In this document: positions 1 through 39,547 of the stretch, one piece after another
How the letters are laid out: every line of letters begins with the position of its first letter
Numbering within the stretch: position 1 is the stretch's first letter
Assembly: GCA_016874845.1 (NCBI GenBank)
Contig: VGSZ01000015.1
Location: 1-39,547, forward strand
DNA: 39,547 nucleotides
DNA from: Deltaproteobacteria bacterium
GTDB lineage: Bacteria > Myxococcota > UBA727 > VGSZ01
Direction of reading: 5' to 3'
Notes under the pieces: model-generated
Told to the model about the DNA's origin: nothing
Database searches by the model: none
The model's input: the letters and a program-made list of their open reading frames with translations, nothing else
Translations under genes and position numbers: made by a program

Positions 1-1
1 G

Positions 2-265
2 ATCGATCGCGGGCGTCTGGCCTACGTCATCGACTTCATCGACATGTACGCCGCCGGGCCGGAGTCGGTGGTGGCCTGGCTGGGACGACACTTCGGCACG
101 ACGCACTGGCCGACCTACAACATCGCCGACATGTGCATCGTGGGCGGGGCGGGGCTTGTCATCCTGCGCACCTTGCGACCATTGCCCGAGGACGATGAGC
201 CCGCGGTGAAGCCGGCTGCCGAGGAATTGTCCGCGCCGACAGAAGGTCCGGTATCGTCCGCGTGA
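2..265 (+). CDS. lspA: lipoprotein signal peptidase (signal peptidase II), 3' end only
   Basis: This is the C-terminal 87 residues of the inner-membrane aspartyl protease that cleaves the signal peptide of diacylated prolipoproteins. The 5' end lies outside the window. Both family signatures are visible. The first is IDRGRLAYVIDFID at the very start, which matches the NxxDRxxxGYVvDFId block and carries the first catalytic Asp. The second is YNIADMCIVGG, which matches FNxADxxI and carries the second catalytic Asp, followed by the last membrane segment. The tail after the last membrane segment is acidic and Pro/Ala-rich. The many lipobox proteins in this window (DUF4920, HEAT/cyclophilin, NHL) would be its substrates. 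The BMC vertex gene follows after 40 bp on the same strand, so the two may be co-transcribed. Confidence 0.93.
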   Translation: MDRGRLAYVIDFIDMYAAGPESVVAWLGRHFGTTHWPTYNIADMCIVGGAGLVILRTLRPLPEDDEPAVKPAAEELSAPTEGPVSSA

Positions 266-305
266 GCCCGCCCGGCCCGCGCCGGCATCGACGCAGAAGG
301 ACACC

Positions 306-572
306 ATGTACCTCGCACGAGTGATCGGCACCGTCGTCGCCACCCGCAAGGCCGACAACATGCAGGGCCTGAAGCTGCTCGTCGTCGAGCCGTGCGACAA
401 GGATCGTCAGCCGTGCGGCGAGCCCCACGTCGCAGTCGACGCGGCGCAGGCGGGCGAGGGCGATCTCGTTTCTTGCGTCGGGTCGCGGGAGGCCGCGCTC
501 GCGGTGGAGCCGAGCTTCGTGCCTGTCGACGCGGCCATCATCGGGATCGTCGACCACGCCGACATCGTCTGA
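306..572 (+). CDS. EutN/CcmL-type bacterial microcompartment vertex protein
   Basis: This 88-residue protein covers a whole BMC-vertex (pentamer) domain. It opens with MYLARVIGTVVATRK, continues with GLKLLVVEPCD and VAVDAAQAGEGDLV, and ends with VDAAIIGIVDHADIV, all family hallmarks. Known members form the pentamers that cap the twelve corners of a protein shell. The ATG has a purine-rich ribosome site (agaagga) a few bases upstream. No hexamer shell gene or encapsulated enzyme is visible, and the upstream neighbour is lspA. Either the rest of a shell locus is elsewhere or this is an orphan vertex gene. The family call is firm; the function in this organism is not. Confidence 0.92.
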   Translation: MYLARVIGTVVATRKADNMQGLKLLVVEPCDKDRQPCGEPHVAVDAAQAGEGDLVSCVGSREAALAVEPSFVPVDAAIIGIVDHADIV

Positions 573-588
573 CGTCCGGCTGCGGGTT

Positions 589-653
589 CGTCTTGCGGGT
601 TCGTCTTGCGGGACCGTCTTGCGGGACCGTCTTGCCGGAGCGTCTTGCGGGAT
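589..653. repeat. 13-bp tandem repeat, 5 copies, intergenic
   Basis: Five head-to-tail copies of a 13-bp unit (cgtcttgcgggac and close variants) fill the gap after the vertex-protein gene, with a partial sixth copy after them. Copies 2 and 3 are identical; copies 1, 4 and 5 differ by a few bases. No coding role is evident, as the flanking stop and start lie outside. It looks like slippage-type expansion. Confidence 0.85.
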
Positions 654-754
654 CGTCTGACCTCCGGGTGCGAGCGCGGTGGTCTGTCTCGCTCGCTGCG
701 GTGTCTTGCCACCGAGCGTTGACGTCCGGTCGGTGGTCCCGCGACGCTCTCTCC

Positions 755-2311
755 ATGGACGTGCGCGCCCTCGGCGATCTGTTGGTGGAGGCCCGCGCCG
801 TGACGCCCGAGGCTTGCGCGGCGTGGCTCGCCGAGCTGCCGAGCGCCGGCGAGCTCGTCGTCCGCGCTCGGATGCTGCCGACCTTGCAGGCTCACGAGCG
901 CGAAATCGCCCATGTCCTCGCCGCCCGCATCGGCGCGCCGGTGCTCGTGCTCGGTGAGTCCACCCTCGACCTGCGGGCGCTCGATGTCCTTCCCGCCGAC
1001 GTCGCCGTCGAGGCCGGCGCGCTGCCCGCGTTCCTCGAGGGCGACGTCCTCACCGTCGCCGTGGCGACCGAGTCCGACGCCGTCGAGTGCCGGCTCGCCG
1101 CCGTCACCGGACGCAGCTTGCTCGTCGTCCTCGCGCTGCCCGACCTGCTCGCCGCCGCGGCGACGCTCGCGCGCACGTTGCGGGCCGCGGGCGAGACGAC
1201 GCTCGCCGGTCCACGGAGCACCACCGCGACACCGTGCCTCGCCCTGGTGCGACCGCCCGCCGCCGCAGCGCCGGCAGCCGACGACGTCGCTCGCGCCCTC
1301 GGCGACCTGCTGTCGGCGGCGCTCGAGTCACCAGCGTCCCCGCCGACCGGCGACGGGGCCGTGTCACCGACGCCCCCCGCCGAGGCAGGGCGCGCGGCGT
1401 CGCGCAGCCTTGGCGCCTTGAAGCTCAAGCAGGTGAGGCGGGTCCAAGCGCCGCCACAGCCGCTGTCAGCTGCTGCGTTGCTCGGCGGTCCCGCCCCCAT
1501 CGCCTCGCCGCGCGATCTGATCGAGCTGCCGCCGCTGCCCGCGGGCGACGGCCCCCGCGCGCTCGTCGTCGAGGACGACGACGCCATCCGCACCTTGCTG
1601 ACCCGCGTGCTGCGCGCCGACGGCCTCGTCGTCGAGGCCGCAGGCGACGGCCGCACCGCGCTGGCGTTGATGCGACGGCGGCGCCCGGACCTCGTGGTGC
1701 TCGACGCCATGCTGCCCGAGATCCACGGCTTCGAGATCTGCGCGGCGATCAAGAAAAGCGAACAATGGTCCGCCATCCCCGTGCTCATGATCTCGGCGGT
1801 CTTCCGCGGCTTCGACAACGCGCGCACCATCCAGGAGGTCCACGGCGCCGACGTCTTCATCGAGAAGCCGTTCGACCTGCGCCACGTCCGCCACGTCGTC
1901 GCCGACCTCCTGCAGCGACCGCAGCCCGTCGAGCAGCCGGCCGGCCAGGCCGTCGAGCTGGCCGAGCTCGCTCGCGCGCGCGCCGCCGAACACCACGCCC
2001 AGGGCAACGTCGACGGCGTCGTCGAGGCCGTCCGCCAGTGGCTCGACGCCGACCCGTTCCACGTCGACGCCTGGTTGCTGCTCGGGCGTGCGGAGGCACA
2101 GCGGTCTGACAGCCTTGCCGCGCTGCGCGCCTTCGAGCGGGCGGCGACCTACGGACGAATCGATTTCCGCGCCCAGATCGCTCTGGCGACGGCGTACGAG
2201 AGCTTCGGCTTCGTGCGCCGGGCGCGCGCGGTGTGGCTGCGGGCCGCCGCGTGCGCCCCCGACGAGACCGCCGCCCAGAAGATAAGGAGCGCCCTCGCGG
2301 CGTGGCGCTGA
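755..2311 (+). CDS. response-regulator-like protein: MshEN domain, receiver domain, TPR
   Basis: The 518-residue product has three parts. Residues 1-150 resemble the MshEN (GspE N-terminal) domain, which binds c-di-GMP in some ATPases, seen in LGDLLVEARAVTPEA, LDVLPADVAVEAGALPAF and GDVLTVAVATESD. A Pro/Ala-rich linker follows. Residues about 267-387 form a CheY-like receiver, with the acidic pocket VVEDDD, a phospho-acceptor Asp in LVVLDAMLPE and the conserved Lys in IEKPFD. Residues about 400-500 form a TPR-like helical region. There is no HTH or other output domain, so signalling by protein contact is likely. The ORF track starts at 392 inside the vertex gene and repeats; I take ATG 755, where the MshEN homology begins. 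No kinase partner is adjacent. Confidence 0.85.
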   Translation: MDVRALGDLLVEARAVTPEACAAWLAELPSAGELVVRARMLPTLQAHEREIAHVLAARIGAPVLVLGESTLDLRALDVLPADVAVEAGALPAFLEGDVLTVAVATESDAVECRLAAVTGRSLLVVLALPDLLAAAATLARTLRAAGETTLAGPRSTTATPCLALVRPPAAAAPAADDVARALGDLLSAALESPASPPTGDGAVSPTPPAEAGRAASRSLGALKLKQVRRVQAPPQPLSAAALLGGPAPIASPRDLIELPPLPAGDGPRALVVEDDDAIRTLLTRVLRADGLVVEAAGDGRTALALMRRRRPDLVVLDAMLPEIHGFEICAAIKKSEQWSAIPVLMISAVFRGFDNARTIQEVHGADVFIEKPFDLRHVRHVVADLLQRPQPVEQPAGQAVELAELARARAAEHHAQGNVDGVVEAVRQWLDADPFHVDAWLLLGRAEAQRSDSLAALRAFERAATYGRIDFRAQIALATAYESFGFVRRARAVWLRAAACAPDETAAQKIRSALAAWR

Positions 2312-2389
2312 CGCTCGCTGTGACGCGCACGCCCGCGCCGCCGACGCGCTTGACCCCGCCCTCGACCGTGGTAGGCAAAGCGTCCGTCT

Positions 2390-2479
2390 GGACAGCTGGC
2401 CGAGTGGCTGAAGGCACCTGACTCGAAATCAGGAGTACCCTCACGGGTATCGGGGGTTCGAATCCCTCGCTGTCCGCCA
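2390..2479 (+). tRNA. tRNA-Ser (anticodon CGA)
   Basis: A class II tRNA with a long variable arm. The acceptor stem GGACAGC (2390-2396) pairs with GCTGTCC (2469-2475), the discriminator is G and CCA is encoded at 2477-2479. The anticodon stem CCTGA/TCAGG encloses loop CTCGAAA with anticodon CGA at 2424-2426, which reads UCG. The T-arm GGGGGTTCGAATCCC-type sequence is present. Confidence 0.96.
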
Positions 2480-2533
2480 GAGACCGTCGCCGCCGCGGGA
2501 GACCGCGGCGGCGACGTCGAGAGAACCGAATAC

Positions 2534-2623
2534 GGAGAGATGGCCGAGTGGCTGAAGGCACACGACTGGAAATCGTGTAACGGGGAAACTCGTTCGAGGG
2601 TTCGAATCCCTCTCTCTCCGCCA
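2534..2623 (+). tRNA. tRNA-Ser (anticodon GGA)
   Basis: A second class II tRNA 54 bp downstream of the first. The acceptor stem GGAGAGA (2534-2540) pairs with TCTCTCC (2613-2619), the discriminator is G and CCA is encoded at 2621-2623. The loop CTGGAAA has anticodon GGA, which reads UCC/UCU. The T-arm is GAGGG-TTCGAAT-CCCTC. It shares the D-arm (TGGCCGAGTGGCTGAAGGCA) with the first copy, so the pair probably arose by duplication and is probably co-transcribed. Confidence 0.96.
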
Positions 2624-2663
2624 CCCGTCTCTCGCCGCCACCCGTCTCTCGCCGCCACCCGTC
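2618..2663. repeat. 17-bp tandem repeat duplicating the 3' end of tRNA-Ser(GGA)
   Basis: A 17-bp unit (ccgccacccgtctctcg) occurs about 2.7 times. The first copy includes the discriminator and CCA end of the tRNA gene, so the tRNA terminus is partly repeated downstream. It could be replication slippage or the remnant of an attachment site. No integrase is present nearby. Confidence 0.75.
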
Positions 2664-2730
2664 CCGAGCCCCCGCGCGCCCTTCCTGCTCGACCAACGTC
2701 CCGGGGCGGGTCCTCGCCGCCGCGAGCCTG

Positions 2731-3228
2731 ATGAACGACGACGTTGCCTCCATAAGCGCCGCCCACGACCGCCACCACGAGCGGCTGCGGGAGCTGCTGT
2801 TCGCCTTGCTGGCGCGGCTGGTCGCCGTCGACGTGGTGGCGGCTCGTGCGTGTTTCGCCGTCTTCGTCGATGAGCTGCGGGCCGGCCTCGCCCTCGAGGA
2901 CGAGGTCGTGCTGCCAGCGTACCGGCCGTTGCCGCCGGCGCAGGCGGGGGCAGGGCGCGTCGCTCACGTCGACGGGGACCACGTGATCCTGCTGCGAGGC
3001 GTCGACTTCGTGGCGGCGTTTCTGGACGAGGTCGTCGCGGCACCGACGTTGCGTACGGTGCTCGAGGGACTGCCCCACGTGTATCGGCTGCTTGGCACGC
3101 TGGAGCATCACGGTGAACGCGAGCGGCGGCACGTCTATCCGGCGGCGCTGCCGGCCATGGGCGACGCTGAGCGGGCGCGGCTCGGCGCGGCGCTGCGCCG
3201 TCTTGTCGACGATGTTTCGCTGCCGTAG
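2731..3228 (+). CDS. hemerythrin-like HHE-domain protein
   Basis: This 165-residue, all-helical protein has the spacing of His and acidic ligands expected for a hemerythrin HHE di-iron four-helix bundle. The motifs are AAHDRHHERL in helix 1, FVDELRAGLALEDEVVLP in helix 2, DGDHVILLRGVDF in helix 3 and LGTLEHHGERERRHVYPAL in helix 4. Family members bind oxygen or act in nitric-oxide and redox responses; the specific role here is unknown. It starts just downstream of the tRNA genes and stops 21 bp before the DUF4920 lipoprotein gene, so the two are probably co-transcribed. The stop codon is TAG. Confidence 0.8.
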   Translation: MNDDVASISAAHDRHHERLRELLFALLARLVAVDVVAARACFAVFVDELRAGLALEDEVVLPAYRPLPPAQAGAGRVAHVDGDHVILLRGVDFVAAFLDEVVAAPTLRTVLEGLPHVYRLLGTLEHHGERERRHVYPAALPAMGDAERARLGAALRRLVDDVSLP

Positions 3229-3249
3229 TCCGCCCGGCGGAGGTTTTCC

Positions 3250-3864
3250 ATGCGCGCCATCGCTGTCGTCCCGTCGTTGTTCGTCGCCGTCTCCGTCGTG
3301 GGCTGTTCGACCCCTGCGCCCGCCGGCTCGCCCGAGGGAGCGGTGGCCACAGTCGCGCACGCCGACGAGGGCAAGGGCGAGAGCTGCGAGGCCGACAAGA
3401 AGTCTGAGCCCCCCGTGCAGCAGGCGGCGGCCAAGCCCGATCGCGATCAGGTCGACGCCGACGGCGTCATCCGTCGCGGCGCGAAGCTCTCCGAGGGGGC
3501 GGCGCTCACCGTCGTCGATGCGGTGGCCAAAGCCGCCGACCTCGACGGCAAGAACGTCAAGATCACGGGGCGAGTCGACAGCGTCTGCCAGGCGATGGGC
3601 TGCTGGTTCACGTTGGCCAACGATGGCGGTCCGTCGATCCGCATCTCATCGAAGGGCCACGACATCTTCGTGCCCCGGGGCGCGGCCGGCCGCGTCGCCA
3701 CCGTCGAGGGCGAGTTCAAGGTCAAGACGCTGTCGAAGGAGCAGGCGCAGCACTTCGAGGACGAGCGTCCGTTGAAGGCCGGTGAGACGCGCAAGACGTT
3801 CACCGAAGACGTCAAGGAACTCTCTCTGGCCATCACGGCGGTGGAAATGACGCCGGCGACCTGA
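3250..3864 (+). CDS. DUF4920 domain lipoprotein
   Basis: The 204-residue product begins with a lipoprotein signal (MRAIAVVPSLFVAVSVVGC, lipobox VVGC) and a charged linker of about 60 residues. The DUF4920 domain follows from about residue 75, with VKITGRVDSVCQAMGCWFTL, then SIRISSKGHDIFVPRGAAGRVATVEGEF. The CxxxGCW motif and the OB-like beta pattern are typical of this family, whose function is unknown. A good Shine-Dalgarno (ggagg) precedes the ATG. The protein should be exported and lipid-anchored in the envelope. The kinase gene converges on it from the other strand, 127 bp away. Confidence 0.87.
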   Translation: MRAIAVVPSLFVAVSVVGCSTPAPAGSPEGAVATVAHADEGKGESCEADKKSEPPVQQAAAKPDRDQVDADGVIRRGAKLSEGAALTVVDAVAKAADLDGKNVKITGRVDSVCQAMGCWFTLANDGGPSIRISSKGHDIFVPRGAAGRVATVEGEFKVKTLSKEQAQHFEDERPLKAGETRKTFTEDVKELSLAITAVEMTPAT

Positions 3865-3991
3865 CCGCCGGGGGCGCGACGCGCCAGTGGGTCGATGAGC
3901 CGCGCTGGTCTTCGCTCTGGTCGCGGACAAGAGCGGACTTGCTCGAGCAGGCTGCTAGGGGCGGCGATGGGGGCCTTCTTCCACCGGTCGG

Positions 3992-6319
3992 CTACCGCTG
4001 CGGCGTGAGCGTCAGGCTGATCTCCATCGCCGCGCCGGCCGGATTCTGCAGCGACAGCAGCGTCTTCTTGCCGTAGGGCACCGCGATGTTGTCGACGGGC
4101 GTGCGGCCGCGCCCGACCTGATCGACGCGGACGATGGCCCACGGCTCGCTGTCGACCGCGATGCGCGCGCTGCCGTCGGCGCTCCGCACCTTGAGCCGGA
4201 GCTTGAACGGCGCCTGCCGGTCGTCGACGACGAGGACCGTGGCGCCCTTGCTGCCGAGAGTACGCGGTCCCTTGACGACGAAGCCATCGGCGGCCATGGC
4301 GATACGCGCGACGATGTTGCCGGCGTTGGCGTTCACCGGCCGGGTGGGCTTCGTCGGGCGCGTCGTCGGCGTGCCCGCGCCGTCGGGCCCGGTGACGTCG
4401 ACGCCGACGTCGGCGACCACGCTGACCACGCCGACCGCGCCGCTGAGCACGCCAGCGTCTGCAACGGCGACGTCGCCGCTGTCGACGACGGGGGGGCCAG
4501 CGTCGGGTGCGCGGGGAGCGACGCCCGCGTCCCCCGGTGTCGTCGTGGCGTCGTTCGCGCCGGCGGCGACGAGGGGCGCCGCCAGCCGAACGGGGAGCGG
4601 CGCCGGGGGGGGGCGCAGCGCGATCCCCACCCCGACGACGGCGACGACGCCCACGAGGGCGGTGACGGCGCCGAGGACGAACGCCGGCGGGCTGCGCGGC
4701 TGCGCGGGCAGGGCGCCGGTGGGGCCGGTGGCGCCATCGCGCTCCGGCGCCGGGACGTCAGGCTCCAAGGCGGCGCGCGCCGGCGCGGGCGCCGTCGGTA
4801 CCGTCGGGTCCGCCGCGGCCCGGGGCAACGCCCGCACCGCGCTCGAAGAGTGGGGCAGCGGCGGCCGCGAGGGCGCCGATACGACGTCGACCACGGTGCC
4901 GGTCAGCTCGAGGATGCGGCGATGGCTCTCGAGCTCGGGGCCAAAGAGCCCCCGCAGCCAGGTGGACAGTGGTTGCTGCGGCTCGGGGATGATCCCGTCT
5001 TGCAACAGGAAGCGCAGCGCGTCGGTGACCTCGGCGCAGTCGGCGAAGCGGTCGTCAGGGTTCTTGCGCAGCATCCGCTCGACGACGGGGTCGAGCAACG
5101 CGGCGGCGGGGCGCGACGCCGACGGCGAGGGCGGCATCGTGCGCTGGATGGCCTCGAGAGACAAGACGACGTTGCTGCGCTTGAACGGGTTTCGCAGCGT
5201 CAACAGCTCGTAGAAGCAGATGCCGAGCGCGAAGAGGTCGCTGCGGGCGTCAAGGGGCTCGGCGGCCGACTGCTCCGGGGACATGTAGGCGAACTTGCCT
5301 TTGATCGTGCCGGTCGCGGTGTGCTGCAGGCTCAGGTCGCTCTTGGCGATGCCGAAGTCGATGACCTTCACGTCGCCGTCGAAAGTGACGAGGACGTTGT
5401 GGGGGTTGATGTCGCGGTGCACCACCCGGAGCGGCAGGCCGCTGTGCGCGTCGATGAGGTTGTGGGCGTAGGCCAGTCCTTCGGCGGCCTGGACCATCAT
5501 GTCGACGACGTAGCCCAGCGGGATGTGCTGTTTGTTGCGCCGACAGCGGTCGATGAGCGCCCGCCACGAGGGGCCGTGCACATGCTCCATCGCCAGGTAG
5601 ACCTGACCGTCGATCTCGCCGACGTCCTGGATCTGCACGATCTGCGGCGAGCGCAAGAGCGTCTGCAGCCGTGCCTCCTCGACGAAGCCGCGCCGTTGCT
5701 CCTCGTCGCGACGCATGTGAGCGAGGATGCGTTTGACGACGATGAGACGCGATGGAGCCGGGCCGAGTCCCGCCGGCAGCTGGGCGTCGCGCCGCGCTAG
5801 GAACACCTCGCCCATGCCGCCGAAGGCGAGCCGGCGCAGCAACGTGAACGGCCCGAAGACGCGCTCGTTCTCGGGCAGCGCGTCCTCTTCGCCCAGGTGC
5901 TGCCGCGCGGCGCTGTCGGCGTCGTCGTCGGCGGCGGGCGGCACCGAGTCTGGCACCGACAGCGCTGAGCCTTCGCGGCGCCCACGGGCGGTGCGGTTGG
6001 CGTCACGCGCGGCCGCCGGGTCGCCCTCGGCGGAGAGGTCCACGAGGTCTTCGTCGGCGAGGCTCTGGGGTGCGTCGTCCAGGGGCAGCGCCGAGATCGG
6101 ACGGGGAGGGCGCGGGCCCTGCGCGGTGCGCGCGCCGGAATCGTCGTTGGACGCCGCACCGGCGGCGAACGCAGGAGCCCAGGGAGGACGCGGCGTCGTC
6201 AACAGCGAGAATCCTAGCAGGGACGCGACGCCGCCTCGCCTTTCTCGCTCCCCCGGTCCGCGCGGTTCGTGCGGCACTGCCACCGCCGTACTGGCGCCCC
6301 CGGACTGGCGCCGCCGCAT
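3992..6319 (-). CDS. membrane-anchored Ser/Thr protein kinase (PknB-like)
   Basis: A Hanks-type kinase of about 775 residues. After a disordered Ala/Pro/Asp-rich N-terminus, the kinase domain spans roughly residues 155-440. It shows a Gly-rich loop (LAFGGMGEVFLA), the ATP Lys in IVVKRI, catalytic loop HRDINPHN, metal-binding DFGIA and APE-like YMSPEQ. The usual catalytic-loop Lys (HRDxKxxN) is Asn, as in many myxobacterial kinases. A Pro-rich linker leads to one transmembrane helix (VLGAVTALVGVVAVVGVGIAL, about residues 555-577), and the last ~200 residues would lie outside the cytoplasm. The listed ORF begins at 6517, inside map. I chose ATG 6319, which leaves a 70-bp divergent promoter region; a later start is possible because the N-terminus is low complexity. 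Confidence 0.9.
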   Translation of the reverse strand: MRRRQSGGASTAVAVPHEPRGPGERERRGGVASLLGFSLLTTPRPPWAPAFAAGAASNDDSGARTAQGPRPPRPISALPLDDAPQSLADEDLVDLSAEGDPAAARDANRTARGRREGSALSVPDSVPPAADDDADSAARQHLGEEDALPENERVFGPFTLLRRLAFGGMGEVFLARRDAQLPAGLGPAPSRLIVVKRILAHMRRDEEQRRGFVEEARLQTLLRSPQIVQIQDVGEIDGQVYLAMEHVHGPSWRALIDRCRRNKQHIPLGYVVDMMVQAAEGLAYAHNLIDAHSGLPLRVVHRDINPHNVLVTFDGDVKVIDFGIAKSDLSLQHTATGTIKGKFAYMSPEQSAAEPLDARSDLFALGICFYELLTLRNPFKRSNVVLSLEAIQRTMPPSPSASRPAAALLDPVVERMLRKNPDDRFADCAEVTDALRFLLQDGIIPEPQQPLSTWLRGLFGPELESHRRILELTGTVVDVVSAPSRPPLPHSSSAVRALPRAAADPTVPTAPAPARAALEPDVPAPERDGATGPTGALPAQPRSPPAFVLGAVTALVGVVAVVGVGIALRPPPAPLPVRLAAPLVAAGANDATTTPGDAGVAPRAPDAGPPVVDSGDVAVADAGVLSGAVGVVSVVADVGVDVTGPDGAGTPTTRPTKPTRPVNANAGNIVARIAMAADGFVVKGPRTLGSKGATVLVVDDRQAPFKLRLKVRSADGSARIAVDSEPWAIVRVDQVGRGRTPVDNIAVPYGKKTLLSLQNPAGAAMEISLTLTPQR

Positions 6320-6389
6320 CGCCGCGGCGCGACCCCCCGACGTCCGCCTCCACGTTGCCGTCGCTGGGGCCGGCGCATAGACCGCCCAG

Positions 6390-7181
6390 ATGGATTCTCG
6401 CATCGAAGAGCTGCCCGAGCTGTTGTCGTCGTCGGACCTCGACCGGATGCGACGCGCCTGCCGCGCCGCCGCCGACATGCTGTGGCACGTCGCCGGGTAC
6501 CTGAAGCCCGGCATCACGACCCAGGACCTCGATGACGTCGCCGTCGCGTGGACGACCGAGCGCGGCTACAAGAACGGCCCGCTGAACTACTACGGCTATC
6601 CGCGCAGCATCTGCACGTCGGTGAACGAGGTCGTCTGCCATGGCATTCCCTCGCCGAAGGTCAAGCTCAAGGACGGCGACATCATCAACATCGACGTCAG
6701 CCCCATCGTCGACGGCTGGTTCGGCGACACCAGCCGCACGTTCTTCGTCGGCACGCCGTCGCCGGCGGCGAAGAAGCTGGTGGAGGTCACCGAGCAGTGC
6801 CTGAAGAAGGGGATCGCCGCGGTGAAGCACGGCGGCCGCATCGGCGACATCGGCAAGGCCATCGCGGACCACGCGCACGCCCAGGGCTTCTCGGTCGTCG
6901 AGGACTTCGTCGGCCACGGCATCGGTCGCAAGTTCCACATGCCGCCGCAGGTGCCCCACTACTTCAAGGAGCGGGGCGCGCGGCTCGAGAAGGGCATGGT
7001 CTTCACCATCGAGCCGATGATCAACGAGGGCACGTACCGGACGCGCACACTGAAGGACAAGTGGACGGCGGTCACCACCGACGGGAAGCTGTCGGCGCAG
7101 TTCGAGCACACCATCGCGATCACCGACAAGGGCGTCGAGGTGCTGACGCTGCGCGAGAGCGAGACCTACCCGCTCGCCTGA
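6390..7181 (+). CDS. map: methionine aminopeptidase, type I
   Basis: This 263-residue enzyme removes the N-terminal Met from nascent proteins. The five metal ligands of the pita-bread fold are in place: Asp in IINIDVSPIVDGW, Asp in FGDTSRTF, His in GHGIGRKFH, Glu in FTIEPMI and Glu in QFEHTIAI. The substrate His in EVVCHGIP is also present. Length is typical for type I without the SH3-binding zinc-finger extension. The gene is divergent from the kinase and convergent with the transcarbamylase. The ATG lacks a clear Shine-Dalgarno. Confidence 0.97.
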   Translation: MDSRIEELPELLSSSDLDRMRRACRAAADMLWHVAGYLKPGITTQDLDDVAVAWTTERGYKNGPLNYYGYPRSICTSVNEVVCHGIPSPKVKLKDGDIINIDVSPIVDGWFGDTSRTFFVGTPSPAAKKLVEVTEQCLKKGIAAVKHGGRIGDIGKAIADHAHAQGFSVVEDFVGHGIGRKFHMPPQVPHYFKERGARLEKGMVFTIEPMINEGTYRTRTLKDKWTAVTTDGKLSAQFEHTIAITDKGVEVLTLRESETYPLA

Positions 7182-7191
7182 GCCGGCGCAG

Positions 7192-7210
7192 GGACCGCGG
7201 CGAGCGGTCC
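7192..7210. terminator. hairpin between convergent map and transcarbamylase genes
   Basis: A perfect 7-bp stem (GGACCGC/GCGGTCC) with a 5-nt loop lies in the 36-bp gap between two convergent genes. There is no U-tract on either side, so if it terminates transcription it would be a GC-rich or factor-assisted site serving both strands. Confidence 0.5.
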
Positions 7211-7217
7211 GGCGGTG

Positions 7218-8099
7218 TCAGCCGAGCAGGTGCTCGAGCACGGCCTGCTGCACCGGCATGCGGTTCATGGCCTGCTGGAACACCACCGAGCGCGGGCCCT
7301 CGAGCACGTCGTCGGTGATCTCGCGGCCGCGGTGCGCTGGCAGCGGGTGCAGCACGAGGACATCGGGCGACGCCCGCGACAACAGCGCGTCGTCGACGAC
7401 GAAGCCGGGCTCCACCGCGCGCCCCCACGCCGCCGTCAGCACCACGTCGGCGCCGTCGACGGCGGCCTGCGGGTCGCGCCCGATGCGCACGCGGGGCCCG
7501 GCCTTTTTGACCAGCTCGGCGTCGAGCTCGACGCCGGCGGGCAGCGCGAGGCGCAGTTCGAGGCCCGTGAGCGCCGCCAACGCGAGCCACCCGTGGGCCA
7601 CCGGCACGCTGTCGCCGACGAAAGCGACGCGGGCGTCGTAGGGGTGCTCGCGGCGCTCGTAGATCGTGAACAGGTCGGTGAGCGCTTGACACGGGTGGTC
7701 GCGGTCGGAAAGGCCATTGATCACCGGCACGCCAGCGTGGCGGGCCAGCTCGTCGACGGTGGCGTGCGCGCCTGCCGGCCGCACGACGAGCAGGTCGAGG
7801 TTGCCGCCCAGCACGCGCGCCGTGTCGCGCAGCAACTCGCCGTCCGTGCCGTCGGCGTGCAGCCAGATGTCGCGGCCCTGCAGCACCACCGCGTCGCCGC
7901 CGAGCAGCTTGATACCCGCCTCAAAGCTCACGCGCGTGCGCGTCGACGGCTTCTCAAACAGCATGCCGACGACGCGCCCCGACAACGTTGGCGCCAGCCG
8001 GCGCTTCTGTCGGTCGCGCTTGAGCTCCTGCGCGCGCAACAGCAGCGCCTCCAGGGTCTTCTTGTCGCCGACGTCGAGGGTGGTGCGGAGATGGCGCAT
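7218..8099 (-). CDS. ArgF-like aspartate/ornithine carbamoyltransferase family protein; acceptor uncertain
   Basis: The 293-residue protein has the fold and length of ornithine carbamoyltransferase. The carbamoyl-phosphate site is intact: STRTRVSFE, DHPCQALTDL and LHPLPAHRG. The ornithine side is not. The SMG loop (usual TDVWxSMG) reads LTAAWGRAVEPG, so the Asp and the Ser-Met-Gly are gone. The Asn-rich GDxxNN segment reads GDSVPVAHGW. The ornithine-contacting Cys of HCLP is Pro, and about ten residues between these motifs are missing. AxxWG recalls the KSWG of N-acetylornithine carbamoyltransferase, but the Pro-rich knot of acyl-ornithine enzymes is absent. Automated pipelines will probably call it argF. 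It is last in a minus-strand run behind the cyclophilin lipoprotein (75-bp gap). The family is certain, the substrate is not. Confidence 0.85.
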   Translation of the reverse strand: MRHLRTTLDVGDKKTLEALLLRAQELKRDRQKRRLAPTLSGRVVGMLFEKPSTRTRVSFEAGIKLLGGDAVVLQGRDIWLHADGTDGELLRDTARVLGGNLDLLVVRPAGAHATVDELARHAGVPVINGLSDRDHPCQALTDLFTIYERREHPYDARVAFVGDSVPVAHGWLALAALTGLELRLALPAGVELDAELVKKAGPRVRIGRDPQAAVDGADVVLTAAWGRAVEPGFVVDDALLSRASPDVLVLHPLPAHRGREITDDVLEGPRSVVFQQAMNRMPVQQAVLEHLLG

Positions 8100-8174
8100 C
8101 GGGGGCTCCGGGTGGGGAAGGGGTTCTGGTTCGTGTTGTCGTCGTGATGCGGTGCACGCCTTCGAGCGGCAGCG

Positions 8175-10235
8175 TCAGTGCGTCTTACGCAGCGCCGTGA
8201 CGACGTCGATGTCGAAGACGACATCGTCACGCTGCAGCGCATCCATCACGGCGAGACCGTCGACGACCCGCGCAAACAGCGTGAAGCGACCATCGAGGTG
8301 CGGCTGCCACGAGTGCACGAGGAAGAACTGGCTGCCGCCAGTGTCCTTGCCGGCGGTGGCGATGCCCACCGCGCCGCGGGTGAACGGCGCGTCGCTGTTC
8401 TCGCAGGGGATGAAGAAGCCGGGCCCGCCGGACCCGTCGCCGCGCGGGTCGCCGCCCTGGGCGACGAAGCCGGCGATCACGCGGTGGAGCGGCGTACCCC
8501 GGTAGGCGCCCTTGCGCGCCAGCGCGACGAAGGTCTGTACCGCCACCGGCGCGAGCTCGCGCTCGAACGCGATCTTGATGGCGCCGCGCGAGGTCTGCAG
8601 CACCGCCCCCAGCGGCAGCGTCGCCGGGACGGGCGGAGCGTCGCCCATCGCGCGCGGCCCCGGCGCGCGCTCGCCCGCCGGGACGTCGGCCGCGACGTCG
8701 CGGACGCGCGGGTCGCGGTGGACCTTCAGGCGGGCCGTGAGCTCTTCGAGCCCCGGGCGCCCGCGGGTCAGCGCCGCCAGCGCGAGCAGCGGCTCGCGCG
8801 CCTCGGGTGCGCTCGCGTCGGTGAACCGAGCCGCCGCCGCCGCGATGGTCGCGTCGCGCAGCACGTCGGCGTGGGCGTCGTCGGCGAAGCATTCGAGCAG
8901 GGCGCCAGCGACACCGGGATCGTCCTCGCGCAGCAGGCGCGTGGCGGCTACGTCGGCGGCCTCGACGCCGCCGATGCCGCACACCGCCGCGGCCGCCGTG
9001 ATGCGTATAGGCACCTCGTCGTCGTCGACGAAGGTCTGCAGCTGCGCGAGCCGCTCCGTCGCCGCCATCCGCCGGCGCGCGATGGCGTCGACGACGTGCC
9101 GCGCCCGCGCCGCGGGCGACGCGGTGCAGAACAGAAGCGCGTCATCGCCGCCGCCGAGCACGTCGAGGGCACCCGCGCACCCACAACGCGCCTCGTCAGC
9201 GCCGGCGGGCAGGGCCGCGACAGCCGCCATCACCGCCGGGGTGGCTTCGGCCGGCGCGCCGACGACGGCGAGGGCGGCGCAGACCTCGCCGACGACGTGC
9301 TGCTCGCCTGGCTGCGTCGCCCGTGCGACGGCACGACCGAGAGCGTCGACGAGGTTGCCAAGGGGGACGTCCTGGCGGGCGGCGACGGTGCGCGCCGCTT
9401 CGACCCGCACGCGCCAGTCTTCGTCACGCAGCAGCGCCGCCAGCGCCGGCACGGCGATGTCGACCGCGACGAAGGGCAGCGCCCGCGCAACGAAGATGCG
9501 TGCCTGCGGGCTCGGCGACACGCGCGCCGCCGCGATTGCTTCGGCGCTCACCGGCAGGCGCTGCCGGAAGGCCGCGTAGGCAGCGCCCTCGGTGACGGCG
9601 GGCTCGGCGGCGCGCAACGCGGCGTCGACGACGCCGCGCACGACGTCGTCACGGGACAGTGACGCCTTGCGCCGGGCACCGGCGACGCCGAGCGCGACCA
9701 ACGCCGTCGCCCGCTCGTCGACCGAACCCTGCGCGGCGGTGTCGGTGAGCGTCTTCAGCCCGTCGCGCGCCGCCACACGGCCCAGCGCTCGCAACAGCGC
9801 GAGGCGTACGGCGGGTTCGCGCTCCTGTGGGAGGCGCGCCACCAGCGCGCTCTCGACCTCGACGCGACGTTGTTCGTGGGTCGGTCGCCGTGGGTCGAGG
9901 GCCAGGTCGATCTGTCCAGCGGCGAAGGCTGCGGTGGCGCGGACCAGGGCGTCGCCGTCGGCGAGCGCCACGAGCACGCCGGGGATCGCGTCGTGGCGCT
10001 CGAGGCGTGCCAGCGCGAGCACGGCCCGGGCGCGGGCCGCCGCCGACGGCGCCTGCAGCGTCGGCGCGAGTGCCTGGGCCTCGGCACGCCTCGTCTCGAG
10101 CTGCGCAGCGACGACACGGGGATCGGGAGGCGGCGGCTTCGCCGGCGTCGCGCAGCCGCCGACAGCCACGCCGACGCCGCAGAGGACGCCCACGGCGACG
10201 ACCACGCGACGGAAGGACTGGCACGCACGAGGCAT
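8175..10235 (-). CDS. HEAT-repeat lipoprotein with C-terminal cyclophilin-type peptidyl-prolyl isomerase domain
   Basis: This 686-residue protein starts with a lipoprotein signal (VLCGVGVAVGGC, lipobox VGGC). The middle, about residues 40-510, is built of Ala/Leu/Val helical repeats of HEAT type (for example RAVLALARLERHDAIPGVLVAL). The last ~160 residues are a cyclophilin domain that catalyses prolyl cis-trans isomerisation: FVALARKGAYRGTPLHRVI, FVAQGGDPRGDGSGGPGF, TGGSQFFLVHSWQPHLDG and FTLFARVVDG. The FxxQGGD and SQFF active-site motifs are kept. The likely role is an envelope folding factor with its own scaffold. It lies 52 bp downstream of the Imm51-like gene on the same strand. Confidence 0.92.
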   Translation of the reverse strand: MPRACQSFRRVVVAVGVLCGVGVAVGGCATPAKPPPPDPRVVAAQLETRRAEAQALAPTLQAPSAAARARAVLALARLERHDAIPGVLVALADGDALVRATAAFAAGQIDLALDPRRPTHEQRRVEVESALVARLPQEREPAVRLALLRALGRVAARDGLKTLTDTAAQGSVDERATALVALGVAGARRKASLSRDDVVRGVVDAALRAAEPAVTEGAAYAAFRQRLPVSAEAIAAARVSPSPQARIFVARALPFVAVDIAVPALAALLRDEDWRVRVEAARTVAARQDVPLGNLVDALGRAVARATQPGEQHVVGEVCAALAVVGAPAEATPAVMAAVAALPAGADEARCGCAGALDVLGGGDDALLFCTASPAARARHVVDAIARRRMAATERLAQLQTFVDDDEVPIRITAAAAVCGIGGVEAADVAATRLLREDDPGVAGALLECFADDAHADVLRDATIAAAAARFTDASAPEAREPLLALAALTRGRPGLEELTARLKVHRDPRVRDVAADVPAGERAPGPRAMGDAPPVPATLPLGAVLQTSRGAIKIAFERELAPVAVQTFVALARKGAYRGTPLHRVIAGFVAQGGDPRGDGSGGPGFFIPCENSDAPFTRGAVGIATAGKDTGGSQFFLVHSWQPHLDGRFTLFARVVDGLAVMDALQRDDVVFDIDVVTALRKTH

Positions 10236-10287
10236 CGAAGGACTCCGGAGGGCAAGCGCGGGGCCGCGAGCCCTGCGTGGGCGTCGT

Positions 10288-10845
10288 CTACTCGAGCCGG
10301 TCCGGCGCGGCGTGATCGAGCGCCTGCTTCAGCACGGCGCCGTCGTCGAGCGCCGCGCGCAGCAGACCGGCGACGGCGACCAGGTTCGCCCGACCACCGA
10401 CGGCGACAAACATCGCGGTCTCGGAGTCGTAGGCGACGAGAGCGACGAGGTCGGGCCGCCGCCGGCGGACGAGAGAGTCGACGACGGCCTCCCACGTGTA
10501 GCCGTTGCCGGCGAGGCCGCGCTCATCGAACAGCGGCACACGCGGCATGCGGAGGTCATCGAAGCACAGGGAGCAGCGGCCCTCGCCGTGGTCGACGAGT
10601 CGGCATGGTGCCACCGCGTCGACAGCCGCGGCCACCAGCTGCTCGGACGCCGGCGCCGCTGGCACGGGAGATCCTGCGGTCTTCTTCGCCGCGGTCTTCT
10701 TCGCCGCGGTCTTCTTCGCCGCGGTCTTCTTCGCCGCGGTCTTCTTCGCCGCGGTCTTCTTCGCCGCGGTCTTCTTCGCCGCGGTCTTCTTCGCCGCGGT
10801 CTTCTTCGCCGCGGTCTTTTTCGTGATCCTCGTGCGGCTCGCCAT
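10288..10845 (-). CDS. Imm51-like domain protein with N-terminal KKTAA-repeat tail
   Basis: The 185-residue product has two unlike parts. Residues 9-58 are ten KKTAA pentamers (the last one KKTAG), a histone-H1-like basic tail that could bind nucleic acid. Residues about 70-185 resemble the Imm51 family of polymorphic-toxin immunity proteins: PLFDERGLAGNGYTWEAVV followed by VAYDSETAMFVAVGG. Imm51 domains also occur as general-purpose proteins, so immunity is only one option, and no toxin gene is adjacent. The gene starts 11 bp after the MarR stop, so it is probably in the same operon. The domain match rests on remembered motifs and should be checked. Confidence 0.7.
   Translation of the reverse strand: MASRTRITKKTAAKKTAAKKTAAKKTAAKKTAAKKTAAKKTAAKKTAAKKTAAKKTAGSPVPAAPASEQLVAAAVDAVAPCRLVDHGEGRCSLCFDDLRMPRVPLFDERGLAGNGYTWEAVVDSLVRRRRPDLVALVAYDSETAMFVAVGGRANLVAVAGLLRAALDDGAVLKQALDHAAPDRLE
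10681..10815. repeat. 15-bp in-frame tandem repeat, 9 identical copies (KKTAA coding)
   Basis: Nine perfect copies of cttcttcgccgcggt encode the KKTAA tail of the Imm51-like protein on the minus strand, with a diverged unit at each end. Identity at the DNA level, not only at the protein level, implies recent expansion or homogenisation. Copy number may vary between strains. Confidence 0.95.
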
Positions 10846-10856
10846 GGTCGGGCTCC

Positions 10857-11708
10857 CTATTCGGCCGCCTCGAGGGCGTTCTCGTCCTCGCGTTCGTCGT
10901 CGCCGTCGACCGCGGCGGCGACGCGCGGGTTCTCGAGTGGCGCGGTGGCGACGAGAGCGCGCTCGAGCGCGTCGAAGACGTCGCGAACGGCGCCGTCGCC
11001 AAGGTGGTTGCGCAGCGCGATGAGGTTGCGCTCGGCGTTTTTGCGATAGCGCTGGACCATGCGCAGCCCCTTGGGCAGCGGCACGACGCAGGCGAGGCGG
11101 TGGTCATGGCGATCGCGAAGCTTCTCGACGAGCCCCATGCGCGCCAGCTTGTCGACGAGCACCGACGTCGTCGACTGCGCGCAGCCGAGCACGTCCTTCA
11201 GCTCGGACACGCTCGCCTTGCCGCGCGCCGCGAGGAAAGACAGCGCGTGGTACTGCGTCAGCGTGAGATCGCCGCGCGGCCCGCCGCGGCTCATCGGCTT
11301 GATCAGCCGTCGCTGCAGCAGCGCCACGCACTGTTCGGCGCGCAACAGCGCCTCGCCGTCGACGTGCGGAGCCTCGGGATCGACGTGCAGCGGGGAGGAC
11401 ACCGGCCCAATGCGGGGCACCGCCCGCGCGCCGCCGCGCGTCGGACCGGTCGACGGGCTCTTTCCCACCGACGCCGCAGCCGAGACATTTCGCTTGAGTG
11501 CCGATGTCACCGCAGCGGGCGCCGGCGTCGCTGTGCGCGACCACTTCGCCGCCGTCTTTGACGTCTCTGCCGACTTCGACGTCTTTGCCGTCTTCGACGC
11601 CGGTGTCGCCGGCTTCGCCGCCGGTGTCGCCGGCTTCGCCGCCGGTGTCGCCGGCTTCGCCGCCGGGGTCGGCGGAGTGTTCGACGAGGCCGCGGGACGG
11701 CGTGGCAT
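10857..11708 (-). CDS. MarR-family transcriptional regulator with Ala/Lys/Pro-rich N-terminal extension
   Basis: This 283-residue protein carries a winged-helix MarR domain at about residues 125-240: LTLTQYHALSFLAARGKASVSELK..., then the recognition helix in LGCAQSTTSVLVDKLARMGLVEK and the wing RDRHDHRLACVVPL. The first ~100 residues are disordered and contain three TPAAKPA heptads plus Ser/Thr/Lys runs, unusual for MarR proteins, which are normally ~150 residues. I chose ATG 11708. The ORF track starts at 12194, inside the divergent AstA-family gene; ATG 11816 is an alternative. It heads a four-gene minus-strand run and is divergent from the AstA-like gene, with a palindrome between them (11876-11901). 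Confidence 0.85.
   Translation of the reverse strand: MPRRPAASSNTPPTPAAKPATPAAKPATPAAKPATPASKTAKTSKSAETSKTAAKWSRTATPAPAAVTSALKRNVSAAASVGKSPSTGPTRGGARAVPRIGPVSSPLHVDPEAPHVDGEALLRAEQCVALLQRRLIKPMSRGGPRGDLTLTQYHALSFLAARGKASVSELKDVLGCAQSTTSVLVDKLARMGLVEKLRDRHDHRLACVVPLPKGLRMVQRYRKNAERNLIALRNHLGDGAVRDVFDALERALVATAPLENPRVAAAVDGDDEREDENALEAAE
11601..11663. repeat. 21-bp in-frame tandem repeat, 3 copies (TPAAKPA coding)
   Basis: Three copies of a 21-bp unit (cggtgtcgccggcttcgccgc) encode the heptad repeat in the N-terminal extension of the MarR protein. Together with the KKTAA repeats one gene downstream it gives this operon two Lys/Ala-rich repeat tails. Confidence 0.85.
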
Positions 11709-11875
11709 TGTCGGGCGGGCCAAGCGGTGCTCCTGCGAGAGACGATGGGGCGTGCGCGTCGCAGCGACGAGGACGTCGGGCGTGCGAGCCGCAGGAACAA
11801 ACCCCGGCGCCCCCATGCTGTCAAGGACGACGAATGACGCTGCTCCGCACATTGACACCACGGGGGGGAACGGCG

Positions 11876-11901
11876 ACGACATCTGGCCGGTGCGATGTCG
11901 T
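11876..11901. promoter_or_regulatory. inverted repeat, candidate MarR operator
   Basis: Perfect 8-bp arms ACGACATC and GATGTCGT are separated by 10 bp. They sit in the 226-bp divergent region between marR and the AstA-family gene, ending 34 bp upstream of the AstA ATG. A TTGACA hexamer lies just before it (11852-11857), although no good -10 follows. Size and symmetry suit a MarR dimer site that could control both directions. It is inferred from sequence only. Confidence 0.5.
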
Positions 11902-11934
11902 GATCGACCGTCCGGGCGGCAACGGCGAGGGTCC

Positions 11935-13017
11935 ATGTTTATCATCCGTGACGCCCGCTTCGACGACATGGACGGCCTGCTGCACCTCGCGGCGGTGCTG
12001 AACACGGTCAACCTGCCGCACGACCGCGTGGCCCTCGAAGAGCTCCTTGTCCTGTCGACGCGCAGCTTCGCCGGGCGGGTGCGCAGCCCGCTGCACCGCG
12101 AGTACCTGTTCGTCATGGAGGACACGACGACGGGCCGCTTGATCGGAACGAGCCAGATCATCGCCCAGCACGGCACGCGCGAGGAGCCGCACATCTACTT
12201 CGACGTGCTCGAGGAGGAGCGCTACTCCGCCACCATCGATCGCCACTTCCGTCACAAGGTGCTGCGGATGGGCTTCGATCACGACGGGCCCACCGAGATC
12301 GGCGGGCTCGTCCTCGACCCCGACTACCGCCGGGTGCCCGGCAAGCTCGGCAAGCAGCTGTCGTTCGTCCGCTTCGTCTTCATCGCCATGCACCGCGCGT
12401 GGTTCCGGCCCCGCGTGCTGGCTGAGTTGCTGCCGCCGCTGCTCGACGGCGGCAAGAGCGTCCTGTGGGAGGCCCTGGGGCGGCGCTTCACCGGCCTGTC
12501 GTACCTCGAGGCGGATCGCATCTCGAAGACCAACAAGGAGTTCATCAAGGGTCTTTTTCCGTCGGGGCTCATCTATGCGACGCTGTTCGACGAGGACGCG
12601 CAGCGCGTGATCGGCGAGGTCGGCCCACAGACCGAGGGGGTCAAGAAGATGCTGACGTCGATCGGGTTCGCGCCCATCGGCCGCATCGACCCCTTTGACG
12701 GCGGCCCCCACTTCGAGGCGAACACCGGCGACCTGTGGCCGGTCACGAAGACGCGCCGCGGCACCGTCCGCGTCGTGGCCGGTGCCACGCTCACCGACGG
12801 TCCAGGCGAGAGCTGCGACGGTCTGGTGGCCGTCGAGCGCCGCCCCGCCCGTGGCAAGACGTTGCCGCCCGGCGCGTCGATGTTCCGCTGTGCGCTCACC
12901 GAGTTCGGCGAGCAGGGCGACGCGCTGCTCGTGCCGAAGCAGACCGCCGCGGCGCTCGGCGTCGTCGATGGGGACGACGTCTGGGCGCTGGCGATGGCTC
13001 GCCACACGCGCCTTTGA
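11935..13017 (+). CDS. AstA/AruG-family arginine (ornithine) N-succinyltransferase
   Basis: The 360-residue protein aligns by eye along its length with arginine N-succinyltransferase, the first enzyme of the AST arginine-degradation pathway, which transfers succinyl from succinyl-CoA to the alpha-amino group. Visible family blocks are FIIRDARFDDMDGLLHLA, YLFVMEDTTTGRLIGTSQI, EIGGLVLDPDYR, FIAMHRAWFRPRVLAELLP, WEALGRRFTGLSYLEAD and FIKGLFPSGLIYATLF. ATG 11935 with an upstream gagg is where homology starts; the ORF track begins earlier at 11059, inside marR. No other ast genes are in the window, so this may be a stand-alone family member with a different acyl acceptor. It is divergent from the MarR-led operon that ends in the ArgF-like enzyme. 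Confidence 0.87.
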   Translation: MFIIRDARFDDMDGLLHLAAVLNTVNLPHDRVALEELLVLSTRSFAGRVRSPLHREYLFVMEDTTTGRLIGTSQIIAQHGTREEPHIYFDVLEEERYSATIDRHFRHKVLRMGFDHDGPTEIGGLVLDPDYRRVPGKLGKQLSFVRFVFIAMHRAWFRPRVLAELLPPLLDGGKSVLWEALGRRFTGLSYLEADRISKTNKEFIKGLFPSGLIYATLFDEDAQRVIGEVGPQTEGVKKMLTSIGFAPIGRIDPFDGGPHFEANTGDLWPVTKTRRGTVRVVAGATLTDGPGESCDGLVAVERRPARGKTLPPGASMFRCALTEFGEQGDALLVPKQTAAALGVVDGDDVWALAMARHTRL

Positions 13018-13030
13018 CGGCACCGGTCCG

Positions 13031-13086
13031 TCGGCCTGCGCTCGTCGGCCTGCGCTCGTCGGCCTGCGCTCGTCGGCCTGCGCGTG
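13031..13086. repeat. 14-bp tandem repeat, 4 copies, intergenic
   Basis: Four copies of tcggcctgcgctcg (the last diverged) fill the gap between two convergent genes, ending directly at the stop codon of the NUDIX gene. The tandem copies form no obvious long hairpin. Confidence 0.85.
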
Positions 13087-13956
13087 TCAGTCGACCGTCG
13101 GTGCGCGTTCGGCGAGACGGGCGAGCACGGCGTGGCCCGCCGGCGGCACGCGGTGGCTCTGATCAAGGCCGACGAATTCCTGCGCCTCGATCTCGCTTGC
13201 CGGCTGCGGCACCCCGTGCACCCGCGCGGCGTAGCAGGCCATCTTCACCACCGTCGGGTCGACGGGGCCGTACGCGCGCTCTTCGACCACGAAGCGTGCG
13301 ACGACGCTGGCCTCGTCGAGCCTGACATCGAGCTCCTCGCGCAGCTCGCGCGCGAGGGCGGCGACGTCGTCTTCGCCGGGCTCCTTCTTGCCGCCGGGCA
13401 TGAAGAGCAGCGGCTTGCCCCGGGGCCGCACCATGCGCACGCGGCCGTGGCCGTCGACGTCGACCCAGGCGATCGTCTCCACCGAGCGTGCCGCGTCGCA
13501 CGCGGGGCGCCGTACGGTCACGAGCGCCGCCGGCGCCCCGACGCGGGCGTAGACGAAGGCGGCCTGCGCGCACGCGCGGGCCAGCGCGTGGGCGTCGATG
13601 AGGTCGAGGCCCGCGATCACGTAGCCCGGCTCGGGCGGCCACGCCGCGTCGCCGCCTCGCCCGCCCGTCGAGCGCAGCGACGGCAGTCCGCGGGCCGCGA
13701 TCCACGCGGCGAGCTTCGCGTCGGCGTCGGCGTTGTCCGCCGCCGACGCCGGCTGCGCCCACGGGTTGAAGGCCGTCACCAGTGCCCACGCGCGGGCGCG
13801 CGACGGCGCTGACGATGACGACGAGAGCGCCGCGAGGGCCTCGTCCACCGCCGGGGCCCGCGCGCCGACGCGCACGTCGACGCTTTCGCCCCCGGGCAGC
13901 GTGACGCCGTAGGGGATGCGGGTCCACAGCGGCAACAGCCCGGGCTCGTCGCTCAT
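13087..13956 (-). CDS. DUF3293-NUDIX hydrolase fusion
   Basis: The 289-residue protein joins two domains. Residues about 10-140 match DUF3293, seen in ALVTAFNPWAQPASAADNADA and WPPEPGYVIAGLDLIDA. Residues about 150-285 are a NUDIX domain with box GKKEPGEDDVAALARELREEL, in which the Gly of the usual EExGU end is Asp (EELDV). NUDIX enzymes hydrolyse nucleoside diphosphates linked to another moiety; the substrate is not predictable here. It starts 16 bp after the diguanylate cyclase stop on the same strand, so it is the third gene of the ftsB-GGDEF-NUDIX run. The ATG is preceded by a G-rich stretch. Confidence 0.87.
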   Translation of the reverse strand: MSDEPGLLPLWTRIPYGVTLPGGESVDVRVGARAPAVDEALAALSSSSSAPSRARAWALVTAFNPWAQPASAADNADADAKLAAWIAARGLPSLRSTGGRGGDAAWPPEPGYVIAGLDLIDAHALARACAQAAFVYARVGAPAALVTVRRPACDAARSVETIAWVDVDGHGRVRMVRPRGKPLLFMPGGKKEPGEDDVAALARELREELDVRLDEASVVARFVVEERAYGPVDPTVVKMACYAARVHGVPQPASEIEAQEFVGLDQSHRVPPAGHAVLARLAERAPTVD

Positions 13957-13972
13957 CCCCGGCCCCGTCCGC

Positions 13973-16111
13973 TCACGCGCCGACGACGCGGTCGCGGCCC
14001 TGTTGCTTGGCCCGGTACAGGTGCTGGTCGGCGCGCTCGAGCGCCGCGTGCCCGGTCTCGCCGTCGGTCCACACCGCCACGCCGAACGAGGATGTCACCG
14101 CCAGCGGTCCCTTGGACGTGTCGAAGCGCAGTGCCTTGAGGGCCGCGCGCATTCGCTCGGCCACCACCAGCGCGCCGGCCAGGTCGGTGCCCTCGCAGAC
14201 CACGACGAATTCTTCGCCGCCGAGGCGCCCGACGACGTCGGTGGTCCGCGCGCAGTCCTGCAGCGTCCGCGCCACGCCCTTCAGCACCTCGTCGCCGGTG
14301 GCATGCCCCCAGGTGTCGTTCACGCTCTTGAAGTGGTCGACGTCGGCGAGCACGACGCACAGCGGCTGACCGTTGCGGCGCACGCGCGCGACGGCCTCGT
14401 CGAGGCGCCGGTCCAGCGTCCGGCGATTCCATACGCCGGTAAGGCCATCGGTAGTGGCCTGCCGCTCGACGTCGTCGAAGGCGGCCGCCGACACCAGAGC
14501 CAGGGCCAGCACATCGGCGATGGCGACGACGGCGTCGACGACATCGCCACGCAGGCGCTCGCCCGGGGTGGAGGCGACGACAAGCACTCCGTGGGCCTCG
14601 CCGTGGGCCAGCAGGGGTACCGCGCGCAGATCACCCACCGCGGCACGGGCCAGCGGCTCGGCGCCGGCGATCAGGGGCCGCGGCGAGGCCTTGTCGAGCG
14701 CGGTGTGCGGCAGGGGCGCCCGCTCAGCGACGGCGCGGGCGGCGAAGGCTTCGCCGTCGAGGGCGGCGGAGAAGCCTTGCAGCGGTGCGAGCGGACCGCG
14801 GGCCCCGAGCACGCGCGCCGTGGCGCCGTCATGGCTGCCCGCCGCGTTCGGTGCGAGCTGGACGAGGGCGACCCCCGGGCACAGCTCGCCCACCGAGCGC
14901 AGCGCCTGCTCGACGACGTCGCCGGTGCGGCTGACCCCGGTGAGCGCGCGGGTGGCGGCGTAGACGCGGGCGACGCGGCGGCGCGCGGCCTCGAGGTCGT
15001 CGACCAGCTGCTCGGTGTGCAGGCCGTCGACCACCTCGTCGGCGCAGGCTCGTAGCACGGCCTCATCGTCGTCGAGGAATGGTGTCGGCGTGGTGCGGTC
15101 GACCACGAGCACGCCCCGGGCGGCTCCGCCAGGCGCGAGCAGCGGCACCGCCAACACGCTGGCCGGCGCGGGCCCCGACGACCGATGGGCGCGCACGGCG
15201 CCGCCGCCTTCATCGACGACGCGCAGCGGGCAGCGCCGCTGCAGGGCCAGCCCCACGACGCCGGCGGCCCCGGTGCCGCGGCCCGCGAGCGTCAGGCGCC
15301 GCGCGCTCTGCGCGTCGGCGGCGCCGTCCTGATCGGTGCACGCCACCTGCTCGACCAGATCGAGGTGCTTGCCAGCGTTGTCGAGGGCGTAGAGCGCGAC
15401 GACGGCGGTGTCGGGCACGACCCGCTGCACGAGGCGCAGCAGGCGGTACAGGCGGTCGCGCTGCGCCACCGCACAAGCGACGTCCTTGCGCGTGGACCGG
15501 TCGTCGCCGGGGACGTCGTCGAAGGCGTCGTCACGTCCGACGCGCCGGAACAGCCGGGCGTCGTCGACGAGGCGCAGCACCTCGGCGTCGGCGCGGGCGC
15601 GCTCGGCGCGGCGGGCGGCGTGCACGGCGCCATGCACGAGCGCGCGCGGCAGCAGGCCGAAGCCGGTGACGACGCAGCCAGCGACGAGCCCGTGCAGCGA
15701 CGCGGTGAGCGGCGATGCGCCGCTCGTCGTGGCCGCCACCGCCGCCGCGCCGCCGGCGACGATGGCGGCGGGGACCAGCCAGCGCTCCAGCGCCCGGCCC
15801 GGCAGCCAGGCGCCGGCGACGACCGCGGCGGCGGTGGTGCCGACGAGGGGCAGCGGATGACCGACGGCGAAGGTGGCGAGCGCGCCGCCGGCGGCGACGA
15901 TCGCGAGCACGGTCGCGCTCGACGGGCGCGGCCACGCACGCGGCGGGCGCACGCGGCGGGGGGCGGCGTCGACGAACGCGTCGGCGGCCGCCGGGGAGGG
16001 CGCTGTCGCCGCCGAGCCGCGCGGCCCACGACGAGCGACACTGCGCCGATGGAGGGCGCGCTCGGCGCCTGGCGCCGCGGACCGGGGCGGAGACGACGTC
16101 AACACGGTCAC
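13973..16111 (-). CDS. membrane GAF-GGDEF diguanylate cyclase
   Basis: This 712-residue protein starts at a GTG that overlaps the ftsB stop (GTGA). The N-terminal ~75 residues are basic and disordered. About four hydrophobic segments follow at ~70-175 (AIVAAGGALATFAVG, LHGLVAGCVVTGFGLL). Two GAF-like sensor regions come next (about 215-375 and 385-545). The C-terminal GGDEF domain has TTDGLTGVWNRR, DVDHFKSVNDTWGH and active-site GGEEF. An RxxD inhibitory site (RTTD) lies exactly five residues upstream of GGEEF, so product inhibition by c-di-GMP is expected. It should make c-di-GMP at the inner membrane. Translational coupling to ftsB suggests linked expression with cell division. Confidence 0.93.
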   Translation of the reverse strand: MTVLTSSPPRSAAPGAERALHRRSVARRGPRGSAATAPSPAAADAFVDAAPRRVRPPRAWPRPSSATVLAIVAAGGALATFAVGHPLPLVGTTAAAVVAGAWLPGRALERWLVPAAIVAGGAAAVAATTSGASPLTASLHGLVAGCVVTGFGLLPRALVHGAVHAARRAERARADAEVLRLVDDARLFRRVGRDDAFDDVPGDDRSTRKDVACAVAQRDRLYRLLRLVQRVVPDTAVVALYALDNAGKHLDLVEQVACTDQDGAADAQSARRLTLAGRGTGAAGVVGLALQRRCPLRVVDEGGGAVRAHRSSGPAPASVLAVPLLAPGGAARGVLVVDRTTPTPFLDDDEAVLRACADEVVDGLHTEQLVDDLEAARRRVARVYAATRALTGVSRTGDVVEQALRSVGELCPGVALVQLAPNAAGSHDGATARVLGARGPLAPLQGFSAALDGEAFAARAVAERAPLPHTALDKASPRPLIAGAEPLARAAVGDLRAVPLLAHGEAHGVLVVASTPGERLRGDVVDAVVAIADVLALALVSAAAFDDVERQATTDGLTGVWNRRTLDRRLDEAVARVRRNGQPLCVVLADVDHFKSVNDTWGHATGDEVLKGVARTLQDCARTTDVVGRLGGEEFVVVCEGTDLAGALVVAERMRAALKALRFDTSKGPLAVTSSFGVAVWTDGETGHAALERADQHLYRAKQQGRDRVVGA

Positions 16112-16461
16112 TGCGCCTCCTGGGGCTTCGTTGTCGCCGCCAGCGGCGGGGGGGGGGCTGCGGGCGGCAGCGCGGCGTCGGGCACCTGTACGACGACCTC
16201 GCCGGGGGCGACGTAGCCGAGTTCTTCGCGGGCGCGCTTCTGAAGCGCATGCTTCGACGCCTCGGTGTCGCCCTTCAGCAGCTGCACGTCGCCGACGAGC
16301 CGGGCGTTCTCGGCCTTCTTCTGGGCGACGTCGTCGGCGAGCTTCTTCTCTTCAGCCTGCAGTCGCGTGAGCGTCGCCATGCCCGACGGCGCGACGAACG
16401 CGTAGCCGACGATGAGCGCAGCGACGACGACGGCGACGACCACGACGACCTGGGGGCGCAT
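16108..16461 (-). CDS. ftsB: FtsB/DivIC-like septum formation initiator
   Basis: The 117-residue protein has the standard FtsB layout. A short cytoplasmic start is followed by one membrane helix (VVVVVAVVVAALIVGYAFV), then a coiled coil of about 45 residues (LQAEEKKLADDVAQKKAENARL) and the family-typical end RAREELGYVAPGEVVVQV. A Pro/Ala-rich tail follows. FtsB forms the FtsQLB divisome complex in the periplasm. ATG 16461 begins just before the membrane helix; the long upstream frame in the ORF track is antisense to the LOG gene. The stop overlaps the GTG of the diguanylate cyclase by 4 bp. Confidence 0.85.
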   Translation of the reverse strand: MRPQVVVVVAVVVAALIVGYAFVAPSGMATLTRLQAEEKKLADDVAQKKAENARLVGDVQLLKGDTEASKHALQKRAREELGYVAPGEVVVQVPDAALPPAAPPPPLAATTKPQEAQ

Positions 16462-16761
16462 GCCCGACCGGTACCACGCGAATTTCGCGGTCGCCAAGTT
16501 CCCGACCGCGGTGCCGCGTGGATCCACGGACCGCCGCTTGGCGCCTGGGGCCGGCGCGCCGCTCTGGCTCCCCTTCCGGGTTGCTCTTCGCGCCGCTCTT
16601 TCGGCGCTCGCTCCCGCTCCGGGCCTCGCTCCGGGCCTCGCTCCAGGCCCCGCTCCGCGCCTCGCTCGGTGCCTCGCTCCGTGCCTCGCTCGGTGCCTCG
16701 CTCCGGGCGTCGGGCAACGGGAGGCTTTTCGAGCGCGGTCGACGTCGGGTACAGTTCGCTC
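16462..16761. other. 300-bp divergent intergenic region
   Basis: This stretch separates ftsB (minus) from the LOG gene (plus) and should hold both promoters. I found no convincing -35/-10 pair. Its centre is the 12-bp tandem repeat listed separately. A frame on the minus strand (16352-16717) is open only because the repeat lacks stops and overlaps ftsB out of frame. Confidence 0.6.
16623..16706. repeat. 12-bp tandem repeat, 7 copies, in the ftsB/LOG divergent region
   Basis: Seven consecutive 12-bp units based on gcctcgctccgg, each differing from its neighbours by 0-3 bases, lie 56 bp upstream of the LOG gene start. The period is a multiple of three but no plausible protein uses it. Position between divergent genes would allow an effect on promoter activity if the copy number changes. 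Confidence 0.85.
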
Positions 16762-18417
16762 ATGACCATCGCCTCGTCGAAGTCCGCGCCGGTGCCCCTT
16801 CGTGTGTCGCTGGAGGTCGCCGCACCGTCGGCGGCGCCGTCGTCCTTGGCGTCCTCGGCGCCCTTGCCGGCCTCCGTCGCGACGCCAGCGGGCGCGGCCA
16901 AGGTCGAGGCCGGCGCTGGCGGGCGGGGGCTCGAGCCGCCCACCAGCGCGCTGACGCGCGAGCTGTCGGCCAAGGCGCCGTCGTCGACGAAGACGCGGTC
17001 CACGGGGCGCGCGGCGGTGGACGTCCGCGATCCGGTGGCGGCCCATCGGACGCAGCTGAAGGCCGACCTGCGGGTGGCCTTCGACACGTTGGCGACGATG
17101 CCGCCGGCGCTGACCTTCTTTGGCGGCGCGCGCATCACCGCTGAGGACCCGTACTACGCGATCTCGCAAGAGATCGGCCGGCTGCTCGCCGACCGGGGCG
17201 TGCCACCGCGCACGGGAGCCGGGCCGGGCATCATGCAGTCGGTGCCAGAGGGGTACGTCCAGCGTCGTCAATCGCTGAACGCCGGGGGCCAGACGCCTTC
17301 CCCCGGCGCGCAGCTGCGCGACCTCGACGGCGTCAGCGACAAGGCCAGCCTCGACGACGTGCGCACGCAGGGCTTCAACATCAAGCTGCCCCACGAGCAG
17401 AAGCTGAACCCGGTCATCGAGGTCGCCACGGAGATCCAGCTGTTCCCGTTTCGCAAACTCGCGCTCTACGAGAACGCCCGCGGCGTCGTCACCTTCCCCG
17501 GTGGCTTCGGCACCATCGACGAGCTCTTCGAGATCTGGGCGCTGTCGGCGTGCAAGCGGCTGTCCGATCCCATCGCTGCCGTCGGTGTCGAGTTCTGGAG
17601 GCCCATCCTCGACGCGCTGAAGAAGGTCGCCGTCGACGACCGCAAGCTCATCGACCCCGATGTCTTCGCTCGGCTCTTCGTCACCGACGACGCCCACGCG
17701 CTGCTCGACCACATGCTCGGCGCCGCGTCGCCGCCGCCGACGACTGTCGCCGGGCCTGCCACTGCCGATGGCGCGCGCGCGCGCGGCTTCGAGCAGGACC
17801 CGGGCGCCTTGAAGAAGACGCTGCTGAAGGAGGTCGACGTCGCCAGCCGCGGTATGCAGGAGCTGGCGCCCGCCGTCGCCTTCCTCGGCGGCGAGCGCCT
17901 GACCGCCGACGATCCGGCGTTGGCCGTTGCGCGTGGGCTCGCGCAGGAGGTCGTCGGGCGCGGCACGGCGGTGCGCGTCGGCGACGGCGGCGCCGGCTCG
18001 CAGGCCGTCGTCGACGCCGCGACCGCCGTCGGGGGCAAGCACGCGCCGCTGCAGTCGATCGTCTGGGAGCACGACGGCGTCGCCGACCTGCACGGGCCGA
18101 CGCCCGCGGCGACGTTCTCCGAGCGCATCCCGCACAAGGAGCTGCTGCTGCGCTCCGCCGAGGCCTACGTCGTCCTGCCCGCGGGTCTGAAGGGCCTGGA
18201 CGAGATGGCGACGGTGCTGTGCCAGATGCAGACCGGCAAGCTGCCGAAGCGCCCGCTGGTGCTCGTCGGCAGCGACTACTGGCGGCCGATCCTGGACGCG
18301 TTTGCGCGGACGATGCTCACTCCCGAGCGGAGGCTGATCGCCTCCGAGGATCTGCAGCTATTCACCGTCGTCGACTCCGTGGCCGCTGCCCGGGAGGCGC
18401 TCACCAACCTCCGGTGA
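16762..18417 (+). CDS. double LOG-domain protein (lysine decarboxylase-like/nucleotide 5'-monophosphate nucleosidase family)
   Basis: The 551-residue protein contains two Rossmann-like LOG domains after ~95 disordered residues. The first (about 110-320) has FFGGARIT, GAGPGIMQSV and PGGFGTIDELFE, close to the GGGPGIM and PGGxGTxxE motifs of nucleotide phosphoribohydrolases. The second (about 360-550) has the same fold cues (VAFLGGERLTADDP, VLVGSDYWRPIL), but its nucleotide motif has decayed to PAGLKGLDEM, so it is probably not catalytic. LOG enzymes release free bases from nucleoside monophosphates, including cytokinin precursors. ATG 16762 is taken because upstream sequence is repeat DNA. It may be co-transcribed with the NHL gene 80 bp downstream. 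Confidence 0.85.
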   Translation: MTIASSKSAPVPLRVSLEVAAPSAAPSSLASSAPLPASVATPAGAAKVEAGAGGRGLEPPTSALTRELSAKAPSSTKTRSTGRAAVDVRDPVAAHRTQLKADLRVAFDTLATMPPALTFFGGARITAEDPYYAISQEIGRLLADRGVPPRTGAGPGIMQSVPEGYVQRRQSLNAGGQTPSPGAQLRDLDGVSDKASLDDVRTQGFNIKLPHEQKLNPVIEVATEIQLFPFRKLALYENARGVVTFPGGFGTIDELFEIWALSACKRLSDPIAAVGVEFWRPILDALKKVAVDDRKLIDPDVFARLFVTDDAHALLDHMLGAASPPPTTVAGPATADGARARGFEQDPGALKKTLLKEVDVASRGMQELAPAVAFLGGERLTADDPALAVARGLAQEVVGRGTAVRVGDGGAGSQAVVDAATAVGGKHAPLQSIVWEHDGVADLHGPTPAATFSERIPHKELLLRSAEAYVVLPAGLKGLDEMATVLCQMQTGKLPKRPLVLVGSDYWRPILDAFARTMLTPERRLIASEDLQLFTVVDSVAAAREALTNLR

Positions 18418-18497
18418 GGCTCGTGCCCGCCAGACGCGCCGAGCGCGCGCCGACGGCCACGGCGACACCGGCCGACGGCCACGGCTAGACTGTCACG

Positions 18498-21400
18498 ATG
18501 GCTCGTCGTTCCCGCCTTCGCCGCATCGGCCGCGCCGCCCGGTTCGCACCGGGCCTGCTCGTCATCGTCCTTGCCGGTTGCACGTTCGACACGACCCTCA
18601 CCGGCGACGAGTTCATTCGTTGCGGTGACGACAGAGCCTGTCCTTTGGGCTCGGTCTGCATCGTCGCGCTGCAGCGCTGCATCGCGACCTCGAGTTGTGT
18701 GATCGGCGAGGGCGCAAACGTCACGACCGCCGCCGACGGCGCGGGGTGCGGCGAGGGTTCGATCTGCGTCCAGGGCGCCTGCGTCGACGAGCGTTGTGGT
18801 GACGGTTTCGTCGCTGACAGCGAGGAGTGCGACGAAGGCGCGGCCAACAGCGACCTGGCGCCGGAGTCCTGCCGCCTCGACTGCGTGCGGGCACACTGCG
18901 GCGACGGTGTCGTCGACGCTGACGAGACGTGTGACGGCGGTGCCGCCAACAGCGACGTGGCCCCCGACGCCTGCCGCCTCGACTGCACGCCGGCCCGTTG
19001 CGGCGACGGTGTGATCGACGGCGCGGAGGTGTGCGACGACGGCAACGTCGTGAGCGGCGACGGCTGTCGCGGGACCTGCGACAAGGTCGAGGTCTGCGGC
19101 GACGGCTTCGTCGACGAAGGGGAGCAGTGCGACGACGAGAACGCCAACAACCTCGACCTGTGCGGCGCGTGCGCCACCGCGGTCTGGCGGCCCGAGATCC
19201 TCGCCGGCCTCGGCGCCGAAGGCGGCGATCCGCAGCGTGTGTTGATCGGGCCGGCGTCCGTGGCCGTCGACCGCGTCGGCAACCTCTACATCGCCGACAT
19301 CCTGTCGAGCACGATCCTGCGCCTCGACGCCGTCGGTCAAAAGCTGACGCGCTTTTCGGGAACGGGGACGTCGACGAGCGTGGCCCGACCGGGGCCGGCG
19401 GGAGTGCGGGCCACCGACGTCAACGCCACCGGTGTGCTCTCGCTCCATGTGTCGGCCGCCGGCGAGCTCATCACGGCCGATATCGACGAGTCGGTGGTGC
19501 GACGCATCGACGGGGTCACCGGGCGGGCGTTCGACGTTGCGGGCAACGGCCTGCAATCCTCGAGCGGCGACGGCGGCCCCGGTGTGCTGGCAGCCGTCGG
19601 TGAGCCCCGAGACGTCGCCACCGACGGCAACGGCAACGTGATCATCACCGATGTGGCCGGCAACCGCGTGCGGCGCGTCGATCGCACCACGGGGATTATC
19701 ACCACGATCGCCGGCGAGGGGCGGCCGTCGGCCCCCAACCCCGCCGAGAACGGCGACGGGGGCGACCCGTTGCGCGCGCGGGTCACTCCGCGGGCGGTGG
19801 ACGTCGATGCGCTGGGCAACGTCTGGGTCTGGGAGGCGAGGAACATCCTGCGCAAGCTGGTCATCGATCCTTCGGATCGCAGCCGCTTTCTGCGGATCGA
19901 GCAGGCCATCGTCTTTCCGGAATCGGGTGACACGATGGAGTCGGTCGCGGTCTCCGCCGACGGTCGCACGGCCTGGGTGACCAACCGAACCCGGCACCAG
20001 GTCTTCGAATTCGACCTCGACGCGCTCACCCAGCGGCCGATCGCCGGCACCGGCACGGCCGGCTTCGACGGGGACGGGCCCGACGCGACCCTGGTGCAGC
20101 TGAACCGGCCCGCCGAGGTCGTGGTCTTCGACGAGGACACGCTGTTCATCGCCGATCTCGAGAACGGGCGCGTCCGCCGCCTCGACCGCAACCCGGATGG
20201 CACCTGGGCGATTACGACGGTGGCCGGCGTAGGCCTGCCGCCTGACGTCGGCTTTGTCGGCTACTTTGCGCCGCGGGTCCTGCAGGTCGGCGGGGGAGGT
20301 CTTGGGCTCAAGCCGCGGTTCGAATGTCCAAACAAGGTCGACGTCGCGCTGGCCCAGGCGGCGCTGCGGCAGGTGTTCTTTCAGGACGCCTGCACCGGCA
20401 GCTTTCGCTTGATCGCTGGCACCGGCGGTCGGGGCTCCACCGGCGACGGCGGCCCGGCGTTGCAGGCGACGTTCGTGGCGCCACGCGGCACGACCGTCGA
20501 TGCGTTTGGCAACGTCTACGTCGCTGACCCGGGGGCCCACGTCGTACGACGCATCAGCGTCGATGGCGTGATCACCCTTGTCGCCGGGACGGGAGTCCCC
20601 GGGGCCACCGGCGACGGCGGACCGGCGACCGCCGCGCGCCTCAACCGGCCGGCCAGCGTCGCCGTCGACGATCGCGGGCGCGTCGTGATCGCCGACGCCG
20701 GCAACCACCGTTTGCGCCGCGTCGACCTGGCGACCGGGATCATCACGACGCTGCTGGGGACTGGCGTCGCACTCCCGGGGCTCGACGGGACAAACCTCGC
20801 GACCCAGACCGTCGCCGAGCCGGTGGCCGTGCTGTTCCTACCGGCGACGTTGCTGCAAGACGGAGCCAGCGGTGGCCTGCTGTTCTTCGTCGAGCGCACC
20901 GGTCACCGCGTCCGCGCGCTCGCCGACGTGACGATCCCCGGTGTGCCGGCGCTGCTGCTCCCCGTGCAGACCATGACGTTGGCCGGCGACGGCTCCGCTG
21001 GCTACATCGACGACGTTGATGGTCTGGCGGCCCGCTTCGACCATCCGCGCGCCCTTGGCGGTTTCGTCGACGAGTCCTGCCCCAGCGGTTGCGTGCTCGT
21101 CCTCGATGGGATCGATCGTGTCCGGCGTCTGAACATCTCGCTTGGCCAGGGTGCGCGCATCGTGGCGTCGGTCACCACCGACGTCGGCGGCGCGCTCGCC
21201 ACCGACGACGGTCCGCTGTCCTCCGCGCTGCTGCCGGGACCGGCGGCCCTCGCCTCGTTTGGCGAGAGCAGCGCGGTCGTGGTCGACCGCGTGACCGGGC
21301 GCCTTCGTCGCGTCGATCTCGCCGCCGCGCGCATCGACACCGTGGCCGGGTTGCCCGAGGGGCTCGTCCCCGACCGAGCGCCCACGAGCGCGCTGCTTAC

Positions 21401-22232
21401 CCGCCCGTTCGATGACCCGTCGGGGCTCGCCGTCGACGAGACCACGAGCCCCCGGGCGATCTACGTCGCTGAGCGGGGCGAACACGTCATCCGTCGCGTC
21501 GTCGCTGTCGACGACGCCAACCCGTCGACCTGGACCACCGAGGACGTCTGCGGGCAGCGCGGCACCGCTGGTCACGTCGACGGCGCCTGCGACGACGCGC
21601 GCTTCTTCGCGCCAGCAGGGCTAGCGCTCGCCCCCGAGCGTGGCTTCCTGTTCGTCGCCGACCAGGAGAATCACGTCATCCGACGCATCGATCTCGCTGC
21701 CCGGCGCGTCGTCACCATCGCGGGCCAGGTGGGCGTGCGCGGGGTGCTCGTCGACGACGTCGCTGGCCGCGACGCGCTGCTCGACACGCCGTCGTCCGTC
21801 GAGGTGGTCGGCGATGCGCTCTTCGTCGCCGACGCCGGCGCCCATCGGGTCGTGCGCATCGAGGCTCCGTTCGCCGACGACTTGGCCCAGACCCGGGTGC
21901 ACGCGGTGCTCGGCGATGGCGTCGCCGCGTCGTCGGGCGAGGGACGTCCGGCGGCGTTCTTCAACGTCGATACGCCGGAGTCGCTCGCGGCCGACGGGGC
22001 CAACAACCTCTTCGTCGCGTCCCAGCAGGTCGTCCGCTTCGTCGCCGCCGGCGACGACCACGCCGACGGGCAGGACAGCGTGGTGAGCATCTACGGAGCA
22101 CCGCCGCGCGCGCGGTTCCCCGAGCCCGTGACCAAGTGCATCAACGGCGTCACCCGCCTGCCGGCCGGCGACGTACTCGCCATCGATCGCTGTGTGGGCC
22201 TGCTGCTGCGCTTGCGACGCACGACGCCGTGA
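18498..22232 (+). CDS. large lipoprotein with DUF4215-type Cys-rich repeats and NHL repeats
   Basis: The 1244-residue protein has a lipoprotein signal ending VIVLAGC. Residues ~100-220 contain four Cys-rich units of the form CGDGxxDxxExCD (RCGDGVIDGAEVCDDGN), the DUF4215 repeat common in myxobacteria. The rest, about 240 to the end, is many NHL-type beta-propeller repeats: VAVDRVGNLYIADILSSTILRLD, VIIADAGNHRLRRVD and LFVADQENHVIRRID, interspersed with IAGTGxxGxxGDGGPA segments. It is expected to be an outer-surface or periplasmic propeller protein; ligand unknown. A bulged hairpin that could terminate transcription lies 26 bp after the stop. Confidence 0.9.
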   Translation: MARRSRLRRIGRAARFAPGLLVIVLAGCTFDTTLTGDEFIRCGDDRACPLGSVCIVALQRCIATSSCVIGEGANVTTAADGAGCGEGSICVQGACVDERCGDGFVADSEECDEGAANSDLAPESCRLDCVRAHCGDGVVDADETCDGGAANSDVAPDACRLDCTPARCGDGVIDGAEVCDDGNVVSGDGCRGTCDKVEVCGDGFVDEGEQCDDENANNLDLCGACATAVWRPEILAGLGAEGGDPQRVLIGPASVAVDRVGNLYIADILSSTILRLDAVGQKLTRFSGTGTSTSVARPGPAGVRATDVNATGVLSLHVSAAGELITADIDESVVRRIDGVTGRAFDVAGNGLQSSSGDGGPGVLAAVGEPRDVATDGNGNVIITDVAGNRVRRVDRTTGIITTIAGEGRPSAPNPAENGDGGDPLRARVTPRAVDVDALGNVWVWEARNILRKLVIDPSDRSRFLRIEQAIVFPESGDTMESVAVSADGRTAWVTNRTRHQVFEFDLDALTQRPIAGTGTAGFDGDGPDATLVQLNRPAEVVVFDEDTLFIADLENGRVRRLDRNPDGTWAITTVAGVGLPPDVGFVGYFAPRVLQVGGGGLGLKPRFECPNKVDVALAQAALRQVFFQDACTGSFRLIAGTGGRGSTGDGGPALQATFVAPRGTTVDAFGNVYVADPGAHVVRRISVDGVITLVAGTGVPGATGDGGPATAARLNRPASVAVDDRGRVVIADAGNHRLRRVDLATGIITTLLGTGVALPGLDGTNLATQTVAEPVAVLFLPATLLQDGASGGLLFFVERTGHRVRALADVTIPGVPALLLPVQTMTLAGDGSAGYIDDVDGLAARFDHPRALGGFVDESCPSGCVLVLDGIDRVRRLNISLGQGARIVASVTTDVGGALATDDGPLSSALLPGPAALASFGESSAVVVDRVTGRLRRVDLAAARIDTVAGLPEGLVPDRAPTSALLTRPFDDPSGLAVDETTSPRAIYVAERGEHVIRRVVAVDDANPSTWTTEDVCGQRGTAGHVDGACDDARFFAPAGLALAPERGFLFVADQENHVIRRIDLAARRVVTIAGQVGVRGVLVDDVAGRDALLDTPSSVEVVGDALFVADAGAHRVVRIEAPFADDLAQTRVHAVLGDGVAASSGEGRPAAFFNVDTPESLAADGANNLFVASQQVVRFVAAGDDHADGQDSVVSIYGAPPRARFPEPVTKCINGVTRLPAGDVLAIDRCVGLLLRLRRTTP

Positions 22233-22258
22233 GCGACCGGCGCGGGGGCCCAAATGAC

Positions 22259-22287
22259 AAGGCCCGACGTCGACGACGCGGGCCCTT
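22259..22287. terminator. bidirectional hairpin between NHL gene and rpmG
   Basis: AAGGCCCG pairs with CGGG-c-CCTT (one bulged C) around a 12-nt loop. It lies between the convergent NHL-repeat gene and rpmG, and short A/T ends flank the stem on both sides, fitting a shared terminator. Confidence 0.55.
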
Positions 22288-22327
22288 GCGCGATCCGTGA
22301 CGGACGGCCTGCGCGGCCGTCGCCGGG

Positions 22328-22495
22328 TCACTTGATCTTGGTTTCCTTGAAGTCGACGTGCTTGCGCTCGATGGGGTCGTACTTCTTCTTCACCAGCTTC
22401 TCCTTCGCGGTCTTGCGGTTCTTGCTGGTGACGTAGAAGTAGCCGGTGCCGGCGGTGGACTCGAGCTTGATGAGCTCACGATTGCTCTTCGCCAT
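22328..22495 (-). CDS. rpmG: 50S ribosomal protein L33
   Basis: This 55-residue protein is too short for the supplied ORF track. It reads [18 protein letters not shown], then [10 protein letters not shown] and VDFKETKIK, which matches bacterial L33 at its exact usual length. It lacks the two CxxC pairs, so it is the zinc-free (C-minus) form. The ATG has ggag upstream. It is encoded alone: the usual neighbours (rpmB, or tRNA-Trp/secE/nusG) are not beside it. Confidence 0.97.
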
Positions 22496-23005
22496 GGGAC
22501 ACTCCGAAGGGTGCGCAGCCTCGCGGCTGGAAAGGGACGTCGCCTCCTAGCGGACGGGACGGGGCGCCTCAAGAGAGATCCCTCGTGGCGTCGTCATTCT
22601 CAAGGCGCATCGCGCCCTACGGGCCCTCCCTCGGGCAGTGGTGTCCACGCGCGTCCCTCCCCCACGCACGTCCCGACCCCGCCGCGGGCAAGGCCGCGAC
22701 GGCGCCGACGTCCACCAGGGCCAGCCTCCGCAGGCCGTCCCCTTGCCAGACCCGCCCGTCACCGGGCGCTGGCCCTTCCAGCCGTTCACGTCTTGTCCGG
22801 TCCGGACCGGGCAAGACAGGCAGCCCCAGTTCATCTCCCGTGCCCGCCCGCGGCGCCTGCATCGGCGCATCCGGACGAGGGCGCTTCCCACGAGCACGGC
22901 GCCGCTGTTCGTCCAGCGTTCCACCTGTCCCGAGCATGCCTCGCCGCGCCCGGCCACCGTCGCTGCCGATCTCCGCGGCCCGCGCCGCGCGGTCGCGCGC
23001 CCCCG
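22496..23005. other. 510-bp intergenic region, no gene seen
   Basis: This lies upstream of rpmG and downstream of the secreted lipocalin-like gene, both on the minus strand. Frames open across it (for example 22547-22957 minus and 22638-23222 plus) are Arg/Pro-rich with no recognisable motif. It should hold the rpmG promoter. The only clear structure is the 28-bp palindrome at 22790-22817. Confidence 0.6.
22790..22817. promoter_or_regulatory. 28-bp near-perfect palindrome
   Basis: The half-site GTCTTGTCCGGTCC is followed by GGACCGGGCAAGAC. The two halves are complementary except for one T/G pair, which would be a G-U wobble in RNA. It sits in the middle of the 510-bp gene-free stretch, about 300 bp upstream of rpmG. 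It could be a regulator binding site, or an RNA hairpin acting as terminator of the gene ending at 23006, although that gene's stop is ~190 bp away. Confidence 0.5.
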
Positions 23006-24079
23006 TCAGCGGGCACGCTCCAGCGTCAGCTCCTTGTCGAGGTCCCCGCCTGACAGCACCAGCTGGCCGTCGCTCCACGACGCCGCGTACGTGATCGTCT
23101 CGCCCGCCGTCGACGCGATGGTCAAGCGCCCGGTCGAGAACCGCCACCGCCCCGACAGCCCGCCAAACGACACGCTGCCTGACGCGGCCAGCACCATGGT
23201 AAGCGGCTCGGTGGCTGCTTGATCGAGGACGCGCCACGTTCCGATCAGCTCCTCGCGGGACAACGGGCCCGAGCGCGCCGCCCGCCCCGGCGCGCTGACG
23301 GCGGCTCCCCCGGAGCGGCGAAACACCATGTCGCGGTCGAGGTTGGGCGAAGACAACGTCAGCGTGTCGCCGCTCTGCACGTAGCGGTACTTCTCAGCGC
23401 CCGACGGGATGCGCAGCTCGAGCAGCCCGCCGTCGGCGTGCCAGCCGCCGTTCAGCGCCCCCATGTGGAATTCGCCCGCGGGCTCGAGCTTCAGGTCCGG
23501 TCCGCCGCCGGTGTTCATCCATACGCCGGCGAGCGGCGCCGCTACGCCGCGTCCGGCCAGAGCCTCGTAAGACGCCAGCATGCGGTCGACGTCGCGGGTG
23601 ATCGCGCCGCGCTTCTTCTCGAGCGTCTCGACGTGCAGCACGTGGGCGTATCCGAAGGCGTGGATCGCGTACAGCTCGATGGCCCGCACCGTCTGACGAT
23701 CACCCGACGCAAAGACCGACAACGTCCGCCGCGTTCCCTGGATGCCGCCTATGACGACGGGGAAGTCGGTGCCGGGGTTGTAGCCGATCTCGTCCTTGAA
23801 CGGCGCCTCGACGCCGTCGAGCGTCTGCTTCACCGATACGCCGGCCTTGGTCGCCTGCACCATCACGTGCAATGACGCCGGCACGCCGTCGATCTTCTTG
23901 CGGAAGTTCATGCCGAGCACGTCGCCGGGCAGCGGCGCAAGCTCCCAACCACCCGCCGTCTCGAGCGCGAAGCGCTTCTTCGTGTCGACGTAGGGCTTCG
24001 CCCCCGCGGGCGACGCCCAGACCAGCGGCAGCAGAGCCGCGAGCACGACGACAACCACCCATCGCACCGGACCACGCAT
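23006..24079 (-). CDS. secreted protein of unknown function with two lipocalin-like repeats
   Basis: The 357-residue product has a signal peptide (MRGPVRWVVVVVLAALLPLVWASPAGA) and probable cleavage before KPYVD. Residues ~28-180 form a domain beginning KRFALETAGGWELAP, reminiscent of PsbP-like or similar alpha/beta domains. Two related segments follow that each look like half of a small beta-barrel: LAGVWMNTGGG...LTLSSPNLDRDMVFRR and LIGTWRVLDQA...LVLSGGDLDKELTLER. They share the GxW start and the LTLSS/LVLSG-xDLDxx end, so the C-terminal half is an internal duplication. No named function can be assigned. It lies 131 bp downstream of fdhD on the same strand. Confidence 0.75.
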   Translation of the reverse strand: MRGPVRWVVVVVLAALLPLVWASPAGAKPYVDTKKRFALETAGGWELAPLPGDVLGMNFRKKIDGVPASLHVMVQATKAGVSVKQTLDGVEAPFKDEIGYNPGTDFPVVIGGIQGTRRTLSVFASGDRQTVRAIELYAIHAFGYAHVLHVETLEKKRGAITRDVDRMLASYEALAGRGVAAPLAGVWMNTGGGPDLKLEPAGEFHMGALNGGWHADGGLLELRIPSGAEKYRYVQSGDTLTLSSPNLDRDMVFRRSGGAAVSAPGRAARSGPLSREELIGTWRVLDQAATEPLTMVLAASGSVSFGGLSGRWRFSTGRLTIASTAGETITYAASWSDGQLVLSGGDLDKELTLERAR

Positions 24080-24210
24080 CCCGACCTCGGCGAAAGACCG
24101 ACGCACCGCGCGCGTTGGCCGCAGCCGTCGGTGCACCGGCGAACGACGTCGCCAACGCGCGCTCGATTCTACCGGGACCTGGCGCTGTGGCGGGGATCCC
24201 GGGGGATGGC

Positions 24211-25068
24211 TCACGGCCGGACCCGCCACCTGGCGGCGTAGACGTTCAACCGCTGCGCGCCGACGAAGCCGACGACGCCTACGCCGACGCGCTCGCCGAG
24301 CGTGGCGGCCAGCGACGTCGGGGCGCCGACGCCAGCGAGCAGCCCGATGCCGGCGACGGCGCACTTTTGCACCAGCTCGAAGGCTATCCGCCCGCTGACG
24401 ACAACGATCGCGCGGTCGAGCGGCGCACGCGCGCGCAGCGCCGCCCCCAGGACCTTGTCGACGGCGTTGTGGCGCCCGACGTCCTCGCGCACCGCGAGGA
24501 CTTCTCCCGTCGACGACGCCAGCAGCGCCGCGTGGGTGCCGCCGGTGGAGGCAAACAGGGTCTGGTGGTCGCGCAGGCCGAGCACGAGCGCCTGCAGCAA
24601 CGGCGCATCGACGACGACCTCGCTGGCCACGCGGCCGTCGGGCAGGGTGGCGGCGACGGCCTGCAGGGTCGCCTTGCCGCACACGCCGCAGCTGCTGGCC
24701 GAGAAGACGTGTCGCGTCAGTCGGCGCCAGTCGACGCCGACGCCGTCGGCGAGCCGCACCTGCAGGACGTTACCGTCGGCGTCGGCGTCGACGAGCGTGG
24801 TGCAGTGCCCGATCCGCGCGACGTCGCCGGTCGAGCGGATCACGCCCTCGGTGCGCAGGAAGCCGAGCGCCAGCTCTTCGTCGCCGACGCCGTCGTCGTC
24901 AGGCGTGCGCATCACCACCGCCACCGGGCGAAATGGGCCGTCGGCGCTGGCGACCTGCAGCTCGAGGGGCTCCTCGACGGCGACGAGATCGTCCACGACG
25001 TCGACCGCGCCGTCGACGCGCAGCCGATCAACCCGGCGCCGGACCGCGGCGCGCTCGTCGGTGCTCAC
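24211..25068 (-). CDS. fdhD: FdhD, sulfur carrier protein for formate dehydrogenase
   Basis: The 285-residue protein carries sulfur from a cysteine desulfurase to the molybdenum/tungsten cofactor of formate dehydrogenase. Signatures are the sulfur-carrying SSCGVCGK, then [27 protein letters not shown] and [13 protein letters not shown]. The start is a GTG that overlaps the exonuclease stop (GTGA), so translation is probably coupled; the longer frame in the ORF track runs antisense to real genes. No formate dehydrogenase gene is in the window. Confidence 0.95.
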
Positions 25069-25670
25069 GACGACGCCCCGCCGGTCGTCGTCAACGACGA
25101 CGGGGCAGTCGCTCGGCGCGCGAGCCACTCGCGGCGCATGTTGACGAACAGCAATCCCTGCTCGCGCGCATCGTCGAGGGCGACGTGGCTGTGGGTCGTC
25201 GCCGGGAACCAGCGTCGGGGCATGTACTGCTTCGTCGCGTCGCGGTAGCGGCCGCCAAGCAGGGCCATCGCCAGCGTCTTGATGTCGAGGGCCGAGTGCG
25301 AAAACGGGCTGCGTCCGGCGAAGCGGTGCAGGTACCAGTGCACGAACAGGTAGTCGAACGCCGCGGGGTAGCCGACGAACACCGGGCGCCCGGGCAGCGC
25401 TTCGAGCCAGCGAGCGTAGTCGGGCAGCGCGCTCTCGGGCGGGCGCGGCTCGCGGCGACACGCTTCCCAGGCGCGCGGCTGCGTCTGCCACCACACCATC
25501 GTTGCGGGGTGCCCGATGGCACCGGGCAGCGTCGTCAGGTTGGCGGTGAAGGCGCCGCACTCGCCGCCGTCTTCGTCGAAGGCCACCGACGCGAACGACA
25601 GCATCGAGTGCGGGCCGGGGATCGGACCGTCGGCCTCGACGTCGGTGGAGACGTAGATCTCGCGAGCCAT
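25065..25670 (-). CDS. DEDD-family 3'-5' exonuclease
   Basis: The 201-residue protein has the order of acidic residues expected for a DnaQ-like exonuclease: Exo [10 protein letters not shown] (Asp and Glu), Exo [15 protein letters not shown] (Asp) and Exo [16 protein letters not shown] (His and Asp), which makes it DEDDh-type. The intervening [12 protein letters not shown] also fits the fold. It acts on DNA or RNA 3' ends; no polymerase domain is attached. It overlaps fdhD by 4 bp and is divergent from the GntR gene, with 119 bp between the starts. A link with FdhD function is not obvious. Confidence 0.85.
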
Positions 25671-25769
25671 CCGCCAAGGCGTAACGCGTCTGCGTCACGC
25701 CGACCACTCTGTGGGCAAGGCAGACCGGCCACGCCGCGGGAGCCGAGTCCACCTTGATTGCTTCGTCTC

Positions 25770-25782
25770 ATGGTTCAACCAT
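25770..25782. promoter_or_regulatory. FadR-type operator upstream of the gntR gene
   Basis: ATGGTT-c-AACCAT is a perfect inverted repeat. Its core TGGTTCAACCA matches the TGGT-N3-ACCA pattern of FadR-subfamily operators. It ends 7 bp before the GntR ATG (25790) and would overlap a -10 region if TTGATT (25754-25759) is the -35, so negative autoregulation is likely. It could also act on the divergent exonuclease gene. Confidence 0.6.
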
Positions 25783-25789
25783 TTTCGGG

Positions 25790-26650
25790 ATGCGTGTCGC
25801 ACCTCTCTCCACCCGCGTCCTGCGGGTCGTCGCCCGTGTCGCCCACGGTGGCGCGGACGGCGCCACCGCTGGCGCGGCCTGTGCCGATGCCTTGCGCGCG
25901 GCAGTGCTCCAGCGCGCGATCCCGCCTGGCGCGCGGCTTCCGCCCGAGCGTGAGCTCGCTGCGCACCTCGGGTTCGATCGCGGCACTTTGCGCGCCGGGC
26001 TGCAGCGGTTGGTGGCGCAGGGCTTGCTTGTGCAACGGCAGGGGCGGGGTACCGAGGTACGCGAGTTCCTCGAGATTGGCGGCCTTGACCTCATCGCCCC
26101 GCTCGTGCGCGGTGCCGCCGCCGCCGCCGTCGCATCCCACGTCGCCGACCTCCTGCTTGTACGCCGACACCTCGCCGCCGCGGCGCTCGAGGCGCTGTGT
26201 GACCGGCCCGCGTCGTTGTCGTCGTGCGCGGCGGTGCAGGCGCGCGTCGACGCCTACGCCGCCCTGGTCGCCCGGCGGGCCGCGCTGTCGTCTGGCGCCG
26301 CCGCCGCCCACGCGGCGCCCATCGACGACGATGTGCTCGCCGCCGCCGACGTCGCGGTCCTCGCCGCCGTGGTCGCGGCCACCGACAGCGTCGTCTTGCG
26401 CCTCGCCTTCAACCCCGTGGCGACGGTGTTTGCGGCCTTGCCCGCGTTGCGCGCCGCCATCGTCGCTGACGCCGCCGACAGCGTCCCCGCGTACGCAGCG
26501 CTGTGCGCGTGGCTGCGCGCCCCGGATCGCCAAAACAGCGCCGCGATCCTCGCGCTCCTCTCGGCGCGCGACGCCGCCACCGTCGCGCGCGTCGCCGCTG
26601 CGGCGACCACCACGCGGCGGTCGCGCCCCGCGTCGCGGAGGCGACGTTGA
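25790..26650 (+). CDS. GntR-family (FadR-like) transcriptional regulator
   Basis: The 286-residue protein has an N-terminal winged helix at about residues 30-95: VLQRAIPPGARLPPERELAAHLGFDRGTLRAGLQRLVAQGLLVQRQGRGTEV is the classic GntR block. The C-terminal part is helical and Ala-rich, like FadR/FCD domains, but I see no conserved His ligands, so metal binding as in FCD proteins is doubtful. ATG 25790 is chosen over the TTG at 25754 because the operator lies between them. Its stop overlaps the TTG of the next gene (TTGA). That operon is damaged, so the regulator's targets may have been lost. Confidence 0.85.
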   Translation: MRVAPLSTRVLRVVARVAHGGADGATAGAACADALRAAVLQRAIPPGARLPPERELAAHLGFDRGTLRAGLQRLVAQGLLVQRQGRGTEVREFLEIGGLDLIAPLVRGAAAAAVASHVADLLLVRRHLAAAALEALCDRPASLSSCAAVQARVDAYAALVARRAALSSGAAAAHAAPIDDDVLAAADVAVLAAVVAATDSVVLRLAFNPVATVFAALPALRAAIVADAADSVPAYAALCAWLRAPDRQNSAAILALLSARDAATVARVAAAATTTRRSRPASRRRR

Positions 26651-27404
26651 CGCCACGGCCCGCCTTGTCGTTGCAGGTCGGTCTTGGCCGCGCGTTCGTC
26701 GCCGCCGCCCGGCGCCCTGCCGTCGCCGCCGTCCCTGAGCGCGCCATCGTGCTCGACCCCGCTGCCATCGACGTCAGGCTGCGCGCGCTGGCGGACGCAC
26801 GCGCGCGCCCGCCCCCGGGCGCCCTCGGTGAGGCCGTCGCCGCGGGCGTGCCCGTGCGTCTGTCCGGCCGGTGGCAGATCGCGCTCGAGGCGTCGGGCGT
26901 GCCGCGGTCCCCCGTCGGCTGGGACCGGGGCCGTTCCTGCTTGAGCGGCACCTTGTGCGCGCGCCGCTCCTCCTGCTCGACAGCAGCGCCGTGCCTGGCG
27001 ACCTGTCGGGGCTCCGGTCGACCACGAAGACGTTGATGCGACACCTGCTCGGCACCTTCCACGCGGGGGGGCGACGCCAACTGCGACCTTGAGATCCTCG
27101 CGGCCCGCGAGCCGAGCGCGCTCGCCACGCTGCGTGACGCCGGCGCCGCTGTCATCGATGGCACCCACCCATTCTCCGCGCGCTGGCGCGCGCGCTTTGT
27201 GTCTACGAAGGCGCCCACGAGGCCTTGCTCGCGCAGATCGACCGGGCGCTGCGCGGCGGGCTGCTCGGCGGGACCAACGACGGCCCCGACGTGTCGTTCT
27301 TCGCGTTCCTGCGCTTCTGCGCGCGCCAGCCCGAAGACGCGGTGGGCGTCGCCGCCGCATGGAGCGCCGGCCGCTATCGCGTCGATCACGGGCTCGCGCG
27401 ATGA
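26647..27404 (+). pseudogene. unknown protein, broken by about three frameshifts
   Basis: A coding signal continues across this interval only if the frame is changed. Reading starts at a TTG overlapping the gntR stop in frame 1 (LSLQVGLGRAFVAAARRP ... GWDRG). It moves to frame 3 near 26927-26931 (PFLLERHLVRAPLLLLDS ... LLGTFHAGG), back to frame 1 at the 7-G run 27065-27071 (GDANCDLEILAAREPSALA ... THPFSA), then to frame 3 near 27180 (LARALCVYEGAHEALLAQ ... RYRVDHGLAR) to the TGA at 27402-27404. The reconstructed ~250-residue product is not a family I recognise. Shifts occur at G-runs or CG repeats, so assembly or read error is an alternative to true decay. Confidence 0.6.
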
Positions 27405-28009
27405 CGACGGTGCTCGCTACGCTGCGCCGCCTCGACCGCGCCGCATTGTCTGCTCGCTTTGAGCAGGGGGCGCCGGTCGCGACGTCGGCGCTGGCCGACG
27501 CGCGTTGGCGCGGGTTCGTGCTCGGGCTGCCCGCCCTCGTCGAGCGCGTCCCGTGGTCCCTGTTCGCGAAGGACGTCGTCGTCGCCGCCGCCGGCGCCAC
27601 GGTGGGCTGGAACGTCCGCCTCGCGCAGCCCGCGGCGCGCGATCCCGGGACCCTTGGCTCGTCGCCGCGGTCGACCCGACAGCGCGCCGAGGGTGGCCCC
27701 GCGATCTTTGCGCCCTTGGTCGTCACTGACGACGCCGGCGCCGCCGTCCTCGACTACCGCGCGGCGCAGCAGCCGGCCTCGCTGGCGGCGCTCGCGTGGG
27801 TCTACGACCCCGTGGTCAAGCTCGACGTCGACGACGACGGGGGGCGGTGCTGCTTGGCGTGTCGCGCATCCACCTTCGCGGGGGATCGTCTCCGACCCCC
27901 CACGTGGTTCGCGCTCGGCCGCGCGGGCGACGTCTCGGTCGACGCGCGCGGGCCCGGGCTGGCCATGGTCCGCCGCCGGGCCACGCGTCCCGCCTCCGCC
28001 CCCGTGCGT
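27401..28009 (+). pseudogene. unknown protein, weakly GXWXG/DUF4334-like, frameshifted; 3' end unresolved
   Basis: The ATG overlaps the end of the previous gene (ATGA). The opening frame gives MTTVLATLRRLDRAALSARF, ARWRGFVLGLPALVERVP and WSLFAKDVVVAAAG. Protein-like sequence then seems to pass through another frame (LVAAVDPTARRG), return (PAIFAPLVVTDDAGAAVLDYR, LAWVYDPVVKLDVDDDGG), shift again (VLLGVSRIHLRGG) and return (FALGRAGDVSVDARG). Shifts fall near G/C runs, including GGGGGG at ~27840 and CCCCCC at ~27897. WRG near the start and VYDPVVKxDVDDD...LLG near the end recall GXWXG/DUF4334 proteins, a weak match. No stop fits before the opposing gene at 28100, so the end is a guess. Confidence 0.5.
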
Positions 28010-28099
28010 CGACACGAGGGCCGCGCGCCCTCGCCGTCGCCGCACCGAGGTTCGTTGCGGCGGACACCTTCGCGCCCCCGGCGGCCTTCCAACGACCGG

Positions 28100-29107
28100 T
28101 CAGCCGCTGTCGCCGACGCAGCGAGGCGCGAAGTCGGCACACGCGCCATCGTCGTCACAGCGCCCGCTGCCGCACTGGGCGGCCCGCGTGCATGGTGCGT
28201 CGGCGGGCAGCAGCGCGACGCAGGTGCCGCCGGCGCAGAACGAGGCCTCGCAGTCGCTGTCGTCGACGCAGGCGGCGCCGATGCCTTCGAGGGCGACGCA
28301 GGTGCCCGACGCGCAGGCGGCAAAGTAGGGACAGCGGCGGCTCACGTCGCAGGCCTCGCCGACACCGACGACGGCGGGCTCGCGGCACACGCCGTCGTCA
28401 CCGCAGCGCGCGGGCAGCACACAGGGGACGCCGTCGGGGTCGCACGCCTCGTTTGTGCGCGGGCGGGCGACGCACACGTCGTCGTCGCCGCAGACGCCGC
28501 CGGGGCCGCAGGCGCCGTCGACGTCGGCGCTGCCGTCGCGGCAGCGCGCGCCGGCGGGCATCACGGTCTCGCAGGTGCCGCAGAACGACAGGTCGAGGGT
28601 GCAGGCCGTGCCTGGCGCGCATACGAAGGTCTCGACGTCGAGACCGCAGGCGCCGCCGGCGGGGACGTGTCCCTGCCAGACCCCGGCGCACGGCCCCTGC
28701 AGTTCGAAGAAGTGCTCGTCGCAGGCGACGTCTTGCAGGTGCGCGGCACAGCCCTGCAGTCCGGCGCGCGACAGCGACAGCAGGCCCCGCTCAGCGAGCG
28801 GCACAAAGCGCGGCTCGAACTTCGCCTCGCACGACGCTGGGAACGCTGCGCGACAGGCCTCGACATCGGCGACGTTCATCCGTCCGCAGCGGACGTAGAA
28901 CGGGCAGAAGACGTCGACGAGCTCCTCGCAGTACGACGTCGCCGGCAGCGCGTCGCTCTCGCCCTCGTCTTCGCCCTCGCCTTCGCCATCCCCGGGACCG
29001 GCGTCACGAGGGGGGGCGTCGAGGGGCGGCCGCGGCGCTTCGGGGCACGCGACGGCCCCAGCGGTCAGGGTGAGGACGAGCGGCAAGGCGCGGGTGACGA
29101 ACGACAT
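28100..29107 (-). CDS. secreted Cys-rich repeat protein (probable lipoprotein)
   Basis: The 335-residue protein has a signal ending TLTAGAVAC, which may be a lipobox or a type I site, and then an acidic GDGEGEGEDEGE linker. Residues ~60-130 are a helical domain with paired Cys (YCEELVDVFCPFYVRCG). From ~140 on it contains many short Cys-rich units such as VPAGGACGLDVETFVCAPG, CGDDGVCREPA, GAACVDDSDCEASFCAGGTC and PCTRAAQCGSGRC. These resemble the Dickkopf-like Cys repeats common in myxobacterial surface proteins. Function unknown. It is 42 bp downstream of the interrupted thrombospondin-repeat gene and probably in the same unit. Confidence 0.82.
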   Translation of the reverse strand: MSFVTRALPLVLTLTAGAVACPEAPRPPLDAPPRDAGPGDGEGEGEDEGESDALPATSYCEELVDVFCPFYVRCGRMNVADVEACRAAFPASCEAKFEPRFVPLAERGLLSLSRAGLQGCAAHLQDVACDEHFFELQGPCAGVWQGHVPAGGACGLDVETFVCAPGTACTLDLSFCGTCETVMPAGARCRDGSADVDGACGPGGVCGDDDVCVARPRTNEACDPDGVPCVLPARCGDDGVCREPAVVGVGEACDVSRRCPYFAACASGTCVALEGIGAACVDDSDCEASFCAGGTCVALLPADAPCTRAAQCGSGRCDDDGACADFAPRCVGDSG

Positions 29108-29149
29108 GGGCGTCGGCGTAGCACACGGTCGCCGGTCGTCACCCCGCTG

Positions 29150-30097
29150 TCAGTCCGGCAGCGGGAAGTTGTAGACCACGACGAAGCGAACGGCGGCGGC
29201 GCCGTCGTCGATGAACACCGCCGGGTGGGGCCAGACGCGCGTGCGCTCCGACAGCGTCACGCCTCGCGAACACTGGGCGACGCGCTCTTCGACGATGAAT
29301 GTCCTGGTGACGTGGTCACCGACCCAAAAGACCACGGGCGCGCCGGTGCGCTCGCTGGCGTCTGCGTCCGAGACCGTCCCGGCCGGGCAGGTGATCGGAT
29401 GGACGAACACCTGCTCGGGGGCGGCATCGAGGCCGTAGAGCAGCACGTCCGACGACGCGGTCGTCGACCGCAGCGCGCACACCAGCCAGTTGTCGTCCGG
29501 GACGGCGGTGCACGCGGCCGTCGCGACGTCGCGGGCGGTGGCACCGACGCGGGTCAACACGAAGTCGACCCGCAGCCCCCGGCTCGTCGTTGAAAAGTCG
29601 CTGCGCTCGAAGTCCAAGACGAAGGTGTCGCCCTACGGCACGAGCTGGTTGTTCTGGACGGTGAACGACCCGAAGCGCGCCCGCCATTCCGGCGCGGCCG
29701 TGCCATGGAACGGCTCGATGAAGGCGATGGCGTCCCCGGGCGTGTCCGGCCGCAGGTCGCATGCGTCACCGACGCCGTCGCCGTCGCCATCGCGCTGGTT
29801 CGCGTTCAGCGTGGCGGGGCAGTCGTCGCAGACTTCGCGCCGCCCGGCGGCGTCTTCACGGTGCTGGTTCGCGTTCGGCGCCGTCGGACAGTTGTCGGCG
29901 GCGTCGTGCCGGCCGTCGCTGTCGCTGTTGGGCGGGGGCTCGCCCTCGCCCTCGCCCCCGCCCTCGCCTTCGCCGGGCTGCTCGCAAGCGCCGTCGCGAC
30001 AGACGAGCCTGGCGCCGGCGCGGTCGGCGTCTTCGTCGCAGCGTCTGCCTTCGAGGGCGAGCGGCGGAGGCCCGCAGCCGACGGTGGCCGCGAGCAA
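29150..30097 (-). pseudogene. thrombospondin type-3 repeat lipoprotein interrupted by an in-frame TAG
   Basis: Two ORFs in the same frame form one protein split by a single TAG at 29633-29635. The upstream part has a short hydrophobic signal with Cys (LAATVGC), a GEGEGGGEGEGE linker and two calcium-binding thrombospondin-3 repeats (DSDGRHDAADNCPTAPNANQ, DGDGDGVGDACDLRPD). A beta-sandwich domain starts at IAFIEPFHGTAAPEWRARFG. Directly after the stop the domain continues: GDTFVLDFERSDFSTTSRG ... FVVVYNFPLPD. The start is unclear: the TTG at 30097 leaves a very short signal, and upstream codons in frame overlap the cNMP gene. TAG is an ordinary stop elsewhere here (hemerythrin, kinase, second SPFH gene), so recoding is unlikely. 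Confidence 0.75.
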
Positions 30098-30140
30098 CAG
30101 CGGCGTGGGGTGCAGGGGCGGGCCGCTCAGCCGTCGGAGG

Positions 30141-30731
30141 CTACGGCAAGGAGCGGTCGGCGTGACCCGGGGGCAACGTCGACGAGCGGACGTCGGCGGG
30201 GGGCCGCGGTGGCGTCTTCTCTGGCAGTGCCACGCGCGGTTCGACGGTCGGTCCGCCGACCGGCACCGGGGGCAGCGATGGCGGCGCGGTGCGCGACAGC
30301 AGCTCGTCGGCGCGGCGCAACCGGCGGCTGAGCTCGCGGGCGATGTTCATCACGAGCAACATCGCGCACTTCTGGTCTTTGCAGTAGCACTCGTGGATCG
30401 CCTGGTAGGGCCACATCCAGATCTCCGACGGCGCCCGCGCCCGCACCGTCGCCGAGCGGGGCTGCATGTCGATGAAGCTCATCTCGCCGAAGCACTCGCC
30501 GGGGCGGATGTGGCCGAGGTGCACCTCGCCGTCGACACCGGCCTTCACAATCTCGAGCGCGCCCCCGACGAGGACGTACAGCGACCGCGCGACCTCGCCC
30601 TCCAAAAAGACCGTGGCGCCAGGGGGCACCCGGACGACCTCCAGCTTCTCGGCCAGCTTGCCGAGGGCATCGTCGGGGAGCCCGCCAAACAAGGGCAGAG
30701 CACCCAGCGCAGAGACCGTCGGCCGATCCAT
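30141..30731 (-). CDS. cyclic nucleotide-binding domain protein
   Basis: The 196-residue protein is a single cNMP-binding (CAP-like) domain with a Pro-rich tail. Visible features are LFGGLPDDALGKLAEKLEVVRVPPGATVFLEGEVARSLYVLVGG, the phosphate-binding cassette PGECFGEMSFIDMQPRSATVRA, and the C-helix region with CYCKDQKCAMLLVMNIARELSRRL. There is no HTH, so it acts by protein contact or as a sensor rather than as a CRP-type DNA-binding factor. ATG 30731 is the natural start; the ORF track extends it through a divergent gene. Only 22 bp separate it from the start of the plus-strand gene. Confidence 0.88.
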   Translation of the reverse strand: MDRPTVSALGALPLFGGLPDDALGKLAEKLEVVRVPPGATVFLEGEVARSLYVLVGGALEIVKAGVDGEVHLGHIRPGECFGEMSFIDMQPRSATVRARAPSEIWMWPYQAIHECYCKDQKCAMLLVMNIARELSRRLRRADELLSRTAPPSLPPVPVGGPTVEPRVALPEKTPPRPPADVRSSTLPPGHADRSLP

Positions 30732-30753
30732 GTGCCCGGTATAGCGTCCCCCT

Positions 30754-31041
30754 ATGAAGGTGTTCATGTCTCCGGCGCTGCGACTCGACCTGAGCCAGCA
30801 CCGCCTCGTGTGCTGCTGCGAAGACTGCGACCACTTCGACGCGGCGGCGACGGAGCGCGGGGCCACGGGCTCCGGCGCGTGCGACCTTCTGTTCCCCACC
30901 GCGCCCCACCGAAGGGCGACCTGGGAGTCGGCGGCGGATGGCGACGCGCTGTCGTTCTGCAAGCTGTTCGAGCCCGACCGCGGCGATGACGTGGCAGGTT
31001 TCGACCGTCCGCCGCCGCTGGCGGGCTCGAACGAGATTTGA
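30754..31041 (+). CDS. small Cys-rich conserved protein, function unknown
   Basis: A 95-residue protein beginning [20 protein letters not shown]. It has a Cys cluster [10 protein letters not shown], then [13 protein letters not shown] and [11 protein letters not shown]. The Cys and His spacing suggests a zinc or other metal site. I do not recognise the family. There is no signal peptide and no obvious Shine-Dalgarno, and only 22 bp lie before the divergent cNMP gene, so its promoter must lie inside that gene or the pair share an unusually compact control region. It ends 47 bp before the FYDLN gene. Confidence 0.65.
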
Positions 31042-31088
31042 CACGAGCGCCGACCCGGTGGCATTCAGCGCCGCGACGAGGCGATCAC

Positions 31089-31349
31089 ATGAGCAAGTTC
31101 GGAAAGAAGTTCACCTGCTGGTCGTGCGCGACGAAGTTCTACGACCTGAACAAGCCGAGTCCGAAGTGCCCCAAGTGCGGCGCCAACCCCGAGGACGATC
31201 CGCGCAAGGATCTGCCTCCGGCGCCGCCGGCGAGCTACGGCGACGACTACACCGACGAGGTCGAAGAGGACCTGCCCGAGGAGGCCGCCGAGGACGACGA
31301 CCTCGAGGATGAGGGCGGTGACGAGGGCGGCGCCGACGAAGACTACTGA
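31089..31349 (+). CDS. TIGR02300/FYDLN-acid family protein
   Basis: The 86-residue protein has a small zinc-ribbon-like head, [25 protein letters not shown], with two CxxC pairs around the FYDLNK signature. A very acidic tail follows ([19 protein letters not shown]). This is the TIGR02300 (FYDLN_acid) family, function unknown, usually ~100 residues with the same zinc head and acidic tail. The ATG at 31089 has gagg upstream. A strong inverted repeat lies 85 bp after the stop. Confidence 0.92.
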
Positions 31350-31434
31350 GAGCCTGACGGAAGATTGGCTCGTCGAACGTCCGGGGGCCCTTCAGGACGA
31401 CGGGGTCGGGGAGGAATCCCCCGCAACGGTCTCT

Positions 31435-31462
31435 GGTGTCTGACGGTCTTGCGTCAGACACC
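31435..31462. terminator. perfect 11-bp hairpin overlapping the transporter stop
   Basis: GGTGTCTGACG and CGTCAGACACC flank a 6-nt loop (GTCTTG). The 3' arm includes the stop codon and last codon of the minus-strand transporter. The hairpin serves two convergent genes and is the strongest stem-loop noted in the window. It lacks a U-tract, so intrinsic termination would be weak; mRNA 3'-end protection is another option. Confidence 0.65.
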
Positions 31463-32917
31463 GACCAGCAGCAGCACGCCGGCCACGACGACGACGTAGC
31501 CGAGCAAGTCAAACAAGAGCCCGGCGCGGATCATCTCGCGCATCGTGACCTGCCCGGTGCCGTAGGCCATCGCGTTGGGCGCGGTGCTGATGGGCATCAT
31601 GAAGCCGAAGCTGGCGCCGAGCGTGGCGCCGACGACGGCGAGGACGACGGGCACGTGGGCCGCCTGGGCAAGGCCCACCGACAGCGGGATCACCAGCGTC
31701 GCCGCTGCGGTGTTGCTCGCCACCTCCGACAGCAGCAGCGCCACCGCCGTCACCAGCGCCGTGACCGCCCACGGGGTGGCGGCCCCCGACGCCAACAGCA
31801 AAGCTTCGCCCCACTGGCGGGCGAGGCCGGTCTTCTGGGCCAGGTCGCCCAGCAGGATGCCGCCGCCGAACAGCACGACGGTGCCCCAGTCGATGCGTAC
31901 TGCCTCCTCCCACGACAGCGCCCGGCGCGGCGGCTCGCCCGGTCCGTGTACCGGCCACACGAACAACAGCGCGGCGGCGAGGACGGCGACGACCTCTTCG
32001 CCGAGCCGGGCCTTGACGGCGGTGACGCCTTCGACGCCGACGAGCTCGAGGATGCCAGGCGCCGTCCACAGCACGACGGCGACGGCGAACGCGCTCGTGG
32101 CGGCCTTCTCGCCGCGGCCCCAGGGGCGCGGCGTGCCGCCGTCGACGGGCAGCGCCGCCTGCGGCAGGGGCTGCCGCGGGTGCACGCCGAAGCGCGCCAT
32201 CAGCACGACCACCATCGCGCCCCACATCGCCAGACCAAGCGGCAGGCCGATGGCCATCCAGCCGGCGAAGCTGAGCGGCGTGCCGGCGGCCGCGAGGGCG
32301 CGGATCCCGATCAGGTTTGGCGGTGTACCCACCGGCGTGCAAAGGCCGCCCATCGACGCTGCCCACGCGACGCCGAGCACCAGCGCGGCGCGGAAGCGTC
32401 GCAGGTCGTCGCCCTCGCCGCGCCCCAGGCCGAGCGCGATGGGCAGCACGATGGCGGTGGCGGCGGCGTTGCTGACCCACATCGACAGCGCAAACGCCGC
32501 GAACGACGTCGCCACCAGCGCGCTTGTCCGTCGCCGGGCGCGGCGGGCGAGCCAGCCCGCGAGGCGCTCGCCGAGTCCGTGCACCCGCATCGCCTCGGCG
32601 AGCATGAAGCTGCCGACGAAGAGAAACAGGATCGGGTGGCCCAGAGCACCAAAGGCCTCCTTCGCCGTGCACGCCCCGACGAGCGGCGCCAGCGCCACCG
32701 TCGCCAGCGCCGTCGCCGCCGGGTGCAGCGCTTCGGTGAGCCACAGCGTGCCGGCGAAGACGAACAAGCCGCAGGCGAGCCCCGCCTCGCCCCCGGTCGA
32801 CCGTGCGGCGACGAAGGCGAGCGCCGGCGCGAGCCACAGGCCGACCGTCGACGAGGACGGCCACCGGGACGATGACGCAGGAGACGTCGTCGACGACATC
32901 GACACCGAGCCTTGCAT
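31454..32917 (-). CDS. DASS/SLC13-family anion transporter
   Basis: The 487-residue integral membrane protein has about 11 hydrophobic segments and both SNT/SNA substrate and sodium motifs of the divalent anion:sodium symporter family: SMWVSNAAATAIVLPI in the first half and LLSEVASNTAAATLVIPL in the second. GLCTPVGTPPNLIGI and FGFMMPISTAPNAMAYGTG also fit. Substrates of relatives are dicarboxylates, citrate or sulfate; the choice is not readable here. The Ser-rich N-terminus before the first helix suggests that the second Met (seven residues in) is an alternative start. It is divergent from the biotin carrier gene with a 160-bp gap. Confidence 0.92.
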   Translation of the reverse strand: MQGSVSMSSTTSPASSSRWPSSSTVGLWLAPALAFVAARSTGGEAGLACGLFVFAGTLWLTEALHPAATALATVALAPLVGACTAKEAFGALGHPILFLFVGSFMLAEAMRVHGLGERLAGWLARRARRRTSALVATSFAAFALSMWVSNAAATAIVLPIALGLGRGEGDDLRRFRAALVLGVAWAASMGGLCTPVGTPPNLIGIRALAAAGTPLSFAGWMAIGLPLGLAMWGAMVVVLMARFGVHPRQPLPQAALPVDGGTPRPWGRGEKAATSAFAVAVVLWTAPGILELVGVEGVTAVKARLGEEVVAVLAAALLFVWPVHGPGEPPRRALSWEEAVRIDWGTVVLFGGGILLGDLAQKTGLARQWGEALLLASGAATPWAVTALVTAVALLLSEVASNTAAATLVIPLSVGLAQAAHVPVVLAVVGATLGASFGFMMPISTAPNAMAYGTGQVTMREMIRAGLLFDLLGYVVVVAGVLLLVGV

Positions 32918-33077
32918 TGATCGATGCCGACGCGCACGACCACGCTGGTCACGTCTGCTTAGTCACCACCGCGCCGCTCGCGCTCCAGGTCTTCGCCGCG
33001 GTGCGGCGCGGCGAAGACGCGGGGCGGGGTGGCGAGCGCCCTTGACCGCCTCGCGGCGACAGGCGAGCACCCCGCGC

Positions 33078-33629
33078 ATGTCGCAGCATCCGAAGATGAA
33101 GTTCGTCGCCACGATGGACGGCAAGCAGCACACCGTCGAGGTCCAGAAGGAGGCCGACAACGGCGACATCTACCACATGACCCTCGACGGACGGACCTAC
33201 GACGTCGATTGCCGCAAGATGCCGTCGCAGATCGTGTCGATGCTGATGGACCACAAGTCCTACGACGTCGACCTGGAGCGCATTGCCCGCCGCAGCGACA
33301 CTCTCGACGGCCGCATCCACGTGCGCGTGCGTGGACGTGTGCTGCGCTTCGAGATGCTCGACGAGCGCCGCATCAAGATGAAGGAGGCCCAGGGCTTCCG
33401 GTTCGACGTCGGCGGCGTCGTCGGCATCGACTCGCCGATGCCCGGCAAGGTCATCAAGATCCTGAAGAACGAGGGCGACGAGGTCAAAGAGGGCGAAGGC
33501 GTCGTCGTCGTCGAGGCGATGAAGATGGAGAACGAGCTGAAGAGCCCCAAGGCCGGCCGGGTCAAGGAGATGAAGGTCAAGGAGGGCGCCGCCGTCGAGG
33601 CCGGCGCTCGTCTGGCGCTCATCGAGTGA
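33078..33629 (+). CDS. biotin/lipoyl attachment (BCCP-like) protein
   Basis: The 183-residue protein ends in a biotinyl domain (about residues 113-183): GVVGIDSPMPGKVIKILKN, then VVEAMKMENELKSPKAGRV with the biotin Lys in EAMKMEN. Upstream, residues 8-110 contain two beta-rich segments (FVATMDGKQHTVEVQK, YDVDLERIARRSD) like the N-terminal part of stand-alone carrier subunits of acyl-CoA or pyruvate-type carboxylases. No carboxylase or carboxyltransferase subunit is nearby. The truncated hemoglobin follows 4 bp after the stop, so they share a transcript. ATG 33078 is chosen; ATG 33096 is possible. Confidence 0.9.
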   Translation: MSQHPKMKFVATMDGKQHTVEVQKEADNGDIYHMTLDGRTYDVDCRKMPSQIVSMLMDHKSYDVDLERIARRSDTLDGRIHVRVRGRVLRFEMLDERRIKMKEAQGFRFDVGGVVGIDSPMPGKVIKILKNEGDEVKEGEGVVVVEAMKMENELKSPKAGRVKEMKVKEGAAVEAGARLALIE

Positions 33630-33633
33630 CCCG

Positions 33634-34018
33634 ATGACTGACACGACGCCGGTCACGGTCTACGAACAGCTGGGCGGGGAGCAGGGCGTGCGTCGCCTCG
33701 TCGACCGCTTCTACGACGAGATGGACGCGCGGGCGGACGTCAAGCCGCTGCGCGACCAGCACCCCGACGACCTCGCCGACAGCCGCGACAAGCTGTTCTG
33801 GTTCCTGTCGGGCTGGCTCGGCGGACCGCCGCTGTACGTGCAGCGCAAAGGCCACCCGCGGCTGCGCGCCCGTCACCTGCCGTTCGTCGTCGACGGCTCG
33901 ATGCGCGATCAGTGGATGCTGTGCATGCGCGTGGCGCTCGCCGACGTGGGCGCCGGGTTGCCGGCCGAGCCGCGCGAGAAGCTCGACGCGGCGCTCTTCC
34001 AGCTCGCCGATCACATGA

Positions 34019-34029
<11 letters not shown>
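33634..34029 (+). CDS. truncated hemoglobin, group II (GlbO-like)
   Basis: The 131-residue 2-over-2 globin shows the group II pattern. VYEQLGGEQGVRRLVDRFYDEM leads into helix B, SGWLGGPPLYVQRKGHPRLRARHLPF contains the proximal-His segment, and SMRDQWMLCMRVAL carries the conserved Trp at G8. It binds heme and small ligands (oxygen, NO, peroxide). It is coupled to the biotin carrier gene (4-bp gap), and its last 11 bp overlap the end of the convergent lamin-tail gene. Confidence 0.95.
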
Positions 34030-34993
<964 letters not shown>

Positions 34994-35189
34994 TGAGCCT
35001 CGATTCCGTCGCGGGGTGGTTGGCGGCGTAGCCACCGACCACCCCCCGCGCGACCCACAGCATGCGCCGCCGAGGCCGCGGCGAAAGGGCCTTGGCATCC
35101 GTCAAAGATCCGACCGGCGGGCGCCGGGTGGGACCACCGCCATCGATGGCTCCTTGACGTTATCGTCGGGCCGTTCGATCCCTGTGGCC

Positions 35190-35771
35190 ATGGATGCGTG
35201 GACCGCGGTGTTCCTGGTCGGCGGTCTGCTGTTGCTGGCCAGCGAATTCGTCGCGCCGTCGCTGGTGGCGATGTTCCTGGGCGCCGCCGCGGTGATCACC
35301 GCGGGGCTACGTGGGCTCGGCGTCGCCGACAGCGTCCCCCTCAGCGTCCTCGTCTGGGCGGTGACGTCGCTCGCGTTGCTCGTTCCGTTCCGGCCCCTGG
35401 TGCAGCGGCTCGTTCCCGGGCGCAGCGTGGTCCGCCGCGACACCACCGACGTAGAGAACGACCGCGAGGAGATGGGCCAGGTCGTCGAGGTCGTCGAGGA
35501 CGTCTCCGACGAAGACGACAACGGCCGCATCCGCTTCCAGGGCACGACGTGGCAGGCACGCTCGACCGGGGGACGCTTTCGGGCGGGTGAGCGCGTGCAG
35601 CTCGTCTACCGCGCCGAGAGCGTCTGGGTGGTCGAGGCGGTGGGCGGCAGCGACGCCACCGGCGCGGCCCGCGATCTGTTCGGCACCGCCCCCGGCGCCG
35701 CCCGTACCGAGAATAAGGCCGAGGTCGAGGCCGTGGTGGGCGAGGACGCACCGTCGCCCCGCTGTCGCTGA
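35190..35771 (+). CDS. NfeD-family membrane protein
   Basis: The 193-residue protein has two to three membrane segments (AVFLVGGLLLLASEFV, LVAMFLGAAAVITAGL, SVLVWAVTSLALLVPF), then an OB-fold-like soluble domain (MGQVVEVVEDVSDEDDNGRIRFQGTTWQARS, FRAGERVQLVYRAESVWVVEAV). This is the short NfeD architecture. NfeD proteins pair with SPFH/stomatin proteins in membrane quality control or microdomains, and two SPFH genes follow 146 bp downstream on the same strand, which supports both calls. The ORF track extends upstream antisense to the lamin-tail gene; ATG 35190 starts at the first membrane segment. Confidence 0.93.
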   Translation: MDAWTAVFLVGGLLLLASEFVAPSLVAMFLGAAAVITAGLRGLGVADSVPLSVLVWAVTSLALLVPFRPLVQRLVPGRSVVRRDTTDVENDREEMGQVVEVVEDVSDEDDNGRIRFQGTTWQARSTGGRFRAGERVQLVYRAESVWVVEAVGGSDATGAARDLFGTAPGAARTENKAEVEAVVGEDAPSPRCR

Positions 35772-35917
35772 CGGCCGCCCGCGCCGGTCTCGCGGCGACG
35801 TCGTGCGAAAAGCCTGCCCGCTCATCGTGTCGAGAGCGCGCATTTGACGCCGGGGGGCCGCGCGGGCGAGACCATGCGCAAAGGCAGGCGTCGACAGCGG
35901 CGCCGGAAGGAGCGGTC

Positions 35918-36847
35918 ATGTTGTTCGGCATCACCCTCGGGGCGGTGGCGGCGGTCTGGGTCGTCAGCCGCACATTCATCGTCGTCAGCGAGCGGCACGC
36001 GGTGGTCAAGGAGCGGCTCGGCAAGCCCGAAGGCGTCTTGAAGCCCGGCTTCCACTTCATGCTGCCGATCTTCGATCGCGCCGCCTACACGCAGGAGATG
36101 CGCGAGCAGGCCATCGATGTGCCGCCGCAGATGTGCATCACCAAGGACAATATCCAGGTCGAGGTCGACGGCATCGTCTACGTGCAGGTGATGGACCCGC
36201 TGAAGGCCAGCTACGAGGTCTCCGACTACCGTCAGGCGGCCATCAACCTGGCGATGACGACGATGCGCAGCGAGGTTGGCAAGCTGACCCTCGAAGAAAC
36301 GTTCGCCGAGCGCGACAAGATCAACGACTCGATCGTGAAAGAGATCGACAAGGACTCGGCCAAGTGGGGCATCAAGGTGCGCCGCTACGAGGTCAAGAAC
36401 CTCGCGCCGTCGGCGGCGGTGGTGCACACCCTCGAGAAACAGATGGAGGCCGAGCGCCAGAAGCGCGCCGCGATCACGATCTCGGGTGGCCAGAAGGAGG
36501 CGAAGATCCTCGTCTCCGAAGGCGAGATGACGCAGTCGATCAACCTGTCCGAGGGCGAGAAGCAGAAGCGCATCAACGAGGCCAACGGGCGCGCCGCCGA
36601 GATCCGACTGATCGCCGACGCCACGGCGAACGCGAACCAGCTGGTCGCCGAGGCGATCCAGACCCCCGGCGGCGAAGTCGCCGTGAAGGTGCAGCTGTCC
36701 GAGCAGTACATCCACGAGCTCGGCCGCGTCCTCGATGGCGCCGACGTCACCGTCGTGCCGCAGGGCATCGCGCAGATGCGCGGCTTCTTCGAGGCCATGG
36801 CGCAGGTCACCGCGGCGACGGCATCGACCGTCAAGGAAGAGGGCTGA
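35918..36847 (+). CDS. SPFH/Band 7 (stomatin/paraslipin-like) protein 1
   Basis: The 309-residue protein starts with one membrane hairpin or helix (LFGITLGAVAAVWVV). The SPFH domain follows: VVSERHAVVKERLGKPEGVLKPGFHFMLPIFDR, EQAIDVPPQMCITKDNIQVEVDGIVYVQVMDP and AAINLAMTTMRSEVGKLTLEETFAERDKIN. The helical C-terminus (EAERQKRAAITISGGQKEAKI) promotes oligomerisation. There is a strong ggaagGAG ribosome site. The second SPFH gene begins 3 bp after the stop; the two probably form a hetero-oligomer with NfeD. Confidence 0.94.
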   Translation: MLFGITLGAVAAVWVVSRTFIVVSERHAVVKERLGKPEGVLKPGFHFMLPIFDRAAYTQEMREQAIDVPPQMCITKDNIQVEVDGIVYVQVMDPLKASYEVSDYRQAAINLAMTTMRSEVGKLTLEETFAERDKINDSIVKEIDKDSAKWGIKVRRYEVKNLAPSAAVVHTLEKQMEAERQKRAAITISGGQKEAKILVSEGEMTQSINLSEGEKQKRINEANGRAAEIRLIADATANANQLVAEAIQTPGGEVAVKVQLSEQYIHELGRVLDGADVTVVPQGIAQMRGFFEAMAQVTAATASTVKEEG

Positions 36848-36850
36848 CCC

Positions 36851-37900
36851 ATGAACCAGATCGCCTACGTCATCTGGGCCGCTGCCGCGCTCTACACGAC
36901 GGTCAAGGTGCTGCGCAGCATCCGCGTGGTGCCCAACCGCACCGAGCTGCTCGTCGAGCGCCTCGGCCGCTACGACCGCACGCTGGGGCCGGGGGTCCAC
37001 CTGCTGATCCCGTTCCTCGACAAGGTGGCCTTCACCATCGACCTGAAGGAGGAGGCCATCGAGGTGCCGCCGCAGGACTGCTTCACGAAGGACAACGTCC
37101 GCGTCGAGGTGGACGGCGTGCTCTACATGAAGGTGACCCAGAGCAAGATGGCCTGCTACGGCATCGTCGAGTACCGCTTCGCGATCATCCAGCTGGCGCA
37201 GACGATGGTGCGCTCGGTGATCGGCAAGCTCGATCTCGACCATACGCTCACCGAGCGCGAGCGCATCAACTCCGAGGTCGTGAACGCCCTGAACGACATC
37301 GCGCGCACGTGGGGCGTGCAGGTCAGTCGCTACGAGGTGAAGAACATCGAGCCGCCCGCCAGCGTGCGGGACGCGATGGAGAAGCAGATGGCCTCCGAGC
37401 GCGACCGCCGCGCGCTCCTCGCCCGCGCTGAGGGCGAGAAGCAGGCGCGCCTGAACGACTCCGAGGGCAAGAAGCAGGAGATGATCAACCGCTCGATGGG
37501 CGAGATGCAGCGCCGCATCAACGAGGCCGAAGGCAAGGCCGAAGAGATCGTCGCCATCGGCCGCGCCACCGCCGACTCCATCCGCACCGTCGCCGAGTCC
37601 GTCGCCGTCACCGGCGGCAAGGACGCCGTGAACCTGCGGCTCGGGCAGGCTCTCGTCGGCAAGCTCGGCGCACTGTCGTCGGGCCAGCGCGTGGTGCTGC
37701 CCCTCGACCTGACCAACGTCGACGGCCTGCTGAAGGGCATCGCCCTCGACACCACGGCGGCTTCGGCGGTGCCGAAGCCGAAGCCGACGGCGGTGCCGAC
37801 GCCGCCGCTGCAGCCCGCCGTCCTCCAGCGCCCGGCGGCTCCCGCGTCGTCGATGCCGTCGGTGGCCGCGCCGCCGACACCGCCGCCGAAGTTCGTGTAG
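36851..37900 (+). CDS. SPFH/Band 7 (QmcA/paraslipin-like) protein 2
   Basis: The 349-residue paralogue of the preceding gene has the same order of features: an N-terminal membrane segment (IAYVIWAAAALYTTVKVL), VVPNRTELLVERLGRYDRTLGPGVHLLIPF, AIEVPPQDCFTKDNVRVEVDGVLY, AQTMVRSVIGKLDLDHTLTERERIN and EKQMASERDRRALLARAEGEKQA. It ends with a ~60-residue Pro/Ala-rich tail absent from protein 1. It is more like canonical paraslipins (KxDLDxxxxER block). The 3-bp gap implies co-translation with protein 1. The stop is TAG. Confidence 0.95.
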   Translation: MNQIAYVIWAAAALYTTVKVLRSIRVVPNRTELLVERLGRYDRTLGPGVHLLIPFLDKVAFTIDLKEEAIEVPPQDCFTKDNVRVEVDGVLYMKVTQSKMACYGIVEYRFAIIQLAQTMVRSVIGKLDLDHTLTERERINSEVVNALNDIARTWGVQVSRYEVKNIEPPASVRDAMEKQMASERDRRALLARAEGEKQARLNDSEGKKQEMINRSMGEMQRRINEAEGKAEEIVAIGRATADSIRTVAESVAVTGGKDAVNLRLGQALVGKLGALSSGQRVVLPLDLTNVDGLLKGIALDTTAASAVPKPKPTAVPTPPLQPAVLQRPAAPASSMPSVAAPPTPPPKFV

Positions 37901-37928
37901 CGAACACGTCTCGCGGTGCACTGCGGCC

Positions 37929-37943
37929 GGTGCGACCCGCACC
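37929..37943. terminator. short hairpin between convergent SPFH and cytochrome genes
   Basis: GGTGCG-ACC-CGCACC is a perfect 6-bp stem with a 3-nt loop in the 84-bp gap between two convergent stops. There is no U-run. It is a weak candidate for a shared terminator. Confidence 0.35.
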
Positions 37944-37984
37944 CGGGCGCACGGGCTGCGTCGTTCGCGCCTGCGGTGGCGTGC

Positions 37985-39064
37985 CTACTTCGTCGTGTCG
38001 TCGGGCCAGACCGCGCCCTGCTCGATCCAGCGCTTCAGCGTCTCGATCTCCGACAGTGCGAGCAGCTTGCCCTTCGGGGGCATGACCTCCTCGTCGTCGG
38101 GGGGCGCGGCGCACGACGTGAAGACCAGCGACTTCGCCGGCTCGCCGGGCAGAAGCGCCGGGCCGCTCTCGCCGCCCTTCAGCGCGAAGCGCTTCTGGTC
38201 GAGGCGCAGACCGCTCTTGCGCTTCTCGGGGCCGTGGCACTTCACGCACGAGCGCTCGAACAGCGGCTTGATGTGCATGGCGTAGTCGGGGCGCTCAGGG
38301 ATCGGGCCTTCGGGGAAGCGCGCCCGCGCCTCGGCGACGCCGCTGCTGCCCTCGTCGCCGTCGGAGGCTGCCCGTGGACCGCCGTCGTCGTGGTCGGCGC
38401 CGCCACCCGGGCGGGCGGCCGGGGCCTCGACGTCGTGCTCGCCGGCACGCTGACCGGCGCGCAACGGGCGGGTCAGGAACCCTTCACCGTGCACGAGCTC
38501 GCCGCCGAAGTGTCCAGTGACGGTGACGGCCAGGGCGCCGACCACGAGCAGGGGCCGATAGGCCCGGGCGGCGGCGCCGTCGTCGGGAGAGCGCCGCAGC
38601 GCCGCGAGGGCGACGACGAGGGCGGCGGTGCCGAGCCCCACGGCGCGATGCAGGGCGAACGTGTTGGCGGCGGCACCGTCGAAGTCCTCGCCCTGTGCGT
38701 AGGCGAGGCCCGAGATCGCGGTGAGCACGGCGGCGACGGCGCTGACCGACAGCAGCGTCGTGGCGAAGTGTCGCCGCGCCGTCGCCTCGAGCCGGGAGCC
38801 GAACAGCTCGACCACCACAACGGCGAACAGCAGCGCGATGGGGAAGTGCAGCAGCGGGAAGTGCAGCCGCCCGAGCAGGGCCACCGGCAGCGGCACCGGC
38901 GCCCCCTCGTCAGCGAAGGCTGGCGCGGCGCCGAGCAGCGCCGCGAGCCCGACGACGAGCCCGCCCCACGGCGAGGACAGACGCGTGGACGTCGACGAAC
39001 GCGCGGCCGCAGTCGACGACCACGGCGACGACAGCGACGAAGACGACGACGAAGGACGGTTCAC
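37985..39064 (-). CDS. DUF2231-like membrane protein with C-terminal planctomycete-type cytochrome c domain
   Basis: The 359-residue protein starts at GTG. A Ser-rich lead precedes a signal (GGLVVGLAALLGAAPAFA). Four membrane segments follow at about residues 70-190 (RLHFPLLHFPIALLFAVVVVELFG, AVAAVLTAISGLAYA), resembling DUF2231. After a charged linker there is a PSCyt1-type heme domain, HIKPLFERSCVKCHGPEKRKSGLRLD, with a single CxxCH, an EEVMPPKGKLL segment supplying a Met, and IETLKRWIEQGAVWP. It is expected to be a periplasm-facing electron carrier anchored in the inner membrane. The DUF1501 gene is 36 bp upstream on the same strand; PSCyt1 and DUF1501 proteins often occur together. Confidence 0.88.
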   Translation of the reverse strand: MNRPSSSSSSLSSPWSSTAAARSSTSTRLSSPWGGLVVGLAALLGAAPAFADEGAPVPLPVALLGRLHFPLLHFPIALLFAVVVVELFGSRLEATARRHFATTLLSVSAVAAVLTAISGLAYAQGEDFDGAAANTFALHRAVGLGTAALVVALAALRRSPDDGAAARAYRPLLVVGALAVTVTGHFGGELVHGEGFLTRPLRAGQRAGEHDVEAPAARPGGGADHDDGGPRAASDGDEGSSGVAEARARFPEGPIPERPDYAMHIKPLFERSCVKCHGPEKRKSGLRLDQKRFALKGGESGPALLPGEPAKSLVFTSCAAPPDDEEVMPPKGKLLALSEIETLKRWIEQGAVWPDDTTK

Positions 39065-39100
39065 GACGGTTCCGTGGGCATGAGGGGAGGACGTCGGCTG

Positions 39101-39547
39101 TCAGACGATCAGATCGGTGATGGGCTCTTGCCCAAGGGCGGCAACGGGGTCGATTCCCGCCATCGCCAGCGCTGTCGCCAGGCCGTGGGACATGTCGAGC
39201 AGGTCAGCGCCGCGGCGCAGGCTACCGTTCTGCGGGTTCACCGGCAGCGCCACCAGGTTCTCGTCGACGGCGCCGAACACGCGCGGCGCGCCGCCGCGGC
39301 CCGGTCGCACGCCCTTGCCGAGGAAGATCATCGAGTTCGTCGGCCAGTGGTGCTTGCCACCAAGCTCGTTCTTCGACGGCGTCCGTGAGAACTCGCTGGT
39401 GACCACCACGGTCGTCAGGTCGAGCAGCGTGCGCCCGTCGTCGAGCTTCGTGCCCTGCAGCCCCTCGACGATCCCCGCGACGGCCTTCAGGCCCCGCGTC
39501 ACCGCCTCGGGATGGCTCGCGTACTCGGACCGCGTGTGGGAGTCGAA
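39101..39547 (-). CDS. DUF1501 domain protein, 3' part only
   Basis: The last 148 residues of a DUF1501 (sulfatase-like fold) protein. Its 5' end is beyond the window, and the frame is open to the last base (FDSHTRSEYASHPEAVTRG). Family blocks seen are LLDLTTVVVTSEFSRTPSKNELGGKHHWP and NSMIFLGKGVRPG. These proteins are usually Tat-exported, and in planctomycetes and myxobacteria sit next to cytochrome PSCyt or DUF1800 genes; function unknown. It precedes the DUF2231/cytochrome gene by 36 bp. Confidence 0.92.
   Translation of the reverse strand, partial: FDSHTRSEYASHPEAVTRGLKAVAGIVEGLQGTKLDDGRTLLDLTTVVVTSEFSRTPSKNELGGKHHWPTNSMIFLGKGVRPGRGGAPRVFGAVDENLVALPVNPQNGSLRRGADLLDMSHGLATALAMAGIDPVAALGQEPITDLIV

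Follow-up and report, generated by a model that had tools for sequence, protein, structure and literature searches.

What does a transcarbamylase do once the residues that hold its second substrate are gone? The question is raised by a gene on the reverse strand (positions 7218–8099) of the window, the 39,547-nucleotide stretch of DNA analysed here. The initial annotation described its product as an ArgF-like protein that had kept the carbamoyl phosphate (CP) site and lost the ornithine side, and suggested that it uses a different acceptor. The open reading frame is complete from ATG to stop (293 amino acids plus stop), and family models and the tree identify the product as a paralogue of the ornithine carbamoyltransferase (OTC) lineage. 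Both OTCase Pfam domains are matched, and the SxRT, HPxQ and HxLP motifs and two-domain fold of the transcarbamylase superfamily are present. OTC models are the top NCBIfam matches, yet all score under their own cut-offs (TIGR00658, 243.8 versus 280.85 bits; PRK00779, 284.3 versus 306 bits); the other orthologues likewise fall under the OTC family cut-offs, whereas canonical control OTCs score above them. AlphaFold, run with a 32-sequence alignment, predicted the structure with pLDDT of 95.9 and pTM of 0.93, and the closest solved fold, a match of fold only, is Pyrococcus furiosus OTC (1a1s, TM 0.92).

The carbamoyl phosphate site is retained

Residues were compared in an alignment of five orthologues, 51 canonical OTCs, six N-acetylornithine carbamoyltransferases (AOTCs), two aspartate carbamoyltransferases (ATCases), and Escherichia coli ArgI and YgeW. 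Contact residues were taken from the table of Shi, Allewell and Tuchman (PMC4581275), and residue numbers such as N167 and D231 are those of E. coli OTC. Orthologues are listed in the order G000 (the window's genome), G002 (a congener), G003, G005 and G006.

The CP motifs are intact, as the initial annotation had stated. On the reverse strand, the window encodes STRTR at the phosphate end of the site (residues 52–56, positions 7932–7946), R107, the equivalent of R106 (7779–7781), HPCQ at the carbamoyl end (residues 135–138, 7686–7697), HPLP in place of HCLP (residues 251–254, 7338–7349) and AMNRMP in place of AENRLH (residues 277–282, 7254–7271). In the last of these, NR (residues 279–280) is present and R319 of the CP site is retained, whereas E317 and H321 are lost. 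STRTR is identical in all five orthologues, as is the whole donor side (S55, T56, R57, T58, R59, R106, H133, Q136, H272, L274, P275 and R319). One change had gone unmentioned: in the 80s loop (RDIWLHADGTDGE, residues 76–88, 7836–7874, reverse strand), the inter-subunit CP residue Q82 is replaced by W79, with an insertion. This position reads W/W/H/Q/Q across the orthologues and is variable among known OTCs too (PMC4581275).

The ornithine contacts are lost and their replacements vary

Besides L274, the direct ornithine contacts in the same table are N167, D231, S235 and M236; K53 makes a water-mediated contact and C273 is assigned to the CP site (PMC4581275). In the window protein, GDSVPV (residues 162–167, 7599–7616, reverse strand) replaces GDGNNM, with P166 in place of N167, and TAAWGRAV (residues 222–229, 7413–7436, reverse strand) replaces TDVWxSMG in a shortened loop that lacks D231, S235 and M236. 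The observation of an OTC-like protein without these contacts is therefore confirmed. The wording that the whole ornithine side had gone is slightly too strong, because K53 and L274 remain, and the accompanying list of losses overlooked E317 and H321. The change of Cys to Pro in HCLP is real but says little about ornithine binding, because ATCases normally have Pro there and C273 belongs to the CP site.

The same positions have changed in the other orthologues. The columns read P/A/G/S/S at N167, A/A/E/A/D at D231, P/S/P/P/K at C273, M/Q/G/G/G at E317 and P/P/C/C/C at H321; S235 and M236 are mostly replaced or deleted across the five, and none retains N167 or M236. Among 45 alignment columns that are (nearly) invariant in the 51 canonical OTCs, eight are each retained by no more than one orthologue: N167, D231, S235, M236, G237, C273, E317 and H321. 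All four direct ornithine contacts tested fall among these eight (hypergeometric P = 5e-4; P = 5e-5 when C273 is added to the four).

No conserved replacement motif was found in the acceptor pocket across the five orthologues, or even within the genus: the congener G002 differs from the window protein at N167 (P/A), 234 (G/S), C273 (P/S) and E317 (M/Q). Where the window protein has AxxWG, the relatives have AAWS, EAWT, ARWH and DQWP. Because AxxWG is private to the window sequence, its likeness to acetylornithine enzymes, to which attention had been drawn, is coincidental. Nor did the changes arise as one package, as had been proposed, the full loop deletion being confined to the window's genus and the loop of G003 being full length.

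An order-specific clade within the OTC lineage

A profile of the five orthologues (E < 1e-148) recovered these five alone among 195 searched genomes of the phylum before the next match, a canonical OTC of G025 at 1e-102. All five are intact, full-length genes from the window's order, one in each of five genomes that represent four genera. In the tree they form one clade (support 100/99) nested among the OTCs of the phylum. Its sister (100/97) is the canonical OTC of G025 (L046 5772–6692), the nearest sequence to the window protein, which adjoins a class-III aminotransferase gene in an argD–argF arrangement. The tree thus nests the window protein among OTCs, yet the surrounding enzymes retain the ornithine residues instead of sharing its substitutions, so the placement that the initial annotation named as grounds for refutation was not found. 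G025 has, in addition to this argD-linked OTC, an AOTC beside argG (L047 4673–5674), and these two apparent arginine routes may resemble the state from which the divergent gene arose.

The congener G001 gave no match for the divergent gene; its contig stops within the HEAT/cyclophilin gene that is upstream in the window, and an assembly gap may therefore hide the divergent gene. Scanning a genome collection with the window protein returned two distant canonical OTCs only. Plasmid and phage matches were at the ordinary OTC level, identity being no higher than about 43% in the matches listed, and there was no PADLOC match; a phage, plasmid or defence origin was therefore rejected. Genomes of the phylum's family f8 each carry several other divergent genes that resemble transcarbamylases (G028:C55, G028:C163, G028:C279, G047:C74, G050:C16 and G050:C141).

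Another enzyme covers the arginine step

The initial annotation had proposed looking for a second true argF in the genome. The window's genome encodes an AOTC (560 bits, cut-off 288) next to argG, as well as PyrB (358 bits, cut-off 263) with CarA nearby, argG and CarA being named from their translations. AOTC also scores above its cut-off in G001 and G002. In G003 and G006 the AOTC gene lies beside argG and groups with other AOTCs in the tree, and G005 has a separate canonical OTC that scores above the cut-off and retains DxxxSMG, the Asn and HCLP. With AOTC in four of the five carriers and a second, canonical OTC in the fifth, every carrier has another enzyme for the arginine step, and the window protein is not the cell's arginine enzyme. 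Carbamate kinase was not found above its family cut-off in the seven genomes searched, and catabolic recovery of CP was rejected on this ground.

Constraint is split between the two halves of the protein

Between the congeners G000 and G002, the divergent gene has dN/dS of 0.21 (bootstrap 0.15–0.30), compared with 0.19 for AOTC and 0.19 for argG; the C-domain alone gives 0.29. This pair alone was used because in distant pairs dS is saturated or composition-biased. Decay is unlikely, since the congener dN/dS is close to that of argG. The earlier view that the changes do not reflect random decay holds, given five intact genes in four genera, this dN/dS value and the separate arginine enzyme.

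The 12 CP-site positions have a pairwise identity of 1.00 within the clade, versus 0.96 in canonical OTC pairs of like divergence. By contrast, ten acceptor-side positions, picked from knowledge of canonical enzymes and not blind, and with gapped loop positions scored as mismatches, have a pairwise identity of 0.21, versus 0.93 in canonical OTC pairs. Against random column sets, the acceptor columns were less conserved at the level of 3 in 10,000. The ratio of C-domain to N-domain identity is 0.79 in the clade and 1.04 in canonical OTCs, and between the congeners the pocket is 0.43 identical, compared with 0.76 overall.

Gene neighbourhood

Upstream of the divergent gene, on the same strand, lies a gene for HEAT repeats and a cyclophilin-type isomerase with a lipoprotein-like start (8175–10235, reverse strand). 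It is directly upstream in G000 and G002 and also lies upstream in G003, and in G005 it is one gene farther off; HEAT/cyclophilin and/or PD40 proteins precede the divergent gene in G003, G005 and G006. The HEAT/cyclophilin gene evolves fast (dN/dS of 0.51 between congeners), although its position is conserved. Clusters in three relatives place the divergent gene upstream of PhoH and YbeY (G005 and G006) or of a 7TMR-HD protein (7TM-HD phosphohydrolase) and YbeY (G003); PhoH and YbeY were not seen downstream of it in G000 and G002. No arginine-synthesis gene is linked to it in any carrier.

An arginine N-succinyltransferase gene, astA (about 11830–13017, forward strand; 308 bits), lies about 4 kb from the divergent gene and is also nearby in G002. 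A link was rejected, as the adjacency occurs in the window's genus only and is absent from the stretches examined in G003, G005 and G006. At 10288–10845 (reverse strand), a KKTAAKKTA... tail resembling histone-H1-like HC2 is joined to an Immunity protein 51 domain match. The same gene occurs in G002 (L036 10513–11346) and G001 (L077 1324–2211), and its repeat number differs between congeners.

A putative carbamoyl phosphate-binding paralogue

We favour the view that the divergent gene encodes an OTC-derived pseudo-transcarbamylase that would bind or hydrolyse CP and have no dedicated small acceptor site, a reading to which we assign a probability of roughly 0.45 on the strength of sequence comparisons. 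The gene is a paralogue of ArgF, specific to the order and inherited vertically. In an ancestral genome a different enzyme would have taken care of the arginine step, as AOTC does now in four of the five genomes and a separate OTC in G005. The original OTC copy lost its ornithine pocket while its CP motifs stayed, and selection retained it. CP would be bound in the usual N-domain site, with no dedicated small molecule at the former ornithine site to receive its carbamoyl group, leaving a role as a sensor, buffer or partner subunit. We infer CP binding from the retained residues; a lack of transfer and a part in regulation are likewise proposals. Because CP is unstable and gives rise to reactive cyanate (PMC6022934), a protein that holds, senses or hydrolyses it would be plausible. 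More tentatively, a transcarbamylase fold might have become a dedicated CP-binding protein (sensor, buffer or hydrolase) in this one order, with its donor half frozen and its acceptor half free.

The main rival, close behind, is a working transcarbamylase with a new acceptor, held either in a lineage-specific small-amine pocket or as a protein or peptide amine docking in the opened cleft, where it would need no dedicated pocket. Possible though doubtful, it draws on the complete donor site in all five orthologues, purifying selection that extends to the C-domain, and the precedent of unknotted transcarbamylases that changed acceptor via the same loop (PMC4581275). One new small acceptor, however, predicts a conserved pocket, and here no part of the protein varies more than the replacement residues, which differ even in the congener (0.43 versus 0.76 overall). 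The simple proposal of a different acceptor is weakened by the lack of a new conserved motif in the pocket and by the failure of every known acceptor class to fit, the markers of the known alternatives being absent; pathway genes beside the divergent gene are lacking too. A CP binder without an acceptor site is therefore favoured, in keeping with identical CP positions alongside acceptor columns at 21%, the skewed domain ratio (0.79 versus 1.04), the dN/dS values (0.21; C-domain, 0.29), the 100/99 clade with an argD-linked canonical OTC as its sister, the genome's own AOTC and PyrB, the confidently predicted OTC fold (pLDDT 95.9) and the lack of a carbamate kinase above cut-off. Against it, the residues that polarize the carbamoyl group are all kept, as a working transferase would also need, and the 80s-loop CP residue from the neighbouring subunit is altered in G000 and G002. 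Five sequences are also few, and a shared acceptor could be gripped by residues outside the ten columns tested.

Residual or low ornithine carbamoyltransferase activity is improbable. The fold (TM 0.92 to 1a1s), the nested position in the OTC lineage and the retained K53 and L274 would suit it, but N167, D231, S235, M236, E317 and H321 are lost, the score is under the NCBIfam OTC equivalog cut-off (244 versus 281 bits), another arginine enzyme is present in every carrier and no arginine-synthesis gene adjoins the divergent gene. Least probable is a dying pseudogene of a redundant argF. Redundancy with AOTC or a second OTC and a drifting acceptor side would be expected of one, but the perfectly kept CP site would not, and this reading is disfavoured by dN/dS of 0.21 (0.15–0.30), comparable to argG and AOTC, and by open, full-length orthologues in five genomes of four genera.

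Comparison with known transcarbamylases

With ArgF OTCs (TIGR00658 and PRK00779), the window protein shares the unknotted fold, lineage, STRTR, HPCQ, HxLP, R106, R319 and length of about 300 residues, and it sits in the OTC branch of the tree. It lacks the DxxxSMG of the 240s (SMG) loop and N167 that characterize OTCs, as well as C273, E317 and H321. Unlike ArgF, it is encoded outside an arg operon, in a genome that has a different enzyme for arginine, and it scores below the cut-offs. Automatic pipelines are nevertheless likely to name it ArgF.

AOTCs (PRK04523) share the superfamily and CP motifs, but their proline-rich knot loop, extended 120s loop and K252 equivalent (A in place of K) are all missing, which bears out the earlier remark that the knot loops are absent. 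The AOTC model gives the divergent proteins 118–139 bits or less (cut-off 288), and the window protein has the features of neither N-acetylornithine nor N-succinylornithine carbamoyltransferases. An AOTC-like reading was rejected because AxxWG is private to this protein and the genome encodes a genuine AOTC at another locus. The window protein resembles ATCase (PyrB) in HPLP and a Gln-Gln-Ala-x-Asn stretch, but R167 and the RxQxxER loop motif are absent, the protein falls in the OTC branch and PRK00856 gives 145 bits (cut-off 263).

Precedents are the putrescine, 2,3-diaminopropionate, 2,4-diaminobutyrate and ureidoglycine enzymes, which are unknotted and changed acceptor largely via the same loop, as documented for the first three (PMC4581275). 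Their markers (Q164/D227/Y233; the TRWQ loop, HDLP and K at 319; R189/S258/K261 in the ATCase branch) are not in the window protein. Putrescine carbamoyltransferases have Gln 167, Asp 231, a (Y/W)(G/W)(V/L/I) loop, FxQxSxRT and about 20 extra C-terminal residues, a combination that the window protein lacks, and TIGR04384 gives 190 bits (cut-off 500). In place of the (T/S)RWQTTG or TRWQSMG loop, HDLP and Lys for R319 of the 2,3-diaminopropionate and 2,4-diaminobutyrate enzymes, the window protein has TAAWGRAV, HPLP and R280. Ureidoglycine enzymes combine H(T/S)LP with the ATCase branch, whereas the window protein has HPLP in the OTC branch and HSLP occurs in G002 only.

Our literature search found no paper that deals with this lineage or with a pseudoenzyme of the OTC type; a RiPP preprint on carbamoyltransferases was set aside, as it concerns NodU-like proteins of a different family. 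Orphans of this general kind were anticipated, because bacterial transcarbamylase sequences without the essential motifs of known classes, of unknown function, have been noted (PMC4581275). New here is a defined clade with an origin, a co-occurring arginine enzyme and a split in constraint. In this clade the donor site is perfectly kept, the acceptor site drifts in a gene under selection and the arginine step is done by another enzyme. To our knowledge, known transcarbamylases differ by the exchange of one acceptor site for another; the clade described here is a natural experiment on what such an enzyme can still do when deprived of its second substrate.

Follow-up and report, generated by a model that had tools for sequence, protein, structure and literature searches.

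Clustered frame changes in a GntR-led gene pair of a Myxococcota genome and their reading as probable recent decay

Away from the ends of a 39.5 kb contig assigned to the Myxococcota, two consecutive genes behind an unbroken GntR-type regulator fail to keep a single reading frame. This raises the question whether the genes are decaying in the organism or whether their frames were broken during sequencing and assembly. An initial annotation of this stretch had left operon decay and local read error side by side; we now prefer decay with moderate confidence and retain read error as the alternative. The window is the whole contig VGSZ01000015.1 of 39,547 nucleotides. Reading the region in each of the three forward frames gave the following features.

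25754..26650, + strand: GntR-family regulator in one unbroken frame; 298-residue ORF, start uncertain within 25754-25844; PF00392
26647..27404, + strand: gene 1, broken, frames 0-2-0-2; recognized by homologs and by profile matches in three pieces
26898..26925, + strand: gene 1, first frame change, frame 0 to 2; CCCCC run within the interval
27060..27082, + strand: gene 1, second frame change, frame 2 to 0; at a run of seven G
27174..27189, + strand: gene 1, third frame change, frame 0 to 2; CG-alternating stretch without a long run
27401..27990 (end approximate), + strand: gene 2, damaged, frame 1 open throughout, stop lost; recognized by homologs, profile and coding signal
27640..27695, + strand: gene 2, doubtful island out of frame; negative scores in all three frames, homology does not decide
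27844..27902, + strand: gene 2, probable island out of frame, read in frame 0; bordered by GGGGGG and by GGGGG/CCCCCC runs
28100..29107, - strand: convergent intact neighbour, lipoprotein-like and cysteine-rich; homologs in G001 and G003

Layout of the locus and the broken frames

The regulator ORF belongs to the GntR family according to its match to the winged helix-turn-helix model PF00392, which scored 60.2 bits against a cut-off of 27 in Pfam. The domain covers ORF residues 44-102 as in GntR-family regulators, whereas the full-length NCBIfam subfamily models stayed far under their cut-offs. Gene 1 starts with a TTG that overlaps the TGA of the regulator (TTGA, 26647), and its end at 27404 overlaps the ATG of gene 2 at 27401 in an ATGA junction.

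The frame entered at the start of gene 1 runs into a stop at 27036. A profile made from intact homologs matched gene 1 in frame 2 at 26910-27068 (43 bits), in frame 0 at 27082-27183 (9 bits) and again in frame 2 at 27189-27398 (59 bits); a further match, weak and in frame 0, lies at 26740-26802. Codon-usage scores agreed with these frames piece for piece. Gene 1 has three well-supported frame changes, and the earlier claim of at least three was borne out by the profile pieces and the codon-usage scores. A gene finder that allows for frameshifts, trained on 635 kb of this genome and subject to false positives in GC-rich DNA, placed four of its seven calls for the window between 26.6 and 27.2 kb. 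The statement that the rest of the window is free of breaks was nearly right: three isolated calls were obtained, at 11724, 25113 and 34226. The call at 25113 is a junction between two neighbouring genes. The lone call at 34226, within 34179-34993, adjoins a run of eight G (34212-34219).

Gene 2 was followed by a profile of 33 homologs in a single frame (frame 1) from 27419 to 27937, free of stops and with 81 bits. At 27844-27902 the conserved LLG-S---L-G motif was readable only in frame 0, in which a weak profile match was also found. The initial annotation had counted apparently four frame changes in this gene. The two that bound the segment at 27844-27902 are probable, but the two at 27640-27695 are doubtful and the count was overstated. 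Stop codons are absent from every forward frame between 27985 and 28325, the next one being at 28326; the coding signal fades near 27990, and 28100 marks the end of the convergent neighbour. Gene 2 is also unusually diverged, and a paralogous copy was not found elsewhere in this genome.

Homologous operons and the proteins they encode

An intact homologous operon, which the initial annotation had proposed for comparison, was found in eight genomes (L111, L113, L131, L134, L149, L156, L170 and L181), mostly Myxococcota. All eight have GntR followed by gene 1 and then gene 2, each gene occupies one frame, and the overlaps are mostly of four bases. The view that the start/stop overlaps mark a once tight operon is therefore well supported. 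Because of these operons in other genomes the intact architecture must be real, with the frames of the window as the exception. Homologs sharing the broken frame structure, which had been named as evidence against the original reading, were looked for, and the homologous operons proved to be single-frame.

Gene 1 and gene 2 were present in three further loci (L114, L128 and L152), and GntR with gene 2 but without gene 1 in six (L123, L126, L135, L142, L145 and L160). Querying related genomes with the pieced protein returned gene 1 in five others and gene 2 in eight others. A gene 2 profile scan of 84,980 species, one genome each, gave 72 loci, mostly from Myxococcota MAGs. At L110/L047 (G040 contig C1460, 2996-3755) the GntR gene is spread over two frames with genes 1 and 2 intact; according to its title the contig has a coverage of 0.91, and the split is likely a read error. 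Two loci (L049:7321-8343 and L050:7632-8573) carry a gene 2 with an extra C-terminal part of about 130-150 residues that is missing from the operon type. At this GC content tblastn without composition correction produced masses of spurious hits, so that homology rests on composition-corrected or profile results. A DNA-level search in relatives was set aside, the matches being short, GC-rich and due to chance only.

The operon was not detected in the congeners G001 and G002, which are 95-96% complete, and gene 1 was not found in G003. Since neither congener yielded it and G003 yielded no gene 1, the operon appears dispensable. G001 and G002 do carry the exonuclease neighbour, but no homologs of the regulator, gene 1 or gene 2 were found in the stretches retrieved around it.

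Neither of the two genes, nor their intact homologs, matched a Pfam or NCBIfam model, and sequence searches of the PDB gave no matches. The gene 1 family comprises proteins of about 220-250 residues that are predicted to be all-helical. The model of a gene 1 homolog was all-helical (pLDDT 92), and a fold search with it gave no convincing match in the PDB. An intact gene 2 homolog was modelled as a barrel (pLDDT 93) that is weakly lipocalin-like; the best Foldseek hit had an E-value of 1.8e-3 and a TM-score of about 0.42. In many Myxococcota loci (L123, L126, L142, L145, L160 and others) gene 2 overlaps by 4 bases the gene downstream of it; these downstream genes fall into one protein cluster, of which the one scanned member is a GMC oxidoreductase. 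This conserved pair often occurs without gene 1 or GntR. Gene 2 may have a ligand-binding or accessory role.

Decay weighed against error and recoding

The reading that we favour is a recent pseudogenisation of the GntR-led gene pair. Both genes are intact in the eight operons of relatives and disrupted here in comparison with them, gene 1 by its three changes and gene 2 by the island and the lost stop. Conserved sites are also missing from the unbroken pieces of gene 2 (12 of 27 and 9 of 19), more than in the other 11 copies. For gene 1 the first piece lost 14 of 23, and in its first two pieces, though not in the last ones, the loss of conserved sites exceeds that of every other copy. Genes 1 and 2 of the window have the longest branches among the 12 copies, a count that includes residues near the frame junctions. 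Part of this divergence may be lineage-wide, as the GntR protein of the window is also the most diverged in its comparison set. Under the decay reading, the dispensable operon would first have lost its use. Indels of one base, arising mostly where polymerases may slip on G/C runs, would then have broken gene 1 at three places and shifted one short segment of gene 2 in the living cell. Gene 2 would in addition have lost its stop codon, with the regulator still open.

The third-position GC content of the two genes is 0.89 and 0.90, compared to 0.90 genome-wide, and no true nonsense codons were seen in either. Any decay must therefore be young, with neutral change of at most about 5% under a simple mutation model. 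The young pseudogenes of Salmonella (Kuo and Ochman 2010, PMC2916853) resemble this locus in being intact in relatives, in their small indels and in their intact flanks. In that set a premature stop was present in 131 of the 346 pseudogenes with a single lesion, and more than one lesion occurred in 32 of 378 (PMC2916853), whereas here several indels occur with zero nonsense codons. Because the Salmonella pseudogenes mostly have a single lesion and many have nonsense codons, five frame changes without nonsense form an odd mix. The alternating signs of the frame changes also speak against decay, which does not predict them.

A local read or assembly error is a possible but less probable explanation, and the weighting of the two is a matter of judgement. 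The organism would then have unbroken genes, and uncorrected single-base indels at G/C runs would lie in a stretch of about 1 kb of the contig. Homopolymer indel errors in draft assemblies likewise cause single-base frame changes at such runs and leave coding bias untouched, and the locus has indels only, no nonsense codons and a fully kept coding bias. G/C runs of at least 5 coincide with four of the five well-placed changes, and for such runs the region is in the 99th percentile; the split regulator of L110 indicates that such errors exist in this kind of data. The association with runs fits decay and error alike. However, across the 635 kb sampled from the 5.6 Mb genome frame breaks were near zero, runs included. 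All 47 ABC-transporter matches were without internal stops, and none occurred among the kinase matches listed; together these unbroken domains amount to roughly 49 kb with about 0 breaks, whereas the locus has 5 in 1 kb. The density of frame breaks at the locus is thus above chance. Inside other genes 87 of 92 G/C runs of at least 6 had no nearby frame change and 5 of 92 were near a call, compared to 2% of control positions; in the region all three such runs coincide with a change. Unlike homopolymer errors in general, the breaks are confined to one locus and the other sampled runs are nearly all in frame. The local GC content is high rather than extreme (89th percentile), and frame-change calls were related to GC at a loose threshold (p 0.006) but not at stricter ones, for which reason GC drop-out was rejected as the cause of a read-error patch. 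The lost stop would moreover need a further hit within just three bases.

Recoding is very improbable. Under this reading the genes would still work, through programmed frameshifting or through slippage at G/C runs that yields a full-length product, and it is consistent with the return of the frame after each island and with the G or C runs, six and seven long, found at the changes. Programmed frameshift genes (PMC3711429) also have frame changes within one coding sequence, but here slippage would be needed at several different sites one after another, no stop lies close to the end of gene 2, and the eight single-frame operons show that the change is not conserved; programmed frameshifting was rejected on this last ground. 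That the two genes are merely chance open frames is hardly credible: GC-rich DNA does give many spurious ORFs, and spurious matches if composition is not corrected for, but the profile matches of 59, 43 and 81 bits occur in the right order and in a conserved operon context.

Two other sites in the same genome were noted. Behind an intact ArsR-like regulator lies a second cluster of frame changes (L061:14026-15562; G000 contig C3, about 34.0-35.6 kb), with pieces that by eye resemble an efflux adaptor and an outer-membrane channel and that had no match in Pfam. Its alignment covers only the C-terminal part of a frame that is open over 605 residues in G001, with a further gap of some 270 bases. 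Since it is truncated in this way, single-base read errors do not explain it, and it looks like true decay, which counts in favour of decay at the GntR locus too. The other site (L057:10220-10432; G000 contig C1, about 30.2-30.4 kb) is an out-of-frame island, about 70 codons long and compensated, within a gene that otherwise stays open; its GC content is 0.80 and it adjoins a run of seven G.

Meaning for annotation and for the gene families

For annotation the locus calls for caution, as automatic gene callers will put spurious ORFs here. The comparison also reveals two families of proteins that lack a model, together with a regulator-led operon that is conserved. Whether the intact form represents an undescribed GntR-linked two-protein cassette, made up of a helical protein and a lipocalin-like barrel protein that in other loci stands beside a GMC oxidoreductase, widespread in Myxococcota and here in the process of loss, is in our estimate an evenly balanced proposition.
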